Shown here: positions 1 through 64,000 of the stretch, one piece after another
Position numbering within the stretch: position 1 is the first letter of the stretch
Layout: every line of letters begins with the position of its first letter
From: an uncultured bacterium
Lineage (GTDB): Bacteria; Atribacterota; Atribacteria; Atribacterales; Caldatribacteriaceae
Reading direction: 5' to 3'
Length of the DNA stretch: 64,000 nucleotides
NCBI GenBank assembly: GCA_937139415.1
Contig: CAKZPS010000019.1
Span: forward strand, 1-64,000
Notes under the pieces: generated by a model
Databases searched by the model: none
What the model was told of the DNA's origin: nothing
What the model saw: only the letters and a program-made list of their open reading frames with translations
Made by a program: the position numbers and the translations under genes

Positions 1-132
1 ATTGGGTTCCTGTGGTGTGACACCCCTGGATGGCGAGGATAGAAAGAACCATGCCTAACAAAACGAGAAAAGAAGGGGATCTTAAAAAACACTCCTACAA
101 TAAGTTGACACCATCCGAAAGAGTGCAATCCG
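1..132. other. Left edge, no confident gene
   Basis: I see no recognisable gene here. One open frame ends at a TAA at 56-58 and could be the last codons of an upstream gene, but about 18 residues are too few to identify. A long antisense frame runs across the tRNA and is not credible. Confidence 0.4.
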
Positions 133-162
133 TTGACATATTCTCGCTTTTTAAGATATAAT
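133..162 (+). promoter_or_regulatory. Sigma70 promoter for tRNA-Gln and the glmU operon
   Basis: A perfect -35 TTGACA (133-138) and a perfect -10 TATAAT (157-162) are separated by 18 bases. Transcription would start near 169, about 15 bases before the tRNA. It is the strongest consensus promoter I see in the window. No second promoter is obvious before glmU, so it probably drives the whole downstream operon as well as the tRNA. Confidence 0.85.
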
Positions 163-183
163 GAAAAATGCTTTTGAGGATGG

Positions 184-258
184 TGGGGCGTGGCCAAGCG
201 GTAAGGCAAGGGACTTTGGATCCCTTATTCGGAGGTTCGAATCCTTCCGCCCCAGCCA
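184..258 (+). tRNA. tRNA-Gln (anticodon TTG)
   Basis: A complete cloverleaf can be drawn. The acceptor stem 184-190 pairs with 248-254, the discriminator is G255 and CCA is encoded at 256-258. The anticodon stem AGGGA/TCCCT holds the loop CTTTGGA with anticodon TTG at 216-218, and the T arm contains GGTTCGAATC. The first base is T paired with A, as in bacterial tRNA-Gln. A run of T follows directly, then glmU 27 bases downstream, so the tRNA heads the operon and is probably cut from a common transcript. Confidence 0.95.
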
Positions 259-285
259 TTTTTTTTCTTGAGTGAGGGAAGTCGA

Positions 286-1665
286 GTGCACAAGTGGTGT
301 GTAGTGGTTTTAGCTGCAGGTCAGGGGAAACGGATGCGCTCCTCTCTTCCCAAAGTGTTGCTTCCGGTTTTGGGTCAACCATTGATGGCGTATTTGCTCG
401 ATACTTTGGAGCAATTCTGTTTCACGCAACGTTTAGCCGTCTTTGCTCCCTCGGTGGCGGAGGAAGTGAAGAGTTCTTTTGGGGAACGGGTGAGTATTGT
501 GGTGCAATCGGTGCCCCGAGGGACGGCTCATGCCGTGGAGAGCGCTTTACCTTTTATCAGTGACGATGTGGAAAGGGTCTTGGTTCTCTATGCCGATATG
601 CCCTTGATCGCACCGGAGGTCATCCGAGATGTCATCACCTTTGTCGAAGAGGAGGAGGTAGACCTTGCCTTCGTGACTACGGTTACTGCCAATCCACAGG
701 GGTTTGGTCGCGTGATTCGTGATGGTCAAGGACAGCCGCTCTCTATTGTAGAGGAGAAGGATTGTCAACCCGAGGAACGCCTCATTCAAGAGATCAACGT
801 GGGCATTTTTGCCTTCGCTCGAAAGGTGATGGGGGAGATTCTCGCCGCTATCGACGATGCCAATAGGCAGAGAGAGTTTTACCTTACCGACGCCGTGGCC
901 GTGGGTCGGAAGAAAGGATTATCGGTGCGGGCCTTCCCGGTAGAATGGAAGGAGACCTTCCTTAACATCAATAGTCCCGCTGATTTGAGTCGAGTATTTA
1001 CTTTGCTCCGCGAACGAAAGATAGAAGTCCTGTGGGAAAAGGGAGTGAAAATTGTCGACCCTTCCTCGGTGTATATTGATTGGGGGGTTGAAGTGGGAGA
1101 AGATGTGTGGATTTACCCGGGGACAGTTATCGAGGGGAAGAGCGTGATCGGGCGGGGTACGAAATTAGGACCATTCACGAGAATTGTAGAGAGTACCATC
1201 GGAGAAGAGAATACCATTGAATATAGCGTGGTAGAGTATGCTCACTCGGAACGGGGGGTGACGGTAGGTCCTTTTGCCCATCTTCGTCCGGGGACGCGAT
1301 TAGCACAAGGGGTGCGGATCGGAAATTTTGTGGAGGTCAAAAACTCCTCTGTCGGTGAGGGGACCAAAGCCTTGCACCTGAGTTATTTAGGTGATGCCCG
1401 GATTGGTCGAGAGGTGAATATCGGTGCAGGGACGATTACCTGCAACTTTGACGGGAGGAAGAAGAATCCCACGGTTATTGAGGATCATGTATTTATCGGG
1501 AGCAACAATTCCTTAGTTGCTCCGGTACAAATTGGGGAAGGTGCCTATACTGCTGCAGGTTCTACCATTACCCAAAACGTTCCTCCCTATGCTCTTGGAG
1601 TTGGTCGAGCGAAACAGGTGAATATAGAGGGATGGGTAAAAAAGAAACGAGGAGAGGAGAGGTAA
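286..1665 (+). CDS. glmU: Bifunctional N-acetylglucosamine-1-phosphate uridylyltransferase / glucosamine-1-phosphate acetyltransferase
   Basis: GlmU acetylates glucosamine-1-phosphate and then uridylylates it to UDP-GlcNAc, the precursor of peptidoglycan. The N-terminal half has the nucleotidyltransferase signature LAAGQGKRM and a conserved PKVL. The C-terminal half (from about residue 240) is a left-handed beta-helix with hexapeptide repeats, including NFVEVKNS and the catalytic-region motif around GAGTITCNFDG. The length of 459 residues is normal for the family. I chose GTG 286 because GAGGGA lies 6 to 7 bases upstream and the protein then starts right before VVVLAAG. TTG 268 would add six residues and lies next to the tRNA. 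The stop overlaps the prs start. Confidence 0.95.
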   Translation: MHKWCVVVLAAGQGKRMRSSLPKVLLPVLGQPLMAYLLDTLEQFCFTQRLAVFAPSVAEEVKSSFGERVSIVVQSVPRGTAHAVESALPFISDDVERVLVLYADMPLIAPEVIRDVITFVEEEEVDLAFVTTVTANPQGFGRVIRDGQGQPLSIVEEKDCQPEERLIQEINVGIFAFARKVMGEILAAIDDANRQREFYLTDAVAVGRKKGLSVRAFPVEWKETFLNINSPADLSRVFTLLRERKIEVLWEKGVKIVDPSSVYIDWGVEVGEDVWIYPGTVIEGKSVIGRGTKLGPFTRIVESTIGEENTIEYSVVEYAHSERGVTVGPFAHLRPGTRLAQGVRIGNFVEVKNSSVGEGTKALHLSYLGDARIGREVNIGAGTITCNFDGRKKNPTVIEDHVFIGSNNSLVAPVQIGEGAYTAAGSTITQNVPPYALGVGRAKQVNIEGWVKKKRGEER

Positions 1666-2633
1666 TGTTTGGCTTTGTAGAAATTGCTCAACACCTCAAA
1701 GTGTTTTCTGGAACAGCGAATCCTTTCTTAGCCCAGGAAATTTGCTGGTATTTGGATATTCCCCTCGGTAAGGTCGATTTGGGACGTTTCCCCAACGGAG
1801 AGATTCGAGTTCGTATTGAAGAAAGCGTCCGTGGTTGTGACGTTTTCGTGGTCCAACCGACCTCTCCTCCGGCCAATGACCATCTCATGGAGTTACTCAT
1901 CATGATTGACGCGCTCAACCGAGCGTCGGCGGAACGTATTACTACGGTGATCCCGTTTTACGGATATTGTAAACAAGACCGCAAAACCAAAGGGCGGGAA
2001 CCTATTTCAGCGAAGCTCGTGGCTAACCTCTTGGTGACCGCGGGAGCAGATCGGGTGCTCACCATGGATCTCCATGCCGGACAGATTCAAGGATTTTTTG
2101 ATATCCCGGTGGACAATTTGGCTGCTCAATCGCTCCTGGCGCGCTATTTTTCCACCAAAGGATTGGAGGATGTGGTGGTGGTCAGTCCCGATGTAGGAGG
2201 TACGGCACGAGCACGCAATTTTGCCGATTTCTTGGGGGTGGATTTAGCAGTCATTGATAAACATCGTCCCAGTTATTCTGAGGTTATGGTGATGAATGTT
2301 ATCGGTGAAGTGAAGGGGAAAGTAGCTATTATCATCGATGACCTCATCGATACCGCAGCAACTTTGGTTGAAGGAGCGCAAGCTCTCTTGGATCGTGGCG
2401 CTCGCAAGGTATATGCCTGTGCTACCCATCCCCTGTTCAGCGAACCGGCTCTCGATAGAATTCGGGAATCGGGTATTGAGGAAGTGGTGGTAACCAATAC
2501 CATTGCTTTGGATCGTGAGGCTTTATCTCGTCGGGTGGGGGAAAAAGTAAAGGTTCTTTCGGTTGCCCCGATTTTTGCCGAAGCGATCAAGCGAATTCAT
2601 GGGGAACGACCGGTCAGTGAACTTTTCATATAG
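1665..2633 (+). CDS. prs: Ribose-phosphate pyrophosphokinase (PRPP synthetase)
   Basis: This cytosolic enzyme makes PRPP from ribose-5-phosphate and ATP for purine, pyrimidine, NAD, His and Trp synthesis. Visible family motifs are FSGTANPFLAQEI near the N-terminus, the ATP/metal loop around DLHAGQIQGFFDIPVDN, and the PRPP-binding loop IIDDLIDTAATLVEGA. The length of 322 residues is typical. The start ATG 1665 overlaps the glmU stop (TAATG) behind the GGAGAGGAGAGG Shine-Dalgarno, so the two are translationally coupled. A longer frame from 1632 lies inside glmU and is less likely. glmU-prs-ctc-pth is a conserved gene order in Firmicutes. Confidence 0.95.
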   Translation: MFGFVEIAQHLKVFSGTANPFLAQEICWYLDIPLGKVDLGRFPNGEIRVRIEESVRGCDVFVVQPTSPPANDHLMELLIMIDALNRASAERITTVIPFYGYCKQDRKTKGREPISAKLVANLLVTAGADRVLTMDLHAGQIQGFFDIPVDNLAAQSLLARYFSTKGLEDVVVVSPDVGGTARARNFADFLGVDLAVIDKHRPSYSEVMVMNVIGEVKGKVAIIIDDLIDTAATLVEGAQALLDRGARKVYACATHPLFSEPALDRIRESGIEEVVVTNTIALDREALSRRVGEKVKVLSVAPIFAEAIKRIHGERPVSELFI

Positions 2634-2658
2634 CATGATATAGGGAGTGAGGTAATCC

Positions 2659-3330
2659 ATGGAAGAGAAAGAGAAAATGACCATCAATCTGCATCGGAGA
2701 ACTCAAAGAGAGGTTGGTAAAGGCGGAGCACGTCGCCTGAGAAAGTCGGGATGGATACCGGCGGTTTTGTATTCTAAGGAGAGTAAGAGCGGGAAAGTGG
2801 AACTTTTGAAGTTAGAGGCCCGAGAATTTGAGAAACTCCTCCATGTCCGACACGCTTCGCACCACTTACTGTCCTTATCGGTGGAGGGAACCGAGAGGCG
2901 GGGAATTATTAAGGATATTCAGCGCAATCCGATAAAGAACGAAGTGCGGCACGTTGATTTTTACGAAGTGAAAGCCGATCAAAAAATCTCCCTCTCCGTA
3001 CCGGTAGTCATCCAGGGAGAAGCCAAAGGAGTCAAAGAAGGTGGTATTTTAGAGATCGTAACGAGTGAATTGGAAATCGAGTGTCTTCCGGAAGCGATTC
3101 CTGAGGCTATTGTAGTCGACGTGACCAATTTGGAGATTGGTGATGCTCTCCATGTGCGTGAAATTCTGGTTCCTCAAGGGGTGAGTGTTGCCGAAAGCCC
3201 CGATGAGGTAGTAGTAGTCATTACCCCTCCTGAGGTAGTGGAAGAAATGGTACCCTCCGAGGGAGAAGTAGCGGAACCCAAAGTAATCGGTAAAGGAAAA
3301 GCGGAGAAAGAGGAAGCCGAGGAGTCATAG
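2659..3330 (+). CDS. rplY: Large ribosomal subunit protein bL25, Ctc/TL5 form
   Basis: This is a 5S rRNA-binding ribosomal protein of the long Ctc type. The N-terminal bL25 domain (about residues 8-95) contains RREVGKGGARRLRKSG-like text and IKDIQRNPIKNEVRHVDF. The C-terminal beta-domain (about 100-190) contains SVPVVIQGEAKGVKEGG and the LEIGDALHV segment. The last 30 residues are Glu/Lys-rich and probably disordered. ATG 2659 follows AGGGAGTGAGG. The stop TAG is immediately followed by the GTG of pth with no gap. The name ctc is also used for this gene. Confidence 0.93.
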   Translation: MEEKEKMTINLHRRTQREVGKGGARRLRKSGWIPAVLYSKESKSGKVELLKLEAREFEKLLHVRHASHHLLSLSVEGTERRGIIKDIQRNPIKNEVRHVDFYEVKADQKISLSVPVVIQGEAKGVKEGGILEIVTSELEIECLPEAIPEAIVVDVTNLEIGDALHVREILVPQGVSVAESPDEVVVVITPPEVVEEMVPSEGEVAEPKVIGKGKAEKEEAEES

Positions 3331-3891
3331 GTGTTTCTCTTGGTTGGTCTGGGAAACCCGGGGGAAGAATTTGCTTTGACCCGCCATAATGTGGGGTTCC
3401 GGGTTCTCGACGCACTCGTGGACGGGTTGGGTTTGCGGTGGCATAAGCAGAGGAAATTTGCCTGGACTAAAGGAGAGCGGAAAGGACAAGAACTCTATTT
3501 TCTCAAACCCCTCACTTTTATGAATCGGAGTGGTGAGGGGCTCCGTCTTTTTTTCGCTCATTGCCCTCTCCGGGAGTGGGAAATGGTTGTGGTGCACGAT
3601 GATCTCGATTTTCCTCCGGGAAGGGTACGCGTCAAAAGGAACGGAGGAACAGGAGGACACCGTGGTCTTGAGTCCATTGCCGAGGCGTGGGGAGGCCTTG
3701 ATTTCGGAAGGGTGCGGGTCGGTATCGGCAGACCCAAGGAGCGAGAAGAAGTGGTAGAGTACGTTTTAGGCATACCGCAAGGAGAAGAAGCGACTCAGTT
3801 GCGGGAGGGAGAAGAACGTGCTCGCGAGGCACTTTTATGGATCGTGGAAAAAGGTTGGCAGGTTACCATGAACGTTTTTAACACCTCTTAG
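3331..3891 (+). CDS. pth: Peptidyl-tRNA hydrolase
   Basis: Pth releases tRNA from peptidyl-tRNA that has dropped off the ribosome. Family motifs are GLGNPGEEFALTRHNVGF at the N-terminus (catalytic His in TRHN), KPLTFMNRSGEG with the conserved Asn, and HDDLDFPPGR followed by GGTGGHRGLESI. The 186-residue length is normal. The start is a GTG directly abutting the rplY stop, which implies coupled translation. Downstream lies a PAP2-like membrane gene 10 bases away. Confidence 0.95.
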   Translation: MFLLVGLGNPGEEFALTRHNVGFRVLDALVDGLGLRWHKQRKFAWTKGERKGQELYFLKPLTFMNRSGEGLRLFFAHCPLREWEMVVVHDDLDFPPGRVRVKRNGGTGGHRGLESIAEAWGGLDFGRVRVGIGRPKEREEVVEYVLGIPQGEEATQLREGEERAREALLWIVEKGWQVTMNVFNTS

Positions 3892-3901
3892 GGAGACGGC
3901 G

Positions 3902-4480
3902 ATGAGTAAAGTCGGTTTGGCCGAAAGGATTTCTTTGTTCTTACAACCCACTTTTGTAGCCATCATTTTATATGCTTTGGTGAGTTTCACCTATCTCCGG
4001 GGGAAGAGTGCTTGGTTCTTTTTTCTCCTCTCGGTGCTCTTTGTCACTCTCTTTCCTATGTTACTCGTGATTTGGCTTGTGCGACGGGGGAAAGTTTCTG
4101 ATCCCGATTTGCCGGATCGAAGGGAGCGCTTTATCCCCTATCTTGCCATTTGTGGATTGTATGGGGTACTGTTTCTGCTCCTCTCCTTTTTTTCTGCCCC
4201 TCTCCCTCTTTTAGCTGTGACACTGTGTTACCTGGGAGTAACGCTTGCGGGTGCTTTCATTTCCCTCTTTTGGAAAATCAGTCTCCATCTTGCCGGTGTC
4301 GCCGGACCGGTAACGGCAATGGTCATGCTTGTGCACCCTTGGTGGAGTGTCCTCTACCTTTTTTTGATGCCTTTGGGATGGGCGCGCTGGTATCTTCGTA
4401 AGCACACTCTCTCACAAATTATAGCAGGGGGCCTGCTCTCCATGGGCATTACCTGGGGGATTATTGCCGGAATTCTGTAG
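3902..4480 (+). CDS. PAP2-like membrane phosphatase family protein
   Basis: The product is a 192-residue integral membrane protein with about six hydrophobic segments. It resembles the PAP2 lipid phosphatase/acid phosphatase family: a basic loop DPDLPDRRERF before the middle helices, a Ser/His pair in KISLHLAGVAGP, and a final motif RKHTLSQIIAG with a conserved His and Gly. These match the spacing of the C2 and C3 motifs only loosely, so the exact substrate (possibly an isoprenyl or phosphatidyl phosphate) cannot be given. It sits between pth and mfd, where Bacillus has a different small gene. ATG 3902 follows a GGGAGACGGCG sequence. Confidence 0.7.
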   Translation: MSKVGLAERISLFLQPTFVAIILYALVSFTYLRGKSAWFFFLLSVLFVTLFPMLLVIWLVRRGKVSDPDLPDRRERFIPYLAICGLYGVLFLLLSFFSAPLPLLAVTLCYLGVTLAGAFISLFWKISLHLAGVAGPVTAMVMLVHPWWSVLYLFLMPLGWARWYLRKHTLSQIIAGGLLSMGITWGIIAGIL

Positions 4481-4489
4481 GCATACGGT

Positions 4490-7400
4490 ATGGATTTACG
4501 AGAAAGATTGAAGCAGTTGTGGGCACCTTTGATTGGTATTGTTCGAGGAACGGGAGTTTTGACCATCGATGTAAATCCCTGCTCTTTGCGGACCCTTTTT
4601 GCGCTGTGTTTGGGAGAGGGTCAAAACTGTCTCTACGTGACCGCAGATGAGGTAAGCCGTCGAAGGGTAGTAGAGGAACTTCGGGTATGGCAACCTCTTT
4701 TTCCGGAGAAGAGTGTATGGGAGATGAATCTCACCAATTCTCTCGATGGAGTGAGGTGGCAACAGTCTCTCGAGGAGAAGAGCGATTGGATGGTGGTCAT
4801 GACCATCGACGATTTGCCTGAGGAAGTCGAGGAACTTGACTATTTCCTTGCCCATTCCTTCCTCCTTCGCAAAGGACAAGAAATCCGCCGGGAAACCTTT
4901 TTGGATTTTCTCTACTCTCTCGGGTATGTGCGGAAGGATTTGGTGAAAGAGAGAGGAGAGTTGGCCATCCGAGGAGAGGTGGTGGATCTCTTCTTGCCTC
5001 ATCTCGACAATCCGGTACGAACCTTCTGGTGGGGGAACTCGGTAGAGCGGATCCGTTTCTTCCATCCGGATACCCAACGGACCTTAGAAGAGGTGGAAGA
5101 ACTCTTCATTCCCCCTGCAAACGGTTTCTTCCGCACCGTTCCGTGGACTAAGGTTTTACAGAAGGTGGTCCGTATTGCCTTTTTGGATGGGGTCACGTGG
5201 GAGGCAAAAGAAGCCTTTGGGCGCAACGTGTATCTGGGATTGAGGAGAGACCACCCGGAAACGGAGATCCTTACCTCTCAGGAGGTGCCCCTTTTTGAGG
5301 GAAACCTTGCCCGGCTTGTCACCTACCTTCGGGAAAAAACCTACCGCACGGTGGAAATCGTGCTCCCCTCGGAGAAGCTCTCTCTCCTTGCCGATTTCCT
5401 GCGGGAATCCGGTCTCTCTTTCATCGAGGGGTGGGGAGAGGAACACCCTCTCCGTCTCCATCAGGGTTTTTTGACCCAAGGATTTGCTCTCCCTTCCCTC
5501 TCTCTTTTGGTTTTGACCGGGCGGGAAATTTTTGGTGTTTCTTTTGCCGCACCATCGTGGTATCAAAAAACCGTTTCCGCTTTTGACCTCCTGACCACCC
5601 TTACCTCCGGCGAGTACGTGGTGCATGAAGAGGAAGGAATCGGTATCTTCCGGGGGATGAAGGAAATGGTGGTGCGGGGAATACGGCGGGTGTATCTCGA
5701 AATCGAGTACGCCGCCGGTGACGTCCTCTATGTGCCGGTCGAAAATGCGGGGGTGATTCAGAAGTACGTGGGAATCGGGGAGCGAAAGCCGATTCTCAAT
5801 CGTTTAGGGAGAGGGGACTGGATAAAGAGTAAAGAGAGGGCAAAAAAGTCGGTTGAGAAGGTGGCTCGTGAGCTTGTAGAACTCTATGCCCGACGCCAAT
5901 TAGAGAGGGGATATGCTTTTCCTCCCGATACGCCCTGGCAGAGAGAATTAGAGATGTCTTTCCCCTTCCTTGAGACCCCCGATCAGAAGCGAGCGATTGA
6001 AGAGGTTAAAAGAGATATGGAAAGTTCTCGCCCGATGGACCGCTTGGTATGTGGCGATGTGGGATACGGGAAAACCGAGGTGGCCATCCGAGCCGCTTTC
6101 AAGGCGGTGATGGACGGCAAACAAGTGGCGGTACTTGCTCCGACTACCCTTCTCTCCGAACAGCACTATCTCACTTTCTCGGAACGTATGAAGTCTTTCC
6201 CGGTGCGGATTGCGGTGTTGAATCGATTCCGGTCTCCTCTTGAGCAACGAGAGATTCTCGAGCGGGTGAGGAGTGGTGCCATTGATATCCTCATCGGAAC
6301 CCACCGATTGTTGAGTAAAGATGTGGAGTTTCGCGATTTGGGTCTTTTGATTATCGATGAAGAACAACGTTTTGGGGTCATGCATAAAGAACGTTTGAAG
6401 CAGGTAAGGGTAAATCTTGATGTATTGACGCTCACCGCTACCCCCATTCCCCGGACTCTCTATCTCTCCCTCTTGGGGATGCGTGATATCAGTCTCATCG
6501 AAACCCCACCCGAGGGGCGAAAACCGATTATTACTCTGGTCCTCCCTCGGAAGAGAGAAACGATTGAAGAGGCCATTGAGCGGGAATTAGAACGGGGAGG
6601 ACAAGTCTTTTACGTCTGTCCTCGTATTCGTGACTTGTGGCGGGTAGAGAAAGAACTCCGAGAAATTTTCCCCCGTCTCCCCTTGGGTATTGCTTACGGT
6701 CGGCTGAAGGGTAAAGATCTCGAAGAAGTAATGGGGGCATTCTATCGGGGTGAAATTCCCGTGCTCCTCTGTACTACCATTGTGGAGATTGGATTGGATG
6801 TGCCCCGGGCAAATACCTTAATCGTCGATCCAGCTACTTTTTTCGGATTAGCACAACTCTATCAACTGCGTGGGCGCATCGGTCGTTTCGATCGCGAAGC
6901 TTTCGCCTATTTTCTCTACCCTCGTCGACTTACCCATGAAGCCGAGGAACGGTTAGAAGCCCTCTTAGAATTGGGTACCACCGGATCGGGGGCCAAATTA
7001 GCGATGCGCGATCTTGAAATTCGCGGAGCCGGCAACATTTTAGGTACCGAACAGCATGGCTTCATCCAGGAAATTGGTTTTTCGCTGTACCTCAAACTAT
7101 TACAGGAAGAGATCGCCCGCTTACGGGGGGAGGGGGGGAAAGCCGTTAGTATCCAGCCCCGCCTGCGGTTCAATGTGGAGGCTTATCTTCCTGAATGGTA
7201 TATTTTTGCCGAAACGGAGCGTTTGTATTACTATAAAAGGTTGTGGGAAGCTCAAGGTGAGGAAGACATCCGTCTCATAGAGGAGGAAATTCACGATCGC
7301 TTTGGTTCTCTCCCCAAGGAGGTAGAGAATTTGCTCCGGATTACAAGACTGCGCCATTATGCTACAATAACTCAGGTTGAGCGAATTGAAGAGGAAGAAG

Positions 7401-7567
7401 ATGGTATCTATGTCGATGGACCACTCGATGCCTTGAGTCTTCTCGTAAAAAGGAGTCATGGAGGGAAGAAAGGGAAAGTAGTGGTTCAGGGGAATCGGGT
7501 ACGATTGTGGTTTCCGAAGATGCCCTTAGAAGAATTGGTTTCACTGTGGGAAGGAATGAGAGCGTGA
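4490..7567 (+). CDS. mfd: Transcription-repair coupling factor
   Basis: Mfd is a dsDNA translocase that removes RNA polymerase stalled at lesions and recruits UvrA. The N-terminal UvrB-like region covers roughly residues 1-330, then a CarD-like RNA polymerase interaction domain (about 365-440, beginning GEYVVHEEEGIGIFRGM), then the RecG-like motor with Walker A GDVGYGKTEVAIR near residue 520 and DEEQ near 622. The TRCF C-terminal domain follows the LRGRIGRFDREAFAYF motif. At 1025 residues it is shorter than the roughly 1150 of E. coli, with the reduction in the N-terminal part. The stop TGA overlaps the mazG start (GTGATGAG). Confidence 0.95.
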   Translation: MDLRERLKQLWAPLIGIVRGTGVLTIDVNPCSLRTLFALCLGEGQNCLYVTADEVSRRRVVEELRVWQPLFPEKSVWEMNLTNSLDGVRWQQSLEEKSDWMVVMTIDDLPEEVEELDYFLAHSFLLRKGQEIRRETFLDFLYSLGYVRKDLVKERGELAIRGEVVDLFLPHLDNPVRTFWWGNSVERIRFFHPDTQRTLEEVEELFIPPANGFFRTVPWTKVLQKVVRIAFLDGVTWEAKEAFGRNVYLGLRRDHPETEILTSQEVPLFEGNLARLVTYLREKTYRTVEIVLPSEKLSLLADFLRESGLSFIEGWGEEHPLRLHQGFLTQGFALPSLSLLVLTGREIFGVSFAAPSWYQKTVSAFDLLTTLTSGEYVVHEEEGIGIFRGMKEMVVRGIRRVYLEIEYAAGDVLYVPVENAGVIQKYVGIGERKPILNRLGRGDWIKSKERAKKSVEKVARELVELYARRQLERGYAFPPDTPWQRELEMSFPFLETPDQKRAIEEVKRDMESSRPMDRLVCGDVGYGKTEVAIRAAFKAVMDGKQVAVLAPTTLLSEQHYLTFSERMKSFPVRIAVLNRFRSPLEQREILERVRSGAIDILIGTHRLLSKDVEFRDLGLLIIDEEQRFGVMHKERLKQVRVNLDVLTLTATPIPRTLYLSLLGMRDISLIETPPEGRKPIITLVLPRKRETIEEAIERELERGGQVFYVCPRIRDLWRVEKELREIFPRLPLGIAYGRLKGKDLEEVMGAFYRGEIPVLLCTTIVEIGLDVPRANTLIVDPATFFGLAQLYQLRGRIGRFDREAFAYFLYPRRLTHEAEERLEALLELGTTGSGAKLAMRDLEIRGAGNILGTEQHGFIQEIGFSLYLKLLQEEIARLRGEGGKAVSIQPRLRFNVEAYLPEWYIFAETERLYYYKRLWEAQGEEDIRLIEEEIHDRFGSLPKEVENLLRITRLRHYATITQVERIEEEEDGIYVDGPLDALSLLVKRSHGGKKGKVVVQGNRVRLWFPKMPLEELVSLWEGMRA

Positions 7568-8352
7568 TGAGTGAGAGCCGTTCAGGAGAACTCTTTGAAG
7601 AGCTTCTCAGTTTGGTAGCGCAGTTACGCGGTGAAAATGGTTGTCCTTGGGATCGTAAGCAAACCCGTGAGAGCCTCAAGGCGCTGATGCTTGAGGAACT
7701 CTACGAGGCGTTTGAAGCCATTGATAGAAAGGATGAACGAGCACTGCAAGAAGAGTTGGGAGATATGCTGCTCCACATTGTCTTCCATGCGCAAATTGGC
7801 CAAGAACAGCACACCTTTACCATGGATGAAGTGTTAGTACGGATTATTCATAAGATGAAGAAGCGCCATCCGCACGTTTTTGGCGAGGCGCAAGTGAAGG
7901 GAGTCGATGAAGTACTCCTCCGTTGGGAGAAGATCAAGGAAAATGAACGGAAAGAAGGAGGAATGCTCTCCTCTCTTCCTAAAACTCTCCCTGCACTCCT
8001 CAGAGCTTTTGCTATTCAATCCCGTGTTGCTCGAGTGGGTTTTGACTGGAGCGATGCTTCTTGTGTAGTGGCGAAGGTAAAAGAGGAGTGGCAAGAATTT
8101 GAGGAGGCGTGGAAGAGTAGAGATCAATCACAGATGGAAGAAGAGTGGGGTGATTTACTCTTTGCCTTGGTGAATTTGGCTCGTCACCTGAGTATTCAAC
8201 CTGAAGAAGCTTTGCAGAAGTCCTGTAACCGTTTTATTGAGCGTTTTCATTTCATCGAACAGAGAATCCGTGAAGAGGGAAAGTCCTTAGAAGAAGTTCC
8301 TTTGGAGGAGATGGATGCCTTATGGGAGGAGGCCAAACGGAGAGAGTTGTAG
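7567..8352 (+). CDS. mazG: Nucleoside triphosphate pyrophosphohydrolase MazG
   Basis: MazG hydrolyses NTPs and non-canonical dNTPs to monophosphates. Two MazG repeats are visible. The first (about residues 10-110) carries GCPWDRKQTRESL, the metal motif LEELYEAFEAI and ELGDMLLHIVFHAQI. The second (about 135-245) carries KVKEEWQEFEEA and EEWGDLLFALVNLARHL. The length of 261 residues is typical. ATG 7567 overlaps the mfd stop. An upstream in-frame codon at 7507 exists inside mfd but gives a non-homologous extension. Confidence 0.93.
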   Translation: MSESRSGELFEELLSLVAQLRGENGCPWDRKQTRESLKALMLEELYEAFEAIDRKDERALQEELGDMLLHIVFHAQIGQEQHTFTMDEVLVRIIHKMKKRHPHVFGEAQVKGVDEVLLRWEKIKENERKEGGMLSSLPKTLPALLRAFAIQSRVARVGFDWSDASCVVAKVKEEWQEFEEAWKSRDQSQMEEEWGDLLFALVNLARHLSIQPEEALQKSCNRFIERFHFIEQRIREEGKSLEEVPLEEMDALWEEAKRREL

Positions 8353-8753
8353 AACGGATTTCGTGGGAGGAATTACATCAAAGGCTACACGTGCTTTTGC
8401 CTCTGGTACGGGGGTGGAATCCCGATTGCTTGATTGCCCTCAACGCCGAGGGCTTGATCCTGGCAGGTCTCTTGAACACCATTTGGCCGTGCGAGGTGCG
8501 CCCCGTGGCCGTTCAAGAGGATCCCTGGCAAATTCTTTGGGAGAGGATTGGTGAGGTTGCAGGGAAGCGGGTAGTCGTCTTAGGACGGCATTTCGATGAT
8601 CGACTGCGGGAACGAGTAGAGCTTTTTTTGAAAGAACGACAGGCACTTTCGGTGGTGAAAATGGTCATCGTGGGACGGGAAAGTGATTATTCTTGCTTCC
8701 CCGAAAAAGGGGCTGAAGTTCTTCTCCCGTGGGAAGAACATGCGCATCGATAA
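8322..8753 (+). CDS. Phosphoribosyltransferase-like protein, degenerate, unknown function
   Basis: The 143-residue product lies between mazG and rqcP and overlaps both (31 and 14 bases). The pattern PDCLIALNAEGLILAGLL followed by a strand KRVVVLGRHFDDRLRERVELFLKE suggests the type I phosphoribosyltransferase fold. However, the PRPP loop is not conserved: HFDDRL stands where DD..TTG would be expected. It may bind a nucleotide without catalysis, or be an unrelated Rossmann-like protein. ATG 8322 is the only canonical start before the conserved part, but its Shine-Dalgarno is weak and the purine-rich GGGAGGAGG lies just inside the gene, so the true start may differ. Confidence 0.55.
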   Translation: MGGGQTERVVERISWEELHQRLHVLLPLVRGWNPDCLIALNAEGLILAGLLNTIWPCEVRPVAVQEDPWQILWERIGEVAGKRVVVLGRHFDDRLRERVELFLKERQALSVVKMVIVGRESDYSCFPEKGAEVLLPWEEHAHR

Positions 8754-8991
8754 GTTTCTGAAGGTCGCCCGTTTAATCAAACGTCGGTCTCTTGCCCAGA
8801 CGGCGTGTCGGAGTGGTCTCGTTTTCATCAACGGTAAAGTGGCCAAGCCGGGGAGCCCCGTCCATGTGAGTGACCGCATTATTTTAGTGGCCGCGGAATG
8901 GGAAACCGAGGTGGTGGTTACCGGGTTGCCCAAGGGGGACAAAGAAGTCCTCTTTGAACTCATCGAGCGGAGGAGGAGGAAAGAGGAGTGA
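8740..8991 (+). CDS. rqcP: S4-domain RNA-binding protein, RqcP/YabO-like
   Basis: This 83-residue protein is a stand-alone S4 domain: MRIDKFLKVARLIKRRSLAQ, then a glycine-rich SGLVFINGKVAKPGSPV. In Bacillus, the ortholog at the same locus (YabO, RqcP) binds 23S rRNA and tRNA on stalled 50S subunits and supports poly-alanine tailing in ribosome quality control. Assignment rests on fold and on the mazG-rqcP-divIC neighbourhood. ATG 8740 gives the classic MRIDKFLK start; a frame from 8683 is inside the preceding gene. The end overlaps the glycerate kinase start by 4 bases. Confidence 0.85.
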   Translation: MRIDKFLKVARLIKRRSLAQTACRSGLVFINGKVAKPGSPVHVSDRIILVAAEWETEVVVTGLPKGDKEVLFELIERRRRKEE

Positions 8992-10178
8992 GGGTACTTC
9001 TCTGTCCTGATTCTTTCAAGGGGAGTGTATCGAGCGTTGAGGTTACTTGTGCCATTGCCCAAGGGCTTCGTGAAGCAGGTATTGAAGGAATCGTGGGAAA
9101 GCCCCTCGCCGATGGTGGCGAAGGGACTCTCGAGGTGTTCCATCATAACCGAGGGGGGGAATATCTTTCCTTTTCAGTCATGGGGCCTTGGGGAGAAGAA
9201 GTAGAGGCTCGACTTCTTCTGTGGGAAGATACTGCCTTGGTAGAGATGGCTCAGGCAGCCGGGCTTTTACTGGTTCCTCCTGAGAAGCGGAACCCTCGTT
9301 TCACCACCACTTATGGAGTAGGAGAGCTTTTAGCCAAGGCGCTTACCCTGGGGGTAAGACGCGTTATTCTCACCGTGGGTGGCAGTGTTACTACTGACGG
9401 TGGTATGGGTGCTTTGCAGGCTCTGGGAGTTCGTTTTTTGGATGAAGAAGGACAGGAGCTCTTTGGGATTGGGGATAACCTCTTGCGGATTGCCTCTCTC
9501 GATTATGCGCAGATGATACTCAAACCCAGGGAAGTCGAATTCCTGATTGCCTGTGATGTGGAAAACCCCCTCTATGGAGAGGAGGGAGCGGCATGGGTAT
9601 ATGCTCCCCAAAAAGGGGCTTCGAGGGAAGAAGTGAGATACCTCGATGAGGGATTGCGCCACTATGCTACCATGATCCGACGGTACACCGGGGTTGTGGT
9701 GGATGACCTTCCTGGAGGGGGTGCGGGGGGAGGGGTAGCGGCAGGACTGTATGCTTTTTGGGGTGGACGAATCATTTCTGGAGGAGCGTTGTTTCTGGAA
9801 GAATTTGGGATCGAAGAGGAAGTGGCCCAAGCTCACTGGGTCATCACCGGTGAGGGACGAGTTGATGCCCAAACTCGTTGGGGAAAATTAGTGTGGCAAG
9901 TTCAGGCTCTGTGCGCTCGTTATGGGAAGCCTCTTGTGGTGATCGGGGGCCAAGTGGATGAGGAGGCATATAGTCTATTTCCTGAGAACGTAGCCCTTTT
10001 CGCTCTCACCTCTTATCCAGCGCAGAGCGAGGGGAATTTTGCCGAGACCCAAACCGTGCTTCGACACTTTGCACGGAGCTTAGGGAGAATTTTCCGAGGA
10101 GGTGAAAGGATTTATGTCGGCGCGCATTCAGTTTCTCTTCCCCCAGCAGGGGATAGAAGTGGAAGCAGAACTGTCTGA
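8988..10178 (+). CDS. Glycerate kinase (glycerate 2-kinase, GarK/GlxK family)
   Basis: It phosphorylates D-glycerate with ATP. This family is known to form 2-phosphoglycerate, the substrate of the enolase encoded two genes downstream. Motifs are the N-terminal CPDSFKGSVSSVEV, KPLADGGEGTLEVF, ILTVGGSVTTDGGMGALQALG, and GAGGGVAAGLYAF. The start is GTG 8988, overlapping rqcP (GAGTGAGG). The last 22 or so residues (after about residue 375) are not family-like and overlap the next gene in another frame by 65 bases, so the original stop may have been lost. Confidence 0.9.
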   Translation: MRVLLCPDSFKGSVSSVEVTCAIAQGLREAGIEGIVGKPLADGGEGTLEVFHHNRGGEYLSFSVMGPWGEEVEARLLLWEDTALVEMAQAAGLLLVPPEKRNPRFTTTYGVGELLAKALTLGVRRVILTVGGSVTTDGGMGALQALGVRFLDEEGQELFGIGDNLLRIASLDYAQMILKPREVEFLIACDVENPLYGEEGAAWVYAPQKGASREEVRYLDEGLRHYATMIRRYTGVVVDDLPGGGAGGGVAAGLYAFWGGRIISGGALFLEEFGIEEEVAQAHWVITGEGRVDAQTRWGKLVWQVQALCARYGKPLVVIGGQVDEEAYSLFPENVALFALTSYPAQSEGNFAETQTVLRHFARSLGRIFRGGERIYVGAHSVSLPPAGDRSGSRTV

Positions 10179-10494
10179 GAGTGAACTGGGGAAAAAACTC
10201 CTCCTCCTCTTACCCTTGGAGGGAAGGGTGAATCTTTGGGGGAAAGAGATTTACTTTCCCATTCCCTTAAAGAGTGATATCATAGTACCGCAAGAAACGG
10301 TGCACAAAGGGGACGTTGGATATTGGCCAGATGGAGCGTGTCTGTGTCTCTTCTTTGGCCCAACGCCGATTAGCGTTGGCGAGGAGGAAATTCGTCCCGC
10401 CAGTGCGGTTGAAGTAGTGGGAAAACTGGTTGGCGACCTCGCCTCGTTAGATCGCGTTGCCTCAGGAAGTGTAGTGAAGATCATCAGGAAATAG
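10114..10494 (+). CDS. Cyclophilin-like fold protein (TM1367-type)
   Basis: This 126-residue protein looks like the small cyclophilin-like family typified by Thermotoga TM1367: an acidic N-terminal strand region, GRVNLWGKEIYFPIP, ETVHKGDVGYWPDGACLCLFFGPTP, and a C-terminal GKLVGDLASLDRVASG. No biochemical function is established for the family to my knowledge. ATG 10114 follows GAGGAGGTGAAAGG at good spacing; GTG 10102 would add four residues. It overlaps the glycerate kinase end in a different frame and lies 15 bases before eno. Confidence 0.7.
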   Translation: MSARIQFLFPQQGIEVEAELSESELGKKLLLLLPLEGRVNLWGKEIYFPIPLKSDIIVPQETVHKGDVGYWPDGACLCLFFGPTPISVGEEEIRPASAVEVVGKLVGDLASLDRVASGSVVKIIRK

Positions 10495-12070
<1,576 letters not shown>

Positions 12071-12117
12071 AACCTATGCTTGTGGCTTGTGCCAGCGACG
12101 GAAAAGAGGAGAGAGCC

Positions 12118-12780
12118 ATGAACAGGGAGGAAAAGGAGTTACGAGAGGAGCTTGTTACCTATGGGCGGCGCATTTTCGCCAAGGGTTTAGTGGTGGGACC
12201 GGGAGGGAATTTGAGTGCCCGTCGGGGAGATTACATGCTCATTTCCCCCAGTGGCTTATCTTTTGATGAACTCACCCCCCAGGATTACGTGAAAGTTTCC
12301 CTCCACGATGGGAAAGTTCTCTCCGGTGGCAAGCCGTCTTCCGAGTTTCTCATGCATTGGTTTGTGTATCGGGAGCGTCAGGATGTCAATGTGGTGGTTC
12401 ATGTTCATCCTCCTTTTGTTTTGGGTGTGATCGGGGGCGGGGGGAGCATTCAGCCTCTCTTTCCCGATTTTATCGCCTATCTCTCTCGGGTCGCTTTGTT
12501 GGACTACATCACTCCCTGTACCGAGGCATTGGCGAGAGCAGTTTGTCGAGCAGTGCAGAGTGCCGATGCGGTATTACTTTTAGCTCACGGATTGGTAACA
12601 GTAGGGTCAACCTTGAAAGAGGCTTACTATCGAGCAGAAATCATGGAAGAAGCGGCAAAAATTAACGCCATCACCCGTCTCTTTGGTTCTCCTCGTGTCT
12701 TGAGTGACGAGGAGTGTACGGCAATTCTTCACTTAGATGCAGAACGATACCGACAGGAATTGGTGAAGAGAGGAGTTTAG
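12118..12780 (+). CDS. Class II aldolase/adducin family protein
   Basis: Members are zinc-dependent sugar-phosphate aldolases (fuculose-, rhamnulose-phosphate) or ribulose-5-phosphate epimerases. Visible are GGNLSARRGDYMLISPSG, the catalytic Glu in KPSSEFLMH, the zinc ligands VVHVHPPFV, and the third His in LLLAHGLVTVG. The exact substrate is unknown. ATG 12118 sits 5 to 8 bases after AAGAGGAGAG; an upstream ATG at 12076 would add 14 residues of non-homologous sequence. The gene ends the first plus-strand operon, and its stop overlaps the stop of the convergent zinc-ribbon gene by 4 bases. Confidence 0.85.
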   Translation: MNREEKELREELVTYGRRIFAKGLVVGPGGNLSARRGDYMLISPSGLSFDELTPQDYVKVSLHDGKVLSGGKPSSEFLMHWFVYRERQDVNVVVHVHPPFVLGVIGGGGSIQPLFPDFIAYLSRVALLDYITPCTEALARAVCRAVQSADAVLLLAHGLVTVGSTLKEAYYRAEIMEEAAKINAITRLFGSPRVLSDEECTAILHLDAERYRQELVKRGV

Positions 12781-12989
12781 ACTTGTTGAAACTTTTCGGC
12801 ACGGTGGATATGATTTTCGATGGCTTGCATGCAGAGGTAGCAAAGGTTAAATTCTCGGTCTAAACCGATGGAGATGTGCCAGTCGGCATCACGGCCACAC
12901 AAATCGCAAGGGATAAAAAACCGTAAAATCGGTTCGCGGAAGTAACCGAAATTCCGCAAATATTTCGCTACTTCCTCTTTAGTTTTCAC
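12777..12989 (-). CDS. Small zinc-ribbon protein, unknown function
   Basis: The 70-residue product has two Cys pairs, CDLCGRDADW and LCYLCMQAIENH, spaced as in a small treble-clef or zinc-ribbon. The rest is charged and soluble. GTG at 12989 follows GGGGGAGG, a strong ribosome-binding site. It lies 54 bases after the hemerythrin gene on the same strand. I do not recognise a named family. Partner and target are unknown. Confidence 0.65.
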   Translation of the reverse strand: MKTKEEVAKYLRNFGYFREPILRFFIPCDLCGRDADWHISIGLDREFNLCYLCMQAIENHIHRAEKFQQV

Positions 12990-13023
12990 AGTAGCCTCCC
13001 CCTTTATTCTATAAAACCCTCAT

Positions 13024-13044
13024 AAGGGGGAGATATTCCCCCTT
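13024..13044 (-). terminator. Hairpin after the hemerythrin gene
   Basis: A perfect 8-bp stem (AAGGGGGA / TCCCCCTT) with a GATAT loop touches the hemerythrin stop codon. On the minus strand it is followed by a mixed sequence rather than a U-tract, so it may be a weak terminator or a transcript-stabilising hairpin before the zinc-ribbon gene. Confidence 0.35.
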
Positions 13045-13448
13045 TATTTCATTTTTTCGCTGAGAAAGGCACCCAATTTTTTATCCACTTTGGTGATATG
13101 ATTGATCCACCAGTCGACAACGAATTTGTTGACTTGGGTTACCAAAGAGAGTCCAATGTTATTTTGTGCTTCTTGTTTGAGCTTCAAAAGACTTTGGGTG
13201 AATTCCCTGTGGAGATTTTGGTGTGCAGTAAATTCCGGATAGGCGTATTTTTGCATGAGGCTTTCTTCATAAGAGAAATGGGTATTGACGTAATCTTCGA
13301 GGAATGTGAGGGTTTTGCTCACCGCCTCTTTCCCTCTCCCTTGTTGACATGCTTCTAAGAGTTGGTTGGTGCGTTTGAAGAGTTCTTGGTGTTGTTTGTC
13401 GATTGCTTCTACTCCGATGGAGAAACTATTTGACCATACCATAGGCAT
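13044..13448 (-). CDS. Bacteriohemerythrin
   Basis: This 134-residue four-helix protein carries an oxygen-binding di-iron site. Motifs in order are the N-terminal W-S-N-SFSIGVEAIDKQHQELF (first His), the HFSYEESLMQKY segment (His and Glu), EFTAHQNLHREF (two His), and the C-terminal WWINHITKVDKKLG (His and Asp). It probably binds O2 for sensing, scavenging or delivery. ATG 13448 follows AGAGGTGATGAG. It lies 33 bases downstream of the HD-GYP gene and probably shares its riboswitch-controlled transcript, which links oxygen handling to cyclic dinucleotide signalling. Confidence 0.92.
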   Translation of the reverse strand: MPMVWSNSFSIGVEAIDKQHQELFKRTNQLLEACQQGRGKEAVSKTLTFLEDYVNTHFSYEESLMQKYAYPEFTAHQNLHREFTQSLLKLKQEAQNNIGLSLVTQVNKFVVDWWINHITKVDKKLGAFLSEKMK

Positions 13449-13481
13449 TCTCATCACCTCTTTCACAGGGTTTTTCTTGGC

Positions 13482-14804
13482 TTACAGAGAAAAAGTAGTG
13501 ACTCGATTCCGAAAGTGAGCATATTCCTCGCGCGTCTTCCTCTGCGCTTCCTTGAGCACATCGCAAAGGGTCGATAGATTGGCGAGAAAGATACCAACGA
13601 TATCACCGTCGAGATCGCGTGAAGCAACCATCTGTTCAAGCGTATTCTTTATTCCTTGATTGCTCATCGGCCCTCGATAGGGACGATCTTCGGCGAGCGC
13701 AGAGAAGACATCACTCGCTGCAAGGAGCCGAGCTTCAAAAGGGATTTCCTCTCCTTTCTTTTTGAAGGGGTATCCGCTCCCGTTGAGGTGCTCATGGTGG
13801 AGAGAAGCCCATTGGGCTAAAAAGTGACATCCCCGCATTTGAGAGAGGGCTTGGTACGTGTAATAGGGGTGACGTTTGACGATGTTCATTTCCTGAGGAG
13901 AGAGTGGCCCCGGTTTGTCTAAAATGGTGTTGGGAATCGCAATTTTTCCAAGGTCATGGAGAAGCCCAGTAGCAAAAAGAATTTGCTGCTCTTCTTCACT
14001 CAAACCGATTATTGCTCCCACATTTCGGGTGACTTCGGCAATACCCGTGGAATGAGTAGCAGTGAAGGGGCTGCGGAAGTCGATGAGATGGGTAAGTACC
14101 GAAGCGAAAAGGAGGAATTCTTCCGTATTGAGAGGGATTCCATGGAGGGAAGTGATTTCGCTCACGATCTCCCGTAAGAGAGGTGAGGCGAGATCGAACC
14201 AAACGTATTCTTTGGTGACCAATTCAAGGAGAGCCTCAAAAATATCCGGTGAGAAGAGCTGAGGCACGAACTGTTTCAGGAAAGAGACCCTTTCTTGAAT
14301 TTCTTGGAGAGGCTCGTTATGCACATTGAAGAGGATGCTCACCCGGTCAGCGAGGTACAGGATGTGGCTTTCCAAGGGAACGGCAAAGTCGCGGTATTGC
14401 TCGCCGGCACCGTGATTCCAGGGAAAATGGTGGAAGCGGATGATCGAGGCCACCGAGGAGAGGGGAGGAAACTTCTCAAAGAGGGTGTACCCCACAAAAG
14501 CATGGTAATGAGGGTTGAGGAAGTCGAAATCCAAGGCGCTGAGACGTTCTTCGAGGGAAAAAGCTCCGATATCGTGGAGGAATCCCGCAAGGAGAAGATT
14601 CTCTTTTTGCGTGGGTGACAGTCCCAGCATTTCCCCCAAACGGTAAGAGAGGTAGGCCACTTTCAGGTGGTGGTGGGAAAGTTTGGGGTTCACAATATCG
14701 GCAGTTTCGGAAAGAGCAAACACTACTTCCCACAGCGACACTTGGTAGTCCACGCAGTGCCGGTCATTCAACCCTCCCTGGGGTTGAGAGAATAATGATG
14801 ACAT
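13482..14804 (-). CDS. Tandem HD / HD-GYP domain protein (c-di-GMP phosphodiesterase-type)
   Basis: Two HD-fold units are visible in this 440-residue protein. The first (about residues 40-200) keeps HHH and FLHDIG but has no GYP loop. The second (about 255-400) is a full HD-GYP domain: HSTGIAEV, GLLHDLGKIAIPN, HHEHLNGSGYP, and ASDVFSALAEDRPYR. HD-GYP domains hydrolyse c-di-GMP; the Asn in HLNGSGYP replaces the more usual Asp. No membrane segment is seen. I place the start at ATG 14804. A GTG at 14870 would extend the frame, but it lies within the structured riboswitch element. Confidence 0.88.
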   Translation of the reverse strand: MSSLFSQPQGGLNDRHCVDYQVSLWEVVFALSETADIVNPKLSHHHLKVAYLSYRLGEMLGLSPTQKENLLLAGFLHDIGAFSLEERLSALDFDFLNPHYHAFVGYTLFEKFPPLSSVASIIRFHHFPWNHGAGEQYRDFAVPLESHILYLADRVSILFNVHNEPLQEIQERVSFLKQFVPQLFSPDIFEALLELVTKEYVWFDLASPLLREIVSEITSLHGIPLNTEEFLLFASVLTHLIDFRSPFTATHSTGIAEVTRNVGAIIGLSEEEQQILFATGLLHDLGKIAIPNTILDKPGPLSPQEMNIVKRHPYYTYQALSQMRGCHFLAQWASLHHEHLNGSGYPFKKKGEEIPFEARLLAASDVFSALAEDRPYRGPMSNQGIKNTLEQMVASRDLDGDIVGIFLANLSTLCDVLKEAQRKTREEYAHFRNRVTTFSL

Positions 14805-14831
14805 ACCTGCTATTCCCCCCAAGGGGATAGA

Positions 14832-14919
14832 GAAAGGGTCGAAAACTCCTTGTCCTGGTGCTTCGTACACTTTAGACCCTCGGCTTTGTGCCCTCTCCTT
14901 TCGGAGAGTTTACCCTTTC
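14832..14919 (-). promoter_or_regulatory. Cyclic di-GMP-I (GEMM)-like riboswitch
   Basis: Read on the minus strand, this 88-base element has the order expected for a GEMM-I aptamer. A terminal stem GAAAGGG/CCCTTTC encloses it. Next come AAA and a 6-bp hairpin CTCTCC-GAAA-GGAGAG with a GNRA tetraloop. Then follow CAAAGCC and a third stem with GGGTCTAAAG, whose internal TAAA resembles the tetraloop receptor, closed by CACCAGGAC. The conserved words AGGG(C/T)AAA, CAAAGCC and GG(T/C)CTAA match the known class. The 3' strand diverges from consensus, so the ligand could be a variant. Just downstream, TCCC and GGGGGA can pair near the HD-GYP start, giving a plausible expression switch. Confidence 0.7.
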
Positions 14920-14989
14920 GCCCCCATCTGTTATATTCCCGCATTAACCACGAATTGGTGTGGGTGTCCCAAGAAAGTGATACCTTCTC

Positions 14990-16075
14990 TTACCCGTTTT
15001 TGCGGACGAATTCCTTCATAAAATCAACGAGGGCTTGGACTGCCTCGATGGTTACGGCATTGTAGAGAGAGGCACGACATCCACCCACGGCACGATGACC
15101 TTTGAGGCCGATTAAGCCCTCTTTTTGGGCTTCCTGGAGAAATGTTTTTTCTAATTCCGGAGTGGGGAGGAGGAAAATGACGTTCATGGAGGATCGATCT
15201 TCGGGCACGACCGGATTGCGATAGAAGTCTTGGCTATCCAAATAATTGTAGAGGAGTTCTGCTTTGGTACGGTTGATCGTTTCCATTTTTTCCAAACCTC
15301 CTATAGTCTCTTCAAGCCATTCCATGACCAAATCCACTACGTACACCGCAAAACAAGGCGGGGTATTGTAGAGAGAATTCGACTCTACAAAGGTAGAGTA
15401 CTTGAGAATGGTGGGAAGGTGAGCAGGGACACGACTCAAGAGATCGTCCCGAATGATCACGATGGTCACACCAGCGGGACCGGCATTTTTTTGCGCACCG
15501 GCATAGATACAACCGAAGAGGTGAGGATTGAAAGTACGGCTGAAAATATCGGAGGACATATCGGCAATGAGCGGTACTTCCTGGGTGGGGGGGAAATTTT
15601 TCCATTGTGTACCTCGAATGGTGTTATTAGAAGTGATATGAAGATATGAAAACCGCGGTTCTACCACAAAATCCTTAGGGATATAGGTGTACTCTCTATC
15701 ACTTGAAGAAGCTAAAACACACACTTCTTTACCCAAATTTTTTGCCTCTTTCAGGGCTTTCGAAGACCAGTAGCCGGTGTCAATGTAGGCGAACGGCTTC
15801 CCTTCCTGGGCAAAATTCATGGGGATCATGGCAAACTGGAGACTGGCGCCACCTTGCAGGAAGAGCACATGAAAGGTTTCGTCGAGTTTGAGGATTCTCT
15901 TGATTCTCATCACTGCATCGTTGAGAATGGCTTCGAATTCTTTGGAACGGTGGCTCATTTCCAAGACCGACATTCCCGTTCCTCGGTAATTGAGTAGCTC
16001 CTCTCGGATTCGCTCAAGTACTGGAAGTGGCAACGCCGCCGGACCAGGATTGAAGGTAAGTGCGCGATGTTCCAT
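14990..16075 (-). CDS. serC: Phosphoserine aminotransferase
   Basis: SerC converts 3-phosphohydroxypyruvate to phosphoserine with glutamate, using PLP. The 361-residue protein starts FNPGPAALPLPVLERI, has MSHRSKEF, the phosphate-binding LQGGASLQFAMIPMN, and the PLP lysine in YAGAQKNAGPAG. The C-terminus has GHRAVGGCRASLYNAVT, which is SerC-specific. It is read from its own extended -10 promoter, downstream of the encapsulin terminator. ATG 16075 follows AGAGGAGGAACGA. No serA or serB is in view. Confidence 0.95.
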   Translation of the reverse strand: MEHRALTFNPGPAALPLPVLERIREELLNYRGTGMSVLEMSHRSKEFEAILNDAVMRIKRILKLDETFHVLFLQGGASLQFAMIPMNFAQEGKPFAYIDTGYWSSKALKEAKNLGKEVCVLASSSDREYTYIPKDFVVEPRFSYLHITSNNTIRGTQWKNFPPTQEVPLIADMSSDIFSRTFNPHLFGCIYAGAQKNAGPAGVTIVIIRDDLLSRVPAHLPTILKYSTFVESNSLYNTPPCFAVYVVDLVMEWLEETIGGLEKMETINRTKAELLYNYLDSQDFYRNPVVPEDRSSMNVIFLLPTPELEKTFLQEAQKEGLIGLKGHRAVGGCRASLYNAVTIEAVQALVDFMKEFVRKNG

Positions 16076-16105
16076 GTTCGTTCCTCCTCTTTGAAGAATG
16101 CCTTT

Positions 16106-16134
16106 ATTGTACCATCTTTTTCCTTGTAACTGCA
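16106..16134 (-). promoter_or_regulatory. Extended -10 promoter for serC
   Basis: On the minus strand, TGGTACAAT forms an extended -10 (TACAAT at 16111-16106) with a poor -35 (TGCAGT, 17-base spacing). It lies 30 bases before the serC start and just after the encapsulin terminator. Confidence 0.5.
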
Positions 16135-16140
16135 GGAAAA

Positions 16141-16170
16141 AAGAAAAGAACCGGGGTGGGTACCCCGGTT
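16141..16170 (-). terminator. Intrinsic terminator of the encapsulin operon
   Basis: A 9-bp GC-rich stem AACCGGGGT/ACCCCGGTT (16149-16157 with 16162-16170) has a 4-base loop. On the minus strand it is followed by TCTTTTCTTTTTT, a clear U-rich tract. It begins 3 bases after the encapsulin stop. Confidence 0.88.
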
Positions 16171-16172
16171 TT

Positions 16173-16967
16173 TTATTCGAGGATGCAAATTGATTGCGGC
16201 TCGTGAATGACCAAAGTTATGGTTTCAGAGACACTGAAAAGGAGGCCTTCTTCGTCCATGCCCAAGAAACCAAGACTCATGTCTTGTCCGAGAACGAGGC
16301 TGGCGTATGCCGCATTTGCTTCGAGGAGCACACCTTCTTTTTGCAAAATAGGTGCTTTGACGATCCGGTCTTGAACGATCTGTTGCAGGTGTTCTAATTC
16401 GGTACCTACCCCCGAGGGGTAACGGCGGAGGAGAAGATTGTACCGAGATGGTGCTAAAGCCAAAGTGTAGGGTCCATGAAATCCTGCTTCGTCTAAGAGG
16501 GTGACGGCATTGATGATGTCGAGACTGGCATTTCCCACCGTCTCCCAGGATTGGAGGGTGTAGCGGAGACTGTGCGGCGAGGTCAGTAATCCTGTTCTCT
16601 CGTCTTTCCCCTGAAAGACGAGGGTATCTTCTAAACGGCAACACTCGAGTACCGCTTCTTTGAGGGGGGCAGTATTCAACATGATACCTTCGCGCTCGAA
16701 TTGGGCCAAGTTAAGTTTATCGCAGTGGAAAGTTTTTTCAATCAGGGTGAGAGGAATACTCTGAACGGCACACATTCCCGAAGATGAGGTCACTCCCGCA
16801 GGAACCGAGACAAGACCTAATCCAAAGGGGCCTTGAAGGGGCAGAATCTTTCTTCCGGAGAGTTGAGCCTTGGCGATTTCTACGAGCGTTGCATCAAGAA
16901 AATCCCATACTTTTCTTCCAAAAGGAGCTCCTTCCCGTCCTAAATAAGGATTACTCACTCTTTTCAC
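16173..16967 (-). CDS. Encapsulin shell protein (family 1, Linocin M18-like)
   Basis: This 264-residue protein has the HK97 phage-capsid fold of encapsulins and should self-assemble into an icosahedral protein nanocompartment. Recognisable landmarks are the N-terminal helix region followed by LSGRKILPLQGPFGLGLVSV, the E-loop region, FEREGIMLNTAPLKEAVLECC, the SPHS turn, GPYTLALAPSRYNLLLRR with the following GTELEHLQQIV, and the C-terminal SLGFLGMDEEGLLFSVSETITLVI. The gene is 3 bases downstream of the cargo ferritin gene, which carries a loading peptide. ATG 16967 follows GGAGGTGAAAAG. The mature shell would store iron in the cytoplasm. Confidence 0.93.
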   Translation of the reverse strand: MKRVSNPYLGREGAPFGRKVWDFLDATLVEIAKAQLSGRKILPLQGPFGLGLVSVPAGVTSSSGMCAVQSIPLTLIEKTFHCDKLNLAQFEREGIMLNTAPLKEAVLECCRLEDTLVFQGKDERTGLLTSPHSLRYTLQSWETVGNASLDIINAVTLLDEAGFHGPYTLALAPSRYNLLLRRYPSGVGTELEHLQQIVQDRIVKAPILQKEGVLLEANAAYASLVLGQDMSLGFLGMDEEGLLFSVSETITLVIHEPQSICILE

Positions 16968-16970
16968 CTC

Positions 16971-17315
16971 CTATCGTAGCGAACCAATGGTTGGCTCTTC
17001 CGGTGGCTCAGGTTTGTCTTCGCCTTGTGCTAATTCATCGACTTCCTGCGCTCCTTGGGCAAGAAAACTTCGTTCATCTTCGGCAAGGATTTCGATCAAC
17101 CGCAAAAATTCTCCTACATGGACCTTTTCTTCGTTGGCAATATCGATGAGTACTTTCTTGGCCAGGGGATGGTCGGTAGCGTCGGCGTGGGCAAGATAAA
17201 GGTGCACCGCTTCCTCTTCAGCAGCAACGTTCAATCGCAGAGCACGGATGAGTTCTTCTTTGGTCATCTTCCGTGGGGGAATCATTCCTGAGAAAGGATG
17301 AACAAATTCAGGCAC
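16971..17315 (-). CDS. Encapsulated ferritin-like cargo protein (EncFtn)
   Basis: The 114-residue protein is a two-helix ferritin that needs to dimerise to form the di-iron ferroxidase site. Candidate ligands Glu33, Tyr40, Glu63 and His66 match the Rhodospirillum EncFtn set (E32, Y39, E62, H65) with a one-residue shift. The N-terminus MPEFVHPFSGM resembles Thermotoga encapsulin cargo. After an acidic, proline-rich linker (98-107), the C-terminal PTIGSLR matches the GSL(K/R) cargo-loading motif that docks inside the shell. GTG 17315 follows GAGGAGGTG. It is the first gene of a two-gene operon with encapsulin. Confidence 0.93.
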   Translation of the reverse strand: MPEFVHPFSGMIPPRKMTKEELIRALRLNVAAEEEAVHLYLAHADATDHPLAKKVLIDIANEEKVHVGEFLRLIEILAEDERSFLAQGAQEVDELAQGEDKPEPPEEPTIGSLR

Positions 17316-17356
17316 AAGAACACCTCCTCAATACCATATTTCAATAGTTAAGAGAA

Positions 17357-17362
17357 ATTATA
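17357..17362 (-). promoter_or_regulatory. Candidate -10 for the encapsulin operon
   Basis: On the minus strand a perfect TATAAT lies about 42 bases before the EncFtn start, in AT-rich DNA. No convincing -35 is seen at 16 to 18 bases, so the promoter may need an activator or may be weak. The rest of the 17316-17461 gap shows no gene. Confidence 0.45.
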
Positions 17363-17461
17363 CATATTTTATTCCTCAGCTCTTCCTATTTTCAAATTAC
17401 GGGGTAAAATAAAATGGTGATTGAGGAAAAGTGTTATCTTGAAGCAAAGGGAGGAAGGCTC

Positions 17462-18433
17462 ATGGCAGTGAGTTATCGTGATTTGGGTTTGGTGAACACG
17501 CGGGAAATGTTTCGGAAGGCGATGGAAGGGAAATACGCTGTTCCTGCATACAATTTCAATAACATGGAACAGTTGCAAGCCATCATTACTGCCTGTGTAG
17601 AGTGTAATTCTCCGGTTATTTTGCAGATTTCTAAGGGTGCTCGTCAATACGCCAATCAAACCCTTCTCCGGTACATGGTTCCTGGAGCGGTGCAAATGGC
17701 TCAGGAAATGGAGAGCTCCATTCCCATCGCTTTGAACTTAGATCATGGCGATTCTTTTGAATTAGCTAAGTCGTGCGTCGATTACGGTTTTTCCAATGTC
17801 ATGATTGATGGATCTCATCTCCCCTATGAAGAGAATATCGCTTTGACCAAGAAAGTAGTGGAATATGCTCATGCCCATGATGTCACGGTGGAGGGAGAGC
17901 TTGGGGTGTTAGCCGGCATTGAAGAACACGTTTCTTCGGAGGTCTCGCACTATACTCGTCCCGAAGAGGTAGAAGATTTTGTTGCCCGCACTGGGGTGGA
18001 TAGCTTAGCCATCTCCATCGGTACCTCCCACGGTGCATATAAGTTCAAATTGAAACCCGGTGAACCCTTTCCTACTCTCCGTTTCGATATCTTAGAGGAA
18101 ATCGAGCGGCGGCTTCCTGGCTTCCCTATTGTTCTCCATGGAGCCTCCTCGGTATTGCAGGAATACGTGGAGATCATTAACCGTTACGGTGGCAAGTTGG
18201 AAAACACTGCCGGAGTTCCGGAAGATCAAATCCGTCGGGCGGCGCAATCGGCGGTATGTAAAATTAACATCGATTCCGATGGTCGTTTGGTCATGACCGC
18301 CATGGTCCGAAAGTATCTCGCTGAGAACCCCAAAGAATTCGATCCTCGCAAGTACCTTGGCTATGCCCGAGAAGAATTGAAGAAAATGTACATTTCGAAG
18401 TGTCAACTCTTAGGAAGCGCAGGACGTGGTTGA
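17462..18433 (+). CDS. fba: Class II fructose-1,6-bisphosphate aldolase
   Basis: It cleaves fructose-1,6-bisphosphate to DHAP and glyceraldehyde-3-phosphate with a catalytic zinc. The 323-residue sequence shows the family motifs: PAYNFNNMEQLQAI, the catalytic/zinc segment NLDHGDSFE, MIDGSHLPYEENI, VEGELGVLAGIEE, the GTSHGAYKF loop, LHGASSV and the phosphate-binding KINIDSDGRLVMT. A tagatose-bisphosphate aldolase of the same family is an alternative. ATG 17462 follows GGGAGGAAGG; an upstream ATG at 17414 lacks a ribosome-binding site. It heads fba-fsa-aminotransferase. Confidence 0.93.
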   Translation: MAVSYRDLGLVNTREMFRKAMEGKYAVPAYNFNNMEQLQAIITACVECNSPVILQISKGARQYANQTLLRYMVPGAVQMAQEMESSIPIALNLDHGDSFELAKSCVDYGFSNVMIDGSHLPYEENIALTKKVVEYAHAHDVTVEGELGVLAGIEEHVSSEVSHYTRPEEVEDFVARTGVDSLAISIGTSHGAYKFKLKPGEPFPTLRFDILEEIERRLPGFPIVLHGASSVLQEYVEIINRYGGKLENTAGVPEDQIRRAAQSAVCKINIDSDGRLVMTAMVRKYLAENPKEFDPRKYLGYAREELKKMYISKCQLLGSAGRG

Positions 18434-18434
18434 G

Positions 18435-18473
18435 AAAAAAAGAGGTAGACCAAAGGGTCTACCTCTTTTTTCT
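18435..18473 (+). terminator. Intrinsic terminator after fba
   Basis: An 11-bp stem AGAGGTAGACC/GGTCTACCTCT (18441-18451 with 18456-18466) with an AAAG loop is followed by TTTTTTCTTTG. A-rich sequence before the stem extends the pairing. Some read-through to fsa is likely, as only 18 bases separate the T-tract from that gene. Confidence 0.88.
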
Positions 18474-18490
18474 TTGTTGGAGGTGGAAGG

Positions 18491-19144
18491 ATGAAGTTTT
18501 TCATCGATACCGCTTTTGTAGAAGAGATTAAAGAAGCTCTTACCTTGGGCATTTTAGATGGAGTGACTACCAATCCGACCTTGGTTGCCAAAACAGGGAG
18601 AGATTTTCGCGAAGTGATTGTGGAGATTTGTCACCTCGTTCCCGGGCCGGTTTCGGCGGAAGTCGTGAGTGTGGATGCCGAAGGGATGATCCGTGAAGGA
18701 AGGGAATTAGCGAGTTGGGCGCCGAACATCGTGGTGAAAATCCCCATGACCGTGGAGGGTTTAAAGGCGATTAAAACCCTTGCGCAAGAAGGGATTAAAA
18801 TTAACACCACTTTGATTTTCCAACCGGTACAAGCCTTGATGGCAGCAAAAGCGGGAACCACGTACGTGAGTCCTTTTGTGGGGAGGCTTGACGATGTTTC
18901 TACGCCTGGGATGCAATTGGTTGCCGATATTCTCCAAATTTTCCGCCACTATGGAATGACCACCCAGGTCATCGTATCCTCAGTGCGTCATCCCATGCAC
19001 GTGGTGGAAGCGGCAAAATTGGGAGCACATGTGGCTACCATTCCCTTTGCGGTGATTCGTAACTTAGCAAGACACCCTTTGACCGATATCGGATTACAGA
19101 ATTTCCTGGCTGACTGGGAAAAGGTTCCCAATAAACCCTTCTAA
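18491..19144 (+). CDS. Transaldolase / fructose-6-phosphate aldolase family protein
   Basis: The 217-residue protein is the short TalC/FSA form of transaldolase, which makes a Schiff base on a lysine. Motifs are [31 protein letters not shown], the Schiff-base Lys in [22 protein letters not shown] and [11 protein letters not shown]. Enzymes of this size act as transaldolase in the pentose phosphate pathway or as fructose-6-phosphate aldolase; sequence alone does not decide. ATG 18491 follows TTGGAGGTGG. The RpiB gene at 26948 could supply ribose-5-phosphate for the same pathway. Confidence 0.9.
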
Positions 19145-19169
19145 AGTCTTTGAGAAAGGAATAGCATCG

Positions 19170-20318
19170 ATGAGGTCAATTCCCCAAAATATTATTGATT
19201 TACCTCGTTCCGGCATTCGGGAACTCATGGGTATGGCTTTGGCTACTCCGGGAGCGATCCGTTTAGAGATGGGTGAGCCCCACTTTCCCACTCCTCCGTT
19301 CATTACCGAGCGCTTACACGATTTCCTCCACCAAGGGGAAATTCGCTACACCCCTACTGTGGGTATCCTTTCCCTGCGGGAGAAGATTGCCTATACTCTC
19401 GAGCAGAAGAAGCATTGGACGGTTTCTCCGGAGAACGTGATGGTATTGCCCGGATCGCTCTTTGGGACGGTGGTCGTGTTTCGCACTCTACTCCACCCTC
19501 AAGAGGAAGTGTTAGTGCCCGATCCGGGATTCACCAACCACTTTTCCCAGGTGGAACTCTGTGGGGGCAAGGCGGTTCATTACCACCTTCGTCCTGAAAA
19601 TCAGTTTCTCCCTGATTTTGCAGAACTCCGCCGGATCGCTACTCCACGTACGAGAGCAATTCTCGTCAATTCTCCCTCCAATCCCCTGGGGGTGGTGTTC
19701 CCTCGAGAGGTCTTGCAGGCGATCGCCGATTTTGCCGAAGAGCATGACCTCCTCGTGATTTCTGACGAAGCGTATGAACGCTATGTCTATCGGGGAGAGC
19801 ACGTGGGTATGCACGAAGTGGTGAATCCCGATCGTTTGGTGACCATTTTCTCCTTCTCCAAAACCTATGCGCTCACCGGTTGGCGGGTCGGTTATATGGT
19901 CATTCCTTCCTGGCTTTTCCCCCACTGTAGCAAAGTGGCAGAGTATCTCATCGCTTGTACCTCGCATTTAGCCCAAAAAGCAGCGGAAATTGCCCTTGAC
20001 CTTCCCGAAGAAGAAATCAATGCCATGGTTGATTACTACGCCGGGAATCTTCGCGAAGCAGTCAATATCTTGAAGGCTGGTGATATCCGCTTTTTTGAAC
20101 CTCAGGGCGGGTATTATCTATGGATTGACGGACGGGAGTTCTCCTCTTCTTCCTTAGAGTTTGCCAAGCGCTTACTCTTGGAAAAGAAGGTGGCCGTGGC
20201 ACCAGGAGATACTTTTGGGGAAAGTGGAGAGGGATTCGTGCGTATTTCGATCTGCCGTCGGCGAGAAGATGTGATCGAAGGGGTAAGAAGGATAGCGGAG
20301 TGGAAAGAAAAATTATGA
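19170..20318 (+). CDS. PLP-dependent aminotransferase, class I/II
   Basis: A 382-residue fold-type I aminotransferase similar to aspartate or aromatic aminotransferases. Motifs are IRLEMGEPHFPTP near the N-terminus, YTPTVGILSLREKIA, NSPSNPLG, the PLP-hydroxyl ISDEAYE, and the PLP lysine in FSFSKTYALTGWRVGY. The C-terminal GEGFVRISIC contains the substrate carboxylate Arg. The amino donor and product are not determinable. It may be co-transcribed with fsa, 25 bases upstream. Confidence 0.88.
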   Translation: MRSIPQNIIDLPRSGIRELMGMALATPGAIRLEMGEPHFPTPPFITERLHDFLHQGEIRYTPTVGILSLREKIAYTLEQKKHWTVSPENVMVLPGSLFGTVVVFRTLLHPQEEVLVPDPGFTNHFSQVELCGGKAVHYHLRPENQFLPDFAELRRIATPRTRAILVNSPSNPLGVVFPREVLQAIADFAEEHDLLVISDEAYERYVYRGEHVGMHEVVNPDRLVTIFSFSKTYALTGWRVGYMVIPSWLFPHCSKVAEYLIACTSHLAQKAAEIALDLPEEEINAMVDYYAGNLREAVNILKAGDIRFFEPQGGYYLWIDGREFSSSSLEFAKRLLLEKKVAVAPGDTFGESGEGFVRISICRRREDVIEGVRRIAEWKEKL

Positions 20319-20321
20319 GTC

Positions 20322-20362
20322 GTCCAAAAAGAGGGGGGTCTTTCCCTTCCCTTTTTTTGGAC
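20322..20362. terminator. Bidirectional terminator between convergent genes
   Basis: A 14-bp inverted repeat (20322-20335 with 20349-20362, one G-T wobble) separates the aminotransferase gene from the convergent glgB. It has A-rich and T-rich arms, so each direction sees a stem with a run of U. Confidence 0.6.
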
Positions 20363-20370
20363 CATTCCCT

Positions 20371-22554
20371 TTATTCCTTTTCTCGTTTGAGGATGAGGCA
20401 CCCAAAAGGGGGAATGGTGAGAGAGAGCGAATAAGCTCTCTGGTGAGCAGGTTCGCTTCGCGCTTCAACTACCCCCCAGTTTCCCACGTTACTCCCGCCG
20501 TAGATTTCCGCATCGCTATTCATGATCTCCCGGTAGTATCCCGGGAGTGGTACTCCTACGGTGTAGTGGTAGCGAACCACCGGGGTGAAGTTCGCGACGA
20601 AAACGAGGAAATCTTCTGGATTTTCGGCCTTGCGGATAAACGAGATGATCGAATTTTCAGCATCGTGGCAATCGATCCATTCAAAACCTTTCCAAGAGAA
20701 ATCGCACTCAAAGAGCGCCTTCTCTCGTCGGTAGAGTCGGTTGAGGTCTTTGATGAAGTATTGGAGTTTCGCATGGGTGTCATAAGAGAGGAGGAACCAG
20801 TCTAACTCCCGATCGTGGTTCCACTCTCGCCACTGTCCGAAGTCATTGCTCATGAAGAGGAGTTTTTTCCCCGGGTAACCGAACATGACCGCGTAGGCGA
20901 GGCGGAGTTGGGCAAATTTCTGCCACCAATCTCCGGGCATTTTTTCGATCATGCTCTTTTTGCCGTGGACCACCTCATCATGGGAGATAGGGAGAATGAA
21001 ATTTTCGGAAAAGGCGTACATGAGGGGGAAAGTAAGATTGTTATGGTGGTACTTTCGATAGATAGGGTCTTTACTCATGTAGAGGAGGAAGTCGTTCATC
21101 CACCCCATGTTCCACTTGAAGAGAAACCCCAGACCACCAAGATACGGCGGGAGGGTCACCCCCGGCCAAGCAGTGGATTCTTCGGCGATAGTGGCGATAC
21201 CGGGAAAATTGGTATAGAGACGTTCATGGAGTTGACGTAAGAAAGCAATGGCCTCGAGATTCTCTCTTCCCCCGTAAATATTGGGGATCCACTCTCCTTC
21301 TTGTCTTCCGTAGTCGAGGTAGAGCATGGAAGCCACCGCATCGATCCGCAGGGCGTCGATATGGTATTCTTTCAACCAGAAGAAAGCGTTCGAGAGGAGA
21401 AAACTCTGCACTTCATGGCGGCCGTAATTGAAAATATGGCTTCCCCAGTGGGGATGTTCTCCTTTGCGGGGATCTAAATGCTCGTAGAGCGCCGTTCCGT
21501 CAAATCGTCCTAATCCATGTGCGTCCTTGGGGAAGTGGGCAATGACCCAATCCAAAATCACCCCGATGTCATGGCGATGGCAGTAATCCACGAAGTACAT
21601 GAAATCGTGGGGGGTGCCAAAACGGCTGGTAGGAGCAAAGTATCCCGTCACATGGTATCCCCACGAACCATCGAAGGGGTGTTCGGCAACGGGTAAGAGC
21701 TCTAAATGGGTATACCCCATTTCTTGGGCATGTTCCACGAGGAGATGGGCTAACTCTCGATAGTTATAAAAGCTCTGGTCTTCTTTCCGTCGGAAAGAGC
21801 CGAGGTGTACTTCGAAGATATTCATGGGACTTTTGAGGAGAGGAACGGTTTTCCGCTTTTCCATCCATTCTCCATCTTGCCAAGGGAAGGAGGAGAGGGA
21901 AAAAACGATAGAAGCAGTCTTGGGACGCAGTTCAAAGAAAAAGCCGTAGGGGTCAGATTTCAAAAGGAGTCGTCCCTTTTTGGTTTGAATTTCGAATTTG
22001 TACAGAGCTCCCTCTTTGAGTCCGGGGATGAAAATCTCCCACACTCCTGAATTGCCTCGGTGTCTCATAACGTGAACTCTTCCGTCCCAGCGGTTGAAAT
22101 CGCCTACCACACTCACGCGTTTGGCGTTGGGTGCCCACACTGCAAAATGCACTCCCTCCACGTCGTCAAAGCGATAGCAATGGGCTCCCAATTTTTCATA
22201 GGCGTAGTGGTGGGTACCCTCGTTAAAGAGGTGGAGATCGAAATCCGAGAGGAGGGGAGGAAAGGCGTAGGGATCGAAAGTGCGGATCCGAGTTTGGTCT
22301 TGTTCGATTTCGAGGAGGTAAGGGAAGGGCTCGGGCACCGGTAAAACCCCTTGGAAAAAGCCTTGAGGATGGATTTTCTCTAAGGGAAAGGTAGCTTGGG
22401 AAGAGGCGTCCTTAGGGAGTATCGTCACTCGCTCGGCAAACGGTAAGAAGACGCGTACCACCATTCCTCGTGGGGTTTGATGCATGCCCAAAAATGAAAA
22501 GGGATGGGCATAATTTCCGGCGACAATAGCCTGGATAATTTCGGTCTCACTCAT
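20371..22554 (-). CDS. glgB: 1,4-alpha-glucan branching enzyme
   Basis: GlgB creates alpha-1,6 branches in glycogen. The 727-residue protein has an N-terminal carbohydrate-binding/immunoglobulin-like region (about 1-200, with [18 protein letters not shown]), and a GH13 catalytic domain. The latter shows [14 protein letters not shown], the nucleophile in [17 protein letters not shown], the acid in [14 protein letters not shown] and [13 protein letters not shown]. It ends in the all-beta C domain. ATG 22554 follows AAAGGGAGACT; upstream in-frame residues belong to the exonuclease gene region and are not family-like. It overlaps the exonuclease gene by 8 bases. No other glg gene is in the window. 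Confidence 0.95.
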
Positions 22555-23491
22555 AAAAGTCTCCCTTTCTCGACAGCAAACGGATTCGTTCGTAGAAGAT
22601 TTCTCGAATGATTTCGGGATGGGTCTGGTAGGGAGAGGGAACGGAAGGGGGAGGTTTGGGAAGAGGAGGGAGAGAGAGGGGCAACCTAGCAATTTTTTGA
22701 TTATAGGCGAATACGAGAAGCTTTTCTAAGTTAACGGTATCGGCAATGTTATAGGCGAGCAAGGTTTCTAAAGCCTCCGGACAACCTTCTTTATATTTCT
22801 GCCAGAGAAGTACCGCTCCATATCCATCCACCCCTTTTAATTCTCCCCGGTCGATACCCAGTGCCTTTTCACAAGCTTTTAATCCTCCCCGCCAACCCAA
22901 ACTCCGCATGAGGTAACGGAGGTCGATATGAATCTGGGGGAGTTTCAACCCCATGGTTCTTTCGATGAACGGGATATCAAAACACTTTCCGCTAAAGGTG
23001 ACAATGACTTTGTAATGCATGACTTCTTGAGGGAATTCGTGAAGATTGATACCATGGACGAAAGTCTTGATTCTTTGCCCATCGAAGAGGGTGATGGTGG
23101 TAATATGGTCATGAGGTGGGGTGAGTCCGGTGGTTTCAATGTCCAGGAAGACGGTGCGATGGCGGAACTCGGGGAAAATGCGCCACCACTCCCGATCGGG
23201 GAGATGATGGGCGAAAAAAGACACCTCTTCTCGTTCTAAAAAACGAAAGGAGCGCAAAATGAAAGAGGTAAGAAGGTATTGGAGAGAAGGAGAGAGAGAC
23301 TGAGTGGAGGGAACCTGAATGAGGGCGTCTTCCCAACTCGTGATTCCGTTCTCCCAAATTTTTCGCTCGGTTTTTTCTCCGATGGTGGGGATATGGCAAA
23401 AGGTGGAAGTCAACATGACGGTTTCCTCACTCCCGGCCTCAAAAGAGAAAGGGCAGAGTTTCCTCCTCAGTTTTTGGGTGTTCAGGAACAT
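22547..23491 (-). CDS. Ribonuclease H-like exonuclease domain protein (YprB-like)
   Basis: The 314-residue protein contains a DEDD-type exonuclease domain of the YprB/RNase_H_2 group (about residues 105-270). Visible catalytic motifs are [27 protein letters not shown], and [15 protein letters not shown]. The N-terminal 100 residues show [20 protein letters not shown], a helix-hairpin-like segment often seen in this family. It probably degrades or trims nucleic acid, with unknown substrate. ATG 23491 follows GAGGAGG; the longer frame from 23617 would run over the pfkA start on the other strand. Confidence 0.8.
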
Positions 23492-23555
23492 TTCCTCCTC
23501 TATATTGTAAAATAAGTACGGTTGCTTTTCCAGAGAGGGAAGGAAAGGAGGCAAA

Positions 23556-24644
23556 ATGGTGAAGCGCATTGGTGTTTTGAGTGGCGGAGGGGATTGTCCC
23601 GGAATTAACGCGGTCATTCATGCTGTGGTGAAAAGGGCCATTCTTCACTATGGTCTTGAGGTCATCGGTATTTTAGACGGTTTTGAGGGGTTGGTTGAAG
23701 GCAAATGGCGTGATTTGCACTATAACGATGTTTCCGGCATTATGCCTTTGGGAGGAACGATTCTCGGAGCCTCCAATCGAGCAAATCCTTTCCATTACCC
23801 TCGCTATGATGAACAAGGAAAAGTTTATTTCCAAGACATGTCGGCAAAAGTAGTAGAGAATTACCGCCGACTGAATTTAGACGCCCTCATCGCCATCGGT
23901 GGCGACGGAACTTTCAGTGTGGCTGAAAAACTCCTTGCCCAAGGTCTACAAATCGTCGGCGTTCCCAAGACTATCGATAACGATTTGAGCAGTACTGACA
24001 TGACCTTTGGGTTTGATTCGGCGGTGAAAATCGTCACCGAAGCTATTGATGCCCTGCACACCACCGCCCAATCCCACCATCGGGTGATGGTCATTGAGGT
24101 GATGGGTCGCTATGCTGGATGGATTGCCCTCTACGGTGGTATCGCCGGTGGAGGAGACGTCATCCTCATTCCCGAAATTCCCTTCCATCTTGACAAGGTG
24201 GCGGAGTTCATACTCCGGCGCCGGCAAGCAGGGAAGCGTTTCAGCATCGTTGTAGTTGCCGAAGGAGCACATCCTGTCGGTCAAGAAATGGTGGTGCAGA
24301 AAATTGTGGCGGAGAGTCATGATCAGATTCGCTTGGGAGGTATCGGATACGTAGTGGCCCAAGGCATTGAAGAGCGGACTGGTTTAGAGGCTCGGACGGT
24401 AATCTTGGGGCATCTCCAACGAGGCGGTTCGCCTACTGCCTTTGACCGGATTTTGGCTACTCGCTTTGGTGCAAAGGCTGTTGACCTGGTGGTGGAGGGA
24501 AAATTTGGCTATTTCCCCGCTTTACGGGGAAATGAGCTTGTGTCCACGAGTATTACCGAGGCGGTTCATTCGTTAAAGACGGTTCCTCTTCACTCTCCTC
24601 TTTTGGATATTGCCCGTTCTCTGGGAACCTATTTTGGTGATTGA
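23556..24644 (+). CDS. pfkA: 6-phosphofructokinase (ATP or PPi donor uncertain)
   Basis: This 362-residue enzyme phosphorylates fructose-6-phosphate at C1. It has the signature LSGGGDCPGINAVI, IGGDGT (115-119), VPKTIDND (137-143), the substrate loop MGRYAGWIALYGG and LGHLQRGGSPTAFDR. The key donor positions are mixed: Gly118 (ATP-type, equivalent to E. coli 104) and Lys138 (equivalent to 124, shared with PPi-type). That combination is known in group III enzymes, some of which use ATP. The genes run divergently from the exonuclease. ATG 23556 follows GGAAAGGAGGC. Confidence 0.92.
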   Translation: MVKRIGVLSGGGDCPGINAVIHAVVKRAILHYGLEVIGILDGFEGLVEGKWRDLHYNDVSGIMPLGGTILGASNRANPFHYPRYDEQGKVYFQDMSAKVVENYRRLNLDALIAIGGDGTFSVAEKLLAQGLQIVGVPKTIDNDLSSTDMTFGFDSAVKIVTEAIDALHTTAQSHHRVMVIEVMGRYAGWIALYGGIAGGGDVILIPEIPFHLDKVAEFILRRRQAGKRFSIVVVAEGAHPVGQEMVVQKIVAESHDQIRLGGIGYVVAQGIEERTGLEARTVILGHLQRGGSPTAFDRILATRFGAKAVDLVVEGKFGYFPALRGNELVSTSITEAVHSLKTVPLHSPLLDIARSLGTYFGD

Positions 24645-24658
24645 AAGGAGCGTTATCG

Positions 24659-25438
24659 GTGAAGGAAAGAGTAGAAAAGGTCATCGAAATTGCCGAAAAA
24701 GCGGGACAATTTGTCCTCTCGCGACGTCGCTCGGTAGGTAAAATCGAAACGAAAAGCAGTGCTATTGACGTGGTAACCGAGGTGGATAAGGAGACGCAGA
24801 AATTGGTTACCCAAGAACTCAAGAGGCATTTTCCCACGGATATCGTCTGGGGAGAAGAGAGTGGATACCCTTTGGACGATTTTTCTTCTACCTGGGTTAT
24901 TGATCCCATTGATGGAACGAGTAATTACGTTCATGATCTCCCGTTTTATTCGGTTTCTATTGCTTACTTTCAGGATGGGAAGCCATCTCTTGGGGTAATC
25001 TATGCGCCGGTGCTTCGGGAGATGTTTTGGGCGGTGAGGGGGGTGGGGGCATTTTTAGATGGACAACCTATTACCGTCTCTCCCATACGTTCCCTGCACC
25101 AGGCAATTTTGGGAACCGGTTTTCCTCATGAGGCAAGGCGGTGGGCACTGGTTGAACCGATGTATGCTCGTTTGCTCTCTCGCTGTCAAGCACTTCGAGC
25201 CATGGGGAGTGCTGCCTTGGGGGTAGCGTATGTGGCCTGTGGGCGTTTAGAAGGGTATCTTCAGCTGGGGATTTCCTTTTATGATGTTGCTGCGGGAATA
25301 TGTATGGTGCAAGAAGCGGGGGGCCGAGTCTATGACCTATGGGGGAGAGAGTGGACGGTGAAAAGTCGTTCCCTGTGGGTGAGTAACGGGGTACTGGAAA
25401 TTGACTTTGGCCCTACTCAGTTGGTCGAGGAAAGGTAA
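24659..25438 (+). CDS. Inositol monophosphatase family protein
   Basis: This 259-residue Mg-dependent phosphatase has the family's metal and active-site motifs: VTEVDKETQ, WGEESG, DPIDGTSNYVHDLPFYSVSIA, RAMGSAALGVAYVACGRLEGY, and YDVAAGICMVQEAGG. Relatives hydrolyse inositol-1-phosphate, fructose-1,6-bisphosphate or NADP. Given the location next to pfkA, a fructose-1,6-bisphosphatase role is possible but unproven. GTG 24659 follows AAAGGAGCG; TTG 24641 would overlap the pfkA stop. Confidence 0.9.
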   Translation: MKERVEKVIEIAEKAGQFVLSRRRSVGKIETKSSAIDVVTEVDKETQKLVTQELKRHFPTDIVWGEESGYPLDDFSSTWVIDPIDGTSNYVHDLPFYSVSIAYFQDGKPSLGVIYAPVLREMFWAVRGVGAFLDGQPITVSPIRSLHQAILGTGFPHEARRWALVEPMYARLLSRCQALRAMGSAALGVAYVACGRLEGYLQLGISFYDVAAGICMVQEAGGRVYDLWGREWTVKSRSLWVSNGVLEIDFGPTQLVEER

Positions 25439-25479
25439 GGAGAAGGCTTTGGTCTGATCCCTGATTCGTGAAATGAATA

Positions 25480-25488
25480 TGGTATACT
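25480..25488 (+). promoter_or_regulatory. Extended -10 promoter for the GH4 gene
   Basis: TGGTATACT is a good extended -10 (TGn plus TATACT) located 31 bases before the GTG start. No clear -35 is present, as is common for extended -10 promoters. Confidence 0.5.
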
Positions 25489-25519
25489 GAAGAAAACTCG
25501 TTTTGGGGAGGGAAGAACG

Positions 25520-26932
25520 GTGCGCAAAGTTGCCATTATTGGTGCAGGGAGTGTCGTGTTTTGTAAAACGCTCATGCTCGATATTATGGCTACTCCTCCT
25601 TTAGAAGACACCCAATTTGTGCTCATGGCCCCTTCAACCACTCGCACGTCTCAAGTAGAACGCTTCGCCCAGAGGGTGATCCGGGAGAACAACCTGAAGG
25701 CGGAGGTTTTTATCACTACCGACCGGAGAGAAGCCCTCAAAGACGCGAATTACGTGATCACCACCTTTCAAGTCGGTGGAGTATCGGCTTTTCAGATGGA
25801 CTATGAGATTCCTCTCTGCTACGGTGTGGATCAGTGTATCGGAGACACGCTTGGCCCGGGAGGAGTCTTTCGTGCTCTACGAAGTATCCCGGTGATCCTC
25901 GAAGTGGCGCACGACATGGAAGAACTCTGTCCGAAAGCGGTCCTCCTCAACTACGTCAATCCTATGGCCATGGTTTGTTGGGCCCTGGGGGAGACCAAGG
26001 TCAATTTCGTGGGATTGTGCCACGGGGTACAAACCACCTTGGACCTCATTGCCGGTTATGTGGGAGTGCCAAAAGAGGAGATTGATTATGTTTGTGCAGG
26101 GATTAACCACATGGCTTGGTTCATTCGCTTAGAGCACCGGGGAAAAGATTTATATCCTCTCCTTCGAGAACGTTTTGAAAAACCGGAGTACTATGTCAAC
26201 GAAAAGGTTCGCGGAGAAGTGTTCCGCCATTTTGGTTATTTCATGACTGAATCTACCGGACATCTCTCCGAGTACGTTCCTTGGTTCCGGAAAAATCAGA
26301 AAGCGTTAGACTTGTACTGTGATGAACCGTCTTTCGGTGGAGAGACGGGAGCATACTATAAATGGTCACAGTATGTTGCCGATAAATACAAGGACAGAGA
26401 TGTTCTCGCCGATGAACCGACGGTGTTGCCTCCGCGGAGTGTGGAATACTGTTCGTATATCATTGAAGCGCTCGAAACTGGGAAAGTCTTTCGATTTAAC
26501 GGCAACGTGCGTAATGAGGGAATGATTACCAATCTCCCCCCCGATTGTTGTGCCGAAGGACCCATGTATGCCGATCGGAGTGGCCTCCATCGTACCATTG
26601 TGGGTGACCTCCCTCCCCAGTGTGCAGCCTTGAACCTCACCAATATTAACGTGCAGCGCTTGGCAGTCTTAGCCGCCAAAACGGCTGAACCAGAACTTGT
26701 CGTTCAAGCGTGTGCTTTAGACCCCTTGACTGGGGCAGTCTTAACCCTCAAGGAAGTTCGTGACATGGTGGGAGAGATGCTGGAAGAGGAGAAACAATGG
26801 CTCCCTCAGTTTGAAGGGAAAGTGCTGCGACCCACGCCGATTATTTCCATTCCCAAAGATGTTCAACGAGCAGAGGTGCCGATCGATCCGGCTTTAGCCA
26901 TATTCGCCCGTTTCGGCGAGTTAGCTCGCTGA
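25520..26932 (+). CDS. Glycoside hydrolase family 4 enzyme (MelA-like, alpha-galactosidase type)
   Basis: GH4 enzymes use NAD+ and Mn2+ to cleave glycosides by an oxidation-elimination-reduction route. The 470-residue protein has a Rossmann start VAIIGAGSVVFCK, NYVNPMAM, the metal ligands in GLCHGVQ (Cys) and INHMAWF (His), and the GDTLGPGGVFRALRS segment. CHGVQ resembles the MelA alpha-galactosidase/alpha-glucuronidase branch rather than the CN(I/V)P of 6-phospho-glucosidases. The start GTG 25520 follows GGGGAGGGAAG. No sugar transporter sits beside it, and RpiB follows 15 bases later. Confidence 0.88.
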   Translation: MRKVAIIGAGSVVFCKTLMLDIMATPPLEDTQFVLMAPSTTRTSQVERFAQRVIRENNLKAEVFITTDRREALKDANYVITTFQVGGVSAFQMDYEIPLCYGVDQCIGDTLGPGGVFRALRSIPVILEVAHDMEELCPKAVLLNYVNPMAMVCWALGETKVNFVGLCHGVQTTLDLIAGYVGVPKEEIDYVCAGINHMAWFIRLEHRGKDLYPLLRERFEKPEYYVNEKVRGEVFRHFGYFMTESTGHLSEYVPWFRKNQKALDLYCDEPSFGGETGAYYKWSQYVADKYKDRDVLADEPTVLPPRSVEYCSYIIEALETGKVFRFNGNVRNEGMITNLPPDCCAEGPMYADRSGLHRTIVGDLPPQCAALNLTNINVQRLAVLAAKTAEPELVVQACALDPLTGAVLTLKEVRDMVGEMLEEEKQWLPQFEGKVLRPTPIISIPKDVQRAEVPIDPALAIFARFGELAR

Positions 26933-26947
26933 GAAGAAGGTGAGAGT

Positions 26948-27421
26948 ATGAAGATTGCCATCGCTTCAGACCACGCCGGTTTTCAGTATAAAAAAGAGAT
27001 TGGTAAAAAATTAATGCACGAGGGACACGAAGTTATCGATTACGGAACGGAGAGCGAAGACCCCGTTGGTGTCGCTCCGTTTGCGCAGAAGGTGGCTCGA
27101 GCCGTTTGTCGCGGGGAGTGTGAGCGGGGAATTCTCATCTGTGGCACTGGGGGTGGGATGTCCATATGTGCCAATCGTTACCCGGGCGTGCGAGGGGTGA
27201 TCTGTTTCAACGAGTTTACCGCTTTGAATGCTCGCAAGCACAATGATGCCAACATTCTCATCCTGGGTTCTCGTACCATCGAGCTCTCCCAAGCTCTTTC
27301 CTTGGTGGATATCTTCCTCCATACCCCTTTTGAGGGGGGAAAATACGCCGAGCGTTTACAGTATCTTGAAGTGATTGAAGGAGAGGTTAAGGAAATTTTA
27401 AGAGAAAGGTTTTCTCTCTGA
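26948..27421 (+). CDS. rpiB: Ribose-5-phosphate isomerase B (LacAB/RpiB family)
   Basis: RpiB interconverts ribose-5-phosphate and ribulose-5-phosphate. The 157-residue sequence shows IAIASDHAGFQYKKEI, VIDYGTES, the catalytic Cys in ILICGTGGGMSICANRYPGVRG, NEFTALNARKHNDANIL and a hydrophobic end. A relative acting on allose- or galactose-6-phosphate is possible, since it follows a GH4 glycosidase. ATG 26948 follows GAAGGTGAG. Confidence 0.92.
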   Translation: MKIAIASDHAGFQYKKEIGKKLMHEGHEVIDYGTESEDPVGVAPFAQKVARAVCRGECERGILICGTGGGMSICANRYPGVRGVICFNEFTALNARKHNDANILILGSRTIELSQALSLVDIFLHTPFEGGKYAERLQYLEVIEGEVKEILRERFSL

Positions 27422-27452
27422 GACATTTTTGTAGAAGCAGAGAAAGGGGAGC

Positions 27453-27479
27453 TAAAGTTTGCTCGATCGACGCCGATAT
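27453..27479 (+). promoter_or_regulatory. Sigma28 (FliA)-type promoter
   Basis: TAAA (27453-27456), exactly 15 bases, then GCCGATAT (27472-27479). The known flagellar sigma factor consensus is TAAA-N15-GCCGATAA, so only the last base differs. The next genes are a 46-residue ORF and a methyl-accepting chemotaxis protein, a typical target of this sigma factor. Confidence 0.8.
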
Positions 27480-27512
27480 ATAAGGTAGAGAATAGGATGA
27501 GGAGGAATTACC

Positions 27513-27653
27513 GTGAAGATCAAAGTGGTACGAAACGATCCCAATCTCTATCGTCGTGGCTTATCAGTGCCGATCAGTTTTGGGGAATCGATGTCTACTC
27601 GTAAAGAACAAACTGGAACCCCAAAAGGAGAGACCACAAAGGCCACTGCGTAG
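27513..27653 (+). CDS. Unrecognised 46-residue protein
   Basis: GTG 27513 is preceded by GAGGAGGAATTACC, a near-perfect ribosome-binding site. The frame runs 46 codons to TAG 27651-27653. The translated product begins MKIKVVRNDPNLYRRG and is hydrophilic and basic, with Ser/Thr/Lys-rich C-terminus; no membrane segment or known motif. It lies between a sigma28 promoter and the chemoreceptor gene. An inverted repeat AACCCCA (27617-27623) / TGGGGTT (27659-27665) overlaps its end and precedes a T-rich run, which could reduce read-through. It could be a small chemotaxis or motility regulator, but that is inference. Confidence 0.6.
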   Translation: MKIKVVRNDPNLYRRGLSVPISFGESMSTRKEQTGTPKGETTKATA

Positions 27654-27701
27654 CATTCTGGGGTTACTTTTTACTTTTCTTCAAAAGGAGGGAGGAGTAA
27701 G

Positions 27702-29780
27702 ATGTTCAAAGGGGGACTGAGGAGAAAGTTAGTTCTCTTTTTCCTCATTTTTTCCTTGGGACCGCTCTTTTTCCTCTTTTTCTCTCTGTTTATCTCTTTT
27801 CAGAATCATCTTACCCAGGCTTATAACTCCCAACTTTTAAGCATTGCCAACACTGTAGCGAAATCGATCGATGCCTGGGGACAGCGAAAAGTGGACCAAG
27901 TTTCTGCAGGAAGAGATCCGAACGCCTTGCAGAGTTTCTACATCAATGACAAAGGAGAAGGTTCTGACAATACCGGTGCTAAGCTCAACTTGGGGGATGA
28001 CTCTTATTTTCGGCAAATGCTCGACACCGCTCGTCCTACCTTTTCTCATTTCTATCGGGATGGGAAGACAGGTAAGAAGGTAGTACGAATTTTTGTTCCC
28101 CAAATAGTCAATGAAAAACTGATTGGTTCATTAGGCATGGTAGTGTCGGTGGAAGATTTGGAACGTTTCATTACCTCGGTACGGGTAGGAGAAAAAGGAT
28201 TTGTTACCCTGGTTGATTCGCGAGGTTATTTTGCCATCCACCCCGATGAGGGGAAAGTATTGCAAGAAAGAGTGGAGGATAGGAGTGTTCTCCTCGGAGA
28301 AAAACTGAGGAAAGAAATGGAAGGATGGCATCACGAGAAACAGAGTGACGGTGAGTACCTCTTAGCTTTTTCGCAAGCTTCACTCTGTGGATGGCAGGTA
28401 GTGGCTGAAATTTCGGCACAGGAAGCCTATGCAGGACTCTCTCATTTGCGGCGTTTCATCCTGTGGGTCATCGTGGCGATTGGGGTAGGGGTTACCCTGC
28501 TTTCCCTGTGGATTTCGGGAATGATTTCTTTCGGTATCACTCGCATGACCCACGTGGTGAAAAAGGTTGCCGCAGGAGACCTACGCATCCGGCTTGCGGA
28601 GATGGAGGCGATGCGCAAGAATCTGAAAGATGAGGTTGGGGTATTGGCAGAGGTATTCATTCGGATGATCGACAATTTGCAGCGTTTGGTCGGTAAAATG
28701 GTTGACGTGGCTTCGCAATTGACCGCGGTAAGTACCGAGGTATCGCGATCGGTTGAGGAGATTGGTCAAGCCAACCGGGAAATCGCCCAAGCCGTGGCTC
28801 AAATTGCGGAAGGCTCAAACCATCAAAGTGATGATCTTCGTGAGGTGAGTGAGAGAGCGGAAGAAATGGCCCAGAAAGCAGAAGGAATGAATCAAAGTAC
28901 CCAGAAGAATATTGCTCGTTTGGAAGAAATGAAAACGAATTTGCAGAGGAATTCGGAGTCGCTTGCCGAAATTAAGAGAGCAATAGCGGTGGTGGAGAAA
29001 GAAGGAAGAGACACGGAGAAAGAGGCTCAAGGGGGTCAGGAGGTTTTGCAGCTTCTCATTCGCAATATTTCCTCGGTTTCCGAAGTGGCTGAGGAAGCTG
29101 GTCAAGCCATAGCCGCCCTCAACGAACGGTCACAGGAGATTGGAAAAATCGTCGATATCATTACCACCATTGCGGAACAGACCAATCTCCTTGCTTTGAA
29201 TGCCGCTATTGAAGCTGCACGGGCTGGAGAGGCAGGGAGAGGCTTTGCTGTGGTAGCAGAAGAGGTAAGGAAACTAGCCGAAAATTCGGCGCAGGCAGCA
29301 CAACAAATCTCGACTTTGATTGGGGAGATTCAGAAGGATACTACCCGGGCGGTGGAAAAGGTGAGGGAAGCACAAAAACGCGTTGGACGAGGAGTAGAAC
29401 AGAGTGAAGAAGCAGTTTTAGGGTTTACCCGCATTGTGCAGGCTATCGGTCGGGTTATGGAGAGTACCAAAGCGTTAGTATCGACATTTGAGATGGCCGA
29501 AAAAGCTCAGGAAATCACCGAGAGGGACGAAGATGAAATTATGGCGTTTTCCCTCGAGAATATGAAGCTCATTGAAGGAGTTTCGCAGAGCGTTCGTTTT
29601 GTTTCCGAAACGCTCTCTTCTATCGCCATGGTGGCAGGGGAAAATGCTGCTTCCAGCGAGGAGGTCTCGGCTTCGGTGGAAGAACTGAACGCTTCCTTGG
29701 AGGGTCTCAAAGAAACCACGAAAGTCCTCTCCGAGTGGGCAAAGAACTTGCACGATCTGGTCGGTCAATTTCAAGTGTAA
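27702..29780 (+). CDS. Methyl-accepting chemotaxis protein with dCache-like sensor
   Basis: This 692-residue receptor has a transmembrane helix (about 10-33), an extracytoplasmic sensor (about 36-245) with dCache-like pieces such as [11 protein letters not shown] and [17 protein letters not shown], a second helix (about 248-275), HAMP (to about 330) and a long coiled-coil signalling domain. The CheA/CheW-contact tip [19 protein letters not shown] lies near residue 495. It senses an unknown ligand and controls motility. ATG 27702 follows AAAGGAGGGAGGAG, and the sigma28 promoter is about 220 bases upstream. Confidence 0.95.
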
Positions 29781-29794
29781 CAGGTGATGTGGCG

Positions 29795-30454
29795 ATGAAT
29801 TTCTTAGAAGAGTGCTCTCGCGGTGTAAGTGTCTTGTGGGAGTCGATTGTGAGCCACCCTTTCCTCAGAGAGTTAGCCAAGGGTGTTCTTCCCGGGCAAA
29901 AATTTTCCTACTATTTAGCCCAAGATGATTATTACTTAGAAGACTTACTCTCTACCTTGGGATTACTCGTGGCTAAGGCGGACGAAAAACCCCTCAAGGT
30001 ATTTGCAGCACGCCTTCTTTCCGAGACTATCGCAGGAGAGGTTGCTATGCATGAAACGATCGAAAAGGAAGGTTACGCCCATCCTTTCTCCAAGGGTGAA
30101 ATTGCCAGGCAGTATGGAGATTTTTTACTCCGTACCGCCTACGAGGAAGACGCCTTGGGAATTCTCGTCGCGATCAGTCCTTGTTTTTTCACCTACCGCG
30201 ATATCGGAGTGAGGTGGATTCGGGAAGTGAACGAAAGGACGCCTCAAGTGTATCGCCTGTGGCTCGAAGTATATGCCGGTGAAGCGTATCGGGACCTCGT
30301 GGATACCCTTCGCGGGTGGGTTTGTCGGAAAGCCTCTTTGGTCAGTCCTTCGCGAAAAGAGAAACTTTTCGGCACCTTCCGATGGGCTACCATCCTCGAG
30401 TATCGCTTCTGGCAGGAGAGTTATACCCTTGATGTCGATTCATCCTTAACCTGA
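29795..30454 (+). CDS. tenA: TenA/THI-4 family protein
   Basis: The 219-residue all-helical protein resembles TenA aminopyrimidine aminohydrolases that salvage thiamine pyrimidine. It has HPFLRELAKGVLPGQKFSYYLAQDDYYL near the start, AISPCFFTYRDIG with the Cys of the active form, and the Glu in ILEYRFWQESY. It is not near thiamine genes, so its role may differ. ATG 29795 lies 14 bases after the chemoreceptor stop; the frame from 29735 starts inside that gene. Confidence 0.75.
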   Translation: MNFLEECSRGVSVLWESIVSHPFLRELAKGVLPGQKFSYYLAQDDYYLEDLLSTLGLLVAKADEKPLKVFAARLLSETIAGEVAMHETIEKEGYAHPFSKGEIARQYGDFLLRTAYEEDALGILVAISPCFFTYRDIGVRWIREVNERTPQVYRLWLEVYAGEAYRDLVDTLRGWVCRKASLVSPSRKEKLFGTFRWATILEYRFWQESYTLDVDSSLT

Positions 30455-30489
30455 AAGGAAGAGACGCCTTCCGTAAATCCGTTCCTTGG

Positions 30490-32472
30490 TTGGGTCTATC
30501 GGGATGGAGAGTATGGACGATAGTGGGGTGGGAAAGTATATGGTGGAGCGTCCTTTTGGGTTTGTTTTTGGGTGGATGCTCTCTCTTTGATCTCGTCATT
30601 TCCTATGCTCCTCCCTTTCTCTATTGTGGAGAGAAATTTGTCTTCCAAGTGGAGGTACGTGGTTTGGCAAAGGGAGACGATGTACGGTGGGAAGCCCTCT
30701 ATGGCCTGATTGACCAAAATGGTTTCTATGAGGCACCTCTCTTTCCCTGTTTTGAAACGGTTACGGTGCGAGGAAAAAGGGCGGTTACCTCGGTACATTT
30801 CGAGGTGAGGGAAAAGCCTGAAGAACCTCATTCTGTCACTTCAGAAGAATTCTCAGTGGAAGAGTCCTACCAATTCTCCCTGGTATGGTTACCTTCTTGC
30901 GTGAATCAAAGGATTCTCGATTTCTGTTTCTTCTTCCAAGGGAAGGAATGCGTGGTATTTCTCAATGACGAAAAGGTATTTCAAGGAGGAAGCATCCGAG
31001 GAGAAACTTTTACGCTTCCCCTCTCTCTCAGGGAAGGTACCAACTCCGTGAAGGTCTTTACAGGGGGGAAAGAGATTTTTTCTCGCCTCGTTTCCTGTGA
31101 TACTCTACCGCCTGAGGTGAAAATAGAAAGAGCGCAAGAGGGAGAAGGGGGTATCATGCTCGAAGGGGAAGTTGTCGATCGGGATGGTGACTCGGCTCGG
31201 GGAGGGAAGAAAAGCCGGGAACATTGGACCCTGTTTGTCCCATGGAATGAAGGTGTGACCATGGAATGGTGCGATCGAGCCGGTAATTGTACGCAAGAAG
31301 TTTTTGCCGTGGCGAACGATTTGCAGGTCCATTTTCTATGTCCCCAAGAGGTGAAGGAGGGAGAGGAAGTATCTCTGGAAGTGGGCTGTTTCTATCGAGG
31401 GATTCCTATAGAGGATGTTCGTGTTCATTTCTTAGGAGAGAGAGAAGAAACCTTGACTCTACCCCAGGGTCAAGGAACGATTGCTTGGACTTTTTGGGGT
31501 AGTGGTGAAACCCAGCTTTTCCTAAGAGTTGGGGAAAGCCTTTTTTCTTTTCCCGTGAGCATTTTCCCGCAGAATGCGAACCGTATCATTCTCCAAGAAC
31601 TTGGGGAAATTCTTGCAAATAGAGAGATCACGGTGAGTGGGTTGGTGGAGGATGGAGACGGAAAAGGATGTAGGAGACTTGAACTCCTGACTCAGATAGC
31701 GGACAAGGATGGCATGGTAGTGTTTCGGGGTTCTTGTACCACGGATGACCGAGGAGAGTTCTCCTTCCCCATCTCTCTGAGTTCGGTGGGTCGACATACT
31801 CTCACCGTCCAAGGAGGAGGGAAAAGTGTTACCCAGGAATTTTATGTTCTCCCGCAGGTTCCCCTACGAATCAATCGCCTCACTCCCTCTTCGGGAAGTT
31901 GGGGTTTAGTAGCCGGTAGTGAATGGGATTTCAGAGCTCAAGTGGTCGATGAGAGGGGAAAGGGGGTATCCGGGGTGAAGGTTTCTTGGCGGTGGGAAAG
32001 AGAGAACGGTGAACCATGGACAATCGAGATACTCTCTCTCCGAGAACGGACGGATTTTCAGGGAGAGACCTGTGCTCGATTTCGTCTCCCTACCACGGTG
32101 GGAAGGTATTCGGTGATCCTTTCACTCCCTTATTGGAATATTCAAACCTCGCTTTGGCGCATTGATATTCAAGCGGCCAATGTAGGGAAACTCCTTGACG
32201 AGACTCGTTTACCTCATCTTCTCCACCCCGGAGAGGAAATCACTTTCACGGTGAGAGCTCTCGATATTTATGGGAATCCGGTCCGAAACGTTTCCCTGAG
32301 TGTGTATCGGGGAAGAGAGGGTGAAGAACTCTCGCGGGTGATGACCGCAAGAACCCAAGAAGACGGTCGGGCTCATTTTTCGCTCTCTTTTCCCCTATCG
32401 GGTACATGGTACGTCAGAGCCTATTTTCAGGCTTGGGAGCTGCAATGGATGATCGATGTGCAGGAGGGATGA
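30490..32472 (+). CDS. Lipoprotein with repeated bacterial Ig-like domains, unknown function
   Basis: The 660-residue protein has a hydrophobic N-terminus ending in the lipobox LGGC (Cys30), so it should be secreted and lipid-anchored. Several Ig-like units follow; the clearest (about 370-450, 470-560, 570-655) have the Big_1 pattern of a V-D-x-x-G-x-G-V start and a TDxxGxAxF-type turn, such as RTQEDGRAHFSL. The first third is Cys-rich. It may present adhesive or carbohydrate-contacting domains at the surface. The start TTG 30490 has no clear Shine-Dalgarno, and GTG 30523 is an alternative. The end overlaps comF by 17 bases. Confidence 0.65.
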   Translation: MGLSGWRVWTIVGWESIWWSVLLGLFLGGCSLFDLVISYAPPFLYCGEKFVFQVEVRGLAKGDDVRWEALYGLIDQNGFYEAPLFPCFETVTVRGKRAVTSVHFEVREKPEEPHSVTSEEFSVEESYQFSLVWLPSCVNQRILDFCFFFQGKECVVFLNDEKVFQGGSIRGETFTLPLSLREGTNSVKVFTGGKEIFSRLVSCDTLPPEVKIERAQEGEGGIMLEGEVVDRDGDSARGGKKSREHWTLFVPWNEGVTMEWCDRAGNCTQEVFAVANDLQVHFLCPQEVKEGEEVSLEVGCFYRGIPIEDVRVHFLGEREETLTLPQGQGTIAWTFWGSGETQLFLRVGESLFSFPVSIFPQNANRIILQELGEILANREITVSGLVEDGDGKGCRRLELLTQIADKDGMVVFRGSCTTDDRGEFSFPISLSSVGRHTLTVQGGGKSVTQEFYVLPQVPLRINRLTPSSGSWGLVAGSEWDFRAQVVDERGKGVSGVKVSWRWERENGEPWTIEILSLRERTDFQGETCARFRLPTTVGRYSVILSLPYWNIQTSLWRIDIQAANVGKLLDETRLPHLLHPGEEITFTVRALDIYGNPVRNVSLSVYRGREGEELSRVMTARTQEDGRAHFSLSFPLSGTWYVRAYFQAWELQWMIDVQEG

Positions 32473-33187
32473 CCGTTTTCTTAAGGAGGGAACCCACAGT
32501 TTTTTTCTCCCCCAACACTGTATCTCGTGTGGTCGATACATTGCTCTTTCTTTTGGCTTTCCACTCTGTGATGATTGTTATGAGGAGTTACCCTTCCTGC
32601 GAGAGCCGGTGTGTACGCGGTGTGGGCGCCCCTTACGGAGTGGATTTTCTCTCTCCTGTCCCCGATGTCGTCAATTTCCTTTCCGTTTCGATTGCGCTCG
32701 GGCAGTAACCCTCTACGCTGGGGTCATGCGAGAGTGTTTACATGCCTTCAAATATTCCGGAATCCTTTCCTTGGCTCCACTTTTTGTATCCCTTTTAGAA
32801 CAGTACTTAGAAGAGCATCCTTTCCTCCGCGAGGTTGATTATCTCCTTCCCGTTCCCCTCCATCCCCGACGCTTGCGAGAGCGGGGTTTCAATCAGGCGT
32901 TGCTCCTTGCTCGACCACTTTCCCTCCGTTGGAGAATCCCCTTGCTCCATAGAGAAGTAATACGCTGGAAAGAAACCCTTCCCCAAGTTCACTTGAGTGC
33001 CAAAGAGAGACGGAAAAACGTTCTTCGGGCTTTCCGGGTAGTTTCCCGTTTCCCGTGGCAGGGAAAGAGTATCCTCATCATTGACGATATCCTCACCACT
33101 CGTGCTACCGTTGACGCCTTGAGTGCGGCGTTGAAGGACGCAGGATGTAGGAAGGTAATGGTATTGACGGTGGCTTCGGGGAAGTAA
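32456..33187 (+). CDS. comF: ComF family protein (phosphoribosyltransferase-like)
   Basis: The 243-residue protein has an N-terminal zinc-finger region with four Cys pairs (HCISCGRYI, LCDDCYE, CTRCGRP, CPRCRQF), followed by a type I phosphoribosyltransferase domain: AFKYSGILSLA, VPLHPRRLRERGFNQA, and SILIIDDILTTRATVDA. The PRPP loop has TTRAT where TTGAT is normal. ComF proteins take part in natural DNA uptake in several bacteria. ATG 32456 overlaps the lipoprotein gene. It is the last plus-strand gene before the AT-rich SorC promoter region. Confidence 0.85.
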   Translation: MCRRDDRFLKEGTHSFFLPQHCISCGRYIALSFGFPLCDDCYEELPFLREPVCTRCGRPLRSGFSLSCPRCRQFPFRFDCARAVTLYAGVMRECLHAFKYSGILSLAPLFVSLLEQYLEEHPFLREVDYLLPVPLHPRRLRERGFNQALLLARPLSLRWRIPLLHREVIRWKETLPQVHLSAKERRKNVLRAFRVVSRFPWQGKSILIIDDILTTRATVDALSAALKDAGCRKVMVLTVASGK

Positions 33188-33205
33188 TGAATTTTTATTC
33201 TTTAT

Positions 33206-33245
33206 TCAATAAGTTATTGATTTTATGTGGTGACATTTATACAAT
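33206..33245 (+). promoter_or_regulatory. Promoter with overlapping palindromic operator for the SorC operon
   Basis: A near-consensus promoter TTGATT (33217-33222), 17 bases, TACAAT (33240-33245) predicts a start near 33252. A perfect 15-base palindrome TCAATAA-G-TTATTGA (33206-33220) overlaps the -35, the position expected for a repressor site. The SorC-type regulator is the first gene of the operon, so auto-regulation is likely. This gap is strikingly more AT-rich than the surrounding DNA. Confidence 0.7.
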
Positions 33246-33281
33246 AGTGATGAAATATTATTCTCAAAAGGAATAATTAAC

Positions 33282-34235
33282 GTGCACGATGATGAGCTTG
33301 AGCTTGTCACTCGAATAGCGTGGTTGCACTTCATCGAAGGCATAACCCAGAGAGAAATTGCCCACCACTTGCGCATTTCGCAACCCAAGGTAGCTCGCCT
33401 CATCGACAAAGCCCAAAAAACGGGGATCGTGAAAATCTCCATTACCTCTCCCTACCGGAGTTGTTTCGAGGTAGAGAAAAAGCTGCGTGCGCTTTTCCCT
33501 TTTTTACAGGATGTTCTCGTGGTTCCCTCCCCTGTTCAGGGAGAGATTTTCGACACTCTCGGTCGCGCCGGAGCGTGGTATTTGGAGCGGGTGCTGCGAG
33601 ACGGAGACCTGGTGGGAATTGCCTGGGGGAGAACCCTGAAACAGGTGGCTTCTTCGATTCGGCATGCGACGGTCAGGAACTTACGTTTCGTCACCTTGGT
33701 TGGTGGTTTAACCTCCTCGGCTTCTCTCAACCCTTACACCATCGGAGAGAAATTGGCTTCCATTTTCGAGGGAGAGTGTTACTACCTCTATGCTCCGGCA
33801 GTGGTGGAGAATGAAGAAGTGCGCAATTTCTACCTCAATGAGCGTATCAACCGAAAAACCTTAGAATTGGCTCGACAGGCCAAATGGTCCTTAGTGGGTA
33901 TCGGGACGGTTGACGCCCGCTATTCAATTTATGCCCTGACTGGGTTTATCGATTATCATGAATTGGAACTCCTGCGCCAGAAGGGAGCAGTGGGGGATAT
34001 TGTCGGACAGTTTTACGACCTTCAGGGTCGAATCGTTGATACCCCGCTCCATGGCCGAACGGTGGCTATTCCACTCCTTGATATTAAAGCCATGCACAAT
34101 GTCATTGGGATTGCCGGAGGAATGAATAAAGCGGAAGCCATTCTTGGGGCTCTACGGGGAGGATACATCAAAATCCTCATTACCGATGAACAAACGGCGT
34201 TCAAAATTGCGGAGATGGAGGAAAAGGGGGGCTAA
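33282..34235 (+). CDS. SorC/DeoR-family sugar-binding transcriptional regulator
   Basis: The 317-residue protein has an N-terminal helix-turn-helix (about residues 8-45, EGITQREIAHHLRISQPKVARLI) and a C-terminal sugar-phosphate-binding domain of the SorC family (about 60-315). The latter contains GDLVGIAWGRTLKQVA, VTLVGGLTS, and GMNKAEAILGALRGGYIKILITDEQTA at the end. Such regulators respond to sugar phosphates. The start GTG 33282 follows AAAAGGAATAATT. It leads a 17-kb catabolic operon and probably controls it via the palindrome upstream. Confidence 0.92.
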   Translation: MHDDELELVTRIAWLHFIEGITQREIAHHLRISQPKVARLIDKAQKTGIVKISITSPYRSCFEVEKKLRALFPFLQDVLVVPSPVQGEIFDTLGRAGAWYLERVLRDGDLVGIAWGRTLKQVASSIRHATVRNLRFVTLVGGLTSSASLNPYTIGEKLASIFEGECYYLYAPAVVENEEVRNFYLNERINRKTLELARQAKWSLVGIGTVDARYSIYALTGFIDYHELELLRQKGAVGDIVGQFYDLQGRIVDTPLHGRTVAIPLLDIKAMHNVIGIAGGMNKAEAILGALRGGYIKILITDEQTAFKIAEMEEKGG

Positions 34236-34236
34236 T

Positions 34237-35178
34237 ATGGCTCGCATTGTTTGTGTCGGTATTTTAGTTGCGGATCTCATGGGGCGTCCGATCGACCGTT
34301 TCCCGGAGAAAGGAAAGTTACTCCTCGTCCCGGAGATGGAGTTGCATGTCGGAGGGTGTGCCCACAATACCGGGGTAGATTTGCGGAAGTTGGGAGAAGA
34401 AGTTTTGGTAGTCGGTAAAGTAGGGGAGGACGATTTAGGTGACGTGGTGATTCACTCCTTAGAGCGACATGGTATCGATACTCGAGGTGTGACCCGTGAC
34501 CCTCGTTACCATACCTCAGCAACCATGGTGATTCTCGATAGTAAAGGAGAAAGAACCTTCCTGCATCATCCGGGAGCGAACGGTGCCTTGCGTGCTCAGG
34601 ATGTGAGAGAAGAGTTTCTGCAAGGTGCGGATATCGTGCATATCGCGGGGAGTTTTCTCATGCCCGGATTCGATGGAGAGGAAACCGCCTTGGTGTTTCA
34701 AAAAGCTCGCGCCTTAGGGGTGACTACTTCTCTTGATACCGCTTGGGATGATACCGGACGGTGGTTAGAGACGATAAAACCGGTATTACCCTACACCGAT
34801 ATTTTCATTTCCAACCGAGATGAGTCGGCGCATATCGCGGGACAGTATAATTTGGTGGAAATCGGGCGTTTCTTCCTCGATTTTGGTGTCCAAGTAGTAG
34901 CCATCAAAATGGGGGGGGAGGGGAGTTTTATCATGACCAAGGAAGAAAAGATTCTCGTACCTCCTTTTCCGGTGGAGGCAATTGATGGGACCGGTGCAGG
35001 TGACGCTTTTGCAGCCGGATTTTTGGTGGGGTACCTCCGGAGATGGGACCTCTATGAAGTTGGTCGCTTTGCCAACGCCTGTGGAGCCATGTGCGTGCAA
35101 CGGATGGGAGCGACCGAAGGAGTCGGTACTTTTGAGGAAGTACTCGCTTTTGTGAGGAATCACGAACTTGAGGGATGA
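34237..35178 (+). CDS. PfkB family carbohydrate kinase
   Basis: This 313-residue ribokinase-fold enzyme starts MARIVCVGILVADLMGR and contains the substrate GGCAHNTGVDLRKLGE motif, and the C-terminal anion-hole/catalytic signature DGTGAGDAFAAGFLVGY. It should phosphorylate a sugar or sugar phosphate at a terminal hydroxyl with ATP. The substrate is unknown. ATG 34237 is 1 base after the SorC stop behind AAAAGGGGGGC. The longer frame from 34144 lies within the regulator gene. Downstream mannitol dehydrogenase starts 3 bases later. Confidence 0.9.
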   Translation: MARIVCVGILVADLMGRPIDRFPEKGKLLLVPEMELHVGGCAHNTGVDLRKLGEEVLVVGKVGEDDLGDVVIHSLERHGIDTRGVTRDPRYHTSATMVILDSKGERTFLHHPGANGALRAQDVREEFLQGADIVHIAGSFLMPGFDGEETALVFQKARALGVTTSLDTAWDDTGRWLETIKPVLPYTDIFISNRDESAHIAGQYNLVEIGRFFLDFGVQVVAIKMGGEGSFIMTKEEKILVPPFPVEAIDGTGAGDAFAAGFLVGYLRRWDLYEVGRFANACGAMCVQRMGATEGVGTFEEVLAFVRNHELEG

Positions 35179-35181
35179 AAA

Positions 35182-36375
35182 GTGAGCTATGGAGTGCAGT
35201 TCGGAGCGGGAAATATTGGTCGGGGCTTTATCGGACATCTCTTGTGGGAGTCGGGCTTCACTACCCTTTTCGTGGAGGCAAACGAGGAGATCGTCCGCAA
35301 GCTCAACGAACGGGGGAGTTATCCGTTGCGTTTGTTGGAAAAGGACGGTACCGAACGCCATCTCTCCATTGATCGTGTGCAGGCATTGTCAAGTAAAGAA
35401 GCAGAAAAGATCGGTAGAGCCATTGCTCGGGCAGAGATCGTGTTCACGGCGGTAGGAGTCAAAAACCTCCCCTTGATTGCTCCCCTCCTTGCCCGAGGGA
35501 TCGAAGAGAGGAGCACGGAAAACCCTCGGTATCTCAACGTGTTCCTCTGCGAGAATCTCCGTGACGTGGGGACCCTTTTTGCCGCTCAAGTGATGCCGTA
35601 CCTCTCACCTCGAGGGAAGGAGTTTTGCCGGGAAAAGGTTGGTTTTGTGGCCACGGTGGTAGCCCGAATGGTTCCGGTTATCGGAGAACGGTACGGGGTG
35701 AAGGATCCCCTCTTCATCGTGGCCGAGTCTTACCATCGCCTCCCTTTTGATGCCCAGGCAGTGAAGGGAGAGATTCCTGAGATTACCGGTTTGGTTCCCG
35801 CATTTGATTTTCAGGCCGAAGTTGATAAGAAGCTCTTTTTCCATAACTTAGGTCATGCCGTTTTAGCTTATCTCGGGTACTTAAAAGGACACGCGTACAT
35901 TCATGAGGCATTGTGCGACGAGGAGATAAAGACCATCCTTGACGGAGCGTGGCATGAAGTATGGCAAGCACTCAAGCGGAAATACCCTGCCCTCAACGAA
36001 GAGGAAGAGATGGCGAGACTCCGTGATTTAGAAGAACGTTTCGCCAATCCGGCCATGATGGACACGGTAGAGAGGGTGGGGAGAGATCCCCTGCGGAAGT
36101 TAAAACCGCAGGATCGGCTGGTGGGAGGAATCACGCTCTGTCTCTCTCAGGGAATTTTGCCTCTCCATATCGCCACAGGGTGTGGAGCGGCACTGTGCTA
36201 CGATGCTCCGGATGACGGAGAAGCAGTGCTCCTCCAAAAAATGCTCAGAGAACAGGGTGTGGAGAAGGTGCTCCGAGAAGTATGTGCCCTCGATCCGTGG
36301 GGGGAGGTGGGGCAAAAGATTATCGCCGCTCATCGCCTTTGGTCGGAGAAACGAATGCGTCGGGTGAATTCATGA
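35182..36375 (+). CDS. Mannitol dehydrogenase family protein (mannitol-1-phosphate 5-dehydrogenase-like)
   Basis: The 397-residue protein is a polyol-specific long-chain dehydrogenase. It has an N-terminal NAD-binding motif FGAGNIGRGFIGHLL, AVGVKNLP, VFLCENLRD, and the catalytic Lys/His region KKLFFHNLGHAVLAYLG. Length and N-terminus match MtlD, which converts mannitol-1-phosphate to fructose-6-phosphate. The second half shows the family's C-terminal helical domain. The start is GTG 35182, after TGAGGGATGAAA. It belongs to the SorC operon, which is consistent with hexitol-phosphate catabolism. Confidence 0.9.
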   Translation: MSYGVQFGAGNIGRGFIGHLLWESGFTTLFVEANEEIVRKLNERGSYPLRLLEKDGTERHLSIDRVQALSSKEAEKIGRAIARAEIVFTAVGVKNLPLIAPLLARGIEERSTENPRYLNVFLCENLRDVGTLFAAQVMPYLSPRGKEFCREKVGFVATVVARMVPVIGERYGVKDPLFIVAESYHRLPFDAQAVKGEIPEITGLVPAFDFQAEVDKKLFFHNLGHAVLAYLGYLKGHAYIHEALCDEEIKTILDGAWHEVWQALKRKYPALNEEEEMARLRDLEERFANPAMMDTVERVGRDPLRKLKPQDRLVGGITLCLSQGILPLHIATGCGAALCYDAPDDGEAVLLQKMLREQGVEKVLREVCALDPWGEVGQKIIAAHRLWSEKRMRRVNS

Positions 36376-36389
36376 ACGGGGGTGTCTCT

Positions 36390-38402
36390 ATGGAGAATAA
36401 AGCACAACTTTTAGCCATGTATAAGGATATGTTGCGGATTCGCCGTTTTGAGGAAACGGTGAGTGATTTGTTCAGTCAAGATAAAATTCGCGGAACCACT
36501 CACCTCTACATCGGAGAAGAAGCGGTAGCGGTGGGAGCGTGTTACGGGATTCGCCCCGATGACTACATCACCTCTACCCACCGCGGACACGGCCACTGTA
36601 TTGCCAAGGGTGCAGCCTTGGACCGGATGATGGCTGAACTCTATGGGAAGATCGATGGGTATTGTAAGGGAAAAGGTGGGTCGCTCCACATCGCCGATCT
36701 CAATGCTTTCAATTTGGGGGCCAATGGCATTGTGGGGGGAGGAATTCCCATCGCCGTTGGTTCAGGATTAACCGCCAAATATAAGAAGACCGGTAAGGTC
36801 ACCGTGTGTTTCTTCGGCGATGGGGCGGCGAATACCGGAGCTTTCCATGAAGCGGTTAACTTAGCTGCGGTATGGAAACTTCCGGTGATTTTCGTCTGTG
36901 AAAACAATCTCTACGCCATGTCCACTCCGGTGCGGGAGGCCTTTCCCATTCAGGACATTGCCGAACGTGCCCAAGCGTATGGTATTCCGGGAGTAGTGGT
37001 CGATGGAATGGATGTTTTGGCAGTGAAGGAAGCGGTGGAAAAGGCAGCTGAACGGGCGAGACGGGGTGAAGGACCGACGCTCATCGAATGTAAGACCTAC
37101 CGTTACTTAGGACATTCCAAGAACGATCCCCGTGCCTACCGAACGAAGGAGGAAGAGAAGCAGTGGAAAGAGAGAGACGCCATTCTTCGCTATCGGAAGT
37201 GGCTTTTAGAAAGTGGTACTGCCGAAGAGACAGAGCTGAAAGCCATTGAGGGAGAGGTAGAAAGAGAAGTTGAGGAAGCGATTCGTTTTGCCGAGGAGAG
37301 TCCTTATCCACCCTTGGAAGAGATAGTGAAAGATGTATACCTCGAAGAAGATTTTACCGTTCTTGCCCGCACGCAGGGGATCAAAGTGGTTCAAAACCTT
37401 ACCGAACTCGGACACCCCGACACCATGCGAGTTATTACTTATCGTGATGCCTTGAATGAAGCCTTACGTGAGGAAATGAAGCGCGATGAAAATGTGGTGC
37501 TCATCGGAGAAGATATCGGTCTCTACGGGGGAGCTTACGGCGTAACGAGAGGCCTGTGGCAAGAGTTCGGTGGGGAACGGGTGCGCAACACGCCTATTTC
37601 GGAAGCGGCAGTGGTGGGATGCTGTGTAGGTGCTTCTATGACCGGTCTTCGCCCGGTAGGAGAGATTATGTATATCGACTTTCTCACCTTAGCCATGGAT
37701 CAATTGGTCAATCAGGGAGCGAAAATCCGCTACATGTTCGGTGGTAAAGCCCGGGTTCCCATGGTGATTCGCACTGAAGGTGGGTGTGGTCGTTCTTCGG
37801 GAGCCCAACATGCCCAGAGCTTAGAAGCGTGGTTTTTGCACGCCCCGGGCCTCAAGGTAGTTATGCCGGCAACACCCTTCGATGCCAAGGGATTACTGAA
37901 AGCGGCGATTCGGGGTGATAACCCGGTACTCTTCATCGAACATAAGATGCTCTATAACACCAAAGGACCGGTTCCGGAGGAGGAATACCTCATTCCTCTC
38001 GGGGTTGCCGATGTGAAGAGGGTCGGTAAAGACGTCACGGTCATCGCCTATTCGCGCATGCTCCTCGTTGCCTTGGAGGCGGCACAGGTACTGAGTGAAG
38101 AGGGAATCGAAGTCGAAGTGGTTGACCCACGGACTCTGGTCCCTTTGGATATCGAGACCATTTGTCAGTCGGTACGCAAAACCAACCGAGTGGTTATCGT
38201 CTATGAAGGTTGCAAAACGGGAGGTGCAGGTGCCGAGATTGGTCTCCAGATTATGGAGCACGCCTTTGATTACTTAGATGCTCCGATCATTCGTTTGGGT
38301 GCCTTTGATGCACCGGTCCCTTGCAGTCGGTACTTGGAGGACAATTATATTCCCCAAGTGAAAGACGTAGTACAGGCAGTCCGAACGCTCTTAGGGAGAT
38401 AG
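36390..38402 (+). CDS. Fused E1 alpha-beta thiamine-dependent dehydrogenase (acetoin/2-oxoacid type)
   Basis: This 670-residue protein joins what are usually two subunits. Residues 1 to about 325 are E1 alpha, with RIRRFEETV, STHRGHGHCIAKG and the TPP-binding motif GDGAANTGAFHEAVNL (about 142-157). A short linker follows. Residues from about 345 are E1 beta: ITYRDALNEALREEM, LIGEDIGLYGGAYG, ISEAAVVG and DPRTLVPLD. It decarboxylates a 2-oxo acid or cleaves acetoin and passes the acyl group to E2, encoded at 46457. ATG 36390 follows ACGGGGGTG. No E3 gene is nearby. Confidence 0.9.
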   Translation: MENKAQLLAMYKDMLRIRRFEETVSDLFSQDKIRGTTHLYIGEEAVAVGACYGIRPDDYITSTHRGHGHCIAKGAALDRMMAELYGKIDGYCKGKGGSLHIADLNAFNLGANGIVGGGIPIAVGSGLTAKYKKTGKVTVCFFGDGAANTGAFHEAVNLAAVWKLPVIFVCENNLYAMSTPVREAFPIQDIAERAQAYGIPGVVVDGMDVLAVKEAVEKAAERARRGEGPTLIECKTYRYLGHSKNDPRAYRTKEEEKQWKERDAILRYRKWLLESGTAEETELKAIEGEVEREVEEAIRFAEESPYPPLEEIVKDVYLEEDFTVLARTQGIKVVQNLTELGHPDTMRVITYRDALNEALREEMKRDENVVLIGEDIGLYGGAYGVTRGLWQEFGGERVRNTPISEAAVVGCCVGASMTGLRPVGEIMYIDFLTLAMDQLVNQGAKIRYMFGGKARVPMVIRTEGGCGRSSGAQHAQSLEAWFLHAPGLKVVMPATPFDAKGLLKAAIRGDNPVLFIEHKMLYNTKGPVPEEEYLIPLGVADVKRVGKDVTVIAYSRMLLVALEAAQVLSEEGIEVEVVDPRTLVPLDIETICQSVRKTNRVVIVYEGCKTGGAGAEIGLQIMEHAFDYLDAPIIRLGAFDAPVPCSRYLEDNYIPQVKDVVQAVRTLLGR

Positions 38403-38424
38403 GGGAAACACAGGTGGAAAAAAG

Positions 38425-39600
38425 ATGAAACAAAAGCTCTACCTCATCACCGTTCTCGCCTTTTACTTTTTAGCCCTCTCCATGGTTCTCACCGGGGCGG
38501 TATTGCCGGAGTGGATGAATCATTTTGGGGTTTCCCCCTCGGAAGGGGGGCAACTCTTCTTCCTCTATTACCTCTCCTATGTAGTCATCACCTTCATGAG
38601 TGGTGTACTCGTGGATTGGATCGGAGAGAGATGGGTGCTCCTCCTCAGTCAAATCTTTTTGATGCTTGGTTTTTCTCTGGTGAGTCTTGCGCCAACCTTT
38701 TCGCTCGTGCAATGGGGAATGCTCGTTCTCGGATGTGGAGGAGGTTTTTGTGAGGCTCCTTTGAGCGGTCTTGTGGCCAAGGTTTTTTCCGGCGAAGAAG
38801 GATATGCCCTCAACCTGAGCCAGATCTCTTTTGGTCTTGGCGCAGCGAGTGGCCCCTTCCTCATGGGATATTTTTTGCAGCAAGGAATTTCCTGGCGCAT
38901 CATGTACGTGGTGGCGGCATTGGTCTCTTTGGGGCTTTTCCTCCTCTTTTTCTTTGAACGTCCTCTCTTTCAGGCCTATCCTCCCTCGCCGAGAGAAAAG
39001 AACTGGCGTACCCTTTTCCATGCGCGGGGAGTGCTCTTCGCCAGTTTCTTAGCTATCTTTCTCTATGTGGGCGCAGAAATCGGTTCTTCGGCATGGATAA
39101 GCACCTATCTCGTCAAGGAACTCAAAGCGAACATCTACCTCGGAGGGGTGGCGATGGCCATCTTTTGGGGAGCGATTACCGTCGGACGGATCGTTTTTGC
39201 CCAAATGAGCCGTTTCATTCCTTCTTCCTTTCTTTTGCGTTTCGCCGTTTCCATGAGTTTGATTTCCTTAATCCTTTTCAATGTGGCCCGGAGTGTGGAA
39301 GTTGTTCTGTGGGCCTTGGGTGGAGTTGGTTTGGGCTATTCGGCAATTTGGCCGTTTATCGTGGCCAATGTTGCTTCCAAGGTGAACCATTTGCAGGCGA
39401 CTGCTATCGGCTTTACGGTCGCTTTTGGCGGTATCGGAGCCCTCTTTTTCCCTTGGTTTATGGGGATTTGGGCTGATTTTTGGAGTCTGCGCTCCATTTT
39501 CGTTTTGGTGCTCGTCCTTGTCGGAGCGCTTTTGGGTGTGGTGTGGGGAGATAACTTCCAAGAAGAGGGGAGGAATATCGTTGGTTCTACTCGGGATTGA
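38425..39600 (+). CDS. MFS transporter, sugar-type
   Basis: The 391-residue protein has about 12 hydrophobic segments and the MFS loop VLVDWIGERWVLL between helices 2 and 3. A central loop (about 185-200) separates two six-helix halves. It is the only transporter in the SorC operon, so it probably imports the polyol or sugar, most likely with a proton or sodium ion. The start ATG 38425 follows AGGTGGAAAAAAG. Its end overlaps the next kinase by 20 bases. Confidence 0.88.
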   Translation: MKQKLYLITVLAFYFLALSMVLTGAVLPEWMNHFGVSPSEGGQLFFLYYLSYVVITFMSGVLVDWIGERWVLLLSQIFLMLGFSLVSLAPTFSLVQWGMLVLGCGGGFCEAPLSGLVAKVFSGEEGYALNLSQISFGLGAASGPFLMGYFLQQGISWRIMYVVAALVSLGLFLLFFFERPLFQAYPPSPREKNWRTLFHARGVLFASFLAIFLYVGAEIGSSAWISTYLVKELKANIYLGGVAMAIFWGAITVGRIVFAQMSRFIPSSFLLRFAVSMSLISLILFNVARSVEVVLWALGGVGLGYSAIWPFIVANVASKVNHLQATAIGFTVAFGGIGALFFPWFMGIWADFWSLRSIFVLVLVLVGALLGVVWGDNFQEEGRNIVGSTRD

Positions 39601-41098
39601 CGTGGGAACAAGTGGTTGTAAATTGGCGGCTTTTCGTGAAGACGGGACGATGCTTGCCCGTACCTTTCGGGAATACCCATTCATTACTCCTCGAGCGGGG
39701 TGGTTAGAGATCGATCCGGAGCGAATTTGGAAAGCGGTTTTGAGTGCTCTGCGAGAAATGAATACCCGCCTGCAGGGTCAGATTGACGTTATTGCGGTGA
39801 CCTCCCATGGAGAAACACTCATCCCCTTGAATGCCCAAGGCGAACCTCTTTGCCATGCCATCGCCAATTTTGATACTCGGGCCCAAAGGTATGTTGATTT
39901 TTGGAAGGAACGGATCAACCCCTTAGAGCTCTTCTATCTTACGGGTATGCCCCTTCACGGGATGTACACGGTGAATAAGATTCTCTGGTTACGTGATGAG
40001 CGACCAGAAATTTTTGAGAAGACGTGGAAATTTACCTGTGTTCAAGATTTCATCATTTTCCGCCTCACGCAAGAAGAGCCGGTGATTGACTATTCCTTGG
40101 CTTCCCGGACCATGATGTTCGAGGTGGAGAGGAAAGAGTGGTCGCCACAGATTTTGTCTTGGGTAGGATTAGAACGAGAACGATTGTCTCGACTCGCCCC
40201 TTCGGGAACGGTGGTGGGTACTCTCACTCCTCGTCTCAGTGAAGAGTGGGATTTGCCTCGCGGTATTCCCATTGTCACCGGAGGCCACGATCAACCCTGT
40301 GGGGTGTTGGGGTGTGGGGTACGAGAGCGGGGCGAGGCAATGTACGGGATCGGCACTTCGGAGTGTGTGGCGTTGAATTTGGGGACCATTCCTTCTTTCA
40401 CCAAGGGAATGCTCGAGAACAGTTTCTGTTGCTATCCCCACGTAATGGAAGGGTGTTACATCACCTTGGCGTATATTGCTTCGGGAGGTTCCATACTCCG
40501 CTGGTTTCGGGACACCCTGGGATACGAAGAGGTTCTCAAGGCAGACAGGGAGAATCGCGATGCCTACGAAGTCCTCTTAGAAGACCTTCCCGAGCGACCG
40601 ACTTCTCTTTTCCTCTTACCCCATTTTGCCGGTTCGGGAACTCCCTATCTCGATGAACATTCACGGGGGGCGTTATTAGGGCTCACCTTAGGAACAGAGA
40701 AGAAGGAGATTGTACGGGCCATTTTAGAGAGTTTGAGCTATGAAATGAAGCTGAATTTGGACCTTTTCGAGGATTTCGGCATTCCGGTGAAGAGATTACG
40801 GGTGATCGGAGGTGGAGCGCGTTCTCGAGAGTGGTTACAGATTAAAGCGGACATTCTGCAAAAACCTCTCTTGACCTTAGACGTGAGCGAAGCCGTGGCT
40901 TTGGGAACGGCGATGCTTGCTGGGAAAGCGCGAGGCGCCTTTCATCACCTTGATGAAGCTATGGCCGCCATGGTACGGGAGCGAGAAGCTTTTATGTCCT
41001 CCACGCTTGCTCCTCAATATCTTCCCCGCTATGCGGTATATCGAAAGATTTATGACCACCTGAAACAGTTGAATCTTGAGATGAGCAAATTGGTATAA
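39581..41098 (+). CDS. FGGY family carbohydrate kinase, paralog 1
   Basis: This 505-residue kinase has the N-terminal phosphate loop LLGIDVGTSGCKLAAF, GGHDQPCGVLG in the middle, GTSECVALN, ASGGSILRWFRD and the C-terminal IGGGARSREWLQIKAD signature. FGGY kinases phosphorylate ketoses, polyols or aldonates; the substrate is not determined. It is strongly similar along its length to the kinase at 42111. The start TTG 39581, behind GAGGGGAGGAA, overlaps the MFS gene by 20 bases, suggesting coupling. An earlier start at 39425 lies inside that gene. Confidence 0.9.
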   Translation: MVLLGIDVGTSGCKLAAFREDGTMLARTFREYPFITPRAGWLEIDPERIWKAVLSALREMNTRLQGQIDVIAVTSHGETLIPLNAQGEPLCHAIANFDTRAQRYVDFWKERINPLELFYLTGMPLHGMYTVNKILWLRDERPEIFEKTWKFTCVQDFIIFRLTQEEPVIDYSLASRTMMFEVERKEWSPQILSWVGLERERLSRLAPSGTVVGTLTPRLSEEWDLPRGIPIVTGGHDQPCGVLGCGVRERGEAMYGIGTSECVALNLGTIPSFTKGMLENSFCCYPHVMEGCYITLAYIASGGSILRWFRDTLGYEEVLKADRENRDAYEVLLEDLPERPTSLFLLPHFAGSGTPYLDEHSRGALLGLTLGTEKKEIVRAILESLSYEMKLNLDLFEDFGIPVKRLRVIGGGARSREWLQIKADILQKPLLTLDVSEAVALGTAMLAGKARGAFHHLDEAMAAMVREREAFMSSTLAPQYLPRYAVYRKIYDHLKQLNLEMSKLV

Positions 41099-41119
41099 TG
41101 GAAAAAGGGGGTTAGAGAA

Positions 41120-42091
41120 ATGGAGAGTAAAGGATTTGCCACGGGTATTTGGGTGTTTGGAGCATGTCCGGATCGATACTGTGTGCGAGGCTACAAAGAA
41201 GACCATCCCCTTGAGGTAGCCTTGGATCGCATCGCGGACATAGAGGGATTGACAGGGGTCATCATGCACTACCCTTCACCTATTCATGAGGAAACCGTAG
41301 AGGGTATAAAGAGAGAATTAGAAAAGCGGAATTTACAGCTCGCTTCTTGCGATGTTGACCTCTTCAGTGACCCGATCTTTGCCCGAGGGAGCTTAATGTC
41401 TGAAAATGAGAGTCTCCGGCGGAAAGCCGTTGAAATGGGTAAAAAAGCGATGGACATGGCCGAATACTTGGGCGCAGAGGTTATGAACCTGTGGCCCGGG
41501 CAAGATGGATTTGATTACCCTTTCCAGATCGACTATCGGGCACAGTGGGAGCTCCTCGTTTCTTCGCTCACCGAGATTGCGCAATATAACCCTCGGGTGA
41601 AATTGAGTTTGGAGTATAAACTCCGTGAGCCGCGGACTCACTCTACCATTTTTGGGGCCGGGATAGCGCTTTTCTTAGCCCAGGTAGTGGGATTACCGAA
41701 TATAGGAGTCACCATCGATTTAGGACATTCTTTTAACTGCAAAGAGTCTCCGGGCAATGTGGTCGCGCTTTTGGACCGTTATGGGAAACTCTTTGCGTTG
41801 CATCTCAACGATAACTTCCGCGATTGGGACGATGACATGGCCGTAGGAGTGGTGCATTTCTGGGAGACCTTGGAGTTCCTCTACTACCTTTACCATTCTT
41901 ACTATGAGGGATGGTTGGGGTTGGATATTTTCCCCTATCGGGAAGATCCTACTCTGGCATGCCAGGTGAGTATCGAGAACATCACCATGATGCTTGAAGT
42001 GGTCAAAAAGATCGACCTCTCTACCCTTCGCGAGATGCAGAAAGAAGCTGACGGTCTCTCGGCCATGCGGTACATCAAGAGTCTTTTATAG
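41120..42091 (+). CDS. Sugar phosphate isomerase/epimerase-like TIM-barrel protein
   Basis: The 323-residue protein belongs to the xylose isomerase-like TIM-barrel superfamily. Metal-binding acidic and His residues are visible in KLSLEYKLREPR (Glu), VTIDLGHSFN (Asp, His), ALHLNDNF (His) and LGLDIFPYRED (Asp). N-terminal text TGIWVFGACPDRYC is family-like. It could isomerise or epimerise a ketose such as fructose, tagatose or a pentulose. It is flanked by the two paralogous FGGY kinases. ATG 41120 follows AAAGGGGGTTAGAG. Confidence 0.85.
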   Translation: MESKGFATGIWVFGACPDRYCVRGYKEDHPLEVALDRIADIEGLTGVIMHYPSPIHEETVEGIKRELEKRNLQLASCDVDLFSDPIFARGSLMSENESLRRKAVEMGKKAMDMAEYLGAEVMNLWPGQDGFDYPFQIDYRAQWELLVSSLTEIAQYNPRVKLSLEYKLREPRTHSTIFGAGIALFLAQVVGLPNIGVTIDLGHSFNCKESPGNVVALLDRYGKLFALHLNDNFRDWDDDMAVGVVHFWETLEFLYYLYHSYYEGWLGLDIFPYREDPTLACQVSIENITMMLEVVKKIDLSTLREMQKEADGLSAMRYIKSLL

Positions 42092-42110
42092 AGAGAGGGG
42101 GAAGAGGGGC

Positions 42111-43622
42111 TTGAGTTACTTGGGGATTGATGTAGGTACCACCGGTTGCAAGGTGATCGCTTTTGATGGAGATGGAACGATCCTTGCCACCGCCTATCGA
42201 GAGTACCCTCTCTACCATCCCCAGAACGGGTGGGCAGAGCTTGACGCCGAAGAGGTTTTTCGCTCGGTGGAAGAGTGTTTACTCGCCGTTTCGGAAAGAG
42301 TAACTTCCGATCCCCCGGTGAGTATCGGTATCTCTGCCCAAGGTGAAGCAGTGGTCCCGGTCGATGAGCATGGGAAGCCGCTTGCACGGAGTATCGTCAC
42401 CTTCGATACCCGCGGGGATGAGTTTGTCCCTTTCTGGGAGGAAAAATTGGGACGAAACACCTTTTTTGCCTTGACCGGGATGCCGTTGAACGGAGTGGGG
42501 ACGGTCAATAAAATCATGTGGTGGAAGAAGTACTGTCCCGAGGTTTTTGCCCAGAGTCGTTATTTTCTCTGTTTTGAGGATTTTGTGCTCCTCCGCATGG
42601 GTGTGGAGCCGGCGATGAGCTTTTCCTTAGCAGGGAGGACTATGATGTTCGATATTGAGAAGGGAGAGTGGTCAGAAACCATCCTCGCTCAGGCCGGCAT
42701 AGAAAAGGAGCGCTTAGCGCGCTGCTTTCCTTCTGGGGAAGTCGTGGGAGAAGTGGCTTCCTCTTTTGGGGAGAAGATGGGTTGGAAGAAGAAGGTTATC
42801 GCCGCCTCAGGAGGGCATGATCAACCTTGTGGGGCTTTGGGTGCCGGTGCTATCCGCGCCGGATACGCGATGGATGCTACTGGCACGGTGGAGTGCATTG
42901 CTTCGAGTATGGATGGGTTTTTGGTTGGTCCGGCGATGTGGAAGAATAACTTATGTTGTTACCATCATGCTTTTCCGGGACTCTATATCACCTTGGCCTA
43001 TAACTTTACCGGTGGATCAATTTTGCGCTGGTATCGGGATCAGTTCGCCGATGAAGAAAAAGCCAAGGCGAAGGCGGAAGAGCGCGATGTTTATGACCTC
43101 ATTCTCTCCTCCCTCCCGGAACATCCTACTTCTCTGTGGGTCTTACCCCATTTTACCACCACGGGAACACCTTACTGCGATTCCCAGTCTCTGGGAGTAG
43201 TGGTCGGTTTACGTCTTGAGACCACTCGCGGGGAATTCGTGAAAGCCCTCCTCGAGGGGGTGAGCTATGAGATGAAACTCAATTTGAAACTCCTGAGTGA
43301 AGCAGGGGTAAAGGTAGAGCGGTTGCGGGCTATTGGTGGGGGAGCGAAGAGCCCGGTGTGGCTACAACTCAAGGCCGATATGTATGGAGTGCCGGTAGAG
43401 ACCCTTTCGGTCTCGGAAGCAGCGTGTTTTGGAGCGGCACTCTTAGGTCGTAAGGCGGTAGAGAGAATACCCGATTTTGCCCAGCTCATCGATGACTTGG
43501 TCAAGGTCAAGGAGGTGTATGAACCGCATCCGGAGCGTTCCCTCCTTTACGAGGAAAGATTTGCTGTGTATCGGCGTATTTACCCTGCCCTGCGCAATCA
43601 CATTTTGAAAGGAGAAGAGTGA
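42111..43622 (+). CDS. FGGY family carbohydrate kinase, paralog 2
   Basis: This 503-residue kinase begins MSYLGIDVGTTGCKVIAF and shares with paralog 1 the segments GGHDQPCGALG, TGGSILRWYRD, GTPYCDSQSLG and IGGGAKSPVWLQLKAD. The substrate is unknown; the two copies may differ in sugar. The start TTG 42111 follows GGGGGAAGAGGGG. A longer frame from 41994 would run inside the isomerase gene. The stop lies 1 base before the GTG of the alcohol dehydrogenase. Confidence 0.9.
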   Translation: MSYLGIDVGTTGCKVIAFDGDGTILATAYREYPLYHPQNGWAELDAEEVFRSVEECLLAVSERVTSDPPVSIGISAQGEAVVPVDEHGKPLARSIVTFDTRGDEFVPFWEEKLGRNTFFALTGMPLNGVGTVNKIMWWKKYCPEVFAQSRYFLCFEDFVLLRMGVEPAMSFSLAGRTMMFDIEKGEWSETILAQAGIEKERLARCFPSGEVVGEVASSFGEKMGWKKKVIAASGGHDQPCGALGAGAIRAGYAMDATGTVECIASSMDGFLVGPAMWKNNLCCYHHAFPGLYITLAYNFTGGSILRWYRDQFADEEKAKAKAEERDVYDLILSSLPEHPTSLWVLPHFTTTGTPYCDSQSLGVVVGLRLETTRGEFVKALLEGVSYEMKLNLKLLSEAGVKVERLRAIGGGAKSPVWLQLKADMYGVPVETLSVSEAACFGAALLGRKAVERIPDFAQLIDDLVKVKEVYEPHPERSLLYEERFAVYRRIYPALRNHILKGEE

Positions 43623-43623
43623 A

Positions 43624-44673
43624 GTGAAAGCGGCTTTTTTCCTTGGTCCGGGAAAGATAGAAGTGAGAGAAGTTGACCGACCTCAAGTGGCCGAAGGTGA
43701 AGTTTTAATTCGTGTGGCGGCGTGTGCGATTTGTGGGACGGATGTCCGTATTTTTCAACACGGACATACTCATGTCGTTCCTCCCCAAATTACCGGTCAC
43801 GAAATTGCGGGTGAGATCGTGGAGGTGGGGAAAGGAGTAACGGGATACCAGGTTGGAGATAAAGTGGCGGTGATTACCGTTATTTCTTGTGGTCGCTGTT
43901 CCTACTGTCGGAGAGGTTGGCAGAACCTCTGTCCGGAGCAAAAGTACATTGGCTATGATTACCCCGGTGGTTTTGCGGAGTACATGAAGATGCCCAAAGT
44001 AGGAGTGGATCGGGGTAACTTGTTGGTTCTCCCTCCCGACATCGATCTCTTGGAAGCGAGTTTGATTGAACCCTTGTCGTGTGTCATCAATGGTCAGTCT
44101 TACCTCCGCGTCGGATTGGGGGAGACGGTTCTCATCATCGGTGCCGGTCCGATCGGCTGTATGCATGTAGCCATGGCGAAGAATCAGGGAGCAGGAAAAA
44201 TCTTTCTTGCCGACCTTTCCGGAGAGCGTTTACAACTTGCCCAACGTGCCGGAGCAGATGTATATATTCATTCGGCCAAGGAAGACTTGAAGAGCCGGAT
44301 TAGGGAATTAACCGGGAATTTGGGTGTGGATGTCGTGATCGTTGCAGCTTCTTCGGGAACCGCCCAGGAACAGGCGCTTGAGCTCGTTGCCCCGCGAGGG
44401 AGAATCAGTTTGTTCGGGGGTCTGCCCAAAGACAAACCCACTATTCTCTTCAATAGTAACATCGTCCATTACAAGGAAGTGGGGGTATTCGGTGTGTTTG
44501 CCTCTCATGCTTCGCAGTACGAAGAGGCAGCGAAGCTCATTCACGCTCGCCGGGTGGATGCGAAAAGCTTGATCACCCACGTTCTGCCCTTGGAAAAGTT
44601 AATGGAGGGGATTGAACTCGTCCGTACGGGACAAGCCCTCAAAGCGGTTATCGCGATGGAGGAAAAGAGGTGA
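43624..44673 (+). CDS. Zinc-dependent medium-chain dehydrogenase (sorbitol dehydrogenase-like)
   Basis: A 349-residue MDR enzyme. It has the catalytic-zinc ligands Cys37 in AICGTDVRI and His in ITGHEIAGEI, the structural zinc cluster CGRCSYCRRGWQNLC, and the NAD-binding VLIIGAGPIGCMHVAMA. Such proteins oxidise sorbitol, galactitol, threonine or related secondary alcohols to ketones. In this operon a free polyol is the most likely substrate, giving a ketose for the FGGY kinases. The start GTG 43624 follows AAAGGAGAAGAGTGAA. Confidence 0.9.
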   Translation: MKAAFFLGPGKIEVREVDRPQVAEGEVLIRVAACAICGTDVRIFQHGHTHVVPPQITGHEIAGEIVEVGKGVTGYQVGDKVAVITVISCGRCSYCRRGWQNLCPEQKYIGYDYPGGFAEYMKMPKVGVDRGNLLVLPPDIDLLEASLIEPLSCVINGQSYLRVGLGETVLIIGAGPIGCMHVAMAKNQGAGKIFLADLSGERLQLAQRAGADVYIHSAKEDLKSRIRELTGNLGVDVVIVAASSGTAQEQALELVAPRGRISLFGGLPKDKPTILFNSNIVHYKEVGVFGVFASHASQYEEAAKLIHARRVDAKSLITHVLPLEKLMEGIELVRTGQALKAVIAMEEKR

Positions 44674-44680
44674 GGAATGT

Positions 44681-45469
44681 ATGGATCTACAACCCTTGAG
44701 AGGCAAAATCGCCATTGTGACCGGTGCGGCTTCGGGTATTGGTAAAGGAATTGCCGTTCGTTTTGCTCAGGAAGGAGCTCATGTTTCCTGTTGTGACCTG
44801 AACGAGAAAGGAGCCATGGAAACCGTTCGAGAAATCGAAGCTTTGGGACGAGAAGGAATGGCCATTCGGGTCGATGTTACCAAAGCGGAAGAAGTTGCGG
44901 AAATGGCTCGTCGGGTCTTTGAGCGATGGGGAAGAATCGATATCTTGGTCAACTCTGCAGGGATTATTAAGGCGCATTTCATTACTGAAGTACCGGAAGA
45001 AACTTGGGACGCTATCCTGAACGTGAATCTCAAGGGAACATTCCTCTGTATTCGCGAAGTAGCGAAGTACATGGTATCACAGAAAAGAGGAAAAATTATT
45101 AGCATTAGCTCGAAATCTGGGAAAAGAGGGGGCTTATGGCTGGGTGCTTACTCTGCTTCCAAATTCGGAATCATCGGCTTAACGCAGAGCGCGGCCATGG
45201 ACTTAGCTCCTTTTCAAATTAACGTGAACGCCATCTGTCCCGGCAACGTTTTTTCTACCCCGATGTGGGATCTCTTGGATAAAGAGTATTCCCGGAAATT
45301 AGGTGTTCCCCCTGAGCAAGTGCGGAAAATATACGTGGAAAAGGTTCCCTTGGGGAGAGAATGTACGGTAGAAGATGTGGCCAATGTAGCTGTATTTCTC
45401 GCTTCTTCATGCTCCGATTACATGACCGGACAAGCCATCAACGTCACCGGAGGACAGGAGGTTCATTAA
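44681..45469 (+). CDS. Short-chain dehydrogenase/reductase (polyol 2-dehydrogenase-like)
   Basis: This 262-residue SDR shows the cofactor motif VTGAASGIGKGIA, a following Asp (CDLNEKGA) favouring NAD, NSAGIIKAHF, the catalytic Ser in ISISSKSG and YSASKFGIIGLTQ with Tyr and Lys. The C-terminal NVNAICPGNVFSTPMWDLLD resembles sorbitol or galactitol 2-dehydrogenases. ATG 44681 follows AAAGAGGTGAGG. The stop TAA overlaps the proposed ATC start of the next gene. With the zinc enzyme upstream it probably interconverts polyols and ketoses. Confidence 0.9.
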   Translation: MDLQPLRGKIAIVTGAASGIGKGIAVRFAQEGAHVSCCDLNEKGAMETVREIEALGREGMAIRVDVTKAEEVAEMARRVFERWGRIDILVNSAGIIKAHFITEVPEETWDAILNVNLKGTFLCIREVAKYMVSQKRGKIISISSKSGKRGGLWLGAYSASKFGIIGLTQSAAMDLAPFQINVNAICPGNVFSTPMWDLLDKEYSRKLGVPPEQVRKIYVEKVPLGRECTVEDVANVAVFLASSCSDYMTGQAINVTGGQEVH

Positions 45470-46467
45470 TCCTGCATCGCATCGGACTGGTAGTCAATCC
45501 CTTAGCAGGCAAGGATATCCGAAGACTCGTTGCGTATGGCTCGGTGTTTGGAAACCGAGAAAAAATCCATTACACTATTCGTATGCTCGTGGGTTTGGAA
45601 AGTGTGGTCAGGGAACCTACCGAAGTCATTTATATGCCTGACCCGTACGATCTTTTGGGGACGGTCAAGGACGAGGTTGGCTCACTTTTCACCCACCTTT
45701 CTCTTCGGCAAGCACCGATCACCGTTTTGGGAGAAGCGAGCGATACGCTTCGTTTCACCGCTTGGGCGGTGGAAGAGGGGGTAGAGGCATTATTGGTATT
45801 GGGGGGAGACGGGACCAATCGTTTAGTGGCCAAAGAAAGTCAAGCCGTTCCCCTCTTTCCCGTTTCTGGGGGGACCAACAACGTTTTCGCCGATTCGGTG
45901 GAGCCGACTATTGCTGGTATGGCTTTGGGATTTTTTTTGAACGGCGAAGTTCCTCAAGAAGAAGTGGTGGAGCAGAGTAAAATTTTGCGCTGTGTGCAAG
46001 GACAGAGAGAAGTGGATATTGCTTTGGTGGATGTCGTTTTGGTTACGACGAAAACCTTGGGCACCAAAGCCGTTTGGGAGCCGGAGACGGTACGGGCAGT
46101 GGTGGTCACTCAAGGGAGTCCTTGGGCTATCGGCCTGAGCGCTTTAGTAGGGAGAATTGCCCACATCACTCCTTCTAATCCATTTGGTGCCTATGTAGAA
46201 TTGGGAGAGCCGGGGGTCAAGGTGAAGGTTCCTTTGGCTCCTGGTCTTGTCACGGTAATGCCAGTCAAAAAGTTTACCTTGCTTAGTGTAGGTCAGGAAG
46301 CAGTCCTCGATGGACAAGAGGGAATTCTGGCTTTGGATGGGGAACGAGAGGTATCGGTGCGGCAGGGGGAAGCGTGGCGGATTCGATTAGAAAATACCGG
46401 TCCTCTGCGGGTTGACATAAGAAAAGTGATGAGCTTGGCACAGGAAAGGGGTGTCTATGATGGCTAA
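45469..46467 (+). CDS. AcoX-like protein (NAD kinase/diacylglycerol kinase fold)
   Basis: The product (about 332 residues) resembles the ATP-NAD kinase-like AcoX proteins found in acetoin dehydrogenase clusters. It has VVNPLAGKDIRR near the start, VLGGDGTNRLVA and VSGGTNNVF. AcoX has no firmly established function. The frame has no ATG, GTG or TTG between the SDR stop and the conserved start. AGGAGG at 45456-45461 is followed 7 bases later by ATC (45469), overlapping the SDR stop as TAATC; CTG 45472 is the other candidate. A start at ATG 45361 would overlap the SDR gene by 109 bases. Confidence 0.8.
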   Translation: MLHRIGLVVNPLAGKDIRRLVAYGSVFGNREKIHYTIRMLVGLESVVREPTEVIYMPDPYDLLGTVKDEVGSLFTHLSLRQAPITVLGEASDTLRFTAWAVEEGVEALLVLGGDGTNRLVAKESQAVPLFPVSGGTNNVFADSVEPTIAGMALGFFLNGEVPQEEVVEQSKILRCVQGQREVDIALVDVVLVTTKTLGTKAVWEPETVRAVVVTQGSPWAIGLSALVGRIAHITPSNPFGAYVELGEPGVKVKVPLAPGLVTVMPVKKFTLLSVGQEAVLDGQEGILALDGEREVSVRQGEAWRIRLENTGPLRVDIRKVMSLAQERGVYDG

Positions 46468-47707
46468 GAAGGTCATTATGCCCAAACTTGGCTTAACCAT
46501 GGAAGAAGGAGTGATCAACCGATGGTTGGTAAAAGAGGGGGAGCGGGTAGAAAAAGGGGATGTACTCTTTGAAGTGGCCACCGACAAGGTGAATATGGAA
46601 GTTGAATCACCCGCCTCAGGAGTAGTTTTGAAAATCTTGTACCCTGCAGGGGCTACGGTTCCCATCACCGAGACGGTTGCCTATATCGGTGAAGCTGGGG
46701 AAACTGTTACCGAAGAGGAAAAGAAAGGAACACCTGAAGTCCAGGAAGTGAGGAAAGAGGAAAGAATAGAGGAAAAGCAAGTGGCTCAACTGGTAGGGGA
46801 AGGAAAAGAAGAGCGCATCAAGGCCTCACCCTTAGCCCGCCGTTTGGCTCAAGAGTACGGTATTGATCTTGCTACCCTCCGGGGAACTGGTCCGCAAGGT
46901 CGGATTGTCAAAGAGGATGTGGAGCGAGAGCGACTCAGATTAGAAGAAGCGAAAGCGAGGGAGGAAGAGAAGGTTGAAAAGGTTCCCGAGAGAGAAAGAG
47001 TCTCTGCTACTGCTGGTGAAACGCGACGAGTGCCCCTTTCTCGCATGCGTAAAATCATTGCTGAGCGGCTTACGGAGAGCTTCCAAACCAAGCCCCACTT
47101 TTTCCTCCGTCAAGAGGTGGTGGCTGAAGAGTTAGTGCGAATGCGCGAGCGATTGCTCCCCATCATCGAACAACAAGTGCATGCCCGTCTCTCCTACACC
47201 GACCTCTTGGTGAAAATAGTGGCCAAGGCATTAGAAAAATACCCACTCCTCAATGCTTCTCTCCTGGGCGAAGAAATTGTCTTTCATACGGACGTGAATA
47301 TCGGTGTAGCCGTGGCTTTAGAAGAGGGATTGATTGTCCCAGTGATTAAAAGAGTGCAAGAAAAGGGTTTAGCCCAGATTGTCTCCGAGTTACGTGATCT
47401 CACCGAAAAGGCTAAGACCGGAAAATTGTCACCGGAAGAGGTTTCTGGAGGTACCTTTACCATCTCCAATTTAGGCATGTTCGGCACCGATTCGTTTACC
47501 GCGATTATCAATCCTCCGGAATCGGCGATTTTAGCCTGTGGGGCTCTGCGTAAAAAACCTTGGGTACGTGACGATGCCGTTATCGCTCTGTATAGTATCG
47601 ATCTCACTCTGTCCTGCGACCATCGACTGATCGATGGTGCCCTGGCAGCTCAATTCATGCAGTACTTCAAAACCCTTCTTGAGGAACCATTTGCCCTCAT
47701 TCTATAA
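46457..47707 (+). CDS. Dihydrolipoamide acyltransferase (E2) of a 2-oxoacid/acetoin dehydrogenase
   Basis: E2 carries acyl groups on lipoyl-lysine and transfers them to CoA. The 416-residue protein has one lipoyl domain (about 4-78, DKV lysine in FEVATDKVNMEV), a Glu/Lys-rich linker, a peripheral subunit-binding domain (about 118-155, SPLARRLAQEYGIDLATLRG), and a catalytic domain (about 190-416). The last contains FTISNLGMFG and the active-site CDHRLIDGA. It pairs with the fused E1 at 36390. ATG 46457 is followed by a second ATG at 46460, behind GGAAAGGGG. Confidence 0.93.
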   Translation: MMAKKVIMPKLGLTMEEGVINRWLVKEGERVEKGDVLFEVATDKVNMEVESPASGVVLKILYPAGATVPITETVAYIGEAGETVTEEEKKGTPEVQEVRKEERIEEKQVAQLVGEGKEERIKASPLARRLAQEYGIDLATLRGTGPQGRIVKEDVERERLRLEEAKAREEEKVEKVPERERVSATAGETRRVPLSRMRKIIAERLTESFQTKPHFFLRQEVVAEELVRMRERLLPIIEQQVHARLSYTDLLVKIVAKALEKYPLLNASLLGEEIVFHTDVNIGVAVALEEGLIVPVIKRVQEKGLAQIVSELRDLTEKAKTGKLSPEEVSGGTFTISNLGMFGTDSFTAIINPPESAILACGALRKKPWVRDDAVIALYSIDLTLSCDHRLIDGALAAQFMQYFKTLLEEPFALIL

Positions 47708-47732
47708 GAAGAGAGACAAAGGAGGGAGGATC

Positions 47733-49253
47733 ATGGAGTATTTTTTGGGTATTGATGTAGGAACCACCGGATGTAAGATCGTCTTAGTTGATGAGAACGG
47801 GAAGCTCATTGGTCGAGCGGTAGAGGAATATCCTCTCTACACGCCCCGTCCCAATTGGGCCGAGCAGAACCCTCTCGATTGGTGGCAGGGGACCTTGAAG
47901 GCGATGGAAAAAGTGTTGCGTTCTTCGGAGATTGATCCTCAGAAAATTGCGGGCATTGGACTTACCGGTCAAATGCATGGCTCGGTGTTCTTGGACGCGC
48001 ATTATGAGGTGCTTCGTCCGGCGATTCTGTGGTGCGATCAGCGTACTGCCTTAGAGTGTGAGGAGATTACCCGAATCGTCGGTGAAGAGAGAATCATGGC
48101 GATTAACTGTAATCCGGTTTTAGCCGGCTTTACTGCGCCAAAAATTCAGTGGGTCAAGAATAACGAACCTGAGATCTACCAAAAGATTGCCAAGGTTTTA
48201 CTTCCCAAAGATTACATTCGTTTCTGTCTCATTGGAGAATTCGCCACCGATGTTTCCGATGCCTCAGGAACTTCTCTCTTTGACGTTCCTCGTCGGAAGT
48301 GGTCAGAAGAGATTATCTCTGCTTTGGGATATTCCCTTTCCTGGTTTGCGCCCTCCTTTGAGTCGCCTGAAGTTACCGGATACGTGCGACCAGAAATTGG
48401 CAAAAAATTCGGTTTCCGGGAAAAAGTGGTGGTGGTTGCCGGAGGAGGAGACAACGCTGCGGGGGCGATTGGTACGGGAATCGTCAAACCCGGGTTGGTT
48501 TCGGCAAGTTTGGGGACTTCGGGGGTAGTTTTCGCCTTTAGTGAAGAAGTGAAAGTCGATGAGCGGGGGAGAGTACATACTTTTTGTCACGCCGTACCGG
48601 GAAAGTGGCATGTGATGGGAGTCATGCTCTCTGCAGGGGGGTCGCTCCGGTGGTTTCGCGATGCCTTAGGGAGTGAAGAGAAAGAGGTTGCCATGCTCCT
48701 CGGGAAAGACCCCTATGAACTGCTCTCCCAAGAAGCAGAGAAGGCTCTCCCGGGAGCGGAAGGACTCATTTTCCTCCCCTACCTTACCGGGGAGAGAACT
48801 CCTCATGCCGATCCTTACGCGCGAGGAGTGTTCTTTGGGTTAACGCTGAAACACCGCAAGAACGAGATGGTACGGGCTGTCTTAGAAGGAGTCACCCTCG
48901 GTATGCGTGATTCCTTTGAGATTATCCGGGGAATGGAGATACCGATTGAAGAAGTCCGTGCCATTGGTGGAGGCGCTCGCAGTGGTCTATGGCGCAAAAT
49001 CCAAGCCGCCGTATATCAAGTGCCGCTCTCACTCCTCCTTGTTGACGAGGGCCCAGCTTTTGGTGCAGCACTCCTTGCCGGAGTGGGCAACAAAGCCTTT
49101 TCCTCGGTTGAAGATGCCTGTCGGCAGGCTGTGAAAGTGACCGAAACGGTTATGCCTGACGGGGAACTCGTCAAAGAGTATGAACGCCTATACCAAATAT
49201 ATCGCGATCTCTATCCGGTATTACGACCTTTTTACCGTCGGGTTGCCCGGTGA
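47733..49253 (+). CDS. xylB: Xylulokinase-type FGGY kinase
   Basis: This 506-residue kinase has YFLGIDVGTTGCKIVLVDE, the xylulokinase hallmark GLTGQMHGSV (about residue 77), RPAILWCDQRT, AGGGDNAAGAIG, LTGERTPHADP and GGGARSGLWRK. D-xylulose is the best guess; related ketoses are possible. It is divergent from the two other FGGY paralogs. ATG 47733 follows AAAGGAGGGAGGATC. The frame starting at 47634 is within the E2 gene. Fructokinase starts 9 bases downstream. Confidence 0.9.
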   Translation: MEYFLGIDVGTTGCKIVLVDENGKLIGRAVEEYPLYTPRPNWAEQNPLDWWQGTLKAMEKVLRSSEIDPQKIAGIGLTGQMHGSVFLDAHYEVLRPAILWCDQRTALECEEITRIVGEERIMAINCNPVLAGFTAPKIQWVKNNEPEIYQKIAKVLLPKDYIRFCLIGEFATDVSDASGTSLFDVPRRKWSEEIISALGYSLSWFAPSFESPEVTGYVRPEIGKKFGFREKVVVVAGGGDNAAGAIGTGIVKPGLVSASLGTSGVVFAFSEEVKVDERGRVHTFCHAVPGKWHVMGVMLSAGGSLRWFRDALGSEEKEVAMLLGKDPYELLSQEAEKALPGAEGLIFLPYLTGERTPHADPYARGVFFGLTLKHRKNEMVRAVLEGVTLGMRDSFEIIRGMEIPIEEVRAIGGGARSGLWRKIQAAVYQVPLSLLLVDEGPAFGAALLAGVGNKAFSSVEDACRQAVKVTETVMPDGELVKEYERLYQIYRDLYPVLRPFYRRVAR

Positions 49254-49262
49254 GCTGAGGTG

Positions 49263-50252
49263 ATGGATGTGGAGAAGCGGGCGATTTGTTTGGGAGAATT
49301 GCTCATCGATTTCGTTTCCACGATGAGTGGAGTGACCCTCAAAGAGGCTCCCGGATTTGAAAAGGCTCCAGGGGGGGCTCCGGCCAATGTGGCCGTGGGC
49401 TTAGCGAAATTGGGTATTGAGACTTATTTTATCGGTAAGGTGGGCAAGGACGCCTTCGGTGATTTTTTGCGCGAAACCCTGATGAGAAACGGGGTACGGG
49501 TGTCTTTCCTCACCGCTACTGAAAAGGCCAAAACTACCCTGGCTTTTGTTTCTCTCACCAAAGAGGGAGAGCGGGATTTCGTCTTCTATCGCGATCCCGG
49601 CGCTGATATGCTCCTTGACCAAGGGGACATTGATGAAGAAATTTTCCGTTCCAGTGGAGTCTTCCATTGTGGTTCCATCACTATGACCCACGAGCCTGCC
49701 TGTAGTGCTACCTTGCGTGCCCTTTCCTTGGCCGAAAAACATGGCTGCCTCATTTCTTTTGATCCGAACCTGCGCCCCGCCTTATGGAAAAATCTGGAAG
49801 AAGCTCGCTCGCGCATGCTCGACACCGCCGATCGGGCTCATATTCTCAAGGTTAACGAAGAAGAAGCTATGTTTTTGGCCGATACCACCCTGGTCAACCA
49901 AGCCTTAGAATTCTTGGAAAGACGTTTTACCCGTGCTCTCATTACCGTAACCTTAGGAAAGAGAGGATGTCTCATTCTTACCCATAGGAAGCGAATCGAG
50001 ATACCCGGCTTTACGGTGCCGGTAGTCGATACCACCGGTGCGGGGGATGGCTTTGTGGCCGGTTTACTGAGTTCCCTGTATATGTTCTGGAAAGACTTGC
50101 GTGATGGTCGGAGCGTTCCACAGGATGCCCTCTACTATGCGGCGTTGCGTGCTAATGCCGTAGGTGCATTGACGACCACTAAGAAAGGAGCGATTCCTGC
50201 TTTACCTACTCAGGAAGAAGTAGAAATTTTTATGGAGGAGAATCCTCATTGA
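49263..50252 (+). CDS. PfkB family kinase, fructokinase-like
   Basis: The 329-residue ribokinase-fold protein begins AICLGELLIDFV, has the sugar-binding GGAPANVAVGLAKLG, DPNLRPALWKNLEEA and the ATP/catalytic motif DTTGAGDGFVAGLL. The GELLIDFV and DPNLRP features are typical of fructokinases (ScrK group), which make fructose-6-phosphate. Start choice between GTG 49260, ATG 49263 and GTG 49269 is open; all follow CTGAGGTG closely. It overlaps the next kinase by 4 bases. Confidence 0.88.
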   Translation: MDVEKRAICLGELLIDFVSTMSGVTLKEAPGFEKAPGGAPANVAVGLAKLGIETYFIGKVGKDAFGDFLRETLMRNGVRVSFLTATEKAKTTLAFVSLTKEGERDFVFYRDPGADMLLDQGDIDEEIFRSSGVFHCGSITMTHEPACSATLRALSLAEKHGCLISFDPNLRPALWKNLEEARSRMLDTADRAHILKVNEEEAMFLADTTLVNQALEFLERRFTRALITVTLGKRGCLILTHRKRIEIPGFTVPVVDTTGAGDGFVAGLLSSLYMFWKDLRDGRSVPQDALYYAALRANAVGALTTTKKGAIPALPTQEEVEIFMEENPH

Positions 50253-51190
50253 TTTACGTGGTCTGTCCGAACCCTGCTCTCGATCGTATGTTGATTCTCG
50301 GAGAGATGGAGCTTGATGGAGTGAATCGAGTAGAACGAGTGCAGGAAGTTGTGGCGGGCAAGGGGATCAATGTGGTTCGAGCCATGAGGAGTATCGGAGG
50401 TGAGGCACTCCTCCTCCTCTTTTTGGGAGGGATGACGGGAGAGAAAATTGGAAGAGGTCTTGCGCAAGAGGCATTCACCTTCCGCGCCTGGGCTGCGGAG
50501 GGAGAGACGAGGATCACCACCATCATCCACGAGGAAGGAAAGAAGAGGCACACGGTATTGAATGAGCCTGGTCCTCTCGTCACGATGGTAGAGGAAATAG
50601 GATTGCGGAGGTTTTTAGAAGAGCACCTCGTTCCAGGTGATTATTTGGTCCTCTCCGGGTCGTTACCTCCCGGTCTTCGAGTGGATTTCTATGCTCAACT
50701 CGTTCTCCTGGCGCGGCACAAAGGGGTAAGGAGCATCGTCGACTCTTCCGGGGAATTTCTCCGTCAGGCTTTAAATTTTTCTCCTTTTATGGTAAAACCT
50801 AATGTAAAAGAAGCGGAAGAAGTTTTAGCGTTTCCCATCTCCTCTTGGGAGGATAAGCGGAGGGCGGTTTACGCCTTTCTCCATAAGGGTGTTGAACTCG
50901 TCGTACTTTCTGATGGTGCGCGAGGTCTTCTCGTAGGATGTGGAGGAAAGCTATGGAGAGTAACCGCGGAGAGCGAGGTGGCGGGACACTATTTCATTGG
51001 TTCGGGAGACACCTTAGTTGGGGTATTGGTGCAAACATTAGCATGGGGTAAAAGCGTGGAAGAAGCAATCGTTTTCGCCACAGCTTGTGGTTTAGCCAAT
51101 ACTTTGTGTCCTGGGGCGGGAATCTTTGAACTCGAGAAGGCACGAGAGCTACAGAAAGTAATCCGTAAAGAAGCGCTATTTTCGGAGTGA
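50249..51190 (+). CDS. 1-phosphofructokinase/tagatose-6-phosphate kinase family protein
   Basis: This 313-residue PfkB-superfamily kinase is of the FruK/LacC group: YVVCPNPALDRML, AGKGINVVRAMRSIGG, LSGSLPPGLR, and KPNVKEAEEV. The catalytic GAGD is here GSGDT (about residue 251), as found in many FruK proteins. It would convert fructose-1-phosphate or tagatose-6-phosphate to a bisphosphate, which fba could split. The start is TTG 50249, 8 bases after GGAGGAG. It ends the sugar operon. Confidence 0.9.
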   Translation: MIYVVCPNPALDRMLILGEMELDGVNRVERVQEVVAGKGINVVRAMRSIGGEALLLLFLGGMTGEKIGRGLAQEAFTFRAWAAEGETRITTIIHEEGKKRHTVLNEPGPLVTMVEEIGLRRFLEEHLVPGDYLVLSGSLPPGLRVDFYAQLVLLARHKGVRSIVDSSGEFLRQALNFSPFMVKPNVKEAEEVLAFPISSWEDKRRAVYAFLHKGVELVVLSDGARGLLVGCGGKLWRVTAESEVAGHYFIGSGDTLVGVLVQTLAWGKSVEEAIVFATACGLANTLCPGAGIFELEKARELQKVIRKEALFSE

Positions 51191-51205
51191 AAGGGGGCGA
51201 ATACC

Positions 51206-51742
51206 ATGGAAATAGTAGTCCGAGGAAGGAACGTGGAAATTACCACCTCAATTCAAGATTATGTGACTAAAAAGTTATCTAAATTAGAGCGTTTTTTCCA
51301 TCGCTTGTTGGATGCCACGGTGAATTTTCGCTTGGAAAGAGGACGGGTGAAGGTGGAAGTCACTCTATCAGCCAGTGGGGTGATTATTCGGGGAGAGGGA
51401 ATTGGTTCAGAGTGGCGCTCTGCTTTTGATGAAGTGATGGACAAATTGGAGAGGCAAGTCAAGAAATACAAGGAGAAATTAGAGCGACGAGGGGTGCTGA
51501 AAAAAGAAGGGTTAGTAGTTGGAGAGATGGTAGAAGAAGTCAAAGGCTCTGAGGTCGTACTCGATAAAATTGTACGGGTCAAAGAATTTGTCCTTCGTCC
51601 GATGAGCGTGGAAGATGCCATATTGCAAATGGAACTTTTAGGTCATAGTTTTTTCGTGTTTAAAGATATCGACCGCGATAAAGTACAGGTAGTCTACCGG
51701 AGAGGAGAAGGAGATTACGGTCTCATCGATCCCATCTATTAG
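51206..51742 (+). CDS. hpf: Ribosome hibernation-promoting factor, long form
   Basis: HPF long form dimerises 70S ribosomes into inactive 100S particles during starvation. The 178-residue protein has an N-terminal S30AE domain (about 1-100: VRGRNVEITTSIQDYVTKKLSKLE) and a C-terminal dimerisation domain (about 120-178: FVLRPMSVEDAILQMELLGHSFFVFKDI). ATG 51206 follows AAAGGGGGCGA. Confidence 0.93.
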   Translation: MEIVVRGRNVEITTSIQDYVTKKLSKLERFFHRLLDATVNFRLERGRVKVEVTLSASGVIIRGEGIGSEWRSAFDEVMDKLERQVKKYKEKLERRGVLKKEGLVVGEMVEEVKGSEVVLDKIVRVKEFVLRPMSVEDAILQMELLGHSFFVFKDIDRDKVQVVYRRGEGDYGLIDPIY

Positions 51743-51753
51743 GAGGGAAGGGC

Positions 51754-52419
51754 ATGTCTCCTCCTTTTGATCTTGGAGCGATTGAAAAGGCCATCGAGTG
51801 CATTGAGGGAGTGTTGCAGGCCAAAGTAGTGGGAAGTGATACTATTGAGGAAATTCACGTTCTCTCCCGGCCGTCGAAGCCGCCCAAACTTTTAGTTCGG
51901 GATATTGAAACTCTGCTCCAGGCGAAATTCAACTTAGGCATCGATCACAAAAAGGTGAGCGTAGTCACTTTCGACGTTGGAGAAGAAGAGGAACGTTTTC
52001 TGGTGCGTCCGGTGTTGTGGAGTATCAACTGGCGGAAGAGCATGGACACAGTGCAAGTGGAAGTAGAAGTGAAGTTGCGGGATAAAATATGCCGGGGAAA
52101 TGGGAGCGACAGTACTCTGCGGACCAAAAATTACAACTTTCTCATCGCCTGTGCGACCATGGAGTGCATCAATCAGATGTTAGGAGGGCCGACCTTTGCG
52201 GTGAATAGCGTTTCCCTCCACCGCCTGCAAGAAGCGGAGGTTGTCTTGGTATTCGTAGAATATCGGGGAATGAAAAGAGGAGGAGAGATGCTGGTTGGTT
52301 CTGCCTTGGTGCGGGATGATGCCTATGAGGCAGTAGCTCGGGCGACGCTCGATGCCGTGAATCGCAAACTGACCTTTTACAAGGAATACGTAGAGGGAGA
52401 ACAGGGTGGGTCAAGGTAA
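51754..52419 (+). CDS. Conserved-looking protein of unknown function
   Basis: The 221-residue protein is soluble. It shows an N-terminal segment VLQAKVVGSDTIEEIHVLS that resembles an ACT-like or regulatory alpha/beta unit, and a later segment with DDAYEAVARATLDAVNRKL. I do not recognise a family. It lies 11 bases after hpf and is likely co-transcribed. ATG 51754 follows TTAGGAGGGAAGG. Confidence 0.6.
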   Translation: MSPPFDLGAIEKAIECIEGVLQAKVVGSDTIEEIHVLSRPSKPPKLLVRDIETLLQAKFNLGIDHKKVSVVTFDVGEEEERFLVRPVLWSINWRKSMDTVQVEVEVKLRDKICRGNGSDSTLRTKNYNFLIACATMECINQMLGGPTFAVNSVSLHRLQEAEVVLVFVEYRGMKRGGEMLVGSALVRDDAYEAVARATLDAVNRKLTFYKEYVEGEQGGSR

Positions 52420-52502
52420 AGAGTTCCAATCGAAGCGGAGCGGTGTTCCATCTCCACAGAGCGGAAGGGGATGAGAAAAGAAAAGAAGGAGGGTATGCGG
52501 AA

Positions 52503-52583
52503 ATGGCGAAGGTCATGAGTATCCTTCTTGGTCTTCTGGCTATTGTGTTAGCCAGCGGCGCCGGTTTCACTTGGAGGCCTTAA
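52503..52583 (+). CDS. Small hydrophobic peptide, 26 residues
   Basis: ATG 52503 is followed by 26 codons to TAA 52581-52583. The peptide starts MAKVMSILLGLLAIVLASG, a single membrane-spanning helix, and ends in a short polar tail. AAGGAGGGT lies 9 bases before the ATG. An in-frame GTG at 52443 would extend it to 46 residues with a basic N-terminus. It sits in the 202-base gap before the HD-GYP gene. A role as a small membrane regulator or leader peptide is possible but unproven. Confidence 0.45.
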   Translation: MAKVMSILLGLLAIVLASGAGFTWRP

Positions 52584-52621
52584 TAGGCTAATACCTTGGC
52601 CTACCCTGTTTTGGTGTAGGA

Positions 52622-53881
52622 ATGAAGAAAAAGGTGTCGAGTAGGAGCTTCCATGTCTATCTCGCAAGTGTCATCGCGGTGGGGGTAGCGATTTTTATAT
52701 ATTCATTGTGGCGGGTTCATTTTCCTTCACAGGGATTTATTTTGTTGACTTTTTCAGTACTGACTTTCATCGCTGAGCTGGTTCCGGTGTATCTTCCGGA
52801 TAAGGCTGCGGTATCGGTGAGTTTCGCCTTGGTGTATGCAAGTATCCTCCTGACCTCTCCTTTTGTAGCAGCCGTCGTAGCATTTGGTGCGATAACCTGT
52901 GCAACTTTGCAGGGGAAATGGCATGGAAGTCTCTTCAATGGCGCTCAATTTGCCATTTCTGCTTTTCTCTCGGGAATGGTTTTCAAGCTTCTCGGAGGGT
53001 ATACCTACGAGTTTATGTGGCATGATTACCATTTCTACGTGGCGATTGTGGGGTCTATTCTGGCGTTTTTCTTTTCCAATGCCTCTTTAGTAATGGGAGT
53101 GGTAGCTTTACAGAAGCGTATTCCCTTCCGATCCTTGTGGAGGAAGGACGTGAACGGTATTTTCATCCAGTATTTTGCCCTCTTTCCTCTATCGCTCTTA
53201 CTCTATTTTGTATACATTCAAGTTGGGTTTGTAGGAATGGTGCTCTTCTTTTTTCCTCTCATGGTAGCCCGTTACTCTTTTAAACTCTTCGCGGATACCA
53301 AAAAGATGCACATGGAACTTTTGCGAGCTCTCACTTCGGCGGTAGATGCCAAAGACCCTTATACTCAAGGTCATTCGGCGCGGGTTGCCTGGCTTGCGAC
53401 CGCCCTGGCCGAAAAAATCCGTCTGTCCGAGAAGCAAAGGGAAATTCTTGAATACGCAGCCATCCTCCACGATGTGGGAAAAATCGGAGTTGCCGATGCA
53501 ATTTTAGGGAAAAACGGTCGCTTGACGGAAGAAGAGTATCGGCTCATTCAGAATCACCCGGTTATCGGGCATCGCATTGTAGAGGGTATTGATTTTTTAG
53601 AGCGAGTTGCGGACATCATTTTGGCGCATCACGAACGATGTGATGGTCGGGGTTATCCCCACGGGAAGGAGGGTGAGCAAATCCCCTTAGAAGCCAAAAT
53701 TGTGGCGGTTGCCGATGTGTTTGATGCCCTTACTTCGGCACGACCGTACCGTCCGGCGTATACCGTCGAAGAGGCCTTGATGATTATGGAAAACGAAGAG
53801 AAGGGTCATTTCGATCCTCAAATTTTTGCTCTGCTCAAAGAAATCATCGCCGAAAAAGGATGGGAACCAAATGTTGGTTGA
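52622..53881 (+). CDS. Membrane-bound HD-GYP domain protein
   Basis: This 419-residue protein has an N-terminal membrane region of about six helices (residues 10-225), then a C-terminal HD-GYP domain (about 240-400). The domain has the canonical set HSARVAWLA, ILHDVGKIGVADAIL, HHERCDGRGYP and ADVFDALTSARPYR, so c-di-GMP hydrolysis is likely. The membrane part may sense a signal. ATG 52622 follows GGTGTAGGA. Its end overlaps the DUF5317-like gene by 11 bases. Confidence 0.9.
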   Translation: MKKKVSSRSFHVYLASVIAVGVAIFIYSLWRVHFPSQGFILLTFSVLTFIAELVPVYLPDKAAVSVSFALVYASILLTSPFVAAVVAFGAITCATLQGKWHGSLFNGAQFAISAFLSGMVFKLLGGYTYEFMWHDYHFYVAIVGSILAFFFSNASLVMGVVALQKRIPFRSLWRKDVNGIFIQYFALFPLSLLLYFVYIQVGFVGMVLFFFPLMVARYSFKLFADTKKMHMELLRALTSAVDAKDPYTQGHSARVAWLATALAEKIRLSEKQREILEYAAILHDVGKIGVADAILGKNGRLTEEEYRLIQNHPVIGHRIVEGIDFLERVADIILAHHERCDGRGYPHGKEGEQIPLEAKIVAVADVFDALTSARPYRPAYTVEEALMIMENEEKGHFDPQIFALLKEIIAEKGWEPNVG

Positions 53882-54413
53882 TTTCATTCTCCTCGGACTC
53901 CTTTTGGGGTGGTGGCGTGGAGGGCGACTGTCCAATCTTTCCCACACCCGTTTCTCTTTTCTGTGGTTGGTGTTTGTGGGTTTTGGGGCTAAACTCTTTT
54001 TTTTGCAAACCAATCTCTGGGGTGCGCCTGTATGGCACCTCCTCAGTATGGGGGTGGTTCTCCTCGGAGCCCTTTTCAACCGTAAGCTCTACGGTATGCT
54101 TTGGATCGCCATAGGGTCATTGTGCAATATGGTGGTCATGGCTCTCAATGGAGGGAAAATGCCGGTAAGTGTGACTTTGGCGCAACGCCTCCGCTTAGAG
54201 AATCTGGTGCGGAGTTTAGAACGAGGGAGCTACCCTGAGTATGTGGCCATCGGTGTGCATTCTCGCTTCACCTTTCTTGCCGACATTTTACCGTACTTTT
54301 CCCTCCTCTTTCGCCGTTTTTTCGTGGTCAGTGTCGGAGACTACCTTTTAGGGGTGGGGGTATTACTTTTCCTCCTCTATTCCATGCAGAGAAAGGAGAG
54401 CATTCATGGATAA
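53871..54413 (+). CDS. DUF5317-like membrane protein
   Basis: The 180-residue protein has about five hydrophobic segments and a conserved-looking middle loop ALNGGKMPVSVTLAQRLRLE, consistent with the DUF5317 family, whose function is unknown. The loop with HSRFTFLADILPYF precedes the last helices. ATG 53871 lies in the end of the HD-GYP gene. The stop overlaps galU by 8 bases. Confidence 0.72.
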   Translation: MLVDFILLGLLLGWWRGGRLSNLSHTRFSFLWLVFVGFGAKLFFLQTNLWGAPVWHLLSMGVVLLGALFNRKLYGMLWIAIGSLCNMVVMALNGGKMPVSVTLAQRLRLENLVRSLERGSYPEYVAIGVHSRFTFLADILPYFSLLFRRFFVVSVGDYLLGVGVLLFLLYSMQRKESIHG

Positions 54414-55287
54414 TCGCATTACCAAAGCGGTCATTCCCGTGGCCGGTTTTGGTACCCGACTCCTTCCGGTGACCAAAACCCAGCCCAAGGAAATGCTTCC
54501 CTTGGTTGATAAGCCGGCGGTCCAGTACGTAGTAGAGGAGGCAGTAGCGTCGGGGATTGAGAGTATTCTCTTTGTCACCGGTCGAGGGAAGCGGGCGATT
54601 GAAGATTATTTCGATTACGCGGTGGAATTGGAAAACGAGCTGCACAATAAAGGGCGGGAAAAATTATTGGAGGAAATTCGCCGGGTAGTCGACGCAGTGG
54701 ATATCTACTACGTACGCCAAAAACTCCCTCGAGGTTTGGGAGATGCAGTGCTCCGGGCGCGAGGTTTTGTGGGTGATGAAGCCTTCGCAATTCTTTTGGC
54801 CGATGATATTGTGGTGGCAGAAAAACCGTGCCTTGCGCAAATGCTTGAGCTTTATGCTGAGGAACCGGCTTTGTACCTTGCGGTGATGCCCGTTCCTCAT
54901 GAAGAGGTTTCTCAGTGGGGAATTATCAAAGGGAGGGAAATTGCCCCCTCCCTCTATGAGGTTGAAGACCTAATTGAGAAACCCTCCCTTGCCGAAGCAC
55001 CGTCGAATTTAGCTATTGTAGGTCGTTATCTTATAAAGCCGTCACTTTTTGCGATTATCGAGAACATCGCCCCCGGTAAAGGTGGGGAAATTCAGCTCAC
55101 CGATGCTCTGCGGGAGATCCTACGGAAAGAGCGTATCTACGCCTATCGTTTTGTAGGGCAACATTTTGGGGTGGGAGATAAGGAGAGCTATCTCAAGGCT
55201 AATGTGGCCTTTGCGCTGCAGAGAGAAGAATTTGCCGCTCCGATGCGGGATTTTTTACGCAAGTTGCTTGAGGGAAAGGAAGGATGA
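54406..55287 (+). CDS. galU: UTP-glucose-1-phosphate uridylyltransferase
   Basis: GalU makes UDP-glucose for polysaccharides and galactose metabolism. The 293-residue protein has KAVIPVAGFGTRLLPVTKTQPKEMLPLVDKPA-type signature (seen at the N-terminus), the metal/UTP-binding ILLADDIV, LIEKPSLAEAPSNLAIVGRY and GKGGEIQLTDAL. ATG 54406 follows AAAGGAGAGCATTC and overlaps the upstream gene; the end overlaps the nuclease gene by 4 bases. Confidence 0.95.
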   Translation: MDNRITKAVIPVAGFGTRLLPVTKTQPKEMLPLVDKPAVQYVVEEAVASGIESILFVTGRGKRAIEDYFDYAVELENELHNKGREKLLEEIRRVVDAVDIYYVRQKLPRGLGDAVLRARGFVGDEAFAILLADDIVVAEKPCLAQMLELYAEEPALYLAVMPVPHEEVSQWGIIKGREIAPSLYEVEDLIEKPSLAEAPSNLAIVGRYLIKPSLFAIIENIAPGKGGEIQLTDALREILRKERIYAYRFVGQHFGVGDKESYLKANVAFALQREEFAAPMRDFLRKLLEGKEG

Positions 55288-56843
55288 AAGAGATGGAAAT
55301 CACCTTTTTGGGTGCTGCGCGTGGGGTGACCGGTTCGTGTTACCTTTTGACCACGACGAAGAGTGCGTTTCTTGTCGATTGTGGTATTTTCCAGGGAAAG
55401 GAGGAGGAAAACACTTACGCTCCCTTTCCCTTCGTTCCTGCAAATATTACCTTTCTTCTCCTCACCCATGCTCATCTTGACCATTCGGGGAGAATTCCGC
55501 TCCTTGTGAAACAAGGCTTCCAAGGGAAAATCTACGCTACCCTTCCTACCATTGAACTCTGTGAAATTCTTTGGCTTGACACCGTAAAGCTCATGTCCGA
55601 GGAGGCAGAAAGGCTCAATCGGAAGAATAGACGAGCGGGAAAACCGGAAGTTACCCCTCTTTTTGGCGAGGAGGAAGTGGCAAAAGCTTTACAGCTCTTT
55701 GAGCCGGTTGCGTATGATGAGCTCGTTTCCGAGAAGGGAGTGGAGTTCGTTTTTCGCAATGCCGCCCACATTTTAGGGGCAGCGACGCTCGAAGTGTGGG
55801 CAGAAGGGGTCAAGGTAGTTTTCTCTGGAGACATCGGCCCTTTCTACAACGTCATGGAGGGTTCTCCTCCAGTTATCGAGGAAGCCGATTTCGTGGTGAT
55901 TGAGTCCACCTATGGTGACCGCCTTCATCGGAGTTTACAAGACACCCGCGAAGAGTTCCGAGAGGTGATTGAAGAGGCGTTACAAACCGGTGGCAAGATC
56001 CTCATCCCCTCTTTTGTAGTGGACCGCGCCCAGAGAATTCTGTACGAGCTTTTCTTGCTCCAGGACATCTTCTCTTCCCGTTGCCCCATCTTTTTCGATA
56101 GTCCTATGGGAAATAAAACCACCAACATTTACCTCAAGTATCGACATCTCTTCGCCGGCGAAATCCAGAAACTCAACTTAGAAGAACAAAATCCCTTCGT
56201 GGTGCCCCATTTGCAGTATGTCACCACTCCTCTTGACTCCAAAGCGCTCAACGACATCGATCATGCCATCATCATCGCCGGGAGTGGTATGTGCTCCGGA
56301 GGACGTATCGTTCATCACCTGAAACACAATCTCTATAAAGAATCGACACGGGTCATTTTTGTCGGTTTTCAAGCGCAAGGGACTTTGGGGAGGCTCTTGG
56401 TCGATGGAGTGAAAAAAGTGAAGATCATGGATGAGGAAATAGCAGTGCGGGCAAAAATATCCACCGTTAACGGTTTTTCCGCCCACGCCGATCAAGGGGA
56501 TTTGCTCCGTTGGGCACACTACTTCAAACACCGACCGACTTTTCTTGTCACCCACGGAGAGAATAGCATCGTCGAGGGATTAACCCGTTTGCTCGCTCAT
56601 GAAGGCTACGAAGTCTATGTACCCCAGCTCGGTGACCACTTCGACCTGCGTGCAAGGGAAATCAAGGTAGCCGTCTCCTCGGTGAAACGGCGCGAGACGG
56701 TGCTCGATACTCTGGTGGAGAAAGTAAGTGCTCTCCGACAAGGCAATTTAGTGGTCGATGAAAAGGCGGAAACCTTGCTTCGCTCAGCTCTCATTCTCCT
56801 TGAAGAAGCGGAAAAGAGGGCGACCCAATCTCCTACCCGATGA
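55284..56843 (+). CDS. Metallo-beta-lactamase/beta-CASP ribonuclease-like protein
   Basis: The 519-residue protein has the metallo-beta-lactamase motif LTHAHLDHSGRIP (about residue 55), further metal ligands in AAHILGAATL and SGDIG, the beta-CASP region with ESTYGDRLH and PSFVVDRAQ, and C-terminal motifs GMCSGGRIVHHL and NGFSAHADQGDLL. Such enzymes process RNA like CPSF73-related nucleases. ATG 55284 is behind GGAAAGGAAGG. It converges with the kinase gene, with 11 bases of overlap. Confidence 0.9.
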   Translation: MKEMEITFLGAARGVTGSCYLLTTTKSAFLVDCGIFQGKEEENTYAPFPFVPANITFLLLTHAHLDHSGRIPLLVKQGFQGKIYATLPTIELCEILWLDTVKLMSEEAERLNRKNRRAGKPEVTPLFGEEEVAKALQLFEPVAYDELVSEKGVEFVFRNAAHILGAATLEVWAEGVKVVFSGDIGPFYNVMEGSPPVIEEADFVVIESTYGDRLHRSLQDTREEFREVIEEALQTGGKILIPSFVVDRAQRILYELFLLQDIFSSRCPIFFDSPMGNKTTNIYLKYRHLFAGEIQKLNLEEQNPFVVPHLQYVTTPLDSKALNDIDHAIIIAGSGMCSGGRIVHHLKHNLYKESTRVIFVGFQAQGTLGRLLVDGVKKVKIMDEEIAVRAKISTVNGFSAHADQGDLLRWAHYFKHRPTFLVTHGENSIVEGLTRLLAHEGYEVYVPQLGDHFDLRAREIKVAVSSVKRRETVLDTLVEKVSALRQGNLVVDEKAETLLRSALILLEEAEKRATQSPTR

Positions 56844-58467
56844 ATTCTCGTAAAATGGAATTGGAAGGGACAAAAGACGGATTGAGGAGCATGAAGTGAT
56901 TTAAAAAGGCATATAAGCGGTAGGCCTCGAGATAGGCTGGGTTTCCGGGAGTGATGGCCCGAAGGAGAGGTTCGGCATACTGGCGAAGTACGCACAATTC
57001 GTAAATCAAAGAAGAGTTAAACATGACATCGGCCTCTTCCTGGTAAGGAAAAATGTACTCTTCTTCTCCTTGGCGGACCATCTTCCAGGTAGCAAAAACG
57101 CTCTCGGCGTTACTCCCCCGGAATTGGCTATCGCGCACCATGCGACGGATGAGACGGCAGTCGGTGGTGGAAATTCGGTTGTGGTCATCGATATTGAGTT
57201 GGGTGATGGCACTGACGTAGATTTTGAAAGCGTGCTCCTCGGGAATGTATCGGTTCAGTCGGGAGTTGAGGGCATGGAGCCCTTCCACGAGAATAATCCC
57301 ATCCTTTTCCAATTTGCTCTTCGTCCCCTTGGGCTCGCGAGAACCGGTAATGAAGTTGTAGCGGGGAACTTCCACTTCCTCTCCACGGAGGAGGGCGTAC
57401 ATGTGGTGCTCAAAGAGCTCTAAGTCTAAAGCCTCCGGTTTTTCGTAATTATCGGCCTCTTCGTTGAGCTCATGGCGGGAACGGAAATAATCGTCCAAAG
57501 AAATGGTGAGAGGTTTCCAACCGTTGACCCGCAGTTGGGTATAGAGGCGACGCGAGAAAGTGGTTTTTCCCGACGAGGATGGCCCGGCAATGAGGACGAG
57601 CCGAACCGCCCCCTTTTTCTGGGTGATGAGGTCGGCAATTTGGGCAATTTTCTTTTCGTGCAGGGCTTCGGCAATGGAAATAATCTCTTTGCCCTCCCCA
57701 CGAGCAATAGCTTCATTGAGTTCGCCAACATTTTCAATGGCCATGATTTTGCCCCATTGGGCTGCCTCTTGGAAGGTATGGAATAATTTGGGACGGAAAA
57801 CGTAGGGAGGCAGACGATCCGGTTCTTGGGGATTGGGGAATTGGACGATAAAACCTGGCGGCACTAAGACAAAGCCGAAATTTTTGAGGTATCCGGTACT
57901 GGGACACAAGGGTCCGTAGTAGTGATCGTAGAAGTCTTCCAAGTGATACACGGTGATGAAAGGTGTTCTCCAGTAACGGAGGAGGCGTACCACATCCTCT
58001 CGGTCTTTTTGGCTGTAAAGGGAAATGAGATTTTCCCAACTCATCACTTCGTGGAGAAGGGGAAGATCGCGGGTAACGGTTTGACGCATAAAATCCTCTA
58101 CCTTTTGTAAGGCTTCGGGGGAGAGTTTCTCTCCTTCTTCTAATTGACAGAAAATTCCTTCACCGATGGAGTGGAGAACTTTGAAACGCAGATGAGGAAA
58201 CATCCGGTAGAGGGCAAAGCTCAAGAGGAAGAGTAAGGTTCGTAGGTACGTTCTCCTTCCTTCAGGATGGGAGAAATCAAAAAAGGTTACCTTCCCTCCT
58301 CCTCCCACCGGAGTGTTTAAGTCGACTAAATCGCCGTTGAATTGAGCTACGAGAATATCGCGGTATCGGTCGGGGAAATACCGCTCCACCACCGTTTTCA
58401 GTGTTTCCCCCGGTTGAACCTGAATTGTTTGTCCATCGGCAAAGGTTAAAAAACATCTGTTCTCGAT
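56833..58467 (-). CDS. TGS-domain uridine kinase (nucleoside kinase with ThrRS-like N-terminus)
   Basis: The 544-residue protein joins an N-terminal TGS domain (about 10-65, FADGQTIQVQPGETL) and a threonyl-tRNA synthetase-like second domain (about 75-245) to a C-terminal uridine kinase (about 290-500). The kinase has Walker A AGPSSSGKTTFSRRL (about 294-308), SLDDYFRSR and VEGLHALN. It would phosphorylate uridine or a related nucleoside. No ATG, GTG or TTG starts the TGS region; ATC at 58467 follows AGGGGGGAGAGTC. A GTG at 58392 would delete half of the TGS domain. Confidence 0.88.
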   Translation of the reverse strand: MENRCFLTFADGQTIQVQPGETLKTVVERYFPDRYRDILVAQFNGDLVDLNTPVGGGGKVTFFDFSHPEGRRTYLRTLLFLLSFALYRMFPHLRFKVLHSIGEGIFCQLEEGEKLSPEALQKVEDFMRQTVTRDLPLLHEVMSWENLISLYSQKDREDVVRLLRYWRTPFITVYHLEDFYDHYYGPLCPSTGYLKNFGFVLVPPGFIVQFPNPQEPDRLPPYVFRPKLFHTFQEAAQWGKIMAIENVGELNEAIARGEGKEIISIAEALHEKKIAQIADLITQKKGAVRLVLIAGPSSSGKTTFSRRLYTQLRVNGWKPLTISLDDYFRSRHELNEEADNYEKPEALDLELFEHHMYALLRGEEVEVPRYNFITGSREPKGTKSKLEKDGIILVEGLHALNSRLNRYIPEEHAFKIYVSAITQLNIDDHNRISTTDCRLIRRMVRDSQFRGSNAESVFATWKMVRQGEEEYIFPYQEEADVMFNSSLIYELCVLRQYAEPLLRAITPGNPAYLEAYRLYAFLNHFMLLNPSFVPSNSILREFIG

Positions 58468-58526
58468 GACTCTCCCCCCTTTCTCTTTTCCCTATTTTAG
58501 CCGAAAATAAGAAAGAGGTGAAGTCT

Positions 58527-59315
58527 ATGGGATACTATGCCTATCATTTAGCTTTACGAGAAGAGGATCTCCAGGGAGTTCGGCTTGCGTTAATTCCCGG
58601 TGCTCCGGAGCGGTGTACGAAAATCGCTCAGGCATTTGGAGAGTGGCAAGAATTAGCCTTCCATCGCGAATTTAGGACGGTTTTAGCCTACAATGCGGTG
58701 GGAAAAATTCTGGTCGTTTCCTCTGGTATCGGTGGATCATCACTCAGTATCCTCCTCGAAGAATTAGCCCGCATGGGGGTACAAATCTTTCTCCGCGTGG
58801 GAACCTGCGGAGCGATTCAAGAACATATAGAGGTTGGAGACCTGATTGTAAGTGAAGGGGCGGTACGTCTCGATGGGGTTTCCGAACACTATGCGCCTCT
58901 TGCCTATCCAGCGTGTAGTGATTATACTCTGCTTTGGTTACTGAAGAAAGCCTGTAACGAGATGGGATGCCGGTACCATCTTGGCATTACTTGTTCTTCG
59001 GCTACCTTTTATCCCGGTCAAGAGCGATATGACACCTTTACGGGCTATGTGCCGCGTGCTCTCCGCGGAAGTTTCGCCGAGTGGCAAAAATTAGGAGTTT
59101 TGAACTATGAGATGGAAATCGCCACCCTTTTTACCGTAGCCCGGGTATTTGGATTGAAGGCAGGAGCGCTCTGCGGAGTGCTTGTGAACCGCGAGCGGGA
59201 GGAAGCAGTGCCGGTTGAAAGAGTGGAAGAGGTAGAAACCATTTTGGCCCGTGTGTCGGCACATGCGGCGACACTCATACTCAAGTGGCTTGAGGAGGGA
59301 AACGGTGTTTCTTGA
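58527..59315 (+). CDS. udp: Uridine phosphorylase/purine nucleoside phosphorylase family
   Basis: The 262-residue enzyme cleaves a nucleoside with phosphate. Motifs are the phosphate loop IPGAPERC, GIGGSSLSI, RVGTCGAIQ, SSATFYPGQERYDTF (uridine-phosphorylase-like) and NYEMEIATLF for ribose binding. Uridine is the best guess. ATG 58527 follows AAAGAGGTGAAG; GTG 58518 is possible. It is divergent from the uridine kinase gene, giving a pyrimidine-salvage pair. Confidence 0.88.
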   Translation: MGYYAYHLALREEDLQGVRLALIPGAPERCTKIAQAFGEWQELAFHREFRTVLAYNAVGKILVVSSGIGGSSLSILLEELARMGVQIFLRVGTCGAIQEHIEVGDLIVSEGAVRLDGVSEHYAPLAYPACSDYTLLWLLKKACNEMGCRYHLGITCSSATFYPGQERYDTFTGYVPRALRGSFAEWQKLGVLNYEMEIATLFTVARVFGLKAGALCGVLVNREREEAVPVERVEEVETILARVSAHAATLILKWLEEGNGVS

Positions 59316-59931
59316 AGTGTGGCTTGCGGAAATAGAACGTTGGTCGGCTTGGTTGGGTATAATAGTTTTCCTCCTGGGAGGAGTGGTGATTGGGTTTTGG
59401 GGTTGGAAGTGGCGTCGCGTACTCTTCTTTGTCGCTTCTTTCTGTGTGGTGCTCTCTCTTGCCACCATGGTCACCTCGGGGAGTTGGCAGGGGGAAAATG
59501 GGACTCGTTTTTCCTTCGGAGAGGAGAAGCTCTGGAAACCGTGGGGTTTGATCGCTTTGGTCGTAGCTTTGCTCGTCGCTCTCTGGCCGAGGGGAGAGAG
59601 ATTGGGGAGATTGATGCTCGGCGTGTGGTTGATAGTGAATTTTTCGCTCCTTTTGGGACGTTGGGTAGAGGAGGTGGAACTCCTTCGGATTCTCATGCGC
59701 ATTCCCCGGGAGGGGTGGATCCTCGGCGCGGTGGTTGGGGGTTTAGCCTGCATGAACCGCGCCGTTTTACAGCTGGTCAGTGCCTTATTCGGGAGTTTTC
59801 TTTGGAGTATTGCTTACCTCAATGTGTTAAGATATGCAGGATGGGGGGATTCTTTTTTTACCCATGATTCGTTTGTACTCTTTTTGTTCTTCTTAGTGAC
59901 TATGGGAATGTACGCTTTTCAGGGAGAGTAA
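59305..59931 (+). CDS. Multi-pass membrane protein, unknown function
   Basis: The 208-residue protein has about six hydrophobic segments and no recognised motif. GTG 59305 follows GAGGAGGGAAAC and overlaps the uridine phosphorylase end by 11 bases; the frame from 59251 is within that gene. The C-terminus runs to 3 bases before hslO. It could be a nucleoside- or stress-related membrane protein; no function can be assigned. Confidence 0.65.
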   Translation: MFLEVWLAEIERWSAWLGIIVFLLGGVVIGFWGWKWRRVLFFVASFCVVLSLATMVTSGSWQGENGTRFSFGEEKLWKPWGLIALVVALLVALWPRGERLGRLMLGVWLIVNFSLLLGRWVEEVELLRILMRIPREGWILGAVVGGLACMNRAVLQLVSALFGSFLWSIAYLNVLRYAGWGDSFFTHDSFVLFLFFLVTMGMYAFQGE

Positions 59932-59934
59932 GAC

Positions 59935-60855
59935 GTGGCGAAGAGGAACGATTACGTTGTCCGGGCGATGGTGGAAAGAACCTTGGTGGTAGCATACGTA
60001 GCCTCTTCTACGAGCTTGGTTGAGGGGGCGCGCCGTTTGCACGGTACCAATCCGGTGGCTACGGCTTCATTGGGACGGGCCTTGACCTTGGGGGGCATCA
60101 TGGGAGTGATGCTCTCCGAAAACCAGCGGATTTCCTTACAGATTTGCTGTCTTGGGCCTCTCCAAAGAATTTTCGTCCAGAGCAATGGGAAGGGAGAAGT
60201 GCGAGGATATGTCTCTGAACCTCAGGTTGTGGTTGCGCCTCGTCACGATGGTAAACTCAACGTGGAAGAGGCAGTGGGAGCCGGCTCACAGCTTGTGGTG
60301 GTGCGGGATTTAGGATGGGTAGAGCCATCGATAGGGAGTATTACCATGCCTCGTGGGGGGATTGCCTATGATCTTGCCTACTATTTCACTCTTTCTGAGC
60401 AACTCCCTTCCGCTTGTAGCGCTGGGGTGTATGTGAGTGAAACCGGTGAAGTGCTCTCCGCGGGAGGATTTATCGTTCACACCCCTTCCGGTACCGAGGC
60501 AGGTATTATTGAGCAGTTGGAGGAGAACATCACTCGACTTGAGCCGGTGAGCTTCGAGCTTTTTGCTGGACGAGGCCCAGAAGACATTCTCGCCTCGCTC
60601 CTCCGCGGTCTTCCCTATCGGGTGGTGGGAAAGAATGTTTTGCGTTACCACTGTTTTTGCTCTCAAGAACGGGCAAGGCGGGCGCTCATCCTTTTAGGGC
60701 AAGAAGACCTCACTAAACTTCTCCAGGAAGAGAAGAGAGGAGAGGTCCGTTGTGCCTTTTGTAATCGCGTGTATCTCTTTGAAACTCAAGAGCTGTGGCA
60801 GCTTTTGTCGGAAATGAGAACTGGGAGGGAAAATGGTGGCGACGACATTCCTTGA
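59935..60855 (+). CDS. hslO: Redox-regulated chaperone Hsp33
   Basis: Hsp33 is a cytosolic holdase activated by oxidation. The 306-residue protein has the N-terminal domain with LVEGARRLHGTNPVATASLGR, and a C-terminal zinc centre CFC (about 241-243) and CAFC (about 274-277) matching CXC-X(27-32)-CXXC. Its presence in a likely anaerobe fits oxidative-stress defence, as do the hemerythrin and encapsulin. The start is GTG 59935; the stop overlaps pcrA by 23 bases. Confidence 0.95.
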   Translation: MAKRNDYVVRAMVERTLVVAYVASSTSLVEGARRLHGTNPVATASLGRALTLGGIMGVMLSENQRISLQICCLGPLQRIFVQSNGKGEVRGYVSEPQVVVAPRHDGKLNVEEAVGAGSQLVVVRDLGWVEPSIGSITMPRGGIAYDLAYYFTLSEQLPSACSAGVYVSETGEVLSAGGFIVHTPSGTEAGIIEQLEENITRLEPVSFELFAGRGPEDILASLLRGLPYRVVGKNVLRYHCFCSQERARRALILLGQEDLTKLLQEEKRGEVRCAFCNRVYLFETQELWQLLSEMRTGRENGGDDIP

Positions 60856-62785
60856 TTACGATCAAGAACTCAACGAGGAACAAAAGCAGGTAGTTTTCTC
60901 TAAGGGTGGGCCAACTTTGGTTATTGCCGGAGCAGGGAGTGGTAAAACTCGAACGATCACCTATCGCGTGGCGAGACTCATCGAAGAAGGTGTTTCACCG
61001 CGGTCCATTTTCCTCGCTACTTTTACCAATAAAGCGGCGCGGGAAATGCTCCACCGGGTGGAGTGTCTCTTGGGGATGAGTATTCAGGAGGTATGGGGTG
61101 GAACCTTTCATCATCTCTGTAATCTCATTCTCCGGCGTGAAGCCCGCGCAGTGGGTTACGATCACAGTTATACCATTCTCGATCGGGAAGACCAGAAGGA
61201 AGTTTTGGAACTCTGTCTTGAAGACTTGAAAATCGACCGCAAAAACCGTCGTTTCCCCAAAGCCGACCTTCTCGTGAATGTTTTCAGTCTCAGTCGGAAT
61301 ACTCTCCTCTCCATTGAGGATATCGTAGCGAAGCATTGCCCCCAATTTATGGAATGGACAAGTCATATCAGCCATCTTTCCGCCTTGTATCAGGAGCGGA
61401 AACGACAGACCAACGTCATGGATTTTGATGATCTCTTGTGGTACGTGTGGTGGCTTTTGAGAGAGGACCAAGGAGTGCGCAAGAAATACGGGAACATGTT
61501 TCACCATATTTTGGTGGATGAGTATCAAGATACGAATCGCATTCAGGCAGAGATCGTTGATTTTCTCGCCGAGGTGCATCGTAATCTCTTGGTGGTAGGT
61601 GATGACGCCCAGAGTATTTACGCTTTTCGCGGGGCGCATTTTGCCAATATTTTGGAATTTCCCAAGCGTTATCCCGATTGTACCGTGTATAAACTGGAAA
61701 CCAATTACCGGAGTACCGCCGCGATCTTGGATTTGGCTAATGCGGTCATTGCCCACAACAAGTACCAATTTCCCAAGGTCTTGCGACCGGTGCGGGGGAA
61801 AGGGAATAAACCGGTGGTCATCGCGGTGCAAAATGTTTCTGAACAAGCCCAGTATGTTGCTTCTCTCGTTTTGGAGTTGCGTCACGAGGGGTATCGTTTG
61901 GAGGATATGGCAGTTTTATATCGAGCCCATTACCAGAGTATGGAAATTCAAGTCGAATTTACCCGGCGAGGTATTCCCTTCATGGTCCGTTCCGGTATTC
62001 GCTTCTTTGAGCAGGCCCACATTAAAGACGTTGTTGCCTACTTGAAGCTCATCGTTAACCCCTTGGATGAGCTGGCATGGAAGCGAGTCTTGCGTCTCTA
62101 TCCCGGGATTGGTAAGGCCACTGCAGAGCGTATTTGGCAGGTAGTCAAAGAATCTCCCGATCCCTTAGGAGCGGTGGAACGGGAAGAAGTGAGAGCCCTC
62201 CTTCCCGTGCACGGTGAAGAGAGTTTTCAAGCCTTGGTCAATACCCTCTTTCGACTGGAAGAACTCGCTTTGAGTCCCGCTTCGGCGATTCAGATGATTT
62301 TAGAACGTGGGTATGCAGAGTATGTGGAGCGTCACTACGCCGATTATCGCGATCGCTTGCAGGACGTCGAAGAATTGGCTCGTTTTGCCACTCGCTATTC
62401 TTCCATCGAAGATTTTCTCAGTGAGTTAGCCCTCTTGGGAGAGGTGGAGGCGGAAAGGATTGTAGAAGGAGCACTCCCGGACGAAAAAATCGTCCTCTCC
62501 ACGGTACACCAGGCGAAAGGGTTAGAATGGGGGTGTGTGTTTGTGGTCTGGTTGTGTGAAGGGGGTTTTCCCTTAGCGCAGAGCATCAATCGTCCCGAAG
62601 ACGTGGAAGAAGAGCGCCGACTCTTTTACGTCGCTTGTACTCGGGCGAAAGACTTCTTGTTCCTCTCTTATCCCCTCTTTACCGAGACGAGTTCAGCGCG
62701 TACCACTCTACGCCGACCGTCGCGTTTCTTGCGAGAAATCAGTCCTTCTTACTATACCAAGCATTTCCTTCGTGATGTTAGGTGA
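60833..62785 (+). CDS. pcrA: ATP-dependent DNA helicase, UvrD/PcrA family
   Basis: A 650-residue superfamily 1A 3'-5' helicase used in repair and replication restart. Motifs are Walker A AGAGSGKTRTITYR (about residue 33), ATFTNKAAREM, DEYQDTN (about 230), GDDAQSIYAFRGA, ETNYRS and VHQAKGLEW (about 560). It is shorter than the roughly 720-740 residues of typical PcrA, so the C-terminal extension that contacts RNA polymerase is reduced. ATG 60833 follows GGGAGGGAAA. Confidence 0.92.
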   Translation: MVATTFLDYDQELNEEQKQVVFSKGGPTLVIAGAGSGKTRTITYRVARLIEEGVSPRSIFLATFTNKAAREMLHRVECLLGMSIQEVWGGTFHHLCNLILRREARAVGYDHSYTILDREDQKEVLELCLEDLKIDRKNRRFPKADLLVNVFSLSRNTLLSIEDIVAKHCPQFMEWTSHISHLSALYQERKRQTNVMDFDDLLWYVWWLLREDQGVRKKYGNMFHHILVDEYQDTNRIQAEIVDFLAEVHRNLLVVGDDAQSIYAFRGAHFANILEFPKRYPDCTVYKLETNYRSTAAILDLANAVIAHNKYQFPKVLRPVRGKGNKPVVIAVQNVSEQAQYVASLVLELRHEGYRLEDMAVLYRAHYQSMEIQVEFTRRGIPFMVRSGIRFFEQAHIKDVVAYLKLIVNPLDELAWKRVLRLYPGIGKATAERIWQVVKESPDPLGAVEREEVRALLPVHGEESFQALVNTLFRLEELALSPASAIQMILERGYAEYVERHYADYRDRLQDVEELARFATRYSSIEDFLSELALLGEVEAERIVEGALPDEKIVLSTVHQAKGLEWGCVFVVWLCEGGFPLAQSINRPEDVEEERRLFYVACTRAKDFLFLSYPLFTETSSARTTLRRPSRFLREISPSYYTKHFLRDVR

Positions 62786-62791
62786 ACGCTT

Positions 62792-64000
62792 GTGCTTTCG
62801 CGTCGAGATTACATTGCCAATTTCTTCTTCGATTCCCTCGATTACGCCTTTTTTTCTCTGGCCATGTCTTTCGGTTCGATCACTACTTTGCTCCCCCTCT
62901 TGGCGAAACGCTTAGGGGCCACCAATGTTGAGATCGGTTTGATTCCTGCCATTGCTTATTTGGGATGGTCAGTCCCTGCGCTGTGGGGGGCAAAAGTTTC
63001 GGAACGCCTGGAACACCAACTGTCGTTTATCATCAAGTTTACCCTTTTAGAACGTTTGCCTTACTTAGGCATGGCACTGGTCTCTTTCTATCTCGCCCTA
63101 CGTAGCCCTCTTCTTGCGCTCTACCTTGTGTTTCTCTTTCTGGCCACCTCTACCTTTGCCATGGGGTTCATAGGTCCGGTTTGGGTGGAGATGATCGGCA
63201 AAGTGATTCACCGGGGCCGGTGGGGGTTATATTTTGCCTGTGGCAATGGCATCGGAGCGCTGATGAGTGTATGGGGGTCACGCATTGCTGAAAACCTTTT
63301 GCGTCGTTACCCTTTTGCCCAAAATTTCGGTTATTGCTTCCTTCTCGCCTCAGGGGCCATGGTCATTTCTTACTTTTTTCTTGCTTTGACTCGTGAGGAG
63401 AGGGAAAAGAAAGCTTCTCCGCGCGAGAATGCCGGTAACTCGTTGCTCCATCTCTTGGGCGAGGATAGTAATTTTTCCCACTTTCTCGTAGTCAGAGTCT
63501 TCATGGCTTTGGGGGTCATGGGAGGTGCGTTCTATACTGTTTACCTTCTTTCCCGATTAGGTGTTCCTGATGCTCTCGTGGCACGTTATAATGCTGTGCT
63601 CCTCGTTTCCCAAGCTTTGAGTAATTTTTGCTGGGGACCACTGGGAGATAAAAAGGGTCACAAAATCGTCCTCCTCATCGGTGCCGTGGCGATGGTGGTG
63701 AGTAATCTCTTCGCACTTTTTTCGCGCACCGGGAGAGGATTCTTTCTCGCCTTTTCCTTTTTGGGTTTCAATTATAGTGCCTTATCGGTGGGTGGAATGG
63801 CGATTCTCCTCGATTTCGCTCCGCGAGAGAAGCGGAGTTTGTATCTCGGGTGGGGGAATTTTTTTGCCGGTTTCCCCGCTTTTTTCTCTCCCTTGATCGG
63901 TGGGAAAATTGCCGACTTTTGGGGCTATGAAACCGTCTTTTGGGTGGCCCTGGGGGTGAATGTGGTGGGGTTACTGTGGCTTTTACTCATGGTGCGAGAA
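62792..64000 (+). CDS. MFS transporter, incomplete at the window edge
   Basis: The frame from GTG 62792 stays open to the last base (403 codons), so the 3' end is missing. It begins MLSRRDYIANFFFDSLDYAF and has at least 10 hydrophobic segments, with a GPLGDKKGHKIVLLIGAVAM loop (MFS-like) about residue 285. AGGTGA lies 7 bases upstream, directly after the helicase stop. The transported substrate is unknown. Confidence 0.8.
   Translation, partial: MLSRRDYIANFFFDSLDYAFFSLAMSFGSITTLLPLLAKRLGATNVEIGLIPAIAYLGWSVPALWGAKVSERLEHQLSFIIKFTLLERLPYLGMALVSFYLALRSPLLALYLVFLFLATSTFAMGFIGPVWVEMIGKVIHRGRWGLYFACGNGIGALMSVWGSRIAENLLRRYPFAQNFGYCFLLASGAMVISYFFLALTREEREKKASPRENAGNSLLHLLGEDSNFSHFLVVRVFMALGVMGGAFYTVYLLSRLGVPDALVARYNAVLLVSQALSNFCWGPLGDKKGHKIVLLIGAVAMVVSNLFALFSRTGRGFFLAFSFLGFNYSALSVGGMAILLDFAPREKRSLYLGWGNFFAGFPAFFSPLIGGKIADFWGYETVFWVALGVNVVGLLWLLLMVRE

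Follow-up and report, generated by a model that had tools for sequence, protein, structure and literature searches.

In the c-di-GMP-I (GEMM-I) riboswitch class (RF01051), to which the Vc2 aptamer of V. cholerae belongs, G20 and A47-A48 are part of the ligand pocket (PMC3764141). In GEMM-Ib riboswitches, which recognize 3',3'-cGAMP, the ligand is set by A20, and the change A20G turns Gmet_0970 to c-di-GMP (PMC6456294). The C92U single mutant of Vc2 has been crystallized (3MUR; PMC9049102, PMC10671752), with 3UD3 and 3UD4 as further structures of it (PMC10671752), which shows that U at this position is compatible with folding; a passage in one review credits the same change with enabling 3',3'-cGAMP binding (PMC12032345, citing Shanahan 2011). 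V-cGAP3 (5z7c) and other HD-GYP phosphodiesterases combine an HD with an HD-GYP domain and carry HD, HHE and GYP motifs.

The stretch of DNA analysed here (the window; 64,000 nt from an uncultured Caldatribacteriaceae bacterium) holds, on its minus strand, an HD-GYP gene preceded by an element with the motif order of Vc2. Judging from alignments and covariance scores, the leader of this gene is a genuine, diverged descendant of the c-di-GMP-I riboswitches. We judge the element to be a c-di-GMP switch that has weakened, or else a relic; it may sense c-di-GMP weakly or something else.

A diverged GEMM-I aptamer homologue

An earlier note on this DNA had recognized the GEMM motif order on the minus strand, and GGGUAAAC, a GAAA-capped hairpin of six pairs, CAAAGCC and GGGUCUAAAG are all seen there. 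Comparison of the minus strand of 14804-14924 with Rfam gave a match to RF01051 at 14838-14924 (model positions 1-87, 44.5 bits, E = 1.9e-5), which exceeds the gathering score of 35 bits and bears out the GEMM-I homology that the note had proposed. The aptamer extends over about 14838-14924, in place of the 14804-14919 given in the note. This is the sole riboswitch that Rfam finds in the window; a second, weak match to the order-level model described below (52861-52964, 14.2 bits), antisense inside another HD-GYP gene, was taken as chance. RF01051 matches are present in 53 of the 101 genomes searched, including most from the same order and phylum. The genome studied (G000; 2.32 Mb in 76 contigs) has three, the remaining two at 78.8 and 77.7 bits. 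An order-level covariance model, built from 34 same-order aptamers with the present element left out, scores the element at 51.5 bits (E ~1e-10) and 20 held-out aptamers of the phylum at 70.8-84.5 bits, from which we conclude that it is a true member of the family by descent and a clear outlier within it. The features of the locus are collected in Table 1.

Table 1. Coordinates of the aptamer homologue, its parts and the genes downstream (positions in the window)
Feature	Position	Strand	Basis
GEMM-I (c-di-GMP-I) aptamer homologue, full Rfam span	14838..14924	-	RF01051 44.5 bits; family model 51.5 bits
Possible P1 5' strand GGGGCG	14919..14924	-	pairs with CGACCC 14836-14841, chance level
Well-conserved 5' part: J1/2 with G20 (14914), GAAA hairpin P2 (14893-14908), C46-A49 (14885-14888), receptor strand GUCUAAA	14871..14919	-	alignment; 1 of 37 sites differs from L001
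P3 upper part: GUC/GAC (14875-14877 with 14852-14854), GUGU/GCAC (14867-14870 with 14858-14861), tetraloop receptor	14852..14877	-	pairs kept; p = 0.027
Alternative GTG start within the aptamer, SD-like GAGGG at 14877-14881	14868..14870	-	less likely
Diverged 3' strand AAGGAGUUUUCGACCC: A for bulged G83, U91 (14843), U92 (14842), C93 (14841), possible P1 strand CGACCC	14836..14851	-	p = 0.22
Possible expression platform: hairpin CUAUCCCCUUGGGGGGAAUAG holding SD GGGGGG (14815-14820)	14810..14830	-	predicted, -8.4 kcal/mol; putative
HD + HD-GYP protein, likely start ATG 14804, 440 aa	13482..14804	-	Pfam HD_5 5.2e-38, HD 1.7e-30
Bacteriohemerythrin, second gene of conserved pair	13044..13466	-	NF033749 above cut-off; directly downstream in 4 of 5 HD-GYP orthologue loci

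Numbering follows V. cholerae and was carried over via the Rfam consensus, with a check against the pocket residues of 4YAZ, a cGAMP structure (PMC7288161), and the conserved positions (PMC3764141). By this numbering G20, A23, A25, the GAAA loop, C44, A47-A49, the CUAAAG receptor strand and the GUC/GAC and GUGU/GCAC pairs of P3 are unchanged, so that the element has in common with Vc2 its GAAA-capped P2 and receptor and its upper P3 stem. The pocket residues G20 and A47-A48 are among these (AAA at 14885-14887), as are the GNRA-capped P2 (CUCUCC-GAAA-GGAGAG) and the P3 tetraloop receptor (GUCUAAAG..CCAGGAC). The pair C22-G45 has become U22-A45, a compensated change.

The 3' side of the pocket is altered. 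Where Vc2 has a purine and C at 91-92 the element has U91-U92, and the bulged G83, the partner of C44, is A. Relatives close the base of P3 with a helix of AGCC-CGG opposite CCG-GGUU, which is gone here, AGCCGAGG not pairing with AAGGAGUU; also at variance with Vc2 are a P1 at chance level and the lack of a terminator. Among the 149 remaining aptamers read, every one but a single exception has C at position 92, the Watson-Crick partner of the ligand; further apparent exceptions in L029 and L194 are end effects of the match. The one other U92 belongs to L162 (G044:C218:6061-6152), a GEMM-I aptamer that is otherwise canonical and scores 73 bits. When the segments were scored in a simple way on the family columns, the terminal segment of P3 did better than shuffles at a marginal p = 0.027, and the last ~25 nt were at the level of shuffled sequence (p = 0.22); for the 3' strand the note's word 'atypical' is too mild. 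The possible P1 (GGGGCG/CGACCC) is equalled by 81% of shuffles and was discarded as support. A shifted register with ACC at 91-93, considered by eye, was also discarded because P1 and the base of P3 then fail.

The divergence is unevenly distributed. From its nearest paralogue, L001 of the same genome, the element differs at one of 37 sites in the 5' block (GAAAGGG to AAAGCC) and at 17 of 38 in the 3' block. The family means are 0.10 and 0.20, respectively, and the maxima for any pair among 18 members 0.22 and 0.37. Neutral decay would strike both blocks alike, and it therefore seems that the 5' part is still constrained or was recently acquired; a near-unchanged 5' block does not sit easily with neutral loss across the entire element. 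The U22-A45 pair (GGGUAAAC..GGGCACAAAG) is rare, being common only to L001, L065 and L073 among 34 aptamers, nearly all others having C-G, and this suggests that the element stems from the L001/L065/L073 type. The L001 type of the same genome family is the probable source from which it was copied, and it would then have come to serve as leader for the HD-GYP and bacteriohemerythrin genes adjoining serC. L001 itself differs from the element in its canonical 3' half, its sigma28-type promoter and its target, a lipoprotein gene whose homologues across the order share LDVPFLPQVPPGDW.

A possible weakened switch, or a relic, ahead of the HD-GYP gene

The Pfam matches uphold the earlier call of an HD-GYP gene downstream of the aptamer. 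With ATG 14804 as its start, the protein carries an HD domain at the N terminus and an HD-GYP domain at the C terminus, the layout of V-cGAP3 and other HD-GYP phosphodiesterases, and its motifs H283 D284 K287, H336 H337 E338 and G344 Y345 P346 are invariant across orthologues. It departs from those enzymes in having Asn for Asp in the DGxGYP motif, as do three of the five orthologues (L034-L036). A search of the genome contigs for relatives of the protein gave no useful relative. The nearest solved one is 5z7c, 3'3'-cGAMP-specific phosphodiesterase 3 (E 1.5e-36), a similarity that does not fix the substrate. The HD-GYP/bacteriohemerythrin pair is kept in L034, L035, L037 and L038, and serC was not seen in the fetched flanks of these four. 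No aptamer was found at the orthologous HD-GYP loci of the order, and behind no other aptamer read in the order is an HD-GYP gene the first open frame. Elsewhere in the window, a second HD-GYP gene (52622-53881, plus strand) encodes HDVGK and HHERCDGRGYP behind a membrane N-terminus, and 16173-17315 (minus strand) holds a Family 1 encapsulin and, with it, a ferritin-like cargo gene of the EncB family that has PTIGSLR as its tail.

We infer from the sequence that the element would be transcribed as the leader of the HD-GYP gene, and infer likewise its ligand, any residual binding and the direction and mechanism of control. Our leading reading, a tentative one, is that the element still works as a c-di-GMP riboswitch, in weakened form, at the level of translation. 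In such a switch, folding of the aptamer would compete with pairing of CGACCCUUUCUCUAUCCCC into other helices, the competition would change access to the SD GGGGGG ahead of ATG 14804, and the outcome would be feedback by c-di-GMP on an HD-GYP phosphodiesterase. CGACCCUUUCUCUAUCCCC, which lies downstream of the aptamer, has three possible partners, namely the 5' strand of P1, GAAAGGGU of the junction and the GAGGGUC in P3, and the SD could be paired by CCCC; as duplexes, these competing helices are only slightly stronger than expected by chance (p = 0.07-0.14). In the fold predicted without ligand, helices that disrupt the aptamer are favoured, the aptamer fold lying 2.8 kcal/mol above the optimum, within the range of its relatives. 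The scan found no terminator-like site, and this, together with the strong SD at 14804 and the predicted hairpin that holds it, points to translational control, so that a translational switch is possible.

Close to this reading in our estimate, and slightly behind it, is that the element is a relic: a GEMM-I aptamer that has lost its pocket and binds no ligand, the remaining 5' hairpin being merely part of the mRNA leader. A 3' strand at chance level, the loss of C92, of the purine at 91, of G83 and of the P3 base, the absence of both a sigma28 promoter and a terminator, and orthologous genes without an aptamer all speak for a relic. In addition, pairing of UUUU with the AAA of the junction could lengthen P1 (GGGGCGAAAG/UUUUCGACCC). 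Against it stands the contrast between a near-unchanged 5' block and a highly diverged 3' block, for which plain decay would need a recent acquisition of the 5' part. If functional, the weakened riboswitch would show a natural change of a ligand-gripping base in a c-di-GMP riboswitch that now controls an enzyme degrading cyclic dinucleotides; if non-functional, the element would be a riboswitch above the Rfam threshold with its pocket lost, and so a caution against annotation by score only.

Translation start and ligand

The asymmetry of the divergence could also have arisen if the 3' half had become coding, with translation starting at GTG 14870 inside the former aptamer, where a change of ACGG to GAGG would have created the SD and one of GCG to GUG the start. 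The GTG frame that the earlier note saw beginning inside the aptamer is real: it is the longest, at 462 aa, and is preceded at 6 nt by GAGGG, which resembles an SD (-6.4 kcal/mol). ATG 14804 has the strongest SD among the in-frame candidates (GGGGGG at 8 nt, -9.5 kcal/mol) and leaves 20-21 residues ahead of the conserved region; from 14870 there are 42, whereas orthologues appear to have ~19-35. Codon usage in 14805-14867 is no better than off-frame, although that of 14739-14801 is equally weak, so that codon statistics do not separate the two starts. By its SD and the length of its leader, ATG 14804 is thus more likely the start of the protein, as the note had preferred, at a strength short of its firm reassignment. 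We consider a start at GTG 14870 improbable, and give as little credence to the view that the 3'-half divergence reflects a new coding role.

The note had left room for a variant ligand such as cGAMP. The known route to cGAMP does not apply, since position 20 is G and not the GEMM-Ib determinant A20; with Geobacter GEMM-Ib the element shares the scaffold, differing in G20 and in the changed position 92. Nor does the genome (assembly 96% complete) point to cGAMP: all 14 GGDEF domains read have the c-di-GMP-type Asp (GHxxGD; a 15th match is partial), with no Hypr-type Ser at the selectivity site among them, and a search for a SMODS cyclase found none. The genome thus supports c-di-GMP as the ligand, and C92U is the sole route left to a variant one. 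A pocket with G20 and U92 might read one G and one A, and so sense 3',3'-cGAMP or linear pGpA/GpA by a route unlike that of GEMM-Ib, in control of an HD-GYP protein related to a cGAMP phosphodiesterase. Linear G-A dinucleotides are the ligands in 3UD3 and 3UD4. U92 is present, the Vc2 C92U mutant has the same combination with G20 in its structures (3MUR, 3UD3, 3UD4; PMC10671752), the review passage cited above reports that C92U permits cGAMP binding (PMC12032345), and the nearest solved relative of the protein is 5z7c. The mutant's 3' strand is otherwise intact, however, whereas that of the element is degenerate apart from U92; U92 is rare, the likeness to 5z7c leaves the substrate unfixed, and neither a Hypr-type GGDEF nor a SMODS cyclase was found. 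A variant ligand is therefore unlikely, and this is the least probable of the readings considered.

Seven aptamers do carry A20 (L016, L129, L134, L145 and L154, and also L147 and L197; families f5 and f7). Five of the seven are orthologous, the 3' strand of P1 holding the SD of a secreted protein of ~133 aa. Five genomes were searched for GGDEF domains, and none of those read has the Hypr Ser.

c-di-GMP-I riboswitches and sigma28-type promoters in the order

For the attack phase of Bdellovibrio, one study reports both FliA-type promoters and an abundant c-di-GMP riboswitch RNA, the RNA itself not being marked with a FliA promoter (PMC3627812). In the order studied here, the FliA/sigma28 form TAAAG-N15-[CT]CGAT occurs within 130 nt upstream of 25 of the 36 GEMM-I aptamers, the present element counted among the 36; the spacing is 15 in every case, and shuffles average 0.05. 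The 25 loci are L001, L004, L006, L007, L010, L014, L018 and 18 others. None of the 15 aptamers in families f5 and f7 has a promoter of this type, and none was found ahead of the present element; the 60 nt upstream of it do not significantly resemble the sigma28 promoter region of L001 (p = 0.13). A FliA homologue, above the NCBIfam cut-off, is encoded in the genome. These sequence patterns suggest that c-di-GMP riboswitches are coupled to the flagellar sigma factor throughout the lineage, and the position of most c-di-GMP-I riboswitches of the order behind flagellar sigma28-type promoters would tie them to motility. The window itself contains an exact promoter of this type, TAAAGTTT..CCGATA at 27453-27478 (plus strand), ~224 nt before a methyl-accepting chemotaxis gene at 27702.
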